NCBI GenBank assembly: GCA_030765065.1
Contig: CM060990.1
Coordinates: 664,900,618-664,964,617, forward strand
Origin: Deroplatys truncata
Taxonomy: Eukaryota; Arthropoda; Insecta; Mantodea; Mantidae
DNA: 64,000 nt
Reading direction: 5' to 3'
Shown here: positions 1 to 64,000 of the stretch, in pieces
Numbering within the stretch: the stretch's first letter is position 1
Layout: every line of letters begins with the position of its first letter
Program-made: the position numbers and the translations under genes
The notes under the pieces: generated by a model
Seen by the model: only the letters and a program-made list of their open reading frames with translations
What the model was told of the DNA's origin: nothing
The model's database searches: none

Positions 1-2807
<2,807 letters not shown>

Positions 2808-2990
2808 TTTATTAAGTATTTAGTATTATATTAATTCCATAACAGTCACATGGGTCATAAGACCGTACATGCTCTCTAGAAAAGTACCTGGACTGTATAC
2901 GTGACTTGCAGTATCGACCAAAAAAGAACTATTTTTTTTTATAATCACCGCACTATATACATACATATAAAACTGAAAAAGCACTCTGAA

Positions 2991-2991
<1 letters not shown>

Positions 2992-3027
<36 letters not shown>
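2992..3027. repeat. (CA)18 microsatellite
   Basis: Perfect CA dinucleotide run. It lies just beyond the 3' end of the minus-strand reverse transcriptase fragment, so it may be the simple-repeat tail of that non-LTR element rather than an independent microsatellite. Confidence 0.9.
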
Positions 3028-3029
<2 letters not shown>

Positions 3030-3070
3030 CACGCACAAGTACTCAAGCACCACATATGTTTAAAGAAAAT

Positions 3071-4303
3071 TTACATAAACACCTCATCTCTTAGTACACG
3101 TACTTCCATTAAGTATGTGCCTAAGCTTGGCCAGTTTTGGCTGTTTAGAATCAAGTTCCAGCATGCTGTCCTCCGTCTCTTGGAAGCCAAAAATACTTCC
3201 GGTAATAGTTTTTTCCTAATACTCTCCGTCTGCACGCATGCTGCCAAAATATGCGTCCAGTCTTCTTGTTCCCCGCATAATGGGCAAATCCTTCTGCCAT
3301 CGTCATCAGCAATCTTGCGAGCTTTCCACCGTCCCAACCTAAGCCATGCTATTCCCGTCCTCTTGTTTTATACCTAATTCCAAAATATGTTTCCTTACCC
3401 CACCTAGTTTTTATTTCATTTTGTAGCTCCAATGTTGATCTTTGTCTACATTCAGACTCTATTTTCTGCCTGTTTATATCGCATAGTCGTCTTTTGACTT
3501 TTCTCACGGCACTGTGTGTATTTTCATTACACCTTAGCCAGATATCATTTAAGCCCATTTTTGATAATTCGCGTTGCAACCCCGCCGCCCACCATTTTGT
3601 ATGCTCTATGTTGTTCATTTGATGACGATAACATATTGCTCTCAGAGTTGTTTGATCACCTTTAATTATTCGCAGCCAACACCTAACTACATTTAGTTTA
3701 GCAAAAACTGCATCTTCCCAGCATCCTACCTCACGAAGAACTCCGTAGTTTGAAGTACCCCTCCCCAACCCTAGAACGCGCTTCCAAAAATTACATTGTA
3801 CTTTATTTACATTATCCACCCTCTCCCATCCCCATACTTCACTGCCGTATAGTAATGAGGACCTAACCATTGCTTCATACATGGTCTGTAATGTTTTTGC
3901 TGGCATATCTGGTACCCGTGTCAGTATCCTTAATACTTCAGAAAGTTGTCCAATCCCTTTGTTTTTTATAAAGTCCATGTTCTTGTTCCATTTTCTGCCC
4001 ATATCAAACCTTACTCCTAAGTAATCGAAGTGTTTAACATTTTGAATTTCTTCCTCCCCATAGGTCCACTTTTCATGTTGGCCGTACACATATCCATTTT
4101 TAAAGGTGACTGTTTTAGTTTTAAGAATATTTACCTCCATACCCCATTGCCTACAATATTGTCGAAGAGCGTTTAAACCAGACTGCAAACCTTTTATCGT
4201 TTTAGAAAGAATTACAATGCCATCCGTAGAAGTTAAGTAGCTTAACCACTGCTCAACGCCAAGCACGGTGTAGAGGTAGCCCAAATCAGTGTCTCGTGGT
4301 TTT
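3071..4303 (-). pseudogene. Non-LTR retrotransposon reverse transcriptase, C-terminal fragment
   Basis: This is the C-terminal part of a LINE-type ORF2 in two frames. The longer piece (4284 to 3349, 311 codons) covers the end of the RT palm and the thumb: it reads TSTDGIVILS where a YADDIVILS-like box is expected, then a KTKTV motif, an FDYLGVRF motif and the LLYGSEVWG motif typical of these enzymes. A frameshift near 3340-3350 leads into the second piece (3337 to 3071), which holds the C-terminal zinc-knuckle-like motif CPLCGEQEDWTHILAAC. The endonuclease and most RT motifs are missing, and the 5' side stops at the Tc1 element at 4306. The catalytic box is damaged, so it is inactive. The clade (Jockey, CR1, RTE or I) cannot be settled by eye. 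Confidence 0.85.
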
Positions 4304-4449
4304 TACGAGGGTTGTTCACCATCTATAGTAACAATATCAGACGAACACAATAGCTCCGCACTGAAACATGTGGAACCGAATGAAAGTTCAGCAGTATGAG
4401 TGTATCAATGCGTTTGCTCAGTTGTGTGCTGTTGTTCTTGCTGCATCAA

Positions 4450-5515
4450 ATGGCGTCAAAAATAGAAACATTCTGATAAGGGTGCATTATTGCCCTTTCC
4501 GAATCAAAATACTTATATTCTATGATTATTAAGCAGTGCAAGAGGTATGGTTTTACCATATCCAAGAAAGTTATCTCATGTGCACTGAACAAAAAAGTAA
4601 GGCCACATCAGGACTTATTCCAAAGGGCAAGAAACAGGGAAATCTACGACCGGCCACCAGTCGCACCCCGGAGACAATTTGGAAGGTGAAGGCCCATGAC
4701 TCAGACGGCCATTGTACTGTTATTAGGGATCCCTGTTACTACTGTGAACACCATAATCATCCAGGATTTGAATCTAGAAAAGTGCCATAAGAGCCGGGGA
4801 TATAAGCTGTTGCCTAAACACATTGCAGAACGTGCCACTAACAACAGAAAGCTATATGAACGATACCTCGCTGGTGAAAAGTGGATGTTTGCTGTCTGTT
4901 GAGATGAAACATGTGTTTATTTAAGTGACTGCACAAACCCTGGGCTATATGTTACCAACCAAAGGGAGAAAAAAGATTTGAAAGTTAGTATAAGGAAACC
5001 AACGAAAATTTCCCCAATGGTTTCATGGTAATAGCAAGGTACAGTTACAATGGCAAATTAACCATTCGTCGTGTACCTATTTAAAAATGTGAAATTCAAC
5101 TCGGCATATTATCAGACTAACGTCCTGATACCAATTTTTCATACAGAAATCCCTGCTGTCTATGGTGCAGATGTAAATAAAGTCTGGTGGCATCAGGATA
5201 CGGCAGCAAGCCATAAGTCTGTTTCAACCTACAACATTTTGGAGAACATAGACAGGGAAATGGTAATACATTCCATACCTTTCAGCGACATCCATGTTAA
5301 GTCATGTAATGTATCACTGATGGAGTTTGTGCATTTGGGTTACTGAAAAGAGCCTTGGAAGTACGCGACCGCCAGGAGGAATGGAATAAACTAGACATCC
5401 ATGTATTTCGTAGGAGTTTGATCCAGTGGAAGCTGTGATAGCTCAAGCTAAAGGCTGCCAGATAAAACATCACTGCTGGTGGAGGCGTGGTTTTTCTAAG
5501 GTAAGGGTCTTAAGT
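4450..5515 (+). pseudogene. Tc1/mariner transposase pseudogene
   Basis: A likely start is the ATG at 4450 (MASKIETF), followed at once by a stop. Downstream, in shifting frames, are a helix-turn-helix-like segment (GIPVTTVNTII), the region of the first catalytic Asp (DETCVYLSD, about 4903-4929), the second-Asp region WWHQDTAASH (about 5185-5215) and a degenerate third acidic region, SCNVSLMEF (about 5302). Several in-frame stops and frameshifts make it inactive. The two C-terminal tryptophans (WWRRG) are still recognisable just before the nested insertion. Superfamily placement is firm; the subfamily (maT/DD37D-like) is a guess. Confidence 0.8.
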
Positions 5516-5530
5516 TTGTTACCAAAGATT

Positions 5531-6487
5531 TGAAGAAGTTATTTCTTTACGTTATTTGCCCTACGCTTTGGGCGCCAGTTTGAAGAAGTTAGTTTCTGCC
5601 TCACGTATGGAAAGTCAGTTTGAAGAAGATGTATTATATTTCGATTGTTGGGGAGCGGAACTTGAAGTAGTTGCAACCGCACGTATGGTAAAAAGTTTCC
5701 GGTGGCCTTTGCCCCCCCAAAAAATATTAACTTTATAATTTTGACTGTTTCTTTAAATATTGTATATTTATGTTTGCCTCGGCTGCGTCAGTATTTATTG
5801 TTAGAGACATGTTTCTCTTTGCAGGGTTGTGGTGCGACTGAAGAATGTAGGCTTACACAGATTATAATTTTACTTCACTCCTTTTATTAATGCTTGACAC
5901 GATTTAAATAACACTTCACTGATATAGAGAGCTGTGAGATTCTTTTATTCATTACCTGCACTTTTTAACACTAAACTATTTTCGTCACACAAATACGTAT
6001 TAAAATTCTCCAAGACACATCTCGCGTCCGGTTAGGAACACTGTCTACAACCAACGCGTCCAGTTATGAGCACTGTCTACAAGCAACTGACTTGATTTCT
6101 ACCGCCTAAATTTGTAAATTTCTGTATTCCAAGTCTCTGATTGGCTATTTTATAAACTGTCTCAAAATTTACATTATTGTTGCTCCAATAATGGCTAGTA
6201 GTATTGTTAAACTTTAATATTCATTATTGCCTCAAGGTACCTCATTGTTACCTCATTGTTAGCAACTTTTAACCTATTATTCTCACAGCTCCTACATTAT
6301 TAAATTACATAATACATTCACATAACATTATTACATATGTACACAATAATATAAACATATACAATGACTGTAATATACACCTTTTATATACTGTTACATA
6401 CACATATTGCTTTAAGGCGGGCTGTTATTGAATGTATATATTATATAATTAGACTGAAATCATTTAAGTGTTAAAAATACTGCCTCA
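5531..6487 (-). mobile_element. LTR-like repeat family (solo LTR?), copy 1
   Basis: A 957 bp copy starting TGAAGAAG and ending CTGCCTCA, flanked by a perfect 4-bp duplication GATT (5527-5530 and 6488-6491). It sits inside the Tc1/mariner element. Read on the minus strand (TGAGGCAG first) the family carries two AGCCAATCA CCAAT boxes about 60 bp apart, an inverted pair GAGCTGTGAGA / TCTCACAGCTC about 370 bp apart, and AATAAA signals, as in an LTR. At the other end the terminal motif TGAAG(A/T)AG recurs at 5581, 5621 and 5663. No gag or pol is present. Solo LTR is the best reading; a MITE with 4-bp target duplications is the alternative. Confidence 0.85.
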
Positions 6488-8798
6488 GATTGCGAACAAC
6501 CCTCTGTATTGTAGTGTCAGCAAAAAAGTCGCAGATAAGTTGACGGTTGTGAAGCGCGCGCTCACACGAAGGGAGTTTGAAAAACTTAACTGCTCAAGAG
6601 ATTGGCCACTTTTAGTTTGACCGAGTGTACATCAAATCAATTGATTGTTAAATAACAATTGTGTACATTTCCATACGGGTGATACACTACAAAACAAGAC
6701 TAGGAAAATTGCATGTCACCCACGCTACACCCGCGGTGGTTTATTCAACATCTGCTATTGGATATGCTTAAAAGGCAGCCTACGCGAATAGCGATTGTAA
6801 GGTTGCATGAAAAAACGCATTACCTGGTTTAACTTCAAAGTAACAATATAGTTTTAAATGTATTTCCGTTAATTTGAGGTGATTAATGATCAGTGTTACT
6901 CTCAGACAACATAAGGTAAGGGCATTGGACATCTTATAATACATTGCCATTCAGTTTCTTACATCCGAAGCGCTTACTTTAAGTAAATATAATTTACGGA
7001 TAGATAACTTTACGTCCTTTATTGCCTTTCGTACCACCCGCATAGCATAACATTATTCTTGTAACATGGGAGCAGAGAATGAATGAAATGCTACTTCCTC
7101 TAAATCTCAATTATGTTTTTTTTCGCATGTTTACCACACTAGACTCCATCCAGCCCTTACCACTACTCTTTATGATATACTCGACCTGCAGTCTAAGAAA
7201 AGTAACGTAATGATGAGCGATGTTATATTTGGTGTGAAATGAAGGTGGGATCAGATGTCACTGTTCTTGATTAATTGCGTTCTAATTGGTGCAAACAACT
7301 AGAGATGGGCTACGATGTAAAATGATTAGCAAATTGGCTGTTTAGAAGGAGGGAAGAGCGACAAATTAATTAGCTACCTGTAGCTAATCCCTAACTAGTC
7401 TATTTCAATTGATTTCTGCTTTATTCTAAATCCTTATAATTCGAAGTGTGCCTCAGTGTTTATTATTGCTTTTACGGTTTATTATTGCACTTAGTATCAA
7501 CTTTATACTAAAATATTAATGAATAAATAGGTAAAAATTTAGGATGGTGTATTTCTTAATTACGTAACGGTGTCTGTCAAGGTGTGCTTGTTAATTTTGA
7601 TATTTTATATTCTCATAATTGTTTGAACCATGTTAGAATTCCCAAATAATAAAATCCTATTAACGTATTCTCTGCGGTTCTGGCGTAAAACTATTTTGCT
7701 GCTAGTGGAGTCTTTTCTCTTAATCCCATAGTATTTTATAGCATTGGTGATTATAGGCTCCATATCATTTTAATGTATGGCTTTTAAATATTGTTAATAA
7801 AATTATTATTAATCCCAAAGTTAAGAAGTGCTGCTTACGTGCATTCATTGTTAGTATCATTTTGTGGGGCACATAATGTCCAGGATGCCTTTTGATAAAC
7901 ATGTAATCATGCGAACCACTTTATTCATCAAAGAACTGGTTCTTTGGTTACTAAGACTGGTTTGTTAAGAGCAGATCCAATCTTATTTTAGTGATCTATT
8001 TCACAGTTGTCCAATTACCCGAAGCATGTGAAATTATTATCCCTGTTCGCATTAGTATTTGTGCATTATTCTTCATTAAGTTTTTAAGATAAAATAAATC
8101 GCTCCCGTGATGGAAATGTCACTACACTTTGGGGGGGACACGTTGATGTTGCTGCGTGTTTCTGCCTTCCGGAGTAAGCAATCGCAAAATTATATAACAA
8201 CATAAATGTGAAATTCTATTACAGTAAAAAACAATTTTGCCTCTGCATGCCTAAGGGCTTCAGATGTTTTATTTTTAAACATTTGATTAAAAGCGACATA
8301 GGACAATAGCTTTACCCAGAAAAATAGCCCGAGGTGCACAGTGACCATAACATTTTGGCTAAGTAATTTCGCAGCTGCATTTAAATCGTCCATTGATATA
8401 ACTGCCATAACAATGCGACCGGAAAAACGGAATGATAGGTCAATAATGGCTTGAATGTAGACCGATGAGCACTTTAAAACAGTGTATGTTCTGAGAGTAG
8501 AGGTAAGCACATATTGGTGGAAACACTGGGTTTATATTGTTATATGCTGCGGTGAGGGCCAAAAGGATTCCAACAAAATATTAAATTTTAATCACCCCAA
8601 CATGCACATGGGGGAACCGTAGCACAGACACTGCGAAAGGACCAGGACTTTGATGTTCACAATTAGTTGTAGGCGTGGGGTTTTGTAACAAATTACACAA
8701 ATTTCACATCATTCACCTTACCTGTGGTTTATTAATAAAGTAATTTGTGGCCCTACATTACATACACAATGGAACAAAAAGATTGAAGGGAGATGCTT

Positions 8799-8817
8799 CA
8801 CACACACTCACACACGC

Positions 8818-8852
<35 letters not shown>
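8799..8852. repeat. Imperfect (CA)n microsatellite
   Basis: A run of CA units interrupted by CTCA, CGCA and similar variants in its first half, and pure in its second half. Confidence 0.9.
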
Positions 8853-8853
<1 letters not shown>

Positions 8854-10039
8854 CCTACACCTTGCACACCAGCTCTCAGACTGATGCTCACACACAAAGA
8901 AAGTAACGCTAATGTCTATTCGCCTACTCTCTCCAATTTTGGCTAGGCTCGCCGGCCAGAGGTGGAGAGTGTCATGCCAGACGGAAATTCAAACACAAGC
9001 CGATAGAAATACTAAATTACCCAAACAATGCTGTCGCCAATGCGATGCAATAATGTGTCTGACATGACAATATCTACTACTACGCCACAATATAGTTGAA
9101 AATTACTATTAAACACCAACACTGCTGTCTTTTGGTTACTATGGAGATGAAAGTAACTGAATTACAAAAGCTACCAATATATAAAACATAACCAACCAGG
9201 TTAAGGGTAGATTAAAAGCCCTATCATGACAATGTTATATCTCATAAAATTCATCATCCACTATCTTATTAACTATTTAACATATCAGATTGAAATTTTT
9301 ACATGATCAAAATGAATACCTTCTAAATTCACTTATCTACTTTTATATAATAGGTCTGTTTATTAAAGAAGATACCGTTGTTTTCTTAATTATACCTTCT
9401 TTTACTTAAAACTTACCAGCAATTACATTTAAAAGCAATTGTTGTTACATTCACATGACTTTCTCTACACTCTGTCGTTTATTAGTGGGTATAGAAATTA
9501 TGCTTACAAAAGTTTATCTATTTCACTTTAATCGAGATAAACCTTTTCGGAAATAGCTGTATTACGCATTTCGTCTTAAGTACAAAGTTAATAGCGATAG
9601 TCAAATGTTTTAGAACTGGACGCTATATGCTAGCTTTAAAATTCCATACTCTTTCCATAATATCGCGAGAAACAACTGACAATCGACAGGAATTTTAAAG
9701 AATGGCTAAGTATTAAACAATTCGAACCATTAATAACGGATATATCGGAAACGGTTGATGCCACAAAAAATGCTGTTTGAAATTAATTGTGTGTTTTAAA
9801 GAGAGAGAAATATTTTGTGTAGTACGTTTTCGCCTATCGCTTAACGTTTACCAGTTATACAAGATTATACAAAATTCCTTCCGAAGTAAGAGGAGTTCAC
9901 AGGCCATTCCTAGAAAATTCAAGATATACATTTTGTTTGTCACGTAAATATCCTTTAATATACGATATTGTAAACGAAATCGTTACAGCCATTTTTTAGA
10001 AAATAAAACATTTTGAAAAATGTTCCATGTAAACGGTAG

Positions 10040-10300
10040 TTGGGGTTGGGGGATTTTTTTGAAAATCTTTATGTAGCATCTTTGGAAGCTACTGAACTTA
10101 AATACCAAGTTTGGTATTTATCTGACTCTTCGTTTTTTAATTATGCTTTTCAAAGTAACACACACAGACGTTTTTCTAAAAATGCCTTTTTATATGTTCA
10201 GGGGCCTCAAAATATATACATACGGTGAAATATCGACAATTTTTAGATGGAATACCATACTTCCCTTACTTACTATACGTATAGAAAAAGTTAAATTATC
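10040..10300 (+). other. Possible 3'-UTR fragment of an RTE-type LINE
   Basis: The order of motifs (TACCAAGTTTGGTATTTATC, then ACACACACAGACG with TTTTTCTAAAAATG, then AGGGGCCTCAAAA, then a TACTTCCCTTACTTACTATA segment) resembles 3' regions of arthropod RTE/BovB-like elements that I recognise by pattern only. No coding part is visible. Confidence 0.3.
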
Positions 10301-11445
10301 CAACCATGTCATTAGCTCCAAAGTAGATTCATACCAGCACTTATTTTAGTTTATCACCCCAAAATTTAATTCGGTTATCTTCAATAGCCTCTGAGAAAAT
10401 GTGTCATTTATACCAGAAAATGTCATCCACAGAAATAGCTGTTCAAATAAGAAATGGAGAAAACAAACTTTCATATACTTGCAAAGAAAGAAACCACATT
10501 ATTTGAACACTCAAGAGGTATTGTAGTTAACTGTAGTACAGAAGCGACAGGAAGAAATCAACACGGCTTTCCTGGGCATCCCGCGTTTGTTACCGTTTCT
10601 AGGATACTTCATGACCTCATTACTTCGTTTTATTGGATGGTGGTGTCACCTTGTAGGTGCTATCACGCCTTGTGCTGTGTATCGCACCAATAAGCATACC
10701 TATGCTAGTTCTGGCAACTCATTTGCAAATTACGAATAGGAATAGGTGAGGAATGGCGACAGATTTTGTCGATCTTTCGCGAGGTTAATTCCGAATATAC
10801 AGTAAATGTCTGTTTGAAAATTTTAGACCCCAAACATCAGTTATAGGTCCTCATATAGGTTAGCGTTTCCTAGCTATTTACATGTTCTTAAATAGGCAAG
10901 CTATAGCCCCTTCCTCCTTCAACGCACTAAGGGTGAAGCAGACGCCAGCAGATATCCTAATTCACGCTGTATTAACGCCGATTAGAAATTGGATGTAGAT
11001 TACTTCTTGTGGGATAGGTACCAATTTGTAGAGCAAAACTTCCGCTAAAAGACTATCTCTCTACTTCAAAGTGCATAGGAGTTATGATTTTTTTCTTTAA
11101 GTATTACAGAATTCACAGCACAAAATGGCAGATGCAGCATCATGTTTAAAAATATATTTAAAACGAAAGTATTGTACCTACATTGAATGCATATCAGATT
11201 AGAGGCAAAATTCCAATTATTGAGATTATAGAAATAGAAATTTACAGTTATTAGAGTCACAACTTTTTGCAGATGATACAGCTCTGATGGCTTCCTCAGA
11301 AGATGATTTAAAACTTTCTGTGTATAACTTTAACAGAATTGTATTTAAGTATGTATATGAAAATCGATAAAGGAAAAACACGAATTACGGCCTTCTGTGG
11401 AAAATACCCTATACTTAGCAAAATATGTTTGGATTAAAAGATCTT

Positions 11446-11683
11446 ACAGTAAATTGATTTACGCAGTGAAGCCCAACCTTGTCCCTTATGAGCTAATGAC
11501 ATCACACTGTCGTCTTACCCCACCTGTTTCGTTTTGTGTTATGAAGCATTTCCCCTTCACTCACTCACTGACGGCAGGTTGCAATGGCATGTTACAGGGT
11601 AACCAAACATTGGCGTTTGTTCATAGCTCCACGAACAATGCGTGGGGGTAAATTCGCCCTCCCCTGTTTCACTTAAGGCTGTG
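11446..11683. mobile_element. Unclassified insert inside the RT fragment
   Basis: About 240 bp of sequence unlike LINE coding DNA separates two RT pieces that would otherwise join at YPILSKICLD and FIYLGI. It begins near CAGTAAATTG and ends near CACTTAAGGCTG. I could not find convincing terminal repeats or a target duplication, so its type is open. Confidence 0.4.
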
Positions 11684-11825
11684 CATCTCTGCATTTATAT
11701 ATCTTGGAATCACATTGTCGTTTTTCGATAAAGCAGACATTTCAAAGAAAATTTATAAGTACACCAAAAACAATGGCAATAATTAATAACGTTATGAAAC
11801 CTTCCTTAACACTAACACATACTAC

Positions 11826-12343
11826 CAAGCAAGGTGGCGCCGCAGTAAGGTGTGCTACTCGCACTCGGGAGGTCCCAGGTTCGAACTAGCGCATCCACTC
11901 TGACCCATGGATTTTTCGTGGTTTCCTGGGTCAGAGGTCACCCTGGTGGGGTGGTTCATCTTCTACCACGACTTTCCTGCCCCTCAATCCTGTACCTATT
12001 ATCTTCCTTGTCATCTGTTTCAGGGTTGTAGGACGAGGCAACGGTGTTCGGCGGGTTGCAGCTTGGTGGTCTCTGTGCGTTCTGTAGAGGTTTCTTTCTG
12101 ACGTGGTCCAGGGACCGCTTGGTCGGATATCCGCCTCTGGGTGCTTTCGGGCAGGCGCTCCTTCGGGGACCCCCCTGAGGCTCGGGACCTAATGGGTGTG
12201 CTCGGACGTTGGAGACGTTCAATCTCTTAACATTAGGGACCCCGTCCGTGTTTGCGCCCGTCATCATCCGGATATGTCGCCCTTCGGGTTTCTCGTCTTG
12301 TCTCTCCCTCCCTGGGCTCACGGTAGAAGCACAAGGGGCCGGA
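11826..12343 (+). mobile_element. tRNA-derived SINE, family A
   Basis: The head has an A-box-like TGGCGCCGCAGTAAGG and a B box GGTTCGAAC, as in RNA polymerase III SINEs. The body continues with a CCATGGATTTTTCGTGG motif and a GGGTTGTAGGACGAGGCAAC motif shared with the copy at 31.1-31.4 kb. Related sequences AACACATAC and AAAGACATAC flank it within the RT fragment and may be its target duplication. The 164-codon minus-strand open frame over it is a shadow of the GC-rich body. Confidence 0.75.
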
Positions 12344-12720
12344 CAAAGACATACCAGAATCCTCTTATAAAAGAGGTGACCTTGGTGAGACCTGACTTTG
12401 TTACGGCAGTGAGGCATGGACATTAAGAAAGAAAGATCAAACCAGAACAACTACTAGTGAAATGAAATTTGAGATACACATCAGAATATACCAAATGGGG
12501 TCATAAACATAATGAGGAAGTAATGGAAGAATTAGATTTAGAACCTGTAATTGATCACGTACAGCATTACTAGAACTAACGGAATAATCATCTGCATGGC
12601 ATGTGTATAAATAGAATCCCAAATGCTATAGTTCACTATCGTCCAAAAATGAAGAGATATTTCGGTCGTCCAAGGAAATGGATTCAAAATTCAACCGTGA
12701 GGTCGTATACAGCCATAGGG

Positions 12721-13371
12721 CTAATACAAGAAAGAAAGAAAATGGAAGACTATAAAAAGCTAAAAATGTAAATTTTTGGCAATTTTATGCATTTAACCTC
12801 CCACTAGAGAAAATATTGAATCAAGAGAATGGTTTCTAAAGCATTCTTTGAAGACTGATAATCCAGAGAGAGTGCACAGATTATGGCAAGAAACATTTTA
12901 CCTCTCCACGAACAAGTCTGACAATTTATCAGATTCATTTAACGCAACGGGTTCATTGGTAATGCACCAAGTCTGGTCATTCTAAGATGTCTTTGACAGA
13001 TAAGGGTCTCTCTAACATTCATAAATTCCAAAACGGCGCATATGTTGGTAGATATTTAAGATCGCCCTTGAAACGTTAATGCCTAAACTAAAATAGTAGC
13101 CATATTGTGGGATTGTCAAGCCACTGAGGAATCGTAATTTTGTAAACTGACTAGATAAAGCTCCTTATGTCACTGTACACATACCTCAACGGTGTCATAG
13201 GACTAGTTTTCTTCGATACAGTTGTGGGTGGTAACAGTTATATACAGAGCCGTCGTATATATACGCTGGAGTTTAATTGGCATCAAGAAGCTCGGTCTTT
13301 ACTGGCGGAGTCAGATATTCATAGCACCTTAAATTCAAGTCATAGGTTTCTCATGTAAATTATAACTATGT
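12721..13371. other. Unassigned stretch
   Basis: AT-rich sequence following the RT fragment. I see no gene and no element boundary. Confidence 0.5.
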
Positions 13372-13900
13372 TGTCACGCAGTGGCTATGTCCCAAGGCTA
13401 ATGGGAGGTTGGCGCCGGGCGGTCGGTGTAAACAACGATAACCGCCGCTCGCCAGCGTTAACATAGGGAGATAAACAGGACCTTCTGGAAGCTTCTTCAC
13501 CCCCTCCTCCAGAAAGTGCGTTGAAAAGTTCTAGAATTTTCGAGAACCTTGTGGAATGATTCCACTGACTATATAAGCGAGCGCTCTCACAAGAGGAGTC
13601 AGTGGGAGTTGAGTGCGAGTTACTTGCGTCGGAGCAAGCGAATTGGTGGGTGAGCTTCCTTTGTGACATCAGAAGGGATTCTCCGACCGAGTTGGTGACA
13701 GCTGTTGTGACGTGCAACCAGGGCTACTGCGCAGAGACGGGTTGTAGAGGTCTTGTATCGAATCCCGAGTGAAGGAACTCCGGCGTGAAGAGGCTACCTA
13801 CGTCACGAAGAAAGCGAAGCGAGGGAGAATTTAACTAGTTCACTATAGTGAAGTGACTTTAGCGAATTCGAACTAGACTTCTTTATAGCTATTCAAATGA
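13372..13900 (+). mobile_element. Dispersed repeat with heat-shock-type promoter, copy A (possible LTR)
   Basis: Starts TGTCACGCAG and aligns by eye with the copy starting TGTTACACAG at 44284. Shared blocks include GGCGCCGGGC/CAGCGCCGGGC, CTCGCCAGCGT, a CTTCTGGA block, the CTATATAAGC TATA region, TCAGTG, GTGACGTGCA, and GAAGAGGCTAC near the 3' side. The right limit is approximate because the copies diverge. TG start, internal promoter and dispersal fit a solo LTR. A retro-copied or captured heat-shock gene promoter with its 5' untranslated region is an alternative. No coding sequence follows. Confidence 0.6.
13483..13604 (+). promoter_or_regulatory. Heat-shock elements, TATA box and initiator
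   Basis: Distal element at 13483-13495: TTCtgGAAgcTTC, three perfect alternating units. Proximal element at 13529-13546: TTCtaGAAttTTCgaGAA, four perfect units, extended by weaker units to about 13563. TATATAAG lies at 13570-13577, 24 bp downstream, and an arthropod-type initiator TCAGTG at 13599-13604 puts the +1 A 31 bp after the first T of the TATA box. Element order and spacing match classical heat-shock gene promoters bound by HSF. Function is inferred, not shown. Confidence 0.75.
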
Positions 13901-15148
13901 AACCATGCTTCGTCCGTAAACAAAATTAAACGCACGTGAGTACACGTTATATTAACATTATTCAACACCAATTCAGAAATTAACTCTACCCACATTATCA
14001 TGTGGTTAGAATTTCTGAGTTACAGTTATCTTATATGGTTCTAATTTTCAACGTTAAGTGTCACTTCAAGCCGAGATTTGCGAAATTCCTGATTCCTGTG
14101 CACGCTTCCTCAGGTATTTCTTTGGATATCGTTCCATCTTTTCTCCGATGTCATAGTGTATTTAATTTCGGTTTCCTTTCAAGAATAGATCCCGTTTCCC
14201 TAAAACTATTCACAAGATTACGAATAGTTTCTCTATGAGGCGCACAAACAGCAAGTAATCTGCCTATAAATGGTTTTCTCAGTTCTGTACAAAAGCTTGT
14301 TGTCAGGATGGAATCCTACATGAAGATTCTATGTGCTAAAATATGCGGACATTTTAGGCGTTATAATAGCATTAACACACTGTGCACTGAAACAGTTGGT
14401 CTCACAACGTATCAACCTCTGTACAAAGACTTCGCGTCAACAGATTAGCCGAAACACCGCGCGGAGGGAAAGCGGAGAGGAAATGAAACCGTTTAGAAAC
14501 AGCGCAGTGCAGGGCAAGCAGTTAGTTACTCGCAACGGCCACGGGTCGAAACGAAGGCTCTATACTTAATCATGTTACGAAAAGTATCAGTGCCAAACTC
14601 ACGACCTGGGTTGTTGTTCTAAGTGGATGGTGCACCTACTCATTCTTCTGTAGCGAAAGCAACTAATATGCTACTACACTATCCCTTGGATGGAGATGTG
14701 ACAGCTTTGACTGGTCACCACGTTCATCCAGCTTGGTGCTCATGGACTTCTTAAGGGCGTGTTATAATGTATTGAAAGTTATAATATCTGAAAGGGATCC
14801 CCCCTTAATGGACGAATTGAAAGGGTTCATCTAAGAAGCATTAAATAGCACTCGGGCTACTCGGAATTTATTCTACTCTGTGGCAGTGTTTTCGACTGGA
14901 TACAACGCTGATGGAAGACATTTCAAATATTTACGAGATTAAACTGTATGTATTGTGTGAAATAAATTAAGTAAGATGTAATGACCTGATTAAAATTAAA
15001 TAGATATAGTTTGGAAACCGAAAGGTTGTCAAAAACAAGATAAGTGGAGGACATCAGTATAGCCAATTTCCAGCTTGCACAGCATAGTTTACAATTAACG
15101 ATAGATTCATTGAGGGAAAATGTTGGCGTACTACAGTCATGTTCAAAA
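13901..15148. other. Unassigned stretch
   Basis: No gene, element end or RNA gene recognised. Short open frames near 14002 and 14333 resemble nothing known to me. Confidence 0.5.
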
Positions 15149-15451
15149 TTAAAATTAAATTAAATTGAGTTTTAGTTGTTGACGATCTTTAACTGCTGTG
15201 GTTATTTGCGTCCCATTCTATATTGGGCGTTAAAGACCGGTAATTTTAAGGCCTCTTTATCAGGCTTGAGGTTTTTCACGTGCCGTAAATCTACGACACG
15301 GGACCACCGGCTTCACTTCCCTTACAAAGGAAGCCATGCTAAGGATTTTTACGCCCGAAAAAAAATCAATCGCCCTCCGCCGGGTTTGAATCCACGACCT
15401 CGGGAACTAGAGGCTAGTCTGGTAACCACTACACCACAGAGGATGACGAGC
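15149..15451 (-). mobile_element. tRNA-derived SINE, family B, copy 1
   Basis: On the minus strand the head reads TGGTGTAGTGGTTACC (A box) and GGATTCAAACCC (B box), followed by a body with TTACGGCACGTGAAAAACC and CGCCCAATATAGAATGGG. The tail is AATTTAATTTTAATTTT-like. Flanks CATGTTCAAAA (15138) and CATGTTGAGAA (15452) look like its target duplication. The same family occurs on the plus strand at 21.6 kb. Confidence 0.85.
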
Positions 15452-15513
15452 CATGTTGAGAACAGAAGCCATTACACATGCGCTATGATATAAAAATTGT
15501 ATTCTACAAATGG

Positions 15514-15829
15514 GATTAATAATAATAATCTCGAGGTGCTACGGTGCACGAAGGGCCATGACCTCCCAACCGGACCGCTGGCCTCACATCCACGTACGCA
15601 CGGCAGAGGTGGACGATCATCCAATCGATTCGGAGAGGTGTTGTGACCAGCATCATGCATCCCCCAGCCAGAATGTTGGTCTCCGTGGCCGGGATCGCTG
15701 CCTATCGCAGCTCCTCACTTGCTGAGTGGACACCGATGGTATAGGCGGGACTTAAAATCTGCACCCCCAAGGGTGGGATCGAATCCGGGTGCATTTCGTG
15801 GCCGGAAACCACAGCACCACGACGCAGGA
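15514..15829 (-). mobile_element. tRNA-derived SINE, family C
   Basis: On the minus strand the head is GTCGTGGTGCTGTGGTTTCC with a B box GGATTCGATCCC. The 3' tail is (ATT)n at the left edge. Near-identical flanks CTACAAATGG (15504) and CTACAAAGGA (15830) mark a target duplication. It has no visible relation to families A and B beyond the tRNA-like head. Confidence 0.75.
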
Positions 15830-16129
15830 CTACAAAGGAATTCACCTCAGGTAAACACATAAATAGCGATACCTCAATAGTGGAGTTGTCGCATTATCTA
15901 TCTTCAGATAGCACTAACAACCGAGTAGTAGGTTCAAGTCCAAGAACCAGTACCACTTCAAGTCAATCGAGGCCAGTTAGGTGGTAGGTCGTGAGATTCT
16001 TAATCGAAGGTGAGTTTTGGTGACATGTTCACAACATAAAATAATGGAATTTTGCTTTACACTTTGGTGCATGCTATTTTCATATTTATAGGTATTTTGT
16101 TGTGCCTTGCTCTATCGGCAAACATCTAC

Positions 16130-16574
16130 TGAAGATGATTGTTTGTTGTATTGTTATTTTTACGTTGTTATTTGCCCCACGCTTTGCGAGCCAATTTGAA
16201 AAAGAAGGTTTATTACTGCCACGTATGGAAAGCCGATTTGAAGTAGGAGTTGTATTGTAGTTCAAATGTTGGGGAGCCGAACTTGAAGTAGTAGTTGCAA
16301 CCACACGTATTGTACAAAGTTTCCGGTAGCCTTCGCCCCAAATGTACTTTCCGGTGGCCTTTGCTCCAAGTTTAAAAGTATTAACCTTGTAATTTTTACT
16401 GTTTCTTTAAATATTATATATTTATGTTTGCCTCGGCTGCATCAGTATTTATTTTTAGAGACATGAATGTCTTAGCAGGGAGTGGTGCGACTGAAGAATG
16501 TAGGCTCACACAGATTATAATTTTACTTCACTCCTTTTGTTAATGCTTGACACGATTTAAATAACACTTCACTG

Positions 16575-16637
<63 letters not shown>

Positions 16638-17210
16638 TATAGAGCTGTGAGATTTGTTTTTTATTAAATACTTGCACTTTTTAATACGTAAACTATTTTT
16701 GTCTGACACAAAATACGTATTAAATTTCTCGAGGACGCATTTGCGTCCGGTTAGGAACACTGTCTACAACCAACTGAACTCTAAATTTGTGAATTTTGCT
16801 ATATTTCAGTTTCTGATTGGCTAATCCCACTTCAATAGAATACCTTCATTTAGCTAAAGCTTTTTTCTGGTTGTTGATTGGCTATTTATAGACTGTCTCA
16901 AAATTTACATTATTGTTGCTCCAATAATGACTAGTAGCATTATTAAACTTTCTTACTCATTATTGCCTCAAGGTTACCTCATTGTTAGCAACTTTTAACC
17001 TTTTATTCTCACAGCTCCTATATTATTAAATTACGTAATACATTCACATAACATTATTAAACATGTTCATAATATAAACATATATAATGACTGTAATGTA
17101 GACTTTTTATGTATTGTTAACTACACATATTGCTTTAAGGCGGGCTGTTATTGAATTTATATATTATATAATTAGACTGAAATCATTTAAGTGTTAAAAA
17201 TACTGCCTCA
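16130..17210 (-). mobile_element. LTR-like repeat family, copy 2
   Basis: TGAAGATG to CTGCCTCA, flanked by CTAC (16126) and CTAT (17211), a 4-bp duplication with one mismatch. At 1081 bp it is longer than most copies because of a TA/GA microsatellite expansion inside it (16574-16633) and an extra block with the AAAGTTTCCGGTAGCC module. Confidence 0.85.
16574..16633. repeat. (TA)n(GA)n compound microsatellite within LTR-like copy 2
   Basis: In other copies this site reads only ATATAGAGAGCTGTGAG. Here it has grown into about 14 TA and 16 GA units, so the microsatellite arose after insertion from a seed present in the element. Confidence 0.9.
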
Positions 17211-17214
17211 CTAT

Positions 17215-18550
17215 AATCCACTTAAATCCAGAGTAAATCACTTAAGGATTTAACCAATAAAGTAGATTTTGCTAACCTCTAAAGTCATACAGTACTTTTT
17301 TTGGCGGAGAGATTATTTTAAGACAAATTTAAATTGCCAGAATATTTAATTAAAACGGGATTTGTCAGTTTATGGGCGATGGTGATGTGTAGAATTTTCT
17401 GAGGGGCATAAATGTTGAAAAGAGGTGTTCTTCACTCGCAATATTAAATTCTAACTATTCTCTTTTTGACTTCGTTGCGGTGTCCCAGTATCTACAATAA
17501 AACGATCAAGAACTGAAAAGAAATAATGCTGCCGTTAGTGGTGCAACAGTACTTAAGATATCTCTTGACACAACATTTACATTCGCTTTTGGCTATCTGC
17601 CACACTTCCTTGTTTCTTTTGCGAAACTCGAGTACCATGGTTATTAGCTTCAGTTTCTGGAATAATGATAACGGAACCTACTGGAGAACGTTAAATCCTT
17701 TGGGTGCCCCAAATTGTCGACCACGGCTGAAACCACAGTGTTATACTTTTCCCTTGGAATTTGCTGCTGTGTATACACAATAATTGCACAAAGTGTTATA
17801 ACGATGTTCTCTCAACAAAGAAAACAACCTTTTTGGTCAATCCAGTTTAAAGCCAGATGAGGTTGAGAGTCCCAAATTCGCAGTATTAAGGTTAAAGACC
17901 CAGATATGACTCCCATTCGTATACTGCTACCACGACAAAGGACGCCATGGTCGCCGCGAAAATGTAGGAGAGTAATATTTAAAAATAATAAAGTTTTGGG
18001 AATCAATGGATACCAACAGAACTTTTCCAAATTTGGTGCCAAGATTCGAGAAGGCTGTTACATGTAATTAAAAATAATAAAGGAATTTCCAGGACATGGC
18101 ATATTGCAACGATACAACCAATATACAAGCAAAACTGAAGAAAAGAATACCCCAGTATCTTTATCAAATTTTAGTAACATTACAGGAACACTGCGGAAAA
18201 TGCAACTCATATTTTATTGTTAATATCAAGAAACAGAGAATTGATGAAAAGAATTTATTTTGAAAAAATGAAGCATAATTATGTATTGTAGCAGTAAATG
18301 ACACAGTTGAATAGCAAGCAATAAATAAAACTGTTAGAAGTTTTTAAAAACGCGAGAATATTTAAACTGAAATGTCGTTTGTTCTTTTTGTATGTAATAA
18401 TGAAAATTTTCTCTACGTTATCTTGACTGCTAGATTTTCTAATCTAGACGAAAACTTTCTGGAGACCCTGCATTTGGAATTGGCACGCCGGGTGGCATCT
18501 CAGTAGTGCTTCGACATCTTAGAACGAAAGTTTGCCGTCTCTTACATATG
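17215..18550. other. Unassigned stretch
   Basis: AT-rich. Open frames near 17526 and 18042 are short and unsupported, and I recognise no element. Confidence 0.5.
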
Positions 18551-19252
18551 CGAGGGGCGCCCAATAAGTAAGTTTCCCTATTTTATACAAAAACATTACA
18601 CAGAATTGATCATGTTGAATTAATTTTATTTATATTGTATACTCCTTCTGTTGCTTTTATACATAGTCAACATGTTTTTCCAAGCATTTTTGGGGACGTG
18701 ACACAAGTTTTTCCAAATCAGTGTTGTACCAGATCGGGTCCTGTGCTCGTAACCAGCTGTTCACTTCTGATTGATCTTCGTCACGGTGTTAAAGTGCTTA
18801 CTTTCATGATGACCTTTGAGTTATGGGAACATGTGAAAATCACTTGGGAAAAGACCTGGTGAATATGGAGGATGCGAGAAAACTTCCCAATTGAATCTTC
18901 TGAGCTCCGGCTGGGTCAAGATTCAACTAAGTTTTCTCGTATCCTCTGTATTCACTGGAGCTTGCCACAAGTGATTTTTACATGTTCCTCCAACTCAAAG
19001 ATAAGCACTTTTAACACCGATGATGAAATAAAATCAGTGAACAGCTGGTTGCGAGCACAGGACCCGACCTGATACAACACTGGCTTGGAAAAACTTGTGT
19101 CGCGTCTCCAAAAATGCTTGGAAAAACATGTTGACTATGTAGAAATGTAGCAGAAGGATTGCACAATATAAATAAAATTAATTCAACATGATATTTGCGT
19201 GTAATGTTTCTTTTTTACAAAATAGGGAAGCTTACTTATTGGACGACCCTCG
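18551..19252. mobile_element. Palindromic mariner derivative (foldback of the mariner 3' end)
   Basis: Termini CGAGGGGCGCCCAATAAGTA at the left and its inverted form at the right (ending CCCTCG, then TA). The similarity continues inwards through nearly the whole 702 bp: both arms carry CATGTTTTTCCAAGCATTTT and its complement, and CAGGACCCGA and its complement. The arms meet near 18900. Each arm encodes the last part of a mariner transposase, seen on the plus strand in the right arm as DDEIKSVNSWLRAQDPT and then LEKLVSRLQKCLEKHVDYV after a stop. It is thus two head-to-head copies of one 3' end with no catalytic domain. Confidence 0.85.
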
Positions 19253-19978
19253 TATTAATACAGAATTATTTTATGGTGTGATGGTACATGATTTCTTTCA
19301 CTATACGTGCAGACTGACGGCGAGCAAACCTTGGAATACACATGAAATAACTGCTCTTGTTGGTTTGGAATTGCATTCCACGAATTCTGCGCTTACAACT
19401 GCAAGGAAAATTTACGCTCTTCAGTATAATTAACTATATTTTCCATATAGTTATTTAGGGGTTGTTTTACATCATAATGAACTTCACTATAGCACAAGCT
19501 TGGCCAAGTGCGTGACTGTAACACATTAAAGGCCATAGCTCATCTATCGTTTAAGCGTTCCATTAAAGAAGATGAACTATGTCTACGAAGGTCTTTAAAA
19601 ATGAAAGGAAAAACCAGATTCGCTTTAAATGTTTATCTCTGAAGCTACAATTAAAGGGACAAGAAAATGGCAATGGATGGCTGTAGGGGATTGGATTTTG
19701 TCTCGGGATGGTATCAAACATTCATGACCACTGATTGCCTAGAGGAAGGGGATTGCTGAGGACACGTGATGGCTCTAGACCTTATCTCTGAGCAAGAAGT
19801 CGCTTCAGGCAAAGTAAACCCACGTAGACCGGCTTGTCTTTTCTTCTTAAACGATGCAGCCTCGAATGATGCACTTAGCTCTTTATCTATGTTTAAGATA
19901 GAACCCTAGTTCCCATTTTTCCTCCGAGCATAAACAGAGCTTTCCGCTCTTTGAGGTGACTTAAGAGTATCTCTGTAC
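19253..19978. other. Unassigned stretch
   Basis: No recognisable gene or element; it ends at the next LTR-like copy. Confidence 0.5.
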
Positions 19979-20936
19979 GGAGGCAGTATTTTAAACACTT
20001 AAATGATATCAGTCTAATTATATAATATAAAATGTATATTACAGTCATTGTATTATGTTTATTTTATTATGTACATGTATAAAAATGTTATGTGAATGTA
20101 TTATGTAGTTTTAACAATGCAGGAGCTGTGAGAATAGAAGCAAGCTGCTTTCCGTAGCAAACAGAATTATAAAGTAGAAGCCGAAAGTTGCTAATAATGA
20201 GGTAACCTTGAGACAACAATAAATTAGAAAGTTTAAAAAGGCTACTAATAATTCTTGGAGCAATAATAATGTAATATTTTAAACGGTTTATAAATAGCCA
20301 ATCAACAATTAGTAAAGCTTAAAGTTAAATAAAGGTATTATATTGGAGTAGGATCAGTCAATCAGAGACTTGAAAATGAGAAAAAGTACAAATTCAGGCG
20401 GTAGACGCTACAAGGAAGCGTACCAAAGCAGTTCGGTATGGTACGGGTTCAGTGTGAGACATATAAAAATTCGTTGCGGTGAGAATAATATAAAGTTTAC
20501 CTGTTAAAAGTGCAAATAACAATAATCTCACAGCTCTACTATCAGTGAAGTGTTATTTATTCGTGTGAAGGATTAATAAAGAGAGTGGAGTACAATTATA
20601 ATTTGTGTAAGCCTTGTTCTTTAGCCGTACCAGCCCTGTTAAGACATACGTGCTCTACAAAATACTACTAATGAAGCCGAGGCATATATAATATTTAAAT
20701 AAATAACATTAAAATAGTTATTATACATGAAGTAAACGTGGGGCGAAGGCCACCGAAAAGTTTGTACCGTACGTGGGGCGAACACTCCTAGAAACAGTCT
20801 CCTGCAAATTGACATCCATCACATGCGTGGTCTAAAACAGCTTCAAAATTGGAGCCTAAACGTGGTGCAATCGCTACAACAATTAGACACCTTCAAGTTT
20901 GGCTCTCCAACAGTGGGGCTACAAAATACTACTTCA
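19979..20936 (+). mobile_element. LTR-like repeat family, copy 3
   Basis: Starts GGAGGCAG (first T mutated) and ends CTACTTCA, flanked by GTAC (19975) and GTAT (20937). It is one of the more diverged copies. Its right end falls at a subterminal repeat unit nearer the interior than in copies 7 or 12. Confidence 0.8.
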
Positions 20937-20940
20937 GTAT

Positions 20941-21568
20941 GCTTCTAAGGGCACCCTTTGTACTTACTAAGTGTATAAATGAAGCTGTAAAATGAACTTA
21001 TAAAGCAATCCGCATTTATATTAACAAAAACTAAAATACATTTTTACCTTCTTTATCACCTACCTGTAGTAAGTAAGAGGAAGTATTCTAATCCACCCAA
21101 AAATTTGATGTCAATATTTCAGCGGGAATTCATGTTTTCAGGCCTCCTGCATCCATAAAGTCCTTTTAAAAAGAGCTTTGTGTATCTGTGAACAGTATAA
21201 CCCAAAATCGAAATGGTATTCATGTTCAGCGCATCCAAAGACGTGACACGAAGATTTTAAGAAAATTCCCACAAAACTGTTTACAAGGAAGACTTTTCGA
21301 AGTGTTATATTTTCTCAAAATTACTTAATGATTTTGATTAAAATACATATGTCTAAGATATTTGCGTATAGTAACTTATAACAGGTGTTAAGATTTATTC
21401 GGTCCTTACCGCAATACGGTTTAAGTGAATGACGTCATTATTAATTCAGTCAACCCCATTTCTCAAAGGGGAGGTGCGGAATTGAACTTCGGATTGCATG
21501 CGTTTCCGACTTCGTAAACGGTTGATGTGCTGCGGCGGTGCGGAACTGCTTTTCGCTAAGACACTTTG
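20941..21568. other. Unassigned stretch
   Basis: No gene seen. The last 13 bases are the left target duplication of the following SINE. Confidence 0.5.
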
Positions 21569-21862
21569 GTCGTCCTCCGTGGTGTAGTGGTTACCATATT
21601 AGCCTCTAGTTCCCGAGGTTGCGGGTGCAAATCCCGGAGGACGATGGATTTTTTCGGGCCTAAAAATCCTTAGCATGGCTTCTTTCGGAAGGGAAGTAAA
21701 GCCGGTGGTCCCGTGTCGTAGATTTACGGCACGTAAAAGAACCTCAAGCCTGATAAAGAGGCCTCTGAGCAAAAGTTCCGGTCTTTCACGCCCAATATAG
21801 ATTGGGAGGAGCATAGTAGTTAAAGAGCGTCCATAAGTAAAATAAAATTTAATTTAATTTAA
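21569..21862 (+). mobile_element. tRNA-derived SINE, family B, copy 2
   Basis: The tRNA-like head still has a perfect 7-bp acceptor stem (TCCTCCG pairing with CGGAGGA), an A box TGGTGTAGTGG and a B-box region GGGTGCAAATCCC. The body matches the copy at 15.1-15.4 kb. The tail is (AATTT)n. Target duplication CTAAGACACTTTG (21556) / CTAGGACACTTTG (21863), 12 of 13 identical. The head is probably tRNA-Val-like but has lost a good anticodon stem, so it is not a tRNA gene. Confidence 0.9.
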
Positions 21863-21875
21863 CTAGGACACTTTG

Positions 21876-22616
21876 TGCGTTCTTTGCACGCGAGATGGAA
21901 GTGAACACCGATCACAAAATTTGCATGTTTGAGTGCTAAGCCGAGACCCTCTATGCTACAAAAACCGTCCAATTATTTGAGTTACGTATCAGCATACATG
22001 CTGAGATTGCGAGTTTACGAGACGCAAGAAGTTCCAAATGTAAATGCCGGAAAGGTACGATACAAGCCCCATTTCACTAAGGTGACCTCGAAACTGTTGA
22101 CATCCATCCCTTCCACTCATCTTTCGCTAGTCCTCTGCCAGAAGCACTGGTGATAAACTCGCTTTAAGGTACTGACGTAGTGCGCAGACAACTAATTGGC
22201 GGCAATGGCCAAATAAATTTGAAGACTGAAGTTGGCCGCGTTCTAGATGCGTAGCCCTGAATTCAGAGTTCCTCAGCCTGTAACTGAGCTGCTCTTCCGG
22301 TGTAATGTCTACAGGGAGGGGTAAATTATGTACCTTTGGCGATAATGAAAACATCGACCCTGATAAATGTTAACTTTATTATTAAGTTATTGCCACACAT
22401 TCTGGAACGTGCGCCAGCACTTAGTTAATTATTCGGGGTAAAGAACTCGATCGTCACAAGTTTTAATACTATGAATTTACTTGTAGTTAACATAGCGACA
22501 ATTTATAAGCCGACAGGATTTCTAAGTTCTCTAACCCTGCCATAGAGCGATCTTTCCCAGCGTGCATAGGCCGCGGCCTTACTTACACTAGCGCAGAGTT
22601 CAGAGACGTGAAGTTA
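21876..22616. other. Unassigned stretch
   Basis: No gene recognised up to the TA that flanks the next mariner element. Confidence 0.5.
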
Positions 22617-23501
22617 CGAGGGCTGATCAGTAAAGACTGAGACTAATTTTTTTAACAGATATTTATTACTCCATTTCAATGTTGACATGGTCTTTTTCAA
22701 AGTAGTCCTCTTCTACTTGAATGCACTTTTTATGGCGTCTCTGCAAGTCCTCGAACACATGGTACAGGCCATTCTTTGTCAGGTCTTTGAGAATCGCCTC
22801 ACTTTTCTTCAGCACTGCTTCAGTGATCTCAAATCGAATGCCCCGGAGCTTTGCCTTTAGTGATGGGAATAAAAATAAATCACAGGGGACAAGATTGGGG
22901 CTATAAGGCAGATGCGCCACACAGGTAATGTTGAATTTAGCCAAAAATTCCTGGACTTGATTTGCAACGTGAGGCCGCACGTTGTTGTGATAAGTTCTGG
23001 ATGTTTCCTTGCAATGTGCTTCCTCGGTGTAGCCAATACTGACGTGTAGTACGCTGCTGTAACAGTGGTGTGAGTGGGAACAACAATCACAGCAGCTGTG
23101 TTGATGTTGACTTCAGTCATAGCAGAAGCCGAAGCACCAGGCCCACCTTGCTTAGCACAGAGGACTCGCTCTACTTTGAAGTCCTTGAACCACCTAAACA
23201 CTGTTGCACGAAGTGGTGCATCTTCACCGTATGCTTGCTTCAGCTCTTCCAAAGTTTCAAAGGCCGTATGATTTAAACGAAAACAAAGTTTTATTGCTCC
23301 TCTTGTGTCACCTTCATTTTGTGGTATGCGAAATTCAACTAGGGTCAACAATATACAGCATTACTACCGATACGAGAGTGCTGCCGCCTATGGACATTAT
23401 ACATGGAACCCTGCTCTTTTCAAATATTCATGGTAGAGACAGGAAACTCTCAAGAAAGCTGCAGGAGAAAATCAATCTCAGTCTTTATTGATCAGCCCTC
23501 G
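22617..23501 (-). mobile_element. Mariner (DD34D) element with internal deletion, copy 1
   Basis: TA-flanked, with inverted termini CGAGGGCTGATCAGTAAAGA / CGAGGGCTGATCAATAAAGA. On the minus strand the transposase keeps its N-terminal helix-turn-helix region (LCFRLNHTAFETLEELKQAY ... VFRWFKDF), then jumps to the TTVTAAYYTSVLATPRKHIA region. The usual first catalytic Asp region (GDESWLHHYD) is missing. A frameshift follows near 22980 and the second-Asp motif (normally HHDNARPHV) is broken. The third Asp survives in PYSPNLVPCD, with the C-terminus reaching the TIR. It is non-autonomous and inactive, and belongs to the same family as the copy at 33.2 kb. Confidence 0.9.
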
Positions 23502-23503
23502 TA

Positions 23504-24572
23504 CTTGCAACTTCTAATTTTTGCCATGTCCGATTTCATCCCCACTCCCCATATGTCACGTGTTTACTTTGCTCGCTTTTTAATCGTATGACTGTTTCCT
23601 ATTTTTATATTCTAGTTCATATTCCTTACTTTGAACATATTGGCTAAGATTTTGGGCTTTTTCGTCAGTTCCTAGCTTTCTCTTTCCCATGACACTAGTT
23701 AAAATTACTTAAATCTAAGCTGTATCACGTACGTAGTTTTATGACCATAATCCCCTTACTTGTAGGTATATAGCACGCACTTTTTAACTTGGAAAAGAAC
23801 TGCAAAATTCTGAGCCTTTTGTCAACAAACCTTCGGTATCGGCTCCTTCCTCTTGCGTTTGAATGCCGTCACCGCCTGTCCCAAGGAGGCGAACAGGTGG
23901 CTGGCGTGATTCCTCTCTCTATCACAAATTACAGTATTATATTGTATACAAGGTTTGCCCTATATAAGTTACAACATTAAATACGATATTTTGTATAATT
24001 AGTGCTACTGCGTGGTTGCAACCACTTCGTAACATTCCATCATTTATATGATAATAGTATTACTTTGTATATAGTTAATTTATTTTAAATAATTACCGGG
24101 CCATGTTGGACGGATCAAGACCCCGTATATCCTGAATTTACTATAAAAGGCCTGTGAAGCCTTCTTATTCGAATTTTGTATAATTTGGTACAACTGATAA
24201 ATCATAAGAGATAGACAAAAACGTACTAAAGTGTAAATCGGTTTAAGCACACAATTTATTTAAATTGCTCTTTTGCGGCATCAACCATTTTCGAGATATC
24301 TGTTGTTATACGTTTTCAAAACTTTATTGTTCTTTAAAGTGCTGTCGCTATTCAGTTGTTTCTCAAGGAAAGTGTATGGAATTTCTAGATCAGCATATAG
24401 CGATGCGGTTTTTAAACATCTGACTATCGATTTGTACCTTCAACGAAATGTGTAATGAAACTATTTCTGCAAAGGTTTATCTCAATTAGCACGAAGTAGA
24501 TAGAAAAGTGAGCTTTCACCAGAAGAGTTTGTAGAGGTTATATAAAAATAAAGCGATAGTGGCTAAAGAAAG
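23504..24572. other. Unassigned stretch
   Basis: AT-rich; no gene or element recognised. Confidence 0.5.
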
Positions 24573-25521
24573 TGAGGCAGTATTTTTAACACTTAAATGA
24601 TTTCAGTCAATTTATGTAATAAAAAATATAATAACAGCCCACCTTAAAGCAACATGTGTATGTAACGATATATAAAAAGTGTATATTACAATCATTGTAT
24701 ATGTTTATATTAGTGTATCCATGTGTAATAGTGTTATGTGAATGTATTACGTAATTTAATAATGTAGGAGCTGTGAGAAGTAGGTCAAAAGTTGCTAACA
24801 ATGAGGTAACCTTGACGCAATAATGAGTTTGAGAGTTTAATAATGTTAGTTGTGATTCTTGGAAGCAATAATGTAAACTTTGAGATAGTTTAAAATAGCC
24901 AATCAACAACCAGAAAAAGCTTTAGTTAAATGAAGGTATTCTATTGGATTAGGAATAACCCATCAGAGACTTGAAATACAGAAATTTACACGTTTAGGCG
25001 ATTGTGATCAATTCAGTTGCCTACAGACAGTGTTTGTAACTGGATGCGAGATGCGTCCTCAAGAGATTTAATACGTATTCATGTGAAACGAAAAATAGTT
25101 TACGTGTTAAAAAGTGCAAATAATTAATAAAAGAATCGCACAGCTCTATATCGGTGAAGTGTTATTCAAAATCGAATCTAGCATTAAAAAAAGGAGTGAA
25201 GTAGAATTATAATCTGTGTAAGCCTACATTCTTCAGTCGCATCACGCCCTGCTAAGATATCCATGTCTCTTACAAAAATACTGACGCAGCCGAGGCAAAC
25301 ATAAATATACAATATTTAAAGAATCAGTTAAATTACAAAGTTAATATTTTTTTAAACTTGGGGTAAAGGCCACCTGAAAGTACATTTGGGGCGAAGGCTA
25401 CCGGAAACTGTTTACTAAACGTGCGGTTGCAACTACTACAAGTTCGGCTCCCAACAGTTGAAATACAATACAACTCCTACTACAAATCGGCTTTTGTATA
25501 CGAGAAACAATAACTTTCTCA
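24573..25521 (+). mobile_element. LTR-like repeat family, copy 4
   Basis: TGAGGCAG to ACTTTCTCA with a perfect AAAG duplication (24569 and 25522). It retains the CCAAT pair and the inverted pair GAGCTGTGAGA / CACAGCTC. The distal terminus differs from most copies (ends CTCA rather than TTCA). Confidence 0.85.
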
Positions 25522-25582
25522 AAAGTCATTCGATTGTAACACATCAGATTTTTTATTTCCTAGCTCGTAGTTTCCGAAAACT

Positions 25583-25949
25583 ATACACGATGGACCATTT
25601 AAGTTGAGACTGTACAACATCTCCAGAACTAAACTTTGTAGAAAGAAATGTTTCAATAAAATTTGCTTGATATTATGGGGAAAGTAAATGCCATTAGTCG
25701 TGTTTTATTTGGAGGACGTTATGATGGTCATTCTAAGGTCAATTTAATTCTTTTTAATGGGACCCTACAATTAGAGTCAATTTAAATTGACCCTAAATGA
25801 CCATCACAACGTCCTCCAAACAAAACACGACTAATGGCATTTACTTTCCCTCATAATATCAAGCAACTTTTATTCAAGAAATTTCTTTCTACAACGCTTA
25901 GTTTTGGAGACATTGCACAGCCTCAACTTAAATGGTCACTCTTTATCTA
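25583..25949. mobile_element. Foldback MITE, IS630-related family, short form
   Basis: Nearly the whole element is an inverted repeat: the left arm runs from GGACCATTTAAGTTGAGACT (25593) to TGATGGTCATTCTAAGG, and the right arm is its complement ending in CTCAACTTAAATGGTC (about 25938). The arms also share the CGTGTTTTATTTGGAGGACG block. The spacer is only about 30 bp. The arms match the ends of the 630 bp MITE at 47.5 kb and the flank of the transposase remnant at 34.7 kb. Confidence 0.85.
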
Positions 25950-26815
25950 CAGATAGATAATACTGTGTATTTCTTGACAGCTTGTGGTAAGTCAATGACC
26001 CGCTTCATGTACCTCAGGCCACAGTTGAAAAGCTTGTATCTCTTCAATCTATCTGCAACTGTTGTCGAGTTTGTCAGAACAGTCGTCGTACCTGTAACGT
26101 GCCGCATATTTTATTAGTAGACCTCGGATTTTTAGGCGCTTAAAAATCTATTTTTTGACACCTAAATAGGCTCTCAAATTATACAAATAGGCACTAAAGT
26201 AATATTTTATGCACTAAAATACGGTTTTCACGAGCTAAACATTAGATTTTAAGGATCTAGAATGTATTTCCACGTTCTGAAAATTAAAAATGGAATTAAT
26301 TAGTGAGCGTTACAAATTACATATTAACAAAGACAGTAAATGCTCTAAATTATTATGGCTATAAACATGTTATGTCCTCAATTATGAATTTATGGTTGCT
26401 AATGTATACTATGCCATTATAAAATAAAAAAACGACCTGTGAATCTAATTGAATAGATCGCAGTAAAAATGCGTCATACACTACAGATACATAATGGTGA
26501 CCTTAATGCTCTAGAGTTGACTGAAACTACCCCCTAAAGGGTGCAAACCACAATATATTGTTAAGAATGAAAATGTAAAAAACTGCCTGAAATACATTGG
26601 TTTATCTGAAATAAAGGTAGGTTTTAAAACTGTGGAGTATTAAATAATTAATAAAGGTAGCTTATAAAACTGTGGAGTATTAAACAATTCAAAGTAAGGT
26701 TTAGGTGGTTTTTGAAGTTTTAACGTAACCTATGATTTTTGTCAATTCCTGTTGTATAATTGTGAAATATTTTGATTATATGGTTTAAACCCTGCATATT
26801 TATAAATAAGGGATT
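25950..26815. other. Unassigned stretch
   Basis: AT-rich, with a short local duplication TAAAACTGTGGAGTATTAA at about 26625 and 26657. No gene seen. Confidence 0.5.
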
Positions 26816-27345
26816 TAAAATATGGTAGGGATAGTTTTCAGAATTGTAAGCTAGTTCTTTTCATTGGGCTCTATAGTTAAACTTACGAAGTTTCGTCAAG
26901 ATAGGCCAAAGAATGTTGATTTGTATGTTAGGGTTGAAAATAGAGATTGAATGTAAGGGTTTCTTATCATTTATGTGAGTTTCTAGAATACAAAAACATA
27001 CTGAAAATATTGCTTGATTGAACTTCAGTGAAATATAAGGAAAATGTGGTGATATGAACGATATGCAACCAAACAACTTAGTTTTAAAATATTTTAAGCC
27101 TCCCCATTTACCCTTTTTTGTGTAAGTCGTTAAAAATCTATCATATTTACAATAAAGTGCCAAAAGCAGCATTTGTTATTAGTAATATAAATATGAAAAG
27201 GAAGCACATAGTCCCCAGCTTTCAAAACTTTAGAAACAGTATATAGCCTTGACCATCTTTAAGAATAGAGCTTTTCAGTGGTGAAAGAATTATCGCAAGC
27301 GGTTGAACGGTTTTTGAGATTATGTGGGACTACTGTTTTTCAGTT
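26816..27345 (+). repeat. Dispersed repeat, probable RTE-type LINE 3' region, copy 1
   Basis: Aligns by eye with 54000-54295 plus 55229-55328: shared blocks include CATTGGGCTCTATAG/CATTGGGTCCTATAA, TGGTGATATGAACGATATGCAA and ATTTTAAGCCTCCCCATTTAC, and both end near ATAAAGTGCCAA. The following 150 bp (AAGAATAGAGCTTTTCAGTG, then GTTGAACGGTTTTTGAGAT) has the form of arthropod RTE 3'-UTRs and is matched at 56.3 kb. No coding sequence remains. Confidence 0.6.
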
Positions 27346-27541
27346 GTTTCATTTAAAACCGTTCTGGTATTGCTAACATTGTCACCGGTACGAAGAAAGT
27401 GTATTTATTGTACTAGCATTATGTCGATGTAACCGACATACTGTTTGTGAATTATTAATCGTATACCTTTTATGGTATACAATAATGTATGTAATAAGAA
27501 TACTTTCGTAAAATACCGTAATACATTACAGTATAATAAGA

Positions 27542-27544
<3 letters not shown>

Positions 27545-27580
<36 letters not shown>

Positions 27581-27581
27581 T
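27545..27581. repeat. (AAT)n microsatellite
   Basis: About 12 perfect AAT units. Confidence 0.95.
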
Positions 27582-28679
27582 AGCTTGCCATTGTTGATAT
27601 CTCTGAACATAGGTATGAAGCTGCTTTCACCTACATATCCCTAGCTGTGCTAAGTGACGAAGGGTGGATTTCTAACGAAGAAGCTCCTAGTTGGAATCCC
27701 ACTTCCGTCTGCAGAATTTTATATATGTATTACATACTCTACAGTAGGGTGCAAAAAGGTGCCGATATGAGGAACCGTGGTTTAAGTTGGCATTCAATAA
27801 TTAACACGCCTCTGCCGCGCTTTCCAGCCGGTTAAAGAGGTTAATGCTTGAATGCCGAACCAATAAGAACCGGACTCATTCAGGGGCTAGTATGGACAGT
27901 CTTTGGGAAGTATATTGTTTCAACCATTCAGGCGATATATTCCGATTCTCCACCCCTTTCATCGCCCAGCTAGGTCTGACCTTTCTTTAACTAAAACCAA
28001 TTAGAGGATAGCAGGCGCGGGACACAAATGATGAGATTCTGCCAACATTCAAGAATGGAAAACGCTAAAAGTAACCAAAAGCATCGACACAATCACAACT
28101 CGTACCTTATTAAAATTTGAACCCCCCCTGAAACCCTGCAACACACAACCAACATTGCCGAATGGAACATCTACAAACAGTAAAAGTCATTCACTGTCCT
28201 GTGTTTGTCATTCCACTTTATATTAATGATTCAGATTCATTTAATATGTTCACTGAATCAGATTCTAAAGAGCTATTCATGCCTTAATTATAATTTATAT
28301 AAAATCTGTAGTTAAATATAATAGAATAAGTATTATTTAACCCTTTCATTTTAACATATCAGATTCCATTAAATTACTACAAAATAAATAAATCAAAAAT
28401 ATATAACTTCAAGTATCAGTATTTAAACCTTCGACCTTTTTCGCTAAAGCCAAGGTCCGCTAGTGAATTAATGCAGCAAAAGGCACATACAGAGATGCAC
28501 AAAAAGATTCGTCTTTGCTTAAAAAAAATTCTAACAGTCAAATTAATGGAGATAACATTGTTTAATGCACAGAAAAAACAACTGGTATTAGTTTTACGTG
28601 TTGTTGCATTTTTCAAAACCCTTCATTTTTTAGTTTCATAATGTTTTGAAAATTGCACCGATTTTTCAAGTTTTTCATG
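27582..28679. other. Unassigned stretch
   Basis: No gene, RNA or element recognised. The GC content is somewhat higher at 27.7-28.1 kb than around it. Confidence 0.5.
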
Positions 28680-29222
28680 TTAGGTTTGGATTGGATTGGC
28701 TAGGAGAGGACTCGGCACTGATCCACTTAGGGGATTTTGTATCTACGCCCTACAAGGGGGTGTCCGTGGGAGGAAGGATGAGGCGAGAGGAGACACCGGG
28801 CGGCCGGAACCAGGAATGGCAGGGTCCTAAGTTTCCAGATAGGGACTCCCGGCAGACCAGGCCCAAACCCCCACAGAGGGGCTCCAACACCCCTCAGGGG
28901 GTTCGGATACTCCGGCATCCAGCCGAAAGCCCTGGGACGGATAGAGTCACAAAGAGCGTCCTTTTTCCCTGCCACACTGCACCGAAACAACATCGCCGAC
29001 ACTTCCAACCCTGAAAGAGACCAACGGATGAAAGATGAAGAGAAATGAGAATGGAGAATAAGTGAAGGGACAGGAAATTCGGGGGATAAGAGAATCCTTC
29101 CCAGCATTCGCCCGGCGACCCGGGAAAACCCATGGAACAGGAAGGCCGGTCATGGGAATCGAACCCACGACCTCCCGAATGCGGGCCACATAGGATACCG
29201 CCTGAGCCATCCAGCTCGGTAT
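28680..29222 (-). mobile_element. tRNA-derived SINE, family D
   Basis: On the minus strand the head reads GAGCTGGATGGCTCAGGCGG (A-box region) and then GGTTCGATTCC (B box), with a body containing CCATGGGTTTTCCCGGGTCG. The 3' end is AGCCAATCCAATCCAAACC. At about 540 bp it is long for a SINE. Overlapping open frames on both strands (up to 126 codons) are GC-rich shadows. No clear target duplication was found. Confidence 0.75.
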
Positions 29223-30080
29223 TTGTGGGGTTTACAAACTTATTTTATATCCACTAGTAGTGTAATTTTTTGTGTGTACCACCTGATATTTTCATCGACA
29301 TATGAGTTTAATTGGCGATAAATAAATTTGTGAAGTAAACTATGAGCATTAATGAGGTAGTTCAGGAAAAGCGTTGAATATCCTTGACTTTGGCATTTTT
29401 TCCTACAAATTAAAACTTATTTTTACCGCCAAATCAGGTATCGTACAAAAACCATCGCTGTATTTAATGATTAAAAATAATTCTGTAAACATCAGTTAAA
29501 ATCGTTGAAACATCCATAAATAATACGCAATATTGAAAGCTGCTAAAGCTATTTGTAAACTACAATACTATTTGTTATTTCTGTCTATTTATAATCAGAA
29601 TTTTATCTCCATTAATTTGGCTACTAGAATCTTCAAAACTGTATATGAATACTTTTGTCCGCTCTGTAGCAGCCAATTCGACCGAAATCGATATTACGCA
29701 GGGGATAGGGCTTATGGTACAGTCTGTAAAAAGTCGGGTTTATAACTGGAGGAACGAACTTATCGCGTTTAAGTTTTTGAAACAAGGAAGTTTTAACAAG
29801 TATTCCAGTTGTGTGCTTTAGTGTCTTCCATTTCAACTCCTAAGCTACTAAAAGATGAAAGGGTTTTGTAAGGCTTGGATATTATAATGAGATACTTATG
29901 TTACAATAGAAAATACTTGTGAAGGCGATTTGCTTTTTCTTTAAGAATGCCAGTATACGAAAACAAAACTAAATCAGTCTGTATTCTATCATAAGGAATA
30001 TGGAAGGGTTTTTGCGGTGCAAAACAAAAGAGAGCAAAGCAGCGGGCAACTAAAATATTTGTTCCTATTTATAACATTGC
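29223..30080. other. Unassigned stretch
   Basis: AT-rich, no feature recognised. Confidence 0.5.
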
Positions 30081-31395
30081 GAACCGAGTGAGGTAGGGCC
30101 ACGGTAATGTGTATAATTTGAGGCAGTATTTTAATACCTGAATAATTTCAATTGTATTATATAATAAGTAAATTCAATAACAGCCCGCCTTGAAACAATA
30201 CGTATGTAATAATTATTTTTAAACTATGTAACAGTCATTGCATATGCGTATTATTATTGTAAACATGTTTAATAATGTTATGTGAATACATTACTTACTT
30301 TAATAATGCAAGAGTGCTAATAGTGTGAGAATAATAGGTTTTAAGTTGCTAACAATGAGGTAAAAATGAGGTAACCTTGTAGCAATAATGAGTTTGAGGG
30401 TTTGAATTTTACTAGTCATGATTAGAGCAACGATAATGTAAATTCAGTAACAGTTTAAAATTAGCCAATCAACAGCAAAGAAAAGCTTTAAGTAAAATGC
30501 AGATGTTCTATTGGACTAGAATTAGCCAATCAGAGACTTGAAATACCGAAGCTTACGGGTTTAATGGTTGAAATAATGTTCAGTTGCTGGCAAACCTTGG
30601 ATGTGTTCTCTACAGAAATATTACGTGTGAATCGTAAAATATGTCTACGCGTTAGCTAAGTGAAAGTATTAAGGAATCTCACAGCTCTTAAAAAGTGTAG
30701 TGCTTTATAAAAATGTGCGAAGGATTAAATATAAAGAAGTGAATTTAAAAACTTAAAATTTGTGTATGTCTACAATTATTGTCGTACCGCACCTTGCCTA
30801 AGAGATACATGACTCTACAAGCATTACTGACGCAGCCGAGGCAAATTCAAACATAAATAATATATATATATATATTCTTAATAACAAAGTTAAATAATAT
30901 AGTGTAATACTTGGAGTATAACAACAAAATTACATCTTAAAATCAGCTTCTCATACGTAGTAGCATATTGCGTAATAACAGTACGTCCAAAGTGTGTTGC
31001 AAACTTCTTAAACAAAGTAAACTCCAAGAACAATACTTCTTCAAGCTAGCTTCCAATGCACGAAGCTTTAATAAATTACGTAAAAAATACGTAACAAATA
31101 AACCACTTCAAACTCGCATTCGGGAGGTTACGGGATCAATCCCCGGCGACGGCCTACTCTGATCCATGGGTTCTTCGTGGGTGATTGCTGGGGTGATTCA
31201 TTATCTACCCAGACTTTCCTGCCCCTCATTTCCTGTATCCATCATCTTCCTTGTCTGTTGCAGGGTTGTAGGACCAGGCAACGGTGTTCGGCGGGTTGCG
31301 GCTGGGCGGTGTATTTGCGCTATGTAGAGATTTCTTCCCTGGCGTCGTTGCGGTACTGCTCAGTTAGGACCCGTCTCTGTTTTAACTGGATTTGA
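30081..31395 (+). mobile_element. tRNA-derived SINE, family A, split by an LTR-like element
   Basis: The SINE head (ACCGAGTGAGGTAGGGCCAC, 30083-30102) ends at 30118. The rest resumes at 31111 with ACTCGCATTCGGGAGGTTAC, the B-box region GGGATCAATCCCC and the GGGTTGTAGGACCAGGCAAC body block near 31263. The intervening 992 bp is LTR-like copy 5, so this SINE predates that insertion. The right limit is approximate because an RT fragment follows directly. Confidence 0.7.
30119..31110 (+). mobile_element. LTR-like repeat family, copy 5
   Basis: TGAGGCAG to CCACTTCA, flanked by AATT (30115) and AACT (31111). The boundary is supported independently because the flanks join into a family A SINE. It belongs to a subgroup, with copy 10, that carries the ATCAGCTTCTCATACGTA module and lacks the AGGCCACCGGAAAG module. 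Confidence 0.85.
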
Positions 31396-32500
31396 CAGCC
31401 AAGCTAGCGCTATGGCAGTACTTTGTGACTTGTCCAAAGCTTTTGATTGCGTGAATCATGCAACTATCTGCTATAAACTAGATTTTTATGGAATACGAGG
31501 TAAAACCCTGAATTTAATTAGGACTTATTTATCAAATAGCATTCAAGTAACTTCCATTAAGAGCAAACTCTCAAACTCTGTTAAAAATAGATACAGGGGT
31601 GCCTCAGGGATTTATTTTGGGTCCTTTGATGTTATTGATATTGATTAACGACTTTCCCTTAAACACAAGCTGTGACTCAGTATTATTTGCAGATGACACC
31701 TCACTCTTGACTAATCGTTTATCTTTAATTGGTATTAATCGATTTATGGATTCCTTTTTTCATGCAGTTGCGAAATGGTTTGATGCCAATGGCTTTAAGC
31801 TTAACACTAAGAAAACCCAGAGTATATATTTTACGCTTAAGCAAACTTCTCATTATATGTCCACTGAAGTTAAATTATTAGGTATTGTTTTGGATTCCAA
31901 GCTTACTTGGGTTGGTCACATTTCCTATGTCTGCTAAAGGTTGTCTCGTGTACTATTTTTATTGGGTCATTTGAAAAATCACATTCCCAGACACCATCTT
32001 AAGCAAGCTTATTACGCTTTCTTTCATTTCATAATGTCTTATGGTATCCTTATTTAGGGTAATAGTGCCAATATAAAAAAAGTATTAACTCTGCAGAAAA
32101 AGGCCTTAAGGATTATATCTGGTTCAGCGTTTGATGCCCATTGTCGACCTATATTTAAATATTTTAAAATCCTGCAGTAATTAATGAATATATATACACA
32201 TGTTTAGTAATTATTAAGACTAACTTGAATAATCATGCATTTCATCATCAGCAACATTATACTAGAAATGATTATTTTATTGTCACACACAAAGTAAGAT
32301 TGACTAAATCCAAGAAATGGTGTAACAAAATCGGCATCAATATGTTTAACAGATTACCAAGAGCTGCCCATTCAGCTAGCCTAGATAGATTTAAAGTTGC
32401 TTTAAAAGTATGGCTTGCTGCTAACCCATTTTATAGCTTGAATGAATTTTTTCAAGCCAATATTGACATTGCATTTTAAAGTGCTCTTTTTTATATTTTT
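31396..32500 (+). pseudogene. Non-LTR reverse transcriptase fragment (Jockey/CR1-like)
   Basis: RT motifs in order: LCDLSKAFDCVNH (motif A, about 31421), PQGFILGPLMLLILIND (motif B, 31602), VLFADDTSLL (catalytic motif C with both Asp, about 31681), FKLNTKKTQ (motif D) and LGIVLDSKLTW. After several stops the C-terminal part NMFNRLPRAAHSASLDRFK (about 32340) is still readable. A frameshift near 31600 separates A from B. The N-terminal endonuclease and upstream RT are absent; the fragment abuts a SINE body. The LSKAFDCVNH and LFADD forms fit the Jockey/CR1 group. Confidence 0.85.
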
Positions 32501-32582
32501 GTAATTTTAGTGTCTGTTTTATTGATTAATTTTATCACGTTTATAGTACCATTGACTTATGTTAATAACTGCTCATCTCCCG

Positions 32583-33095
32583 TCATTTCTCCGTGCCAGG
32601 GGTTACGGTAGGAGCAAAAAGGGCCGCTGCAGCCAACTTGCGGTGCTTTGAACCGGTTGCGGGAGACCCTCCGTTTGTCCGTACTTTTACATTCATAACA
32701 TTACGATATACATAAGTAATGTATTTTATTTCTTCAATAAATAATAAGTTATTCTTAATTACTTCTTGACTCAGGGACCTACAACTGTGCCTATGGTCAG
32801 AGACCTTTAGAGGAGCAGACGGACATTGAATCAGGGCAGGAAGAACCCGTAACGGGGGATCGGCACTAGTCAAGTATGAGAGTGATGGAGGATGATATGA
32901 AATGGAGCCGAAATGGATGAAAGAAAAGGTGATGATGGAGCAATTAGTGGAATAAACGGCGGAGGAACCCGGAGAAAATCCGCCCAGATGCCGCTTCATA
33001 CACTACAAAACCCACATGTGGGTCCCTGGGATCGAACCCTGGCCGCCTTATAGGGAAGCGAGCGGTCTAACCCCTCGCCACTGTGCCGCCCTACC
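32583..33095 (-). mobile_element. tRNA-derived SINE, family E, copy 1
   Basis: On the minus strand, from 33095, the head reads GGCGGCACAGTGGCGAGGGG and the B box GGTTCGATCCC, followed by GTATGAAGCGGCATCTGGGC and a TTTTCTCCGGGTTC block. The same body occurs without the head at 58.0-58.3 kb. The tail (AAGAAATAAAATACATTAC) lies near 32700-32740. The segment 32583-32690 beyond it is GC-richer and may be a separate fragment. Confidence 0.75.
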
Positions 33096-33204
33096 ACAAA
33101 TGTGTCAAATACGTATATAGAATCAGGTTTACAATTGGTATAAAAATGCTTAAACATGCTTTTTTTCTAATATTACCAATATATTTTACTAATTACTAAT
33201 AATA

Positions 33205-34080
33205 CGAGGGCTGATCAACAAAGACTGAGACAGATTTTTTCCTGTAGCTTCCGTGATAGTTTCGTATCTGTAACATAAATATTTGAAAAGAGCGGGTTTT
33301 TATGTATAATGTTGGTAGGCCGCAGCACTCTCGTATTGGTAGGTTGGTAGTAATGCTCTATTTTGTAGACCCTACCTGCATTTCGCATACCAGACAATGG
33401 GGGTGATGCATTTTTTAAATCGATTATCACCGGTGATGAGTCATGGCTGCATCATTATGATCCTGAAGGAAAACAAGTCAGCACAGTGTGGAAATCGCCA
33501 GGTTCTCCAACACCAAAAAAGGCAGAAGTTGTTCCATCTGTAGGGAAAGTGATGGTGATCACATTTTTTGGCTGTAATGGGATGATTTACCAGCATGCAG
33601 TTCCCCCTCACACTACTGTTACAGTAGCATACTACACGTCAGTATTGGCTACACTGAGGAAGCACATTGCAAAGAAACGACTAGAGCTTTCTCGGACTGG
33701 GTGGCAACTTCATCATGACAATGCACGGCCTCACGTCGCAAATCAAGTCATGCAGTTTCTGGCTCGATTCAACATTACCTGTGTACCACATCCACCTTAT
33801 AGCCCCGATCTTGCACCCTGTGACTTTTTTATTCACATCACTAAAGGCAAAGCTATGGGGGAATTCGATATTAGAACTCTGAAGCAGTTTTTAAGAAAAG
33901 TGAGGTGATTCTCAAGGACCTGACAAAGAATGGTCTGCAGCACGTGTTCAAGGACTGGCAGGGACGCTATAAAAAGTGCATTGAAGTAGGAGGGGACTAC
34001 TTTGAAAAAGATTATGTAAACATTGAGTAATAAACATCTGTGAAAAAAAATCAGACTCAGTCTTTGTTTATCAGCTCTCG
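33205..34080 (+). mobile_element. Mariner (DD34D) element with N-terminal deletion, copy 2
   Basis: TA-flanked, with inverted termini CGAGGGCTGATCAACAAAGA and its counterpart at 34061-34080. The transposase is open from about 33420: first Asp in ITGDESWLHHYDPEG, second in QLHHDNARPHVANQV, third in HPPYSPDLAPCDFF, so all three acidic positions are intact. A frameshift near 33905 and stops disrupt the C-terminus, and the DNA-binding N-terminus is deleted: the 5' UTR-like sequence jumps from GCATTTCGCATACCAGACAA to the catalytic domain. It therefore cannot be autonomous. The deletion is complementary to that of the copy at 22.6 kb. Confidence 0.9.
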
Positions 34081-34082
34081 TA

Positions 34083-34740
34083 TATCTTAGTTTATAATCT
34101 ATTATACAGTTGTGCTTCAAAATACTAAATGTAGAACAATTGTAATATAATTTACAACTGTAATTCCCTTAATTTTCTTTATATTGTATGGTAATCTAGA
34201 GCATTACTGATGTAGTAATGTATATATTATATACAGAGTGAAAATAATGTCCAGTATGACCTCAGAAACTGCCCATTCCATATTTTTATCTCCCAACTGG
34301 AAGCATTATTCGTTTTTCTTGATCGTTGCAAGCTATAGCTGCTTTTAAACATTTCGCTTCCTGCATCATGGGATACGTATTCTTTATATCCACCGATTCG
34401 CCCCTAATTCGTTTAATGTTGATATTTTGTGGTTATTTTCTGCTTTAACCCGAGATCTGGAAGTTTTACATTATTAGCCTCAAAATCAATATCGAGTTTA
34501 ATACTTTATCTGTTACATTTATTTAAGGTGTTATTGGAATGTCCTAGATAATCATAGTATGCATGAAAAAAACAAGGAGAGCAGAAATACAGTAACCATG
34601 GATTCTCCTTCTATTTTCATGAATGTTGATGCTGAGAACTTTGGTTCGCAAGTACGAAAACATGGTGTATTTATGGAGTTGCAGTTCTAAATGTATAAAA
34701 GCGTTTACTTCAACAAGGAAATATCTAAACCAATATCAGG
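34083..34740. other. Unassigned stretch
   Basis: AT-rich; TATATACAGAGTGAAAATAA at about 34230 resembles a DNA transposon end, but no partner was found. Confidence 0.4.
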
Positions 34741-36970
34741 CTGAATCATTTAAGTTGAGACTGTGCAATATCTCCAAAACTAAGCGTTGTAGAAAGAAAT
34801 GTCTTGAATAAAAATTCCTTGATATTATGGGGAAAAGTAAATGCTATTCGTCGTGTCTTATTTGGAGAACGTTGTGATGGTCATTTCAGGATCAATTTAA
34901 TCTTTTTAAATGGAACCTACCTTTTTATATTGTTTTATCACTCCTCATAAAAAACTAAGTATTTGTATAAACCACATTGCAGTTGTTTTTACACTAACGT
35001 AAATAACAACGAAAATGCTGAATGGCTGTGTACAAAGAGCGCAATGAATGAATTCATTTTTCTGGAGCCATGCTTGCATTCCTACCTTCAATGACGAAGC
35101 AGCAGGAGCTTTATTGAGCTCAACGGAATGGAAAGAAGCATTGTCCATTACAATTATAATGTTATGGGAAATATAAGGTAACAACTTATTCATGAACCAA
35201 TCCTTAAGCACAATACTATCCATTTCTTTGTGATAGTCCTATGTTGATTTTGATTTGAAACGTAGAAGTGCATTGGGAATAAACCCAGTGGAACATCCTG
35301 CATGTAAAATAATAACATGTTGTCCTTTTCCAATCGGAGTCCTTAATGGAAAATTGATATCGTCCTTTTCCACACTTTGCTTTTCGTATGACTCATATTT
35401 ATCCATGTTTCATCAAGGTAAACAATAGATCGACTTGTGGCTCTAAGTTCTTTCATTCTTCTTGAAACTTGAATCTCTTGGTGACAACATCAGGGCTTTC
35501 CATTAAGTATTTCTTGCCTTGTTTGTTTTTATAAATCTGAAATGTATTTTTTTCAGAATATGCGCTTAAACTCCAAATGCTGACATCCAATAAGTCATAA
35601 TTTCTTAATGCGTCATTTATATATTTTAAACTAGGCAGAAAATTATTGCGATACAATGAATAAATAGTACGCCCTATGGCAGCGGCAGTAAATGAATCGA
35701 TTACAGTTTTTGTGGGAGTTCTACTCCGGCGTTTCTTACCTGGAGTACATAAAACAGCTCCACTTTCTTGAGCTTTTTTCTGTTACTTTAAGGTTGAAGA
35801 ATGAATTGTGTTGACGTAATAAATTGCGTAAATTATTTTATCTGCCCCGCAATTGGGAGCCAACTTGTAGTAGTTGTTTTCTTCTACTGTTGAAGTTTTA
35901 CTGTTGTTGTTGTTGTTGCTAGCTACACGCTTGGAAGCCAACTTGAAGATGATTTGCTGCTGTTGTTGTGTAATATATATATTTACGTTAACTTGAAGAA
36001 TTGTTATATGTAATAATAGTTGCTTTATGTAGTTTGTAACACACTTTGGGCGTAGGTTTGAATATTTATGCTTACGTAATATTACTGTTTGAATTTTGCC
36101 TCGGGTGCGTCAGTCTTACTTGAGTCATGTGTCTTGGGTAGGGCGCGTATGACAATTATTGTAGACATCACAGAATTAAACTTTTAAATAAACTTCTTTT
36201 ATTTAAAATTCTTGCACATATTTATAAAGCACTACACTTGTTTGAAGAACTGTGAGAAACTTTTATACATTCGCCAGCAACTGAGTAACCTCAACGGTTA
36301 AAATCCTTAAGCTTCGGTATTGCAAGTCTCTGATAGGCTAATTCTAGTCCAATAAAATATCTGCATTTAACTTAAAACGTTTCTTTGCTGTTGATTGGCT
36401 AATTTTAAAACTGTTACAGAATTTATGTCATCGTCGCTCTAATCATGGCCAGTACATTTCAAAACTCTAAACACATTATTGCCATAATTACCTCATTATT
36501 ACTCATTGTTAGCAACTTAAAACTTATTACTCTGACAGTTCTTGCATTATTGGAGTATGTAATGTATTCACATAACATTAATAAAATATATTTACAATAA
36601 AAATAACCATTTTCAATGACTATTACATACAATTTAAATAATTATTACATAAATATTGTTTCAAGGCAGGCTGTTATTGTATTTATCTATTATAAAATAC
36701 AATTTAAATTATTCAGGTATTAAAATACTGCCTCAAGATTCTGCTAACAGTGCGAGAAGAAACATCTGTGGCTGGCGCAGTTCTTTCGACCACACTGGAC
36801 ACAGATATAGTTGGCCTACCACATTTTAGTACCTCATATTTGCCACAAAAACCTTGTGAACATTAAATATCACTTCCCTGCAATCCGATTTCACAGCTTT
36901 TCCCTGTCTGCCAACATCACCTTGAACTATCACTAAACAAGTACAAATCCGAGAATGAAATACAATATTA
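34741..36970 (-). pseudogene. IS630-like DDE transposase, split by an LTR-like element
   Basis: Read on the minus strand. The N-terminal part lies at about 36960-36736 (GRPTISVSSVVERTAPATDV then SRTVSRI, a helix-turn-helix region). It is interrupted by LTR-like copy 6 and continues from 35794 with IWSLSAYSEKNTFQIYKN (about 35575), the first Asp in IVYLDETWINMDKYESYEKQ (about 35420) and the second in IIVMDNASFHS (about 35155). The third acidic region is absent. Its left flank (34741-34920) contains TTTAAGTTGAGACTGTGCAA and the CGTCGTGTCTTATTTGGAG block also found at the ends of the MITEs at 25.6 and 47.5 kb, so this is a relative of the element that mobilised them. Stops and frameshifts make it inactive. 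Confidence 0.8.
35795..36735 (-). mobile_element. LTR-like repeat family, copy 6
   Basis: TGAAGAAT to CTGCCTCA, flanked by AGGT (35791) and AGAT (36736). It interrupts the IS630-like transposase. It carries a GTTGTTGTTGTTG stretch and a unit pattern at its distal end that differ from the other copies, indicating a separate subfamily or age. Confidence 0.8.
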
Positions 36971-37059
36971 AAGCTAAGTTCTCGTATTCAACCATTTTTG
37001 CTTAGCTACACAGCAGAACACAACTCGCGCAAAACAACTCAATCGCAATTATTCGGTTC

Positions 37060-38068
37060 TTAGGCAGTATTTTTAACACTTAAATGATTTTAGTCAAATT
37101 ATATAATAAAAAATATAATAAAAGCCCGCCTTTAAGCAATAGTATATGTAACAATATATAAAAAGTGTATATTAAAGTCACTGTATATGTTTATATTATT
37201 GTATACATGTTCAATAATGTTATGTGAATGCGTTACGTAATTTAATAATGTAGGAGCTGTGAGAATAATAGGTTAAAAGTTGCTAACAATGAGGTAACAA
37301 TGAGGTAACCTTGAGGCAATAATGAGTAAGAAAGTGTAATAGTGCTACTAGTCATTCTTGGAGCAACAATAATGTAATTTTTGTGACAGTTTATAAAATA
37401 GGCAATCAACAACCAGAAAAAAGCTTAAGTTAAATAAAAGTATTGTATTGGATTAGGAGTAGCCAATCAGAGACTTGAAATACAGAAATTTACAAATTTA
37501 GGCGGTAGAAATCAAGTCAGTTGCTTGTAGACAGCGCTCATAGCTGGACGTGTTGGTTGTAGACAGTATTCCTAGCCGGACGCGAGATGCGTCCTCGAGA
37601 AATTTAATACGTATTCGTGTGAGACGAAAATAGTTTTACGTGTTAAAAAGTGCAAGTAATTAATAAAAAAACACAAATCTCACAGCTCTCTCTATATCAG
37701 TGAAGTGTTATTTAAATCGTGTCAAACATTAATAAAAGGAGTGAAGTAAAAATTATAATCTGTGTAAGCCTACATTCTTCAATCGCAGCCGAGGCACACA
37801 TAAATATATAATGTTTAAAGCAACACTAAAAATTACAAAGTTAATATTTTTTAAACATTTGGGGCAAAGGCTGCCGGAAAGTACATTTGGGACGAAGGCT
37901 ACCGGGTACCATACGTGCGGTTGCAACTACTTCAAGTTCGGCTCCCCAACAGTCGAAATATAATACATCTTCAAACTGACTTTCCATACGTAGCAGCAAC
38001 AAACCTTCTTCAAATTGCCTCCCAAAACGTGGGGCAAATAATAATACAACAAAAACAAAACTACTTCA
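37060..38068 (+). mobile_element. LTR-like repeat family, copy 7
   Basis: TTAGGCAG (one change from TGAGGCAG) to CTACTTCA, flanked by GTTC (37056) and TTTC (38069). It contains the duplicated block around GTTGCTTGTAGACAG / GTTGGTTGTAGACAG also seen in copies 12 and 13, and the full distal set of subterminal units. Confidence 0.85.
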
Positions 38069-38072
38069 TTTC

Positions 38073-38320
38073 TCGCACTTCTTTGCTTTAGAAGCCATTA
38101 AACGCACTGACGCGGATGTTATGTGATGGGTATTTGCAAAGCGCATATAGCCATTTAACAGACACAATAGAGGACTGGGAGGGGGGGGCTTTCCAAGAAT
38201 TTAGACAGAGCAGGTGGGTGTCCCAAAGACAAGAACAGAACCAAACCGGACGAGTTAAATTTCATAGACTCTAATGGCTCTTGGGGAATTCCACACTATC
38301 TCTGTATCTTTCTCTCGTTG

Positions 38321-38393
<73 letters not shown>

Positions 38394-39608
38394 GCAACTC
38401 CCTGTGCTGCTTAAGTCCAGATGCTAGTTGTTTATACTTGCTAACTGTTTTTCCTATCTAGCGTATTCTTTGCGTTGTTGCATACATAAGGTTATAATAT
38501 TTTATGTCACATGTTACGTACAATATCATTCACAATATTTCTGCTATTCACAACTGTTCGCCTTTCATACTTATTCCCTTTCTTACTATATGTTACTTGC
38601 TATTTGTTTCGTTATTGTTTATTACCATATCTGTGATTATATTCTTTGTAATCACCTGTGAATACTGATTATGGGATAGGTGCTCCCCTACAAGGTTAAA
38701 AGGAGATGCTTATCCTTATCTCTAGTCAACTTTTAAAGGACATAACAAACATAATAGTAAAAATTGTAAATTTAAATAACGTATATACGGCCTCTAACGA
38801 AGGTAGCTCTTAATACATTAGAGCTCAGCTTTAAGAAGCAGTCTAGCCTCTGTTGGTTTGGGGTATTTACGGTAGGATACATACATATTGGTGAGTTTGT
38901 GCTCATAGCGTCCCTTTAAAATTAGTGGTTTTATGCTGGAGTAAACACTTCATACATTTGAAATCGTGTTTAATAATATTCTGACAGGAGAAACTTATTT
39001 TCCGCTGATACTCGGGTAAATGGCGGAGAGTCATGAGATGGTTTCCTTTGAGGAACCGTCTACCCTGGTGTCCGTTGTGTGACGGACCCTCAGCAAGACC
39101 TCTCTGTGGAAAGAGCGAGGTCTTTGTGGGTGTAGCACTGGCGTCAAGATGTAATATCTGCGCCCCCAGATCTGGTTGCCCATAGTGTCCTTTGCTTCAC
39201 CTTTTCCTTCCGGAGTTACCAAAGATACAATACGCCCTAATGTTTGCTCAAACGCACACAACTCTCAGGCAGATGCACAAGCACGCACCTGCATTTCACT
39301 AGTAGCCATTAGGGTGGTAGCCTGGCCCAACGAGCTGCAAGCTACTGTACCAAAGGGATCCCACTGAACGCTACGGTACTTTTAGTGCACTAGCTGTCAG
39401 TGTCCACCGGCAACTACCTATATATTTATTTCTGCAAGAAGGACGAAGCCGTGAAATTCTGTGGCAGCGGGGTACCCTGCCCTTTGCCCATCTCATGTTC
39501 CTTGGCACATGTTTAAACACGTATAGTTCTTAATATGATGAACCCTTTAGGCTGAAACTAGCAAGAGTCAGCGGACTACACCATACCTTCAATACTCTGT
39601 CTACAGGC
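38073..39608. other. Unassigned stretch with a compound microsatellite
   Basis: No gene recognised. The GC-richer block 39000-39480 looks like an old dispersed repeat on composition, but I could not match it to another copy in the window. Confidence 0.45.
38323..38390. repeat. (CT)n(CA)n compound microsatellite
   Basis: About 19 CT units followed directly by about 15 CA units. Confidence 0.95.
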
Positions 39609-40613
39609 TGAAGTAGATAGTATCTTTACGTTATTTGCCCCACGTTTTGGGCGTCAATTTGAAGTAGGTTGTATTGAAAGAGTTGTATTATGTTTCAACT
39701 GTTGGGAGCCGAACTTGAAGTTCGTTGCAACTGCACGTATAGTACCCGCTTTCCGGTAGCCTTCGCCCCAAATGTACTTTTCGGTGGCCTTTGCCCCCAA
39801 AAATGTTCAAAAATATTAACTTCGAAATTTGACTGTTTCTTTAAATATTATATATTTATGTTTGCCTCGGCTGCGTCAGTATTATTGTTAGAGACATGTT
39901 TCTCTTTGCAGGGTTGTGGTGCGACTGAAGAATGTAGGCTTACACAGATTATAATTTTACTTCACTCCTTTTATTAATGCTTGACACGATTTAAATAGCA
40001 CTTCACTGATATAGAGAAAGCTGTGAGATTTTTTTCAATTAATTACTTGCACTTTTTAACAAGTAAACTATTTTCATCTCACACTAAATACGAATTATAA
40101 CTACTTATCGAGGAGGCATCTCGCGTCCGGTTAGGAACACTGTCTGCAAGCAACGCGTCCAGTTATGAGGGCTGTCTACAAGCAACTGAATTGATTTCTA
40201 CCGCCTAAATTTGTAAATTTTTGTATTTCAATTTCTGATTGGCTACTCCTAGTCCAATAGTATACTTTTATTTAACTAAAGCTTTTTCTGGTTGTTGATT
40301 GGCTATTTTATAAACTGTCACAAAAATTACATTATTGTTGCTCCAAGAATGACTGGTAGGATTATTACACTTTCTTACTCATTATTGCCTCAAGGCTACC
40401 TCATTGTTAGCAACGTTTAACCTATTATTCTCACAGCTCCTATATTATTAAATTACGTAATACATTCAGATAAAATTATTGAACATGTATACAATAATAT
40501 AAACATATACAATGACTGTAATATACACTTTTTATATATTGTTACATACACATATTGCTTTACATATTATATAATTAGACTGAAATCATTTAAGTGTTAA
40601 AAATACTGCCTCA
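39609..40613 (-). mobile_element. LTR-like repeat family, copy 8
   Basis: TGAAGTAG to CTGCCTCA. The flanks AGGC and GGAC do not form a clean duplication. Relative to other copies it has lost about 25 bp around the GGCGGGCTGTTATTG block near its right end (between 40561 and 40566). Confidence 0.8.
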
Positions 40614-42477
40614 GGACACAGCCATGAACACTGCTCAATGTCACCACGGTTGCACTATTATGGCGTCTAGAACTTCACCACCGCAGATGACCTGAGACAA
40701 CGCTGCCACAACTCTGCCACTTACGGTGGTCAGTTGCACTTCACACGTAAGGTGCTGTGTCCCTCCATCCTAAGAGCAGGGAACCTCAATAGAACAATGC
40801 AGCTCAGCGGCAGCTATCAGTGTCTCACAGAACAGGAACATTCGTTTCACCGGACAACACAACACCGGAACAGAGCAGCATCGCAATCCCCTTTCAGCGG
40901 GAAATCCATGGCATATGCGACACGTGCAAGATCTCCACACAGAAGTCTTGAAACTCACGGTCAAGCTGGTGGCACTGGAGAACCTGCTTCGAGAAACTCA
41001 AGACCTTGCAACAACACAATCGAGCGAAGCTTTTCACCACCGTCTCAACATTAGTGAAGCACAGGACATTCAAACTTCAACTGCTATCAACGCATACTCC
41101 TTCACCCAGATCACCAAGTAACATTCGGACACGCCGGGCTGCACTCTTTGAGTATTCGAGGCCAACTACAATCAAGTCAGAGACTTAATGGAGCATTGTA
41201 CCCTTTACACTAAGGATGCACCCGCTCCACGCCAAAAAGAAACCGCTCTCAGTTTTATCACCCTAAGCTCAAGAACTCATAGTCAGATGGCCGCCCAAAA
41301 ATTGACGACGTCTTCGGACTGATTTTAATTGGATGAAGGTTTTCCCCGACTTTGATTACCCTGGGTTACAGTTCAGGGCCATAGCCATGACTGTATCCCC
41401 AAAGGAAATAATGTTTTACCCACTCCCTTCTACTAGTTGGCAGCATTTCCTACCCTTTGAACCTCTTCTTTACCCGGTTCACTTATCGTAACGCATATCC
41501 CAATTTTAACGGCGAGAGAAGCCAATCTTATAATTTCCACTCTGTTACTATGTTACCCTTCAAAGAAGGTGCCGTAATCCTCCTCCGTTCCTGATTCTAT
41601 CCTGTCCTATTCTAAACCTAGGACTCCTCCTTCCCAAAATCCCTATCCTAATTGTCCTTTCGTGCAACATCAACTTCTAACGCCTCTGATAACGTATGCT
41701 GTAAAAACGAGGGTTAAACATTATAAAAAATCCTGCAATGCTGAGTAAAACAGTGTTTTCTAAAGTTTCTTCCTTCTTCCCAATAAACAGACTAAGCGTA
41801 TGCGCGTTGCCCAGTCCCTTAAAACGTGTGGTGGGCAAGGGCTCTAAAACATGGCAATAAATCTTTCACCAGCATCTGTGTTAATGCAATTTTGAGCAAG
41901 ATGTTGTATTCTGTGTATTAAGCGTTTGGACTTAAGCCAGTAGTAAGGGACGTTGGTTCCATCTAGCTCACAGTCGGTAGAGAAAAAAGAGAGCAGTTAA
42001 TTAAGCAAGAACTATAAACAGTAACAGGAGAGCAATCCAAATTGTACTTTTTTCTGTACGCTTTGCTAAACAACTTCGTTCTACACTGCGAAAGAACGAA
42101 AATACTGAAGCCTTCTGCGAATATTTATTGATATATCGTGTATGTTGCAGTGGTATATCTTCTGGTTGATTGTGGCCCCACGTTTGGCAGACAATTTGTG
42201 GTAGGATTTTTGTTTTACGGTACGGGATTTTTAGGAAAGTTCCCGGGTTCGGTACTAGCTCAGGGTTCTTTGCATGGATCTTGGATCTCGGGTTAGTGGT
42301 GAACATGACTGTTGGTTTTTCTGCTCGTTTATTTTACCGTCACCGTTTTAACATTTTATTCCTGCTATTTACTTCGACACACACACGCGCTTTTTCTATT
42401 TGTTACACTTTTTATCATCGCGCCTATCCGCTGCTTCCTAAACTTTTCTGACAGGCATCTCCCCAGACTTACTACAA
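40614..42477. other. Unassigned stretch, relatively GC-rich at 40.6-41.3 kb
   Basis: Overlapping open frames of 60-106 codons at 40734-41188 on both strands suggest an old coding-derived or repeat-derived segment, but I recognise no domain in any of them. Confidence 0.4.
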
Positions 42478-42632
42478 CCAAGTGTTCAGTCTCAAATCTC
42501 ACGACCAAATGTTCATTCTCAAATCTCACGACCAATGATCATTCTCAAATCTCACGACCAAGTGTTCATTCTCAAATCTCACGATCAAGTGTTACTTCTC
42601 AAATCTCACGACCAAGTGAGTATTCTCAAAAT
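42478..42632. repeat. 27-bp minisatellite, about 6 units
   Basis: The unit is CTCAAATCTCACGACCAAGT plus GTTCATT, repeated with small variations (one unit is 1 bp shorter or shifted). In one frame it reads as a 9-residue repeat (SNLTTKCSF), but the open frame spanning it has no other support. Confidence 0.9.
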
Positions 42633-44283
42633 CTTCCGTTTCTCTGTTTCAAACGTTCTATATCTCCTCATTCCACTATCACCCGATTCCTAGCTTCTTT
42701 CATTGGGGTCCTAAGGCTATCTGGCTTTTTGCGAACATTGGCCCTTTTCTGCTAGCCTGCGTTCCCATGCAACCTAACGGGACGCTTAACAATAGAGTAC
42801 AACCACCCGTTTCCGGCCGCTGATGGCTTTGCCTCTCAACCCTTATTTCAACTTACAGTAACATTCGCTTGCCAGTTTTATTTAATACTATCCTCGCCGT
42901 TACTGATATGTATTCTCCCTATGATCTTAATTTTATTTTACTACTCAAAATATACTGTTTCAATGTGAAAAAAGTACTTTTCCTCTATGGTTACCAAAAG
43001 CAAACTTCCAATAAAAAATCGCTTGTCAGTGTTATTCTATAGACAAAAGGGTACAAAAATTACAAGAATGCTGGCATTAGTCCACACTCTACACCATTAT
43101 AGCAAACGTGATATCCCAACACTGTCAGGCATGTACATTTAAATGTGCAGCGTGCTTCAGATACATACACCTCAATTAGATGTGATGCCTATGGTAACAG
43201 GCGCTTTCGAGAATCAGATTTACTGTCTAAGCCCTTGGTATGCCGGAAACTTTTCTGTTTTAACTGCGTAGAAAGACGATCTACTCTGCTAATGGCGCTT
43301 ATGACATCGATCGGTAGCTTTCCCCTTTTGTAAAGTTGATCCTCTCGCTGTACTGGTAAAGCAGAGAAGTTACCAATACACGAGGGGTTTAAGTAAAATC
43401 TAATAATCCAAATCATATATTATTATATGCGACAAAACTAACTGAATCAGACTGTGCCCTGCGGTATTAAAACTCCAAACACCAAACAACTGCTTCTTAT
43501 GGGGAATAATTAAAGACATTGTCTACCAGGTGCGTCTTACGGCCAGACAAGATATGAAAGAAAGAATCTGGCCTCCTGTGCGTCTCTCAGCAGTGATTAA
43601 CTTCTCCGTGGCATCAGTGATGTTAAGAGTAGGTCGCAGTATTGTGCAGCACAGGGTGGTGAACGTTTCCATCATTTAGAGTGAGTTTTCACAATCATTA
43701 CCATCGGTACGTATAACATTTATCAGATGTCATTATTAATTAGTTTACTTTTGTCTATCATTTGTGAGTACACATCAGAAGACACAAACAAAGTTTTGGT
43801 AAAAGTTGTTTTATTTTAAAAGTACTATCCAATGATACCTTAAACAACCCATGACCCCATTTAAAATTTCAAAGTTTGATCACGAATACCCGTACTTTCG
43901 GTTTGTTCCGGAAAATCGAAATACCACCAATCGTTTCTATACATATGTTTTGGTTATGAAATTGTTTTTGCGAACAAGTATCTTAGTTTTAGAGAAAAAC
44001 GGCTGATACGGTTGCACTGGGACACCCGGTATAAATCTGTGCTAATATGCGCGTAAATAGTTATTACTTAGTCAATTATTTATATAAATACAAAAGGTAT
44101 TTACGAGATTCTGTTTCTTTCTGGGGGCAAAAGTGGCTAACCTGTATTAAATTAAAAATTTGGAACACTTGCAAATGAGACACAACCATAATATACTGAT
44201 ACACATAATTGTAAGGAGCTGTACACTCCTTGGGTTTTGAGATAGGAATCTCCACCTTGTGTGTGGTGTGTCTACATAAATAT
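42633..44283. other. Unassigned stretch with a possible transposon end
   Basis: No gene seen. At 44010-44032 GGTTGCACTGGGACACCCGG followed by TATA looks like the terminal motif of a DNA transposon (many arthropod elements end in a GGGACACCC-type repeat), but I found no matching left end in the window. Confidence 0.4.
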
Positions 44284-44404
44284 TGTTACACAGCAGCTAT
44301 GGCCCAGGGATATCGGGAGGTCAGCGCCGGGCAGTCGAAGATAAACGAAGATAAATAGCGCTCTCGCCAGCGTAAATACCGGAAGCGCTATCGTCAGATA
44401 ACCA

Positions 44405-44494
44405 GAATCTTCTGGATGTTTCTCCTCGAACGTTCTAGAGCTCTGTGAAAGGCTCAAACGGCTATATAAGCAACTACTCTCGCAAATCAGTGAG
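44405..44494 (+). promoter_or_regulatory. Heat-shock elements, TATA box and initiator, copy B
   Basis: GAAtcTTCtgGAt at 44405-44417, a nearby TTC at 44420, and GAAcgTTCtaGAg at 44428-44440, then TATATAAG at 44463-44470 and TCAGTG at 44487-44492 (A 26 bp after the first T of the TATA box). The HSE units are less perfect than in copy A but the arrangement is the same. The later insertion struck within this initiator. Confidence 0.65.
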
Positions 44495-46554
44495 TTATTT
44501 ATTAATTTTTTTAGGGGGGGGGACAGGAATAAAGGTGTAAGGAAAGAAAACAAGAATAAGTAGGTAATTGGAAGGAAAAGGGAAGAGGAATAGAAAGGAT
44601 TTAATACTGTGGTATCGCTGTTTAATTGGGGCATAATGGTGATAATGGTGGCAGGTACCACCGAAGCAAATCCGCTATTTGTGAGTACCTACTTCTTAGA
44701 ATTTGGCGGAGTACTCCGCAGTGATAAGTAGGTATCTGCCATGGCCGAAGCCCTTACAGGGACCTATGACAGTGGTGTTGTAACAGACAATTTTGGCTCT
44801 GTACCCGGGGCTCTTACCTCCGGGCGTTGGTTTTGCGACTGGCGTGGCCAGAAAGTTCTGGGCCATGTGGTCGCGTATTGTGGTGCGATGGCTCTCCTGG
44901 TGGTGGTCGCGTGATCTGCGATTCTGTCCCGTTGGTATTCATTACCCTGGCGAAGGGCGGTACGGCTGTTGTAGTCCATCTTCTCTATGGTGTTCGCGTG
45001 CTGTTGTTCTTCTGTGTTTGTGAGTTCTCCGATGACCCTAAGTAGGACGTACTCTAGAGAGCTTACACAACTCAGCATGAAGATCTTGAATTGTTACAAG
45101 GATGCTGTTGTTGCTCATTGTGTTGTTCACTAGAAGGCTGTTGGTGCTAGCCAACTGCTGTTCCAGGCGTGAGGTGTCAATCGGAGGTGGCGGTGGTGGT
45201 GTGCAGTTCTGCGGTACTTTGATGTGATCGATCGGCGATGTTTGAAGTAGTTTTTTAATTTAGCTCCACGTTTGGGAAGCCAATTTGAAGTTGGTAGTTG
45301 CTGCTACGTATGGATGCCAGTTTGAAGTTGCGGTTTTTCTTTACGTTGTTTGCACCACGTATGAACGTCAATTTGATGTAGGTCTTATTGAAGGAGTTGT
45401 ATCATAGTTCAACTGTTGGGGAGCCGAACTTGATATTCGTTGCAATCGCACGTATAGTACCCGGTTTCGGTAACCTTCGCCCCAAGTTTAAATACATTAG
45501 CTTTGTAATTTGACTGTTTCTTTAGATATTATATATTTATGTTTGCCTCGACTGCGTCAGTATTATTGTTACAGACATGGAAGTCTTGGTAGAGTTGTGG
45601 TGCGACTGAAGAATGTAGGCTTACACAGATTTTAAGTTTTAATTCACTCCTTTTTGTTAATCCTTGACACAAATTAAATAGCACTTCACTGATATAGAGA
45701 GCTGTGAGATTAACTTGCACTTTTTAACACGTAAACTATTCTCGTCTCACACAAATACATATAAAATTTCTTAGGACACGTTTTGCGTCTGCTTAGTAAC
45801 GCTGTCTGGAACCAACTGAATAGATTTCAACCGCCCAAACCTGTAAATTTCTGTATTTCAAGTCTCTGATTGGCTTATCCTAGTCCAATAGAATAGCTTC
45901 ATTTAACTAAAGTTTTCCTGGTTGTTGATTGGCTGTTTTTTTTAAACTATCTCAAAATTTACATTATTGCTGCTCTAATAATGACTAGTAGTATTACTAA
46001 ACTTCCTTACTCATTATTGCCTCAAGGTTACCTCATTGTTACCTCATTGTTAGCAATTTTAAACCTATTTATCACAGTTCCTACATTATTAAATTACGTA
46101 ATATATTCACATAACATTATTACACATGGATACATTAATATAAACATTTACAATGGCCGTAATATACACTTTTTATATATTGTTACATACACATATTGTT
46201 TTAAGGTGGGCTGTTATTGAATTTATACATTATATAATTAGACTGAAATTATTTAAGTGTTAAAAATACTGCCTCATGTTCTATTTGGGTAGTGTGGATA
46301 GACGGCTTGACCAGTGAAGTGCCCCTTACCCCCGCAGGAGGCGCAGAAGCGGCGTCGTTGGGTCAGGTCGTGTGCCCGTCAGTCGGCGGTGAGTATCCCG
46401 TTGCCACAGTAATGGCAGCGGGGTGCGGCGTCACTTGTCTCTGTGTGCCCGTAGAGGTAGCAGCGGCGGCATGATGTTGGACGAACTCTGCGGCTGGCCT
46501 CGAGCAAGAGATTGTCCTAACAAGAGCAATCTTGCACCCAGGTCCGAGTTAGTC
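44495..46554 (-). mobile_element. Non-LTR retrotransposon ORF1-type fragment, split by an LTR-like element
   Basis: Bounded by a perfect 10-bp duplication AATCAGTGAG (44485 and 46555), with a 3' tail rich in A (minus strand) at 44495-44512. The minus strand near 46475-46330 encodes zinc knuckles: CRRCYLYGH with a following Cys, CHYCGNGILTAD, a stop, and CASCGGKGHFTG, typical of gag-like ORF1 proteins of LINEs. No reverse transcriptase is present, so this is an internally deleted or ORF1-only derivative. The LTR-like copy 9 lies inside it. Confidence 0.7.
45243..46276 (-). mobile_element. LTR-like repeat family, copy 9
   Basis: TGAAGTAG to CTGCCTCA, with a perfect TGTT duplication (45239 and 46277). 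The distal end has the largest number of subterminal units: TGAAG-like starts at 45243, 45286, 45323, 45374 (TGATG) and 45389. Confidence 0.9.
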
Positions 46555-46871
46555 AATCAGTGAGGGAGAGCGTTTCTGATGCGACGAAAGTTACACTTCA
46601 CCTAGCAAGTTTGTGACGAGTGCCGTGACGTGCAGTGAGTGCTGCTGCAGGAGAGATTGGAGAAGTCTTGTGTTTGACTCGCAGACGAGTGAACCGCCCG
46701 GAAGAAGAGGCTACGTCGTGCATAGTGAAGTGGCAGTGAAAAGTTGAGCTTTGTTACATCAGAGAAGTGGCAGTGAGAACTTAAAGGAGTGACAGTTTAA
46801 AAGAATGGACAAAGTCAGAATACGCTAATTCTACAGAGTAGATTTTGCAATCTTTTTCACAAGTGGTAACA

Positions 46872-47529
46872 TATATTCCATTTTAAAGTTTAGTTTTCTT
46901 GGAACACTAGCAAACTTATGTCAGTTTCATCAGACACGTGAACATCACAGTGAATTGACAGCATTCCAGTTCGGAAGCTTTGCTTCTCAAGTATTTTTTT
47001 GTCATAGTGTGAAATAATTACTGCCTGTAGAAGCAGTGGGAACTGACAAAATTGAGAAGAACATAGATAACCAAAGAAGACGTGTCTTTGAACCTTCTCA
47101 TGTTGTCAAACTGTCTTCAATTTTCCTTTTAAAATATATAGAGATTTCTTTAGTGAAGAAATGCTTTTCTCTGACTGGTTTTAGCTAAAATGTTTGCAAA
47201 TGCTTTTCCTTACCAAATTTCTTTCACTGCTGTTGTACCACGAAAGAAGAAATTTTGGGGGGGGATGGCCGCAAGGCCCCTTTGGCCCCTCTTAAATACT
47301 CCTCTGAGCAGCAATTTAGGCAGATAAAACATTCTTGGCATATCCAAATATGTGATAATTTCCATTAGGTTGAAGTTTTGTTACAGGATATGACAGGAAT
47401 TTTAGATTAGTTATTATCTATGAATTAATCCAATCCTCAAGCTGTTTATGCACCACGAATCTCTTAAGTAATACGTTTTGTGTAATCTCCAGTTAAGACA
47501 CGCTACTTTTTAGAATGTATATCTACAGT
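46872..47529. other. Unassigned stretch
   Basis: No gene or element recognised. A G-run at 47258-47265 precedes GATGGCCGCAAGGCCCCTTT, a short GC-rich patch. Confidence 0.45.
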
Positions 47530-48172
47530 GTGAAACTTTTAAGTTGAGACTGTACACTATCTCCAAAACTAAGCGTTGTAGAATGAAATGTCTTGAATAA
47601 AAGTTGCTTGATTTTATGGGGGAAAGTAAATGCCATTAGTCGTGTTTTATTTTGAGGACGTTGTGATGGTCATTTTAGGATCTATTTAATTTTTTTTAAA
47701 TGGCAACCTACCTTTTTTATGTTGTTTTCTCACTTCCCATAGAAAACTAATTAAGATTTGTATACATCAGTTTGCAATTGTTCTTACACCAACGTAAATA
47801 ACAACAAGAATTCTGAATGTACGAAAAGTGCAATGAATGTTTGGACCATCCATGGATGGTCATTTGAGGATTGATTTACATTTTATAATTGGAAACCAAC
47901 ATTTTTATTTTGTTTCCTTACTCTCACAAAATAAACAACTTTTTATAAACCATTTTCTAATGAGAAAACAACATACCAAATGTAGATTCCCATTTAAAAA
48001 AACATTAAATTGACCCTACAATGACCATCATAACCTCCTCTGAACAGAACACGACTAATGGCATTTACTTTCCCCCATAATATCAATCAACTTTTATCAA
48101 AGAAATTTATTTCTAAAACGCTTAGTTTTGTAGATATTGTACAGTCTCTACTTAAATGGTCCACCCTGTATA
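47530..48172. mobile_element. MITE with long inverted repeats, IS630-related family, long form
   Basis: The left arm from TTTAAGTTGAGACTGTACAC (47538) and the right arm ending in CTACTTAAATGGTCCACCCT (about 48165) are inverted repeats of about 180 bp sharing the CGTGTTTTATTTTGAGGACG block. The core (47700-47990) matches the flank of the transposase remnant at 34.9-35.1 kb (CACCAACGTAAATAACAACA, AAGTGCAATGAATG) and carries a further partial duplication. No open frame: non-autonomous. Confidence 0.8.
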
Positions 48173-48260
48173 ACCACTAGGCTGCGTTGTGCTATTATTA
48201 GGCGGTTTGTATCAAAGGTTAACTGCTCATATTAAATACAACTTGTTTCACAACCTCTTA

Positions 48261-48592
48261 TATACTTGGCACCGGGGTAGCGCAGTGGTTTCGTTTCCGG
48301 CTCTCGTACTGAGAGGTCGGGGTTCGATTTACGCTCTGGGATGGCACTTTCATCGATCTTCACCTCTCACTTGCTTATGTAAAGTATCCCCAAGGCCCAA
48401 CGTAGTTTGGAGCCACGCTATAAGCTCTAGGTCCTCTCATTTCACCGCCATTCTCATCACCCTACCATCGAAGGCAAAGGATTCCGCCCATTGTGTGCCT
48501 CCACCTCAGAAATCGGTCCAGTCATCGCTTGGTGGAATGAGGTATCCCCGATGGTCATAGGCCACGTGGGGAGCGTTAGAAACGACGACCTC
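48261..48592 (+). mobile_element. tRNA-derived SINE, family F
   Basis: The head GGGGTAGCGCAGTGGTTTCG (A box) and GGGTTCGATTTACG-like B-box region (near 48320) are followed by a body with CGAAGGCAAAGGATTCCGCC. Flanks TTATATACTT (48249) and TTTATACTT (48599) may be a degraded target duplication. The 123-codon plus-strand open frame over it is a shadow. Confidence 0.7.
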
Positions 48593-49237
48593 ATTTACTT
48601 TATACTTCGAAACCCAAATCTACAGATATGTTGTATATAATTTGGTACATAAAACAAATTTTCACGTTAACACCAAAATATTATAATTGCCTCTAATAAA
48701 ATAACTATCGAATGTCAGTTCAGAAAATCCGACCTTACAAGTTTCCATACAGTATGGCTTCAGTTCATTAATGTTGACTTTCAGTATGTGTTTAGAGGTA
48801 GCATAATTACTTTAATTGATTCCAAGTATTCTGTTTGCTGCGTCAGGGGAAAAGAAAAATATACATAGTGTTATGAACTGGCAGCAGAAATACTTGGTTG
48901 CCAAAATAATGCAGGATATGCACGCTACGTTTCTATATTATTTTGTGTTTATTATTAGCTCATTGCAATTAGACCTCAGCAGTTCACTAGAGACAAGAGG
49001 AAGTAAACAGTTCGCTTGAAGGACGAGCTCTGGACTTTGAAGTGTTTCAGGGATGAGAACACTAGTCTGCATGATATCGGATTACTGAAAACTAATAAGT
49101 GATTCTGACTCCTTTTTATGCTGATTTTAGAACTGCTTTTAGTTTTTTTTTTCTATCACGTACAGTTTATTCACAATTTCACTTCAAAAATATAGAGATA
49201 TAAAGATATTGCTTCCGCCACTATACATAAAATTGGC
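48593..49237. other. Unassigned stretch
   Basis: AT-rich. No gene seen upstream of the open frame at 49238. Confidence 0.5.
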
Positions 49238-49690
49238 TTGATGAAGCAATTTGTAAGGGCTCTACCACAGGATGGACCCTGCTTCAAGTACCTTTCCAAG
49301 AAATTTCCCTTCATTACACAAGATAAATTAAAGGCTGCAATTTTTGTTGGTCCTCAAATAAAGAAATTGATGAAGGATGAAGATTTTGAGAAGACAATGA
49401 ATGAGAGAGAAATAGAAGCATGGACCGCCTTCCGATCAGTTACTGAAAGCTTCTTAGGCAATAAAAAATATCCTAATTACAAGATCATTGTCGAAACAAT
49501 ATTGGAAAATTTCAAGAAGATGGATTCTAACATGAGTGTAAAGGTACATTTTCTGCATTCACATATCGACTACTTTTCAGAAAATCTGGGGACATTATAG
49601 TGAAGAGCAGGGTGAACTACTGTTGGATGTTGAGGAGGGACAGTCATCTTTAAGGATCTACAAGGAAGTCAAAGAAGAGAAAGTTTGAAA
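49238..49690 (+). pseudogene. Fragment of a widespread arthropod protein family of unknown function
   Basis: A clean 120-codon frame with the family's conserved words: CFKYLSKKFPFITQDKLKAA, FVGPQIKKLM, a central AWTAFRSVTESFLGNKK and SVKVHFLHSHIDYFSENLG. I recognise this arrangement from many uncharacterised, high-copy proteins of arthropods and cnidarians, probably transposon-associated. Members continue with a SEEQGERFHQD-like motif; here it appears only after a frameshift near 49598 (SEEQGELLLDVEEG), so the gene is broken. The N-terminal part is not visible upstream. No enzymatic role is known to me. It is the longest intact-looking non-transposase coding stretch in the window. Confidence 0.65.
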
Positions 49691-50246
49691 AAAATTAAAT
49701 GAAACGCTTTGGCTTCTAGTTTTGTTAAAATGTAGTCATGAAATAAATTAGGGGAGTTCTTGAGAGTATTCTTAAAATGTTTCTTGAATAAAAACTTACC
49801 TTGTGTGAAATGGCATTTGAATACTTTTCTACGCTCATTAGTAAAATTGTCAAAACATTACTTTTTATTTTGTGTAAAAATCTGACGTGATAGAAAAAAA
49901 CGGAAGTCATTTCTGGAATCAGCATAAAAACTTGATTCAAGAACACCTAATTTTAAGAAATCTTCTGAAAAAAGTTTGAAAATGCAGATTAGTGTAATAT
50001 GTGGTCATTTTCTCTTGATGTATATAGTTGCGCACACAATTGCTGAAATCTTTGCCTTTGAGCAAGCTATAACAGAAGCCGCAATCGCAATGTTCTCGAA
50101 TTAAGTTTTGAGAAATGGGGAATTGTCACACATGCTGTATTTAAAATTCGATGGTGTTAAATATTTTGTGCATCCTATGGCTAATTTATAAAAAGATATA
50201 CTAGTTTTACTGATGCACTAGTTGCCTAGCGTTCACTATATAGGAT
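49691..50246. other. Unassigned stretch
   Basis: AT-rich, no feature recognised. Confidence 0.5.
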
Positions 50247-51518
50247 GTATTTCTATTGGTGTCATATATTTGGGGGACGTGTTCCTGACATCAAAACAGT
50301 AAAAAAAAGGTCATATGTGCATGTGTCTGAAAATCAACCGTTTCGTTGTTATAGGTCAAAGAAGATGTATTCAATGACTGAACAGACGGATATGCTCTAT
50401 ACATATGGCCGTGCAGACGGCAATGCAGCACGAGCACGTGAACTTTATGCAGAAAGGTACCCTGACAAACCGTTACCGTGTGCAAGAACATTTGCACGAA
50501 TTGACTAACGCTTGAGAGAGAATGGCGCATTTGAGAGGAGTACTAGGGATATTGGGAGACCAAGAGCGGTACGAGGAATTGAGCTTGAAGAACGAGTTCT
50601 TCGTGCTGTGGATGCAGACCCATCACAAAGCACAAGAAGGGAAAGAGTTAGTCATACGATTATCTGGAGAATTCTACATGAAAATCTTCTGTACCCGTAT
50701 CAGCTTCAACGTGTGCAAGGAATAAATGAGGCGGACTTTGAGCTAAGAAGACGTTTCTGTTAACGCATGTTACAGCAGTACACTGTGTTCATCAATTTCC
50801 TAGCCTGTATCTTATTCGCGGATGAGGCATCTTCAGTTTTCATAACACTCATAACTGGGCATTTAAAAATCCTAATGAAGTACGACAGGATAACCATCAA
50901 CAGAGGTTCTCTCAACGTTTGGAGTGGAATCATTCATGATCAACTTATTGGTCCCTACTTCTTCCCTCCGGTCTGAATGGACAAACCTATTCAAGTTTCT
51001 CAGAAATGAGTTGCATCAATTAACTGATAATGTGTCTCTGAACATCAGCCAACGAATGCGGTTTTTACACGATGGTGCTCCAGCTCATTTTAGTATGATA
51101 GTTCGTAAGTTTTTGAATAATCGATTTCTGCAAAGATGGATTGGTCGATGGGGACCCGTTGCATGGCCTGCTCAATCGCCTGATTTGAATCCAATGTATT
51201 TCTTCGTCTGGGGACATTTGAAGCCATTGGTTTATACGACTCCTGTACCTGATGTTGAAATTTTAAGAGGACGTATCCAAACTGGATTTGACCAAATACG
51301 AAACACACCAGGAATTTTCAACAGAGTACACCAGAAAATGGAATGCAGGCTTACTGCATGCATCGAAGCAAGAGCAAGCCACTTCGAGCAATTTTTGTAA
51401 CTTTCGATTTTCTGTTGTAACTGAAATAAATGATTTTCAGACCCATTTTCATATGAACTTTTTTACTCTGTTGATGACAAGAACACGTCCCCTAAATATA
51501 TGACACCAATAAAGATAC
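50247..51518 (+). mobile_element. Near-complete Tc1/mariner-superfamily element with ~80 bp terminal repeats
   Basis: Left end ATTGGTGTCATATATTTGGG (50254) and right end the inverted ATTGGTGTCATATATTTAGG (to about 51510). The similarity continues inwards through GGACGTGTTC and (GT)AAAAAA, up to a shared TCTGAAAATC about 80 bp in. The total of about 1.27 kb holds one transposase frame. Exact outer limits and the target duplication are uncertain because GTAT occurs at both edges. Confidence 0.85.
50365..51400 (+). pseudogene. Transposase (DUF4817-type helix-turn-helix plus DDE), inactivated
   Basis: Start at the ATG at 50365. The N-terminal domain is YGRADGNAARARELYAERYP then RTFARI (helix-turn-helix of the type called DUF4817), ended by a stop at 50506 and resuming as RLRENGAFERSTRDIGRPRA. 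First Asp region: LFADEASSVF (about 50815). Second Asp: LHDGAPAHFS (about 51067). The third acidic region reads SPDLNPMYFFVWGHLK (51177-51224), where the usual D in NPxDFF is Y, so the catalytic triad is broken even apart from the stop and two or three frameshifts. Length matches the family's usual ~350 residues. Confidence 0.85.
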
Positions 51519-52319
51519 GTTGTTGTGCTGTAAAGCATTGAAATATGTTGAATCCTTTTGATGGTCGATCTCTCAAAGATATATATACATAAGCAATATT
51601 TACTCAGAAACTATTATACACGTGTAGCTGAAATTTTCAGGACATGTTCCTACATGTGTATTACATACATTTACAGTACTCTTTTTGATAAACTACTCGT
51701 GGTACTGAAGTTTTGGGCAAGTATAGGAATCCTTAAGGAGTTGGATTCAAGTTATCTACACCCAAACCATGCGTCAATACAAAGAATGTTAACAACAGCG
51801 GCCATAAGTCACTGACGGGCAGGTATGCATGGTCTGGTTATTGCTGTCAAGATACTGTACGAGGAATGGGAGCTGGTTTGTAACCTGCGGTGTTACTCCG
51901 TAAAGTCCAGTAACATTTCGAATTCATTTCCTTACGTCCCGGCTTTAATGATTAGAAATATCTATGCCTGGTTATGAGAATATTAATATTGATTTTTTTA
52001 TATAAAAATTGACTGTTCATAAAAATTATTAGTTCCTATTAAGGATGCTTACAACAAATCACTACTTGTGTAGTAAGGTCTAATTTATGTGCTGAAAATA
52101 TTTGACGGGTTTCCAGAGAAAATGTCCCTTGAAGTCTGGAATTTTAACGCTGTAGGTATATACACCGCGGGTGCCCTTAAAAAGCGCTGATTTCAGGAGC
52201 ATTGTCATGAATTTCGTAAAGTTTTCAATTTTTGAGAGAATTAATGCAGGTACATAGGCCCAGAGCACTGTGTCATCTTGTACGAGGGGGAAATGGGTAT
52301 TTACCAAGCTTAGATAGAT
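51519..52319. other. Unassigned stretch
   Basis: No gene or element recognised. Confidence 0.5.
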
Positions 52320-52866
52320 AAGAGCGAAGGTCTACACGGGGCAAGTCCCCTCTTAGCCCAGGGTGCGGCGCCATCCGAGTGGTTCTCCCACCGTGGGTAT
52401 TTCTCATGAGGCCAATACCTGGAGTCTAAAAAGACCCTCCGCTTGTTCTGAGATGGAAGTGGAAACGCCACTTACGCGAGTCATCCCCGAAGGGCGACGA
52501 CCGAAAACCTGGGAAGGGCCGACAGCAATCTAGCATGCCGTCTACCGGCTATCCAGGGCGGTACCGGAGGACAATTAGGCGTCTCACAACCCCGCCGGAG
52601 TGGAAACCATACAGACGTACCCAATCTCCCAGGGGTGTCGGTGACCACTGCCCCGCCGAGACCAACCCAATTCGAACAGCTCGAATGTTCGGCCCGACGT
52701 ACTTCTAGTAACGTCAGAAGTACCACGAGTGCTCAGGATACGCAGCGCCCGCACCACGGCAGCTGAAGGGATAGGAACCCCCCCCTTACGGGATTACCAA
52801 GCTTGAACATGGAGTACAGCATACGTCACCTCAAGCGGTGGACAAGATATGATACTTGAAATGAAA
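52320..52866 (-). repeat. GC-rich dispersed repeat, shares its body with 54.5-54.8 kb
   Basis: The minus strand aligns by eye with the plus strand of 54478-54810: shared CGTGGTGCGGG, CTCGTGGTACTT, AGTACG, GATTGGGTTGG or ATTGGGTTGG, CGGCGGGGCAGTGGT, GGGAGATTGGGTA, GGTACCGCCCTGGA and GTAAGTGGCGT. The plus strand ends in an (AAATG)n-like tail near 52860, so orientation is uncertain. Probably a SINE-like retroelement, since no protein domain is evident. Confidence 0.6.
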
Positions 52867-52879
52867 TGAAGACAGGGAA

Positions 52880-53720
52880 AGCAAATTTTGAGAGAACGAG
52901 CTTCTGGATTCTGTGCACACGACTCCTTCTATCAGTACCTGAAGGTTAGCGCTGCAAATGAATGTTCCTCACACGACTGTCTGGAGACTATTGTGAGGGC
53001 AATAGTTGTATCCTTAACATTTGCAATGCGTACGGGTCCTGTCACCAGCAGATTACCCTGCTCGATTGATGTTCTGTCAGTGGTTCGTGCAACAGTGTGC
53101 TACAAATCCGAACATTCCTGCTTTAGTATTATTTACAGATGAAGCACAGTTCACACCGTTACAGATATCCACAATTAACATGTATGGGCACATGAAAACA
53201 CACATGCAATTGTTCCATCTCATCACCAACTGCGCTTCGCTCTCAACATGTGGGCCGGTATTGTTGGTGATCGGATAGTTGGACCCCATGTACTTGTAAA
53301 GAGACTTGCGGGACAGGCGTACACAAACAGTGAAGACATTCCACTGAACATTCGTCAACAGGCTCACATCTTGCATGGTGGTGCTCCTGCACACTTCAGT
53401 CGTACCGCTCGCCGGTACTTGGATGGAAGGTTTTCTGATCGATGGACAGATAGAGTTGGCCCAATTGCTTGGACACTAGGCTCACCTGATTTCACACTAA
53501 CGATTTCTACTTGTGGGACCATTTAAAAGCAATGCTGTATTCGTCTCCGGTGTCTGACAGGGAATCCCTCTAGAATCGAATTGTGGCAGGTTTTGAGAAA
53601 ATATGCAATACTCGTTGAATTCGATGTCGTGTTCGTTCGGCCATGAGACGTCGATGTGTATTCAAGCAGGAGGTGGGCACTTTGAACGTCCTCTCAAAAG
53701 AAAACTACTTGCAGTAAGAA
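52880..53720 (+). pseudogene. Second DUF4817-type transposase fragment
   Basis: Same family as the element at 50.2-51.5 kb but clearly more diverged. Readable parts: ARLMFCQWFVQQCATNPNIP followed by LVLFTDEAQFT (first Asp, about 53140), MWAGIVGDRIVGPHVL (53248), ILHGGAPAHFSRTARRYLDG (53370), where the usual HDGAPAH has become HGGAPAH, so the second Asp is lost, and a frameshifted SPD region at about 53484. The N-terminus is mostly missing and no terminal repeats were found. Confidence 0.75.
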
Positions 53721-54295
53721 ATACGTTCCGGTGAATATCACTGTTTTGAAAGCCAAAACTCAGAAACTGAACATTTCTGGACACCTGTTGTAATGGACTG
53801 TCTTTATTGTCTAAATTTGGGGAATGCATGCCTGAAATTATGCCCTCTATTTTTGAAACATCTTGTATAAGGATTATTGGCAGTTTTTAGAAATTTCGAA
53901 ATACTGAAGGGCAAAAAATAAGGGTTCGGTAATTTTTGGAAGATATAAGGTAATGACTTCTGCCAGGTTTTATAGCATAATTATACATTATTTTGACTAG
54001 GTGGTTAATGGGTTGAAAACATAGCAGGGGTGGTTTTCGATAGTTAAAATTTGCCTACAACTTCCATTGGGTCCTATAACGTAAATGTACAAGGTTTGTC
54101 TAGATAGAACAAACAGTGCTGATATGCGTGTTAAGGCTTGAAAATAGTGACTGAAAGTATTTGAAATTATCTCATTTTTTCCCAGATGATAGAATCCAAG
54201 TCTACAAACTTTTGTAAAAATCCTACCAAATATACTCGGCGAAATAAGAGGGAAATTTGGTGATACGAATACGATATGTAACTAAGCCCTTACAG

Positions 54296-55228
54296 AGCGA
54301 GGTGGCGCCGCGGTAACGCGTGCGACTCGCATTAGGGAAGTCTCATTCGATCCCCGATGACCGCCCACTCTGGCTTGGGTTTTTTCGTGGTTTTCCCTTG
54401 TCGCCAGGCGAATGCAGGAATTGGTTTTCTAATACCACGATTTTATCCGGTCCCTCATTCCCCCTGCAAGAGGGGCCGTGGTGCGGGGGCTATGGACCCT
54501 GAGCGCTCGTGGTACTTGTGACGTTCCTAAAAGTACGCTGGGTGAAATATCCAGGCCCTCACATCAGGGAGTTGTTTGGATTGGGTTGGACACGGCGGGG
54601 CAGTGGTTCCTGATACGCATGGGAGATTGGGTATGTGTTGGAGTCAACGCCCAGGCGGGGTAGGGAGACGCCTCAAGGTCCTCTGGTACCGCCCTGGAGA
54701 GCCGGTAGACAGTCCGCTGGAGTGCTGTCAGCCCTAACGAGGTTGTTTGGTAGTCTTCCCCTTCGGAGGTTGACGTGTGTAAGTGGCGTATCCACGTCCA
54801 CCCTGTAATGTTGGAGGGGCGGATTAAACTTTTCAGGCACCGGCCTACAGGAAAACCTCTTGGGGTTGGGAAAGTCACGTTGGGTCACGTGGGGGCAGTG
54901 CAGCCCCCTGGAGCCGGTCCCTCATTCCCCATTATTTCTTTTCATATCACCTTTCGGAGTACGGGGCTTGACTGGGTAGTTTGGTGGTGTGTGGTGCGCG
55001 GTGGATATGCACTATGTGACTATTTCTTCCTCCCTGTCACGGACACCGGCAGTTCGGACCTGTTCGTCAGGAGGAGCGCTTGACCTCTAGGGACCCCACA
55101 ATATCCGCACCTGCTACAACTTGGTTCCGGACAACACCCTTCGGATCTTTCATCTCATCCCTTCCTCTCGGAGTTTGCATACGGCACAATAGACCCATGG
55201 CTGCAGCGCTTAATTCCTCCTTTCCAAT
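54296..55228 (+). mobile_element. tRNA-headed SINE-like composite element
   Basis: The head GCGAGGTGGCGCCGCGGTAA (54298) with a B-box-like TCATTCGATCCCCG-type region matches SINE family A. From about 54478 the body matches the repeat at 52.3-52.9 kb instead of the family A body. It therefore either represents the full-length form of a longer element or a chimera of two SINE families. Open frames over it on both strands are compositional shadows. Confidence 0.6.
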
Positions 55229-55332
55229 AGTTGAATTTTAAAACATTTTAAGCCTCCCTATTTACTCTTTTGTCTGTAAACCATCAACACTCTGTCGTGT
55301 TAGTAATAAAGTGCCAACAAAGGCCTCTAATA

Positions 55333-56216
55333 TGAGACAGTATTTTTAACACTTGAATAATTTTCAATTTAATTATATAATATGTAAATTCAATAACAGT
55401 CCGCCTTGAAGCAATATGTATGTAATAATTGTTTTTAAAATGTATGTAACAGTCATTGCAAATGTTTATATTATTGTAAACATGTTCAATAATGTTATGT
55501 GAATGCATTACGTAGTTTAATAGGGTAAGAGCTGTGAGAATAATAAGTTTAAAGTTGCTAACAATGAGGTGACAATGAAGTAACCTTGAGGCAATAATGA
55601 GCTTCAGAATTTAAATGTTACTAGTCATGATTAGAGCAACAATTATGTAAATTTTGTGATAGTATTAAAATAGCCAATCAACAGCTAGAAAAAGCTTTTG
55701 TAAAATGCAGGTATTTTATTGGACTAGAATTAGCCAATCAGAGACTTGAAAATGGAAGCTTACGGGTTTGGACGGTTGAAATATGTTCAGTTGCTGGCGG
55801 ACCTTGGTAGTGACCGGATGGGAGATGCGTTCTCTAAAGAAATATAACGAAAATTATGTATACGCGATAACAAAGTGCACGTATTAAATAAAAGAATCTC
55901 ACAGCTCTTGCTATCAGTGTAGTGCTATTTAATTTGTTTAAAGGATTAATAAAAAGGAAGTGAATTTAAAACTTAAAATCTGTGTAAGCCTACATTCTTG
56001 TCGCACCACGCCCTGATTATTGGAAACGTGTCTCTAAAACAATACTGAAGCAGCCGAGGCAAACATAAAACATAAATACTATCTATAGAAGCAGTTTAAT
56101 AACAAAGTTAATATTTTTTAAAAAAAGAAACTTAGATCGTATCAAGAAAAGTACATCTTCAAATCAGCTTCTCATACGTAACAGCATATTACGTAACAAA
56201 CAATACCACTTCTTCA
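55333..56216 (+). mobile_element. LTR-like repeat family, copy 10
   Basis: TGAGACAG to ACTTCTTCA, with a perfect AATA duplication (55329 and 56217). At 884 bp it is the shortest full copy. It shares with copy 5 the ATCAGCTTCTCATACGTA module. Confidence 0.9.
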
Positions 56217-56401
56217 AATATTTTATTCAAAGAAATAGAATTGAATTCAAAATCACATAAATATTAAAATCACCCATAACGCTCCATTTGAGAAATTTTG
56301 GATATGTTTTATAGCCCGTGTCCGTCCGGAAGAATAGAGATTTTCAATGTTGAAATAATTATCAAAATTCAGTTGAGTGGTTTCTGATATTTAGACACAC
56401 A

Positions 56402-56404
<3 letters not shown>

Positions 56405-56435
<31 letters not shown>
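56405..56435. repeat. (TA)n microsatellite
   Basis: About 15 TA units directly after an ACACACACAC run, at the 3' edge of the RTE-like repeat. Confidence 0.95.
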
Positions 56436-56438
<3 letters not shown>

Positions 56439-56439
56439 T

Positions 56440-57257
56440 CTCGTTTTGTTATATTAATCAAGATATTACTAAAAGGGAGTAACGTCTGCTGCTCATATTA
56501 TAAAAATATGTACTTATTTCCCAGCTGGAATCAACATTAATGAAACTCATCAATTAAATTTTTATCAAAGAATGAACTTGCGGTTACCTATACAATACTG
56601 AAACAATACCCAGTGTTTATTGTTGTGTGGGTGCGTGTATAACCTAGCTGTCGCTTTGCAGTCCATAGGGGACGCTCTGTGGATGTTTTTAATTACAAAG
56701 CGCTGTCGTTTGGAACATGACATCGTCAGTTAATGATACAAGGGACAAATACAAATCACACTGCTAAAAACAAAACAAAATTACCACATTATAATGTTCT
56801 AAATCCTTTAAGCTCCGGTGTGTACATGTTATCACCTTTAGGTTGGATTATAAAAACAAATTCGTTAATACTCCTTTGAACTACAAATGCGTATAATAGT
56901 TGACAAGCGTCGGAATAACGAACTAAAGGTCTTTGGATTCGATAACGCATCCTTTAGTTATAGGTCGAAATCGGGAGTTGTAAACTATTAACGATTCCGT
57001 AACTCAAAGTGTATTCCCATGTGCTGTATCATTCAACAGATTTCGCTATGTACAGTGCTTTCCTTCGTACGGCTGTTCGCAATCCTACCGCCGCAGCTCG
57101 GACTTCCGCCAAAACAGTTATATCCCCGCAGTCGCCTCACGTTCTCATAGTTACAATTACAACGTTTACAAGCACATGTCTTATCATAAAAGTTGTTGGA
57201 AATGTTTTCCTTCTCTATCCGAATAATTCTGGTATTTTCTCGGGAATTTTTAATTCA
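56440..57257. other. Unassigned stretch
   Basis: No gene recognised. The open frame beginning at 57009 runs into LTR-like copy 11 and is not supported. Confidence 0.5.
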
Positions 57258-57261
57258 CACT

Positions 57262-58493
57262 TGAAGTTGATTATTGCTGCTGTTGGAGAGCCAAACTTGA
57301 TATTGTTTAGACCACGTACGTTACAAAGTTTCCGGTGGCCTTCGTCCCTACGTTTAAAAATCAACTTTGTATTTTTAATGTTTATTCAAATATTATATAT
57401 ATATACATATATGTTTGCCTCGGCTGCGTCAGTAGTAATTTGCAGAAACACGCATCTCTTAGCAGGGCATGGTGCGGCTAAAGAATGAAGGCTTACACAA
57501 ATTATAATTTTTTTACATCACTCCTTGTATTATTCCTTCACACGATAAAATAACACTTCACTGATGTATCCTACTGTAGAGCTGTGAGATTATTGTTACT
57601 TGTACTTTTTAACATGGAAACTTTATATTATTCACGCCGTAATGAATTTTTTATGTCTCACACTGAATACGTATCGAACTGCTCGGGAACGCTGTCTAGT
57701 AGCGTCTGGTTGGGTACGCTGTCTTCCAGCGTCTGGCTTCTACCGCCTAAATTTATACTTTTACTATATTTCAAGTCTTTGATTGGCTAATTTTACTCCA
57801 ATAGAATACTTTTATTTAACTTAAGCTTTTTCTAGTTTTTGATTGGCTATTTATAAACTGTTTTAAACAGTACATTAATGTTCCAAGAATTACTAGTAGT
57901 ATTATTAAACTTTCTAATTTATGGTTGTCTCAAGGTTACCTCATTGTTAGCAACTTTCGGCTTCTATTCTCACAGCTCCTACTTGTTAAATTGCATAATA
58001 CATTTACATAACATTATTATACATGTAATGTGGGATTTGTGGTGGACGAAGCGGCGTCTGGGCGGGTTTTCTCCGGGTTCTCCGGTTTCCCCCGTCATTC
58101 ATTCCACCAACTGCTCCATCATCACCTTTCCTTTCATCCATTTCACCAACATTTCGTTTCATCTACTTCCTTCATCCCATACCAGGCATCGGGCTGATCA
58201 CCCATCCTGGATGCTCTGTCTGATCCATGAGTGTCTGCTCCTCGACGGGCCTCTGACCCCAGGCACCCGCTTGTAAGTCCTGGGGGGTGTAAGTCCTACA
58301 TAAGAGGAGGGTAAACAGATAATGAATGAATGAATGAATATTATACATGTACATAATAATATAACCATAATACAATGACTGTTACATACATTTTGCATAT
58401 TGTATTATACACATTGCTTTTAGGCGGGCTGTTATTATATTTTATATTATATAATTAGGCTGATATCATTTAAGTGATAAAAATACTGCCTCA
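57262..58493 (-). mobile_element. LTR-like repeat family, copy 11, containing a SINE
   Basis: TGAAGTTG to CTGCCTCA, with a perfect CACT duplication (57258 and 58494). Without the nested SINE it is about 910 bp. The distal end has only one subterminal unit, against three to five in copies 1 and 9. Confidence 0.9.
58028..58339 (+). mobile_element. SINE family E, copy 2, 5'-truncated
   Basis: Matches the minus strand of 32.7-33.0 kb (GAAGCGGCGTCTGGGCGGGT, TTTTCTCCGGGTTC, TGCTCCATCATCACCTTTCC). The tRNA head is missing and the tail is (AATG)n. A perfect 12-bp target duplication ATTATACATGTA (58016 and 58340) lies wholly within LTR-like sequence, so the SINE inserted after the LTR-like element. 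It is the youngest dated event in the window. Confidence 0.9.
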
Positions 58494-58689
58494 CACTGGA
58501 GAGCTGAATATCTGAAATTGTGTGAATTTCTCACCTGTTGTTGTTCTTTAGTTCCTCCAACATATGGGGGTTTCTTATATACACCTCATTTTTATCTGAT
58601 CATCACAGTTGGGTAAATTTCTGTGACTAGACTTTGCGAAATGATAAGCGTAATTGAACCACGTTAATATGCTTCTCTAACGAAGCATG

Positions 58690-59180
58690 AATCCATTTAT
58701 ATGGCTATATTTCATCGCAAAGTAACAGATATTCGAGTACAGAGAGACCCGATTTTACACGCAATATTCCCTTGCATTACGCGAAAATTGGTGTGCACTA
58801 AATGCATACAGATTACAGGACCTATATTTTTTGAACAATCAATAAAAGTAGAGAGACACAGGAATCTCGTACTTGCAACATTTTTTGAACAGCTGACCGA
58901 CGTTGATTGTCACAAAATTTAATTCAGATCAGTTTTGAGGATAGGGTAAATTAGTAAAGAATTATGGCCCTGATGACCCCCTGATTTAACTGTATGTGAT
59001 TTTTAGCTATAGAGGAACTTGAAAAATAAGGTGTTTCCAAAAACCCCATATCTATATTGAAAGAACTAAAACAAAACATTAGGCGAGAAATTCACTTAGT
59101 TTCGCATAGTGAAATCTGCAATGTGAGTAACAATTTACCGAGAAATTGGCAGGATAGCCAAGGACATTTCCAAACTCTAT
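58690..59180 (+). pseudogene. Tc1/mariner-superfamily transposase remnant
   Basis: Readable words: VCTKCIQITGPIFFEQSIKV and LVLATFFEQLTDVD in the open part, then after stops PPDLTVCDF and RNLKNKVF, which correspond to the SPDLTxCDF...GNLKNKVY region around the third acidic residue of a family common in insects. The second-Asp motif (normally D-N-A-T-A-H) is deleted between them. No terminal repeats found. It differs from both the DD34D mariners and the DUF4817 family in this window. Confidence 0.65.
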
Positions 59181-59189
59181 AAATGTAAT

Positions 59190-59956
59190 TGTAGCTGTTA
59201 ATATGAGAACGTGGCGGTTGCGGCGATATTATAACTGTTTCGGCGGGGATCTGAGGTGCGGCGGCCGGCGCGCGAGCCGCTACGCGTTGGCCTCAATGTG
59301 AAAGAAAAGCACTGTATTATTTTTAGATACTGCTAATAAGTAAATGTAATAACAAATATAATATATCAGATGAAAAGTGCTAAAGTGGATGTTTGGTAGC
59401 AGCGCGTTTTTCCTTGCAGGGAGTGAGAATTTCGCGCTTCAGGCGTAGATGACGGCTGTTCCATAGTGGAATATACGATGACTTTGAAAGTTAGCCACGA
59501 CTCCATAATGGAACTAATATTAGCTTTGTGCTTGGTACTTACTTCCTAAGTCAGTTATTTCGTGCCTTTACTTCGATACTTGCTTAAGGAAACTATAATT
59601 GCTAATTTCTTCAATTTTTTTTCAGTATAACTTCAGTAGAAAATTAATTTCCATAGTCAAATATACCTTGCTTCACCAGAAAATAGGTTTCCATAAAGGG
59701 AGTCATGCCAAAATGCCAAACTTGATGAAAATTTGAAAATGTTAAACTTTTAAATTCTCCAAATAATTTTTTCGAAATATATTTTTTTTCAAACCAAAGA
59801 CTAAATGTTGCGTACCAGAATTTTTTTGGAAAAAACTAATAAGTTATATAATTCTTAAGGGGGAACCTAAATGCCAAAAAAAATGCCAAAACCTTGTTTT
59901 TTGTTTAGCCTATACATGTGTATTTCCTCTCTTATTTGATTTCGCATTTGATCACT
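59190..59956. other. Unassigned stretch with a short CpG-rich island
   Basis: 59205-59290 is markedly GC- and CpG-rich (GCGGCGGCCGGCGCGCGAGC) inside otherwise AT-rich DNA. The rest is AT-rich, with the word ATGCCAAA recurring between 59705 and 59890. No gene seen. Confidence 0.5.
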
Positions 59957-60939
59957 TGAGGCAGTATATTTAACACTTAAATAATTTCATCTAATTATAT
60001 AGTATGTAAATTCAATAACACCCCGCCTTGAAGCAATATGTGTATGTAATAATTTGTAAAATGTATGCAACAGACATTGCATATGCTTATATTATTGTAA
60101 ACATGTTCAATAATGTTATGTGAATGTATTACGTAATTTAATAATGTAGGAGCTGTGAGAAATAGGTTAAAAGTTGCTAACAGAGGTAACAATGAGGTAA
60201 CCTTGAGGCAATAATGAGTTTGAGAGTTTAAATGTTGCTTGTGATTCTTGAAAGCATTAATGTAATTTTAGTGACAGTTTATAAAAATAGCCAATCAACA
60301 ACCAGAAAAAGCTTCAGTTAAATGCAGGTATTCTATTGGAGTAGGATTAGTCAATCAGAGACTTGAAATACAGAAATTTACAAGTTTAGACGGTTGAAAT
60401 CAATTCAGTTGCCTCCAAACAGTGCTCATAACCAGATGTGTTGCTTGTAGACAGTGCTCATAACCAGACGCGAGATGTGTCCTCCAGAAATTAATTACGT
60501 ATTCGTGTGAGACGAAAATAGTATACTTGTTAAAAAGTGCAAGTATTAAATAAAAGAATCTCACAGCTCTCGATATCAGTGAAGTGCTATTTAATTTGTG
60601 TCAAGGATTAATAAAAAGGATTGAATTAAAACTTAAATCTGTGTAAGCCTACATTCTTGTCACATCACGCCCTGCCAAGATATCCATGTCTCTAGAAACT
60701 GACGCAGCCGAGGCAAACGTAAATATTAAATATTTAAAGAAACAGTTTAATTACAACGTTAATATTTTTTTTAAACTTGGGGCAAAGGCTACCGGAAACT
60801 GTTTACTATACGTGTGGTTGCAACTACTACAAGTTCATCTCCCCAACAGTTGAAATATAATACAACTCCTTCAATACAAACTACTACAAATTGACGCCAA
60901 AGCGTGGTAACAAAATAACGTAACAAACCATCTACTTCA
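59957..60939 (+). mobile_element. LTR-like repeat family, copy 12
   Basis: TGAGGCAG to CTACTTCA, with a perfect CACT duplication (59953 and 60940). It has the tandem GTTGCxTxxAxACAGTGCTCAT blocks (60407 and 60442), as in copies 7 and 13. Confidence 0.9.
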
Positions 60940-60943
60940 CACT

Positions 60944-61637
60944 ATAGGTAGATACTACACTTATGTTTAAATATCTTTCAAGATGTTACTGCATCTGCGA
61001 TTTTGTACCCTGAATTTCGCATTACTTCACAAAAAAATCATAAGTTCTATAATATTTAGAGTAGAGAGGTATACTTTAGCTTATCTTTTAGAGGAGGTTT
61101 TTGTCTACAATTTGGTAGCACATCTAAATACGTCAACTTCTGTCTGTCCAAGGAATGTGGATGTTGTTTGTTAAAAGTGCAAGTTTTTTCTCCACATCCA
61201 ACACTTTTTTGTAAATAACATTTGCTGATGTATAAAAGGCCCTTTTCCTCATATACAATTAAAGATAACCGAATGAAATTTTATAGATAAAACAACGCCT
61301 CAATGCTATTATTGATCTATTTTGGTGTTAAAAAGTTGGCTATGTTTTAAAAATTAAATTATAATAAGTTTTAATAAAAAAGATGTGTTATTGAGAACAA
61401 ATTCTACCTTCGAAAGGTAGAATCATACGACTTACAAGGATCAATGCTATAGACGCGATTTTCCACCACGGATTTTCCGGTTGCTCCAACTAAATAGGCA
61501 ACCATGCCTACATCCCGCTGCCACATTAAATTTCCCCCGGTAAACCACAAGGAGATCTCAAATTATTTTGGGATCAGTTGGGAATTTAATGTTATACCGC
61601 ATGTTGCCATAGTAGCTTAGTTTTTAAGAACAACCGA
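60944..61637. other. Unassigned stretch
   Basis: AT-rich. A small perfect hairpin (CTACCTTCGAAAGGTAG, about 61407) stands out, without context to name it. Confidence 0.5.
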
Positions 61638-61641
61638 ACGG

Positions 61642-62595
61642 TGAGGCAGTGCTTTTAACACTTAAATAATTTCAGTCTTATTATATAATTAATAAATTCA
61701 ATAACAGCCCGCCTTAAAGCAATATGTGTATATAAAAGATATAAAAAGTGTATATTACAGTCATTGTATATGTTTACATTATTGTATACATGTTCAATAG
61801 TGTTATGTAAATGTATTACGTAATTTAATAATGTAGGAGCTGTGGGAATAATAGGTTAAAAGTTGCTAACAATGAGGTAACCTTCAGTCAATAATGCGTA
61901 AGTATATTTAATAATGCTACTAGTGATTATTGGAGTAACAATAATGTAAATTCTGAGACAGTTTAATACATAGCCAATCAACAACCAGAAAAAGCTTTAG
62001 TTAAATGAAGGTATTTTATTGGAGTAGGATTAGCCAATCAGAGGCTTGAAATATAGAAATTTACAAATTTAGGCGGTAGAAATTTAGTTAGTTGCTTGTA
62101 GACAGCGCTCATAACTAGATGTGTTGCTTGTAGACAGTGTTCCTAACCGGACGCGTTGGTTGTAGACAGTGTTGATAACCAGACGCGAGACACGTCCTCG
62201 AGAAATTTAATACGTATTCGTGTGAGATGAAAATAGTTTTACGTGTTAAAAGGTGCAAGTAATTAATAAAAAAACCTCACAGCTCTCTCTCTATATCACT
62301 GAAGTGTTATTTAAATCGTGTCAAGCATTAATAAAAGTAGTGAAGTAAAACTATAATCTGTGTAAGCCTACATTCTTCAGTCGCACCACAACCCTGCAAA
62401 GAGACACAATAATACTGACGCAGCCGAGGCAAACATAAATATATGATATTTAAAGAAACAGTCAAAATTACAAAGTTAATATTTTTTGAATTTGGGACGA
62501 AGGCTACCGGGTACTATACGTGCGGTTGCAACTAGTTCAAGTTCGGCTCCCCAACAGTTGAACTACAATACAACTCCTACTTCAAATTGGCTCCG
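61642..62595 (+). mobile_element. LTR-like repeat family, copy 13, distal end truncated or uncertain
   Basis: Starts TGAGGCAG after ACGG. It has three tandem blocks of the GTAGACAGTGTTxxTAACCxGAC type (62098-62185), more than any other copy. Similarity fades near 62595 after TTCAAATTGGCTCC and no matching duplication was found, so the right end is approximate. Confidence 0.75.
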
Positions 62596-62599
62596 AGGC

Positions 62600-64000
62600 T
62601 GAAATCTCGGCTATGGCATTGAATTTTTCAGTCGTCCGATTGTACCTTTCCAACCTGGTCTTAAACATGTCTTGTGCAGAAGAACGATTAATTACCAAAT
62701 CATACAAATCCTATCCTCCGTAAAGAACCACTTATTTTACAAAAGCAGATCAGTGAACTAGGCAGATATATGTATTTACATACATCCTTTAAACTTTTTC
62801 TGATATTTTAAATTCTTTCTGAGATAATGGGTCATGAAGTTAGCAAATTTAATATTGGCGGGATAGGACCTTTAATCTACCTTTAAGTTCTTAAAAGTCA
62901 ATTATGTGTTAAATTATTAGAGCCTTAAATTAAAAACTATACCTCATATTAACAAGGATCCCTTCGGATCCCTCCATCCACCTTCAAAGAACGTATACTA
63001 AACTTTTCAAAGACTTTAACCAAAAAATACATATTAACCAATATTTTTAAATGTGAATGCAAGGAAAAAATTACTATGAAATCATGTTTTAAAGTTTGCC
63101 TCACTTGTTTGTCACACCTGCATTCTTCCATTTAAATGTCTCGTTTCAGTATAAAATCACCAGAAAGGCAAGATGATAATTCGATTCTGTTTCTACATTG
63201 CTTCAAGATTACTCCTCTGAAAGTTAACTTCTTTTTAAGTCCAATTAGAAATTCTCTATCTAGCATCCTTAAAGAGAGTGACCTTAGCTGAAAACAGTAA
63301 AAAAATTAACCAAAAATGAAATTTTGGTCTTTGATCAAAAATAAATTGTTTAATAAATTTAGATTTAATTCTTGAAAATCGCAATTTAAAATAAAGCAAA
63401 GCAGTTGATAGGTAGCCATATTTTATTACGTATACACCATTATAGTCAAATTAAACCAATTGCGTTTCCGGAAATAAAAAGGTATTTTTAATATTTTCAG
63501 AATTCAATTTTAAATAACTCTGACACTATTGGTTGCACAGGACGCAATTATCATTTACAAATCAATACAATAATTCAAGAAAAGCTTTTTTATATTTACG
63601 TAACTTTTCAGAGCATAATGTTTTAAAATATTTACCTAGATTTCTTTAATGTACAGAAATTTAAAGCTCCTGTTAATCTTTAAAAAAATCTCAGAATTTC
63701 ATCTATTTCATTTTTTGTATGTTGATACGCCTCTATTTAATCTCAAGGTCAAGCCTTTATATGAAAGGATAATTTAAATGTATATCCGCACCTGCATTTT
63801 TATTGTTTTCTTAATGTGGTAAATGAACAGGCAGTCCTGAAAATTAAATGAGTTTATTAATACTGATCTGTACGCTGTTTGAATATGATTATGTACTAAA
63901 ATATCTTCTAGGTAAAATATATCAAAAAATAGTATTTTTCATAGTTCCACATGTAATTTGGAATGAAAGGACGAGAAATAATAAATTTTATTTCACAAAC
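62600..64000. other. Unassigned AT-rich stretch to the window end
   Basis: No gene, RNA gene or mobile element recognised. A short palindromic patch AAGGATCCCTTCGGATCCCT lies at 62955. Confidence 0.5.

Follow-up and report, generated by a model that had tools for sequence, protein, structure and literature searches.

By promoter anatomy, though not by family, ONSEN/COPIA78, together with other heat-responsive COPIA families of Brassicaceae, is among the closest described parallels to the element reported here (PMC5059998). ONSEN is a plant COPIA element whose heat response has been demonstrated (PMC5059998), whereas the heat response proposed here is read from the promoter. The present family also differs from ONSEN in its integrase remnants, which we read as Gypsy-type, its internal deletions, and its great abundance. 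Caenorhabditis Helitrons, which carry 61.4% of C. elegans heat shock elements (HSEs), are similar in that one transposon class holds most HSEs (28 of 50 sampled sites in our case, under a different HSE definition), but they are DNA transposons, and HSF-1 binding and links to heat-induced genes have been shown for them (PMC6927752). The Cryptococcus LTR retrotransposons TCN3 and TCN12 share putative HSEs in the LTR and a proposed control by Hsf1; these elements are fungal, TCN3 with two such sites and TCN12 with one, and their mobilization at 37 degrees has been measured (PMC12810828).

In structure, PbTRIM from the ant Pogonomyrmex barbatus is comparable, being a small non-autonomous LTR element with a leucine-tRNA PBS, 4-bp ATAT duplications, and abundant solo LTRs (PMC3532108). 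PbTRIM has a noncoding interior, a U3 of 61 to 64 bp, and many young copies, and the available part of its description mentions no HSE (PMC3532108), whereas the LTR described here is about 600 bp long and belongs to elements with coiled-coil and integrase remnants in the interior. No arthropod LTR with HSE arrays was described among the titles and abstract openings listed by our literature search, with most subscription journals outside it.

An LTR copy with an hsp-type promoter

We analyzed a 64,000-nucleotide stretch of DNA from the mantid Deroplatys truncata (the window), for which a dispersed repeat with a heat shock promoter had been proposed. The genome searched comprises 4.29 Gb in 818 contigs, and the window lies on contig C16 (707 Mb). 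A first look at the genome returned 6,775 candidates, confirming that the segment is a real dispersed repeat, and the perfect three- and four-unit HSEs, the TATA box, and the initiator all lie where the original prediction had placed them. The features of the window copy are as follows.

13372..13876, + strand: solo LTR, 3'-truncated, 505 bp, delimited from the ends of 39 other copies aligned with it
13483..13495, + strand: HSE-A, a three-unit array without mismatch (TTC-GAA-TTC), at -118 to -106 relative to the predicted start
13529..13546, + strand: HSE-B, perfect four-unit array TTC-GAA-TTC-GAA, -72 to -55
13549..13551 and 13554..13556, + strand: imperfect TTG and GAA, in register after HSE-B (6 positions, mean majority frequency 0.938 in 40 copies)
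13570..13576, + strand: TATA box TATATAA, exact in 26 of 40 copies
13584..13588, + strand: CTCTC between TATA box and initiator, which we take to be a GAGA-type motif
13599..13604, + strand: initiator TCAGTG, with the predicted transcription start at A 13601

Alignment of the copies places the 5' end of the window copy exactly at 13372. The 3' end, at about 13876, is the point at which the match to other copies falls off, with some 60 to 80 bp missing, and no target duplication is recognizable at this truncated copy. Counted from the first T of the TATA box, the predicted start at A 13601 is 31 bp away, and it may mark the U3/R border. Taken as a set, the HSEs, TATA box, GAGA-type motif, and initiator resemble what we take to be the usual makeup of insect hsp promoters. 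What remains at this place is an old relic, truncated but with its core promoter intact.

The four-unit HSE exceeds chance: the window contains one, against a mean of 0.02 in 100 dinucleotide shuffles, of which 2 had any match. The three-unit, TTC-first pattern matches four times on the two strands, against 0.57 expected; two of these matches fall within the four-unit array and one lies elsewhere, at 25873.

Further matches to the LTR in the window are confined to 44.3 and 46.6 kb.

44279..44500, + strand: 5' portion of another LTR copy in a more decayed state (44279 to 44427 by BLAST, the remainder by eye)
46570..46830, + strand: downstream portion of an LTR copy, perhaps that of 44279..44500, with about 2 kb of other sequence in between

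We infer that the two parts were once a single LTR copy; the roughly 2 kb that separates them (44500 to 46570) starts with T- and G-runs. The copy at 44.3 kb had been said to keep the promoter arrangement. It does retain TATATAA (44463 to 44469) and TCAGTG (44487 to 44492), but its HSEs are degraded (TTC-GAT-TTC at 44410 to 44422 and GAA-TTC-GAG at 44428 to 44440), so that it has no perfect three-unit array.

The window also holds remnants of other elements: RVT_1 reverse transcriptase at 3349 to 4302 (- strand, below the Pfam cutoff) and 31551 to 31937 (+ strand); transposase of the types HTH_48 (Mos1-type), Transposase_1, and DDE_3 (below cutoff) at 22857 to 23360 (- strand), 33369 to 33908 (+ strand), and 50894 to 51400 (+ strand); and a tRNA-derived SINE-like stretch, recognized by eye, at about 15375 to 15445 (- strand).

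LTR ends, target duplications, and copy number

Forty of the 6,775 candidates were scored, and the 39 besides the window copy are 75 to 78% identical to it. For alignment we used 39 of these 40 best matches (the window copy included; L025, a split copy, was left out) and the second LTR of locus L028; the 40 aligned copies were thus picked for their closeness to the window copy and do not sample the family at random. The family unit starts with TGTGAC and ends with GTCACA, and it measures about 550 to 610 bp in copies with both ends. Both ends were matched within 5 mismatches in 18 of the 40 copies, 2 of the 18 being the inner-ended LTRs of L028. ATAT, with at most one mismatch, adjoins 15 of these copies on the left, 14 on the right, and 12 on both sides; the flanking 4-mers are identical in 10 of the 18, and ATAT occurs at a control position further out in 1 of the 18.

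Most copies are solitary, with one LTR match only in 14 of 20 stretches of 9.9 kb taken around copies. In L028, two direct LTRs (2726 to 3332 and 4370 to 4999) flank 1,036 bp, with ATAT at both outer LTR ends and at neither inner end; the outer ends of L019 likewise carry the ATAT target duplication. The first LTR of L028 is followed by TGGTGTCAGAAGTGGG, and a purine-rich run, GAGGAGGGAG in L015 and L009, stands ahead of the second LTR. Genome-wide searches gave 756 matches for the PBS junction and 513 for the PPT-LTR junction, and the reversed control of each gave 0. The features that define an LTR retrotransposon were all found, namely, direct TG...CA LTRs, a short target duplication, a tRNA-complementary PBS, and a polypurine tract (PPT), and the window repeat is a solo LTR of a high-copy LTR retrotransposon family. 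Helitrons have neither LTRs nor target duplications, and the LTRs and 4-bp target duplications seen here rule out that class.

A tRNA 3' end able to pair with the PBS occurs 187 times in the genome. Among 100 places listed, 94 are clustered, 72 of them at C9:218.98-219.46 Mb, with many spacings of about 149 bp, and 22 at C3:74.37-74.49 Mb; these clusters are probably tandem tRNA gene arrays. We presume the tRNA to be a leucine tRNA. The same label would follow by analogy with PbTRIM (PMC3532108). On C15, between 96.56 and 97.87 Mb, six PPT-LTR junctions spaced about 0.16 to 0.38 Mb apart share one single difference, perhaps as a result of large duplications.

Internal region and family assignment

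The commonest complete form seen consists of two LTRs around about 1 kb in which a coiled-coil remnant adjoins an integrase zinc finger. The internal region of L028 also occurs in L015, L019, L048, L030, and partly L009, making 6 of the 49 sequences compared (the window and 48 loci ranging from 3 to 9.9 kb, for many of which the flank was limited to 1.5 kb). In L045, two pieces of LTR are separated by about 950 bp, and the internal region gave no match at the threshold used. Pfam searches of stop-to-stop pieces identified Integrase_H2C2 over the cutoff in L015 (E = 1.5e-7) and L028 (E = 3e-8), and the other five of the seven internal pieces gave no Pfam match over the cutoff. The interior of L030 is longer (1,805 bp), and both its H2C2 (E = 4.4e-6) and its rve core (E = 3.9e-8) pass the cutoff. 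A search of the interior for gag and pol, which the original prediction recommended, recovered integrase remnants; no reverse transcriptase (RT) or RNase H was seen in the internally deleted copies, and the coiled-coil segment, whose Pfam matches all fall below the cutoffs, is called gag-like by its location alone.

From the integrase, the family is read as internally deleted derivatives of a Ty3/Gypsy-type element, an assignment made from domains (H2C2 and rve) that are not exclusive to Ty3/Gypsy. A TRIM was rejected: the interior is not noncoding, containing coiled-coil and integrase remnants, and the LTR is about 600 bp long.

A search with the L030 integrase piece gave 7,454 candidates, of which 150 were scored. 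At least 5 of the 150 places lie 0.57 to 0.85 kb ahead of a listed PPT-LTR junction and at least 2 lie downstream of a listed PBS junction, within 1.3 and 4.3 kb, with distances taken between low coordinates; both counts are lower bounds from listings of 100 of the 513 PPT places and 100 of the 756 PBS places. With the strands flipped, no integrase place lies beside a listed PPT or PBS junction. PBS-to-PPT intervals shorter than 12 kb among the listed junctions measure 898, 961, 1,011, 1,021, and 7,563 bp, and on C6 one listed PBS lies 3.8 to 4.3 kb upstream of an integrase match. Together, the junction pairing and the integrase places are at most suggestive of an RT-bearing partner, for which C6:88.79 Mb and C5:117.30-117.31 Mb are candidate places. 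C16 holds 103 of the 150 listed integrase matches, though it makes up 16.5% of the genome, versus 4 of 24 exact PBS junctions. Longer copies may be preferentially kept on this contig (low recombination?), or the search may favor relatives of L030, which is itself on C16.

Conservation of the promoter across copies

The longest perfect run of TTC/GAA units at 5-bp spacing has four units in 20 of the 40 copies, three in 10, and two in 10; among 4,000 shuffles, a four-unit run arose in 0.03% and a three-unit run in 1.1%. Two separate arrays of at least three units are present in 16 of the 40 copies and in none of the 4,000 shuffles. TCAGT follows 15 to 60 bp downstream in 23 of the 26 copies with an exact TATATAA, which is missing from the other 14, and the TATA-to-A spacing is 31 to 33 bp in 14 of the 23 copies with both exact motifs. 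Among the 35 copies with a TATA-like match, 25 have GAGAG or CTCTC no more than 35 bp from where that match starts, a count that has no chance control. A polyadenylation signal in the LTR was considered and rejected, AATAAA or ATTAAA being present past position 300 in only 10 of the 40 copies.

Conservation of the HSE-A units is average (0.867, a value reached by 77% of random LTR position sets), and the HSE-B units are slightly better kept (0.940, a level that 1.2% of random position sets attain); of the 467 LTR windows of 18 bp, 87, counting HSE-B's own, match or surpass the one at HSE-B. Genome searches with 27 fixed bases and up to 3 mismatches gave 2,824 matches for the HSE stretch (0 in the control) versus 2,957 for the downstream (R/U5) LTR stretch, indicating that the HSE stretch is retained no better. 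We do not claim that selection keeps the HSE in individual copies, as this idea gains no support from the rank of the 18-bp window or from the counts across the genome. At C16:85309215-85310364, four exact copies of a 27-mer from the downstream LTR part lie 224 to 450 bp apart, and part of the LTR appears to have been tandemly amplified there.

The perfect four-unit HSE pattern occurs at 4,530 sites in the genome, versus 396 for the reversed pattern. We compared the first 50 of the 4,530 places, all on C1, with the LTR form by their 18 bases, not their surroundings: 28 are within one base of it (0.8% expected) and 34 within two (6.3% expected). By the former count, the LTR family appears to supply more than half of the genome's perfect four-unit HSEs, as judged from a small, one-chromosome sample. 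The remaining 16 are at least three bases away from it, with the form TTCTTGAATTTTCTGGAA seen twice, and a second repeated HSE source besides the LTR is possible. The HSF DNA-binding domain has one match in the genome, on C8.

Age and the current state of the HSE arrays

The LTR pair of L028 differs by a K2P distance of 0.125 over 582 columns, and partial pairs of 270 to 419 columns give 0.206 for L015, 0.226 for L019, 0.224 for L030, and 0.268 for L048. These distances indicate that the insertions, and the activity that produced them, are old. The median pairwise difference among copies is 0.23 (780 pairs). As far as the compared copies tell, the LTR family amplified long ago.

We consider it likely that the repeat is a solo LTR from a non-autonomous family of Ty3/Gypsy type, internally deleted and with an hsp-type promoter in its U3, a reading that postulates HSF binding, heat induction, mobilization in trans, and LTR-LTR recombination. 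Several observations count against it: the HSE stretch is retained no better than the stretch downstream of the start, the HSE-A units are conserved no better than random LTR positions, the HSE-B window is equaled by many others, 10 of the 40 copies have at most two adjacent perfect units, 14 lack the exact TATA box, the LTR-pair distances speak for old activity, and no copy with reverse transcriptase was seen. A serious alternative, to which we give slightly less than even weight, accepts the LTR as described but holds that its HSE arrays do not work today; the copies, derived from a master that was possibly once heat responsive, would be silenced and decaying and would have no effect on the host. 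The age of the copies, by LTR-pair and median pairwise distances alike, and the genome-wide retention counts favor this alternative, whereas the perfect four-unit run still present in half of the aligned copies and the excess of four-unit sites over the reversed pattern, with a good part of these sites in this LTR, oppose it. It is compatible with the preferred reading of how the family spread in the past.

It is improbable that the GAA/TTC arrays are unrelated to HSF, whether as sites for another factor or as a side effect of a U3 that is palindromic and rich in CpG. In favor of this explanation, many other stretches of the LTR are equally conserved. Against it stand two separate arrays, one with three units and one with four to six, that keep a strict 5-bp register 45 to 118 bp upstream of the predicted start, and the presence of two arrays of at least three units in 16 copies against no shuffle.

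Comparison with Hsp70 promoters

The original prediction allowed that the repeat might instead be a copied hsp gene promoter and leader, which would have spread by segmental duplication or retrocopying. The hsp-like order of the HSE, TATA, GAGA-type, and initiator motifs is in keeping with such an origin. An Hsp70 search gave five matches across the full domain in one piece, one of them with an internal stop. With eight LTR copies as queries, no extended similarity to the upstream kilobases of these five Hsp70 genes was found, the 20 best matches listed being just 11 to 37 bp long. The lowest E value (5.8e-4) belongs to a 23-bp match outside the LTR, in flanking sequence of L018 past the LTR end; the next-lowest, an identity of 16 bp between L002 and two of the Hsp70 upstream stretches, is the HSE itself. 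A perfect three-unit HSE is present in three of the five upstream stretches, and a four-unit run was not found in any of the five. We therefore reject a copied promoter of any of these five Hsp70 genes, and since the repeat has LTR ends, target duplications, a PBS, a PPT, and integrase remnants, an hsp-promoter origin is very improbable.

Least probable of all is a non-autonomous, MITE-like DNA transposon with short terminal inverted repeats (ATATTGTGAC/GTCACAATAT), which would suit the mostly solitary copies and nearly symmetrical ends but which, like a SINE, is ruled out by complete elements such as L028, with two direct LTRs around an interior with PBS and PPT and ATAT at the outer ends only, and is further opposed by the structures of L015, L019, and L048.

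Discussion

The original prediction is borne out in part. Its mobile element is supported by the LTR structure, target duplications, PBS, PPT, and integrase remnants and by an HSE-TATA-initiator block that recurs across copies, and the promoter anatomy points to HSF-type control; its other suggestion, a copied hsp promoter, finds only short matches, the HSE among them, in the upstream stretches of five Hsp70 genes. The result is a real, ordinary-looking retroelement with an unusual promoter, and an ONSEN-like function is proposed from the anatomy of that promoter alone.

Under the retroelement reading that we prefer, heat or proteotoxic stress would bring HSF trimers to two arrays, that of four to six units at -72 to -45 and that of three units at -118 to -106, and bound HSF would drive transcription from the TATA box and initiator of the 5' LTR. 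The element RNA would be primed by the host tRNA that matches the PBS, and proteins of an RT-bearing relative would copy it and insert it in trans at ATAT targets. LTR-LTR recombination would then leave mostly solo LTRs, each an HSE-TATA-initiator cassette. That the ancestral element was heat responsive seems fairly likely in our judgment, if somewhat less so than the assignment of the LTR itself. A more far-reaching version is rather unlikely: an internally deleted Ty3/Gypsy family would have captured an hsp-grade promoter, with its two HSE arrays, TATA box, GAGA-type motif, and initiator, would have spread by virtue of that promoter, and would be the source of most strong HSF sites in the genome. 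Its solo LTRs would today serve as promoters or enhancers inducible by heat, or as decoys that govern how much HSF is free, and would in this way shape the heat shock response of the host.

HSE-bearing transposons have been linked to heat responses in plants, through ONSEN, and in nematodes, through Helitrons. If an LTR family of an animal carries a full hsp-type promoter and, as in our sample, contributes more than half of the perfect four-unit HSEs in a 4.3 Gb genome, it would constitute an independent case. It would permit a direct test of whether stress-responsive promoters aid the spread of non-autonomous retroelements and of whether HSF sites in their thousands dampen the response of the host or widen it.
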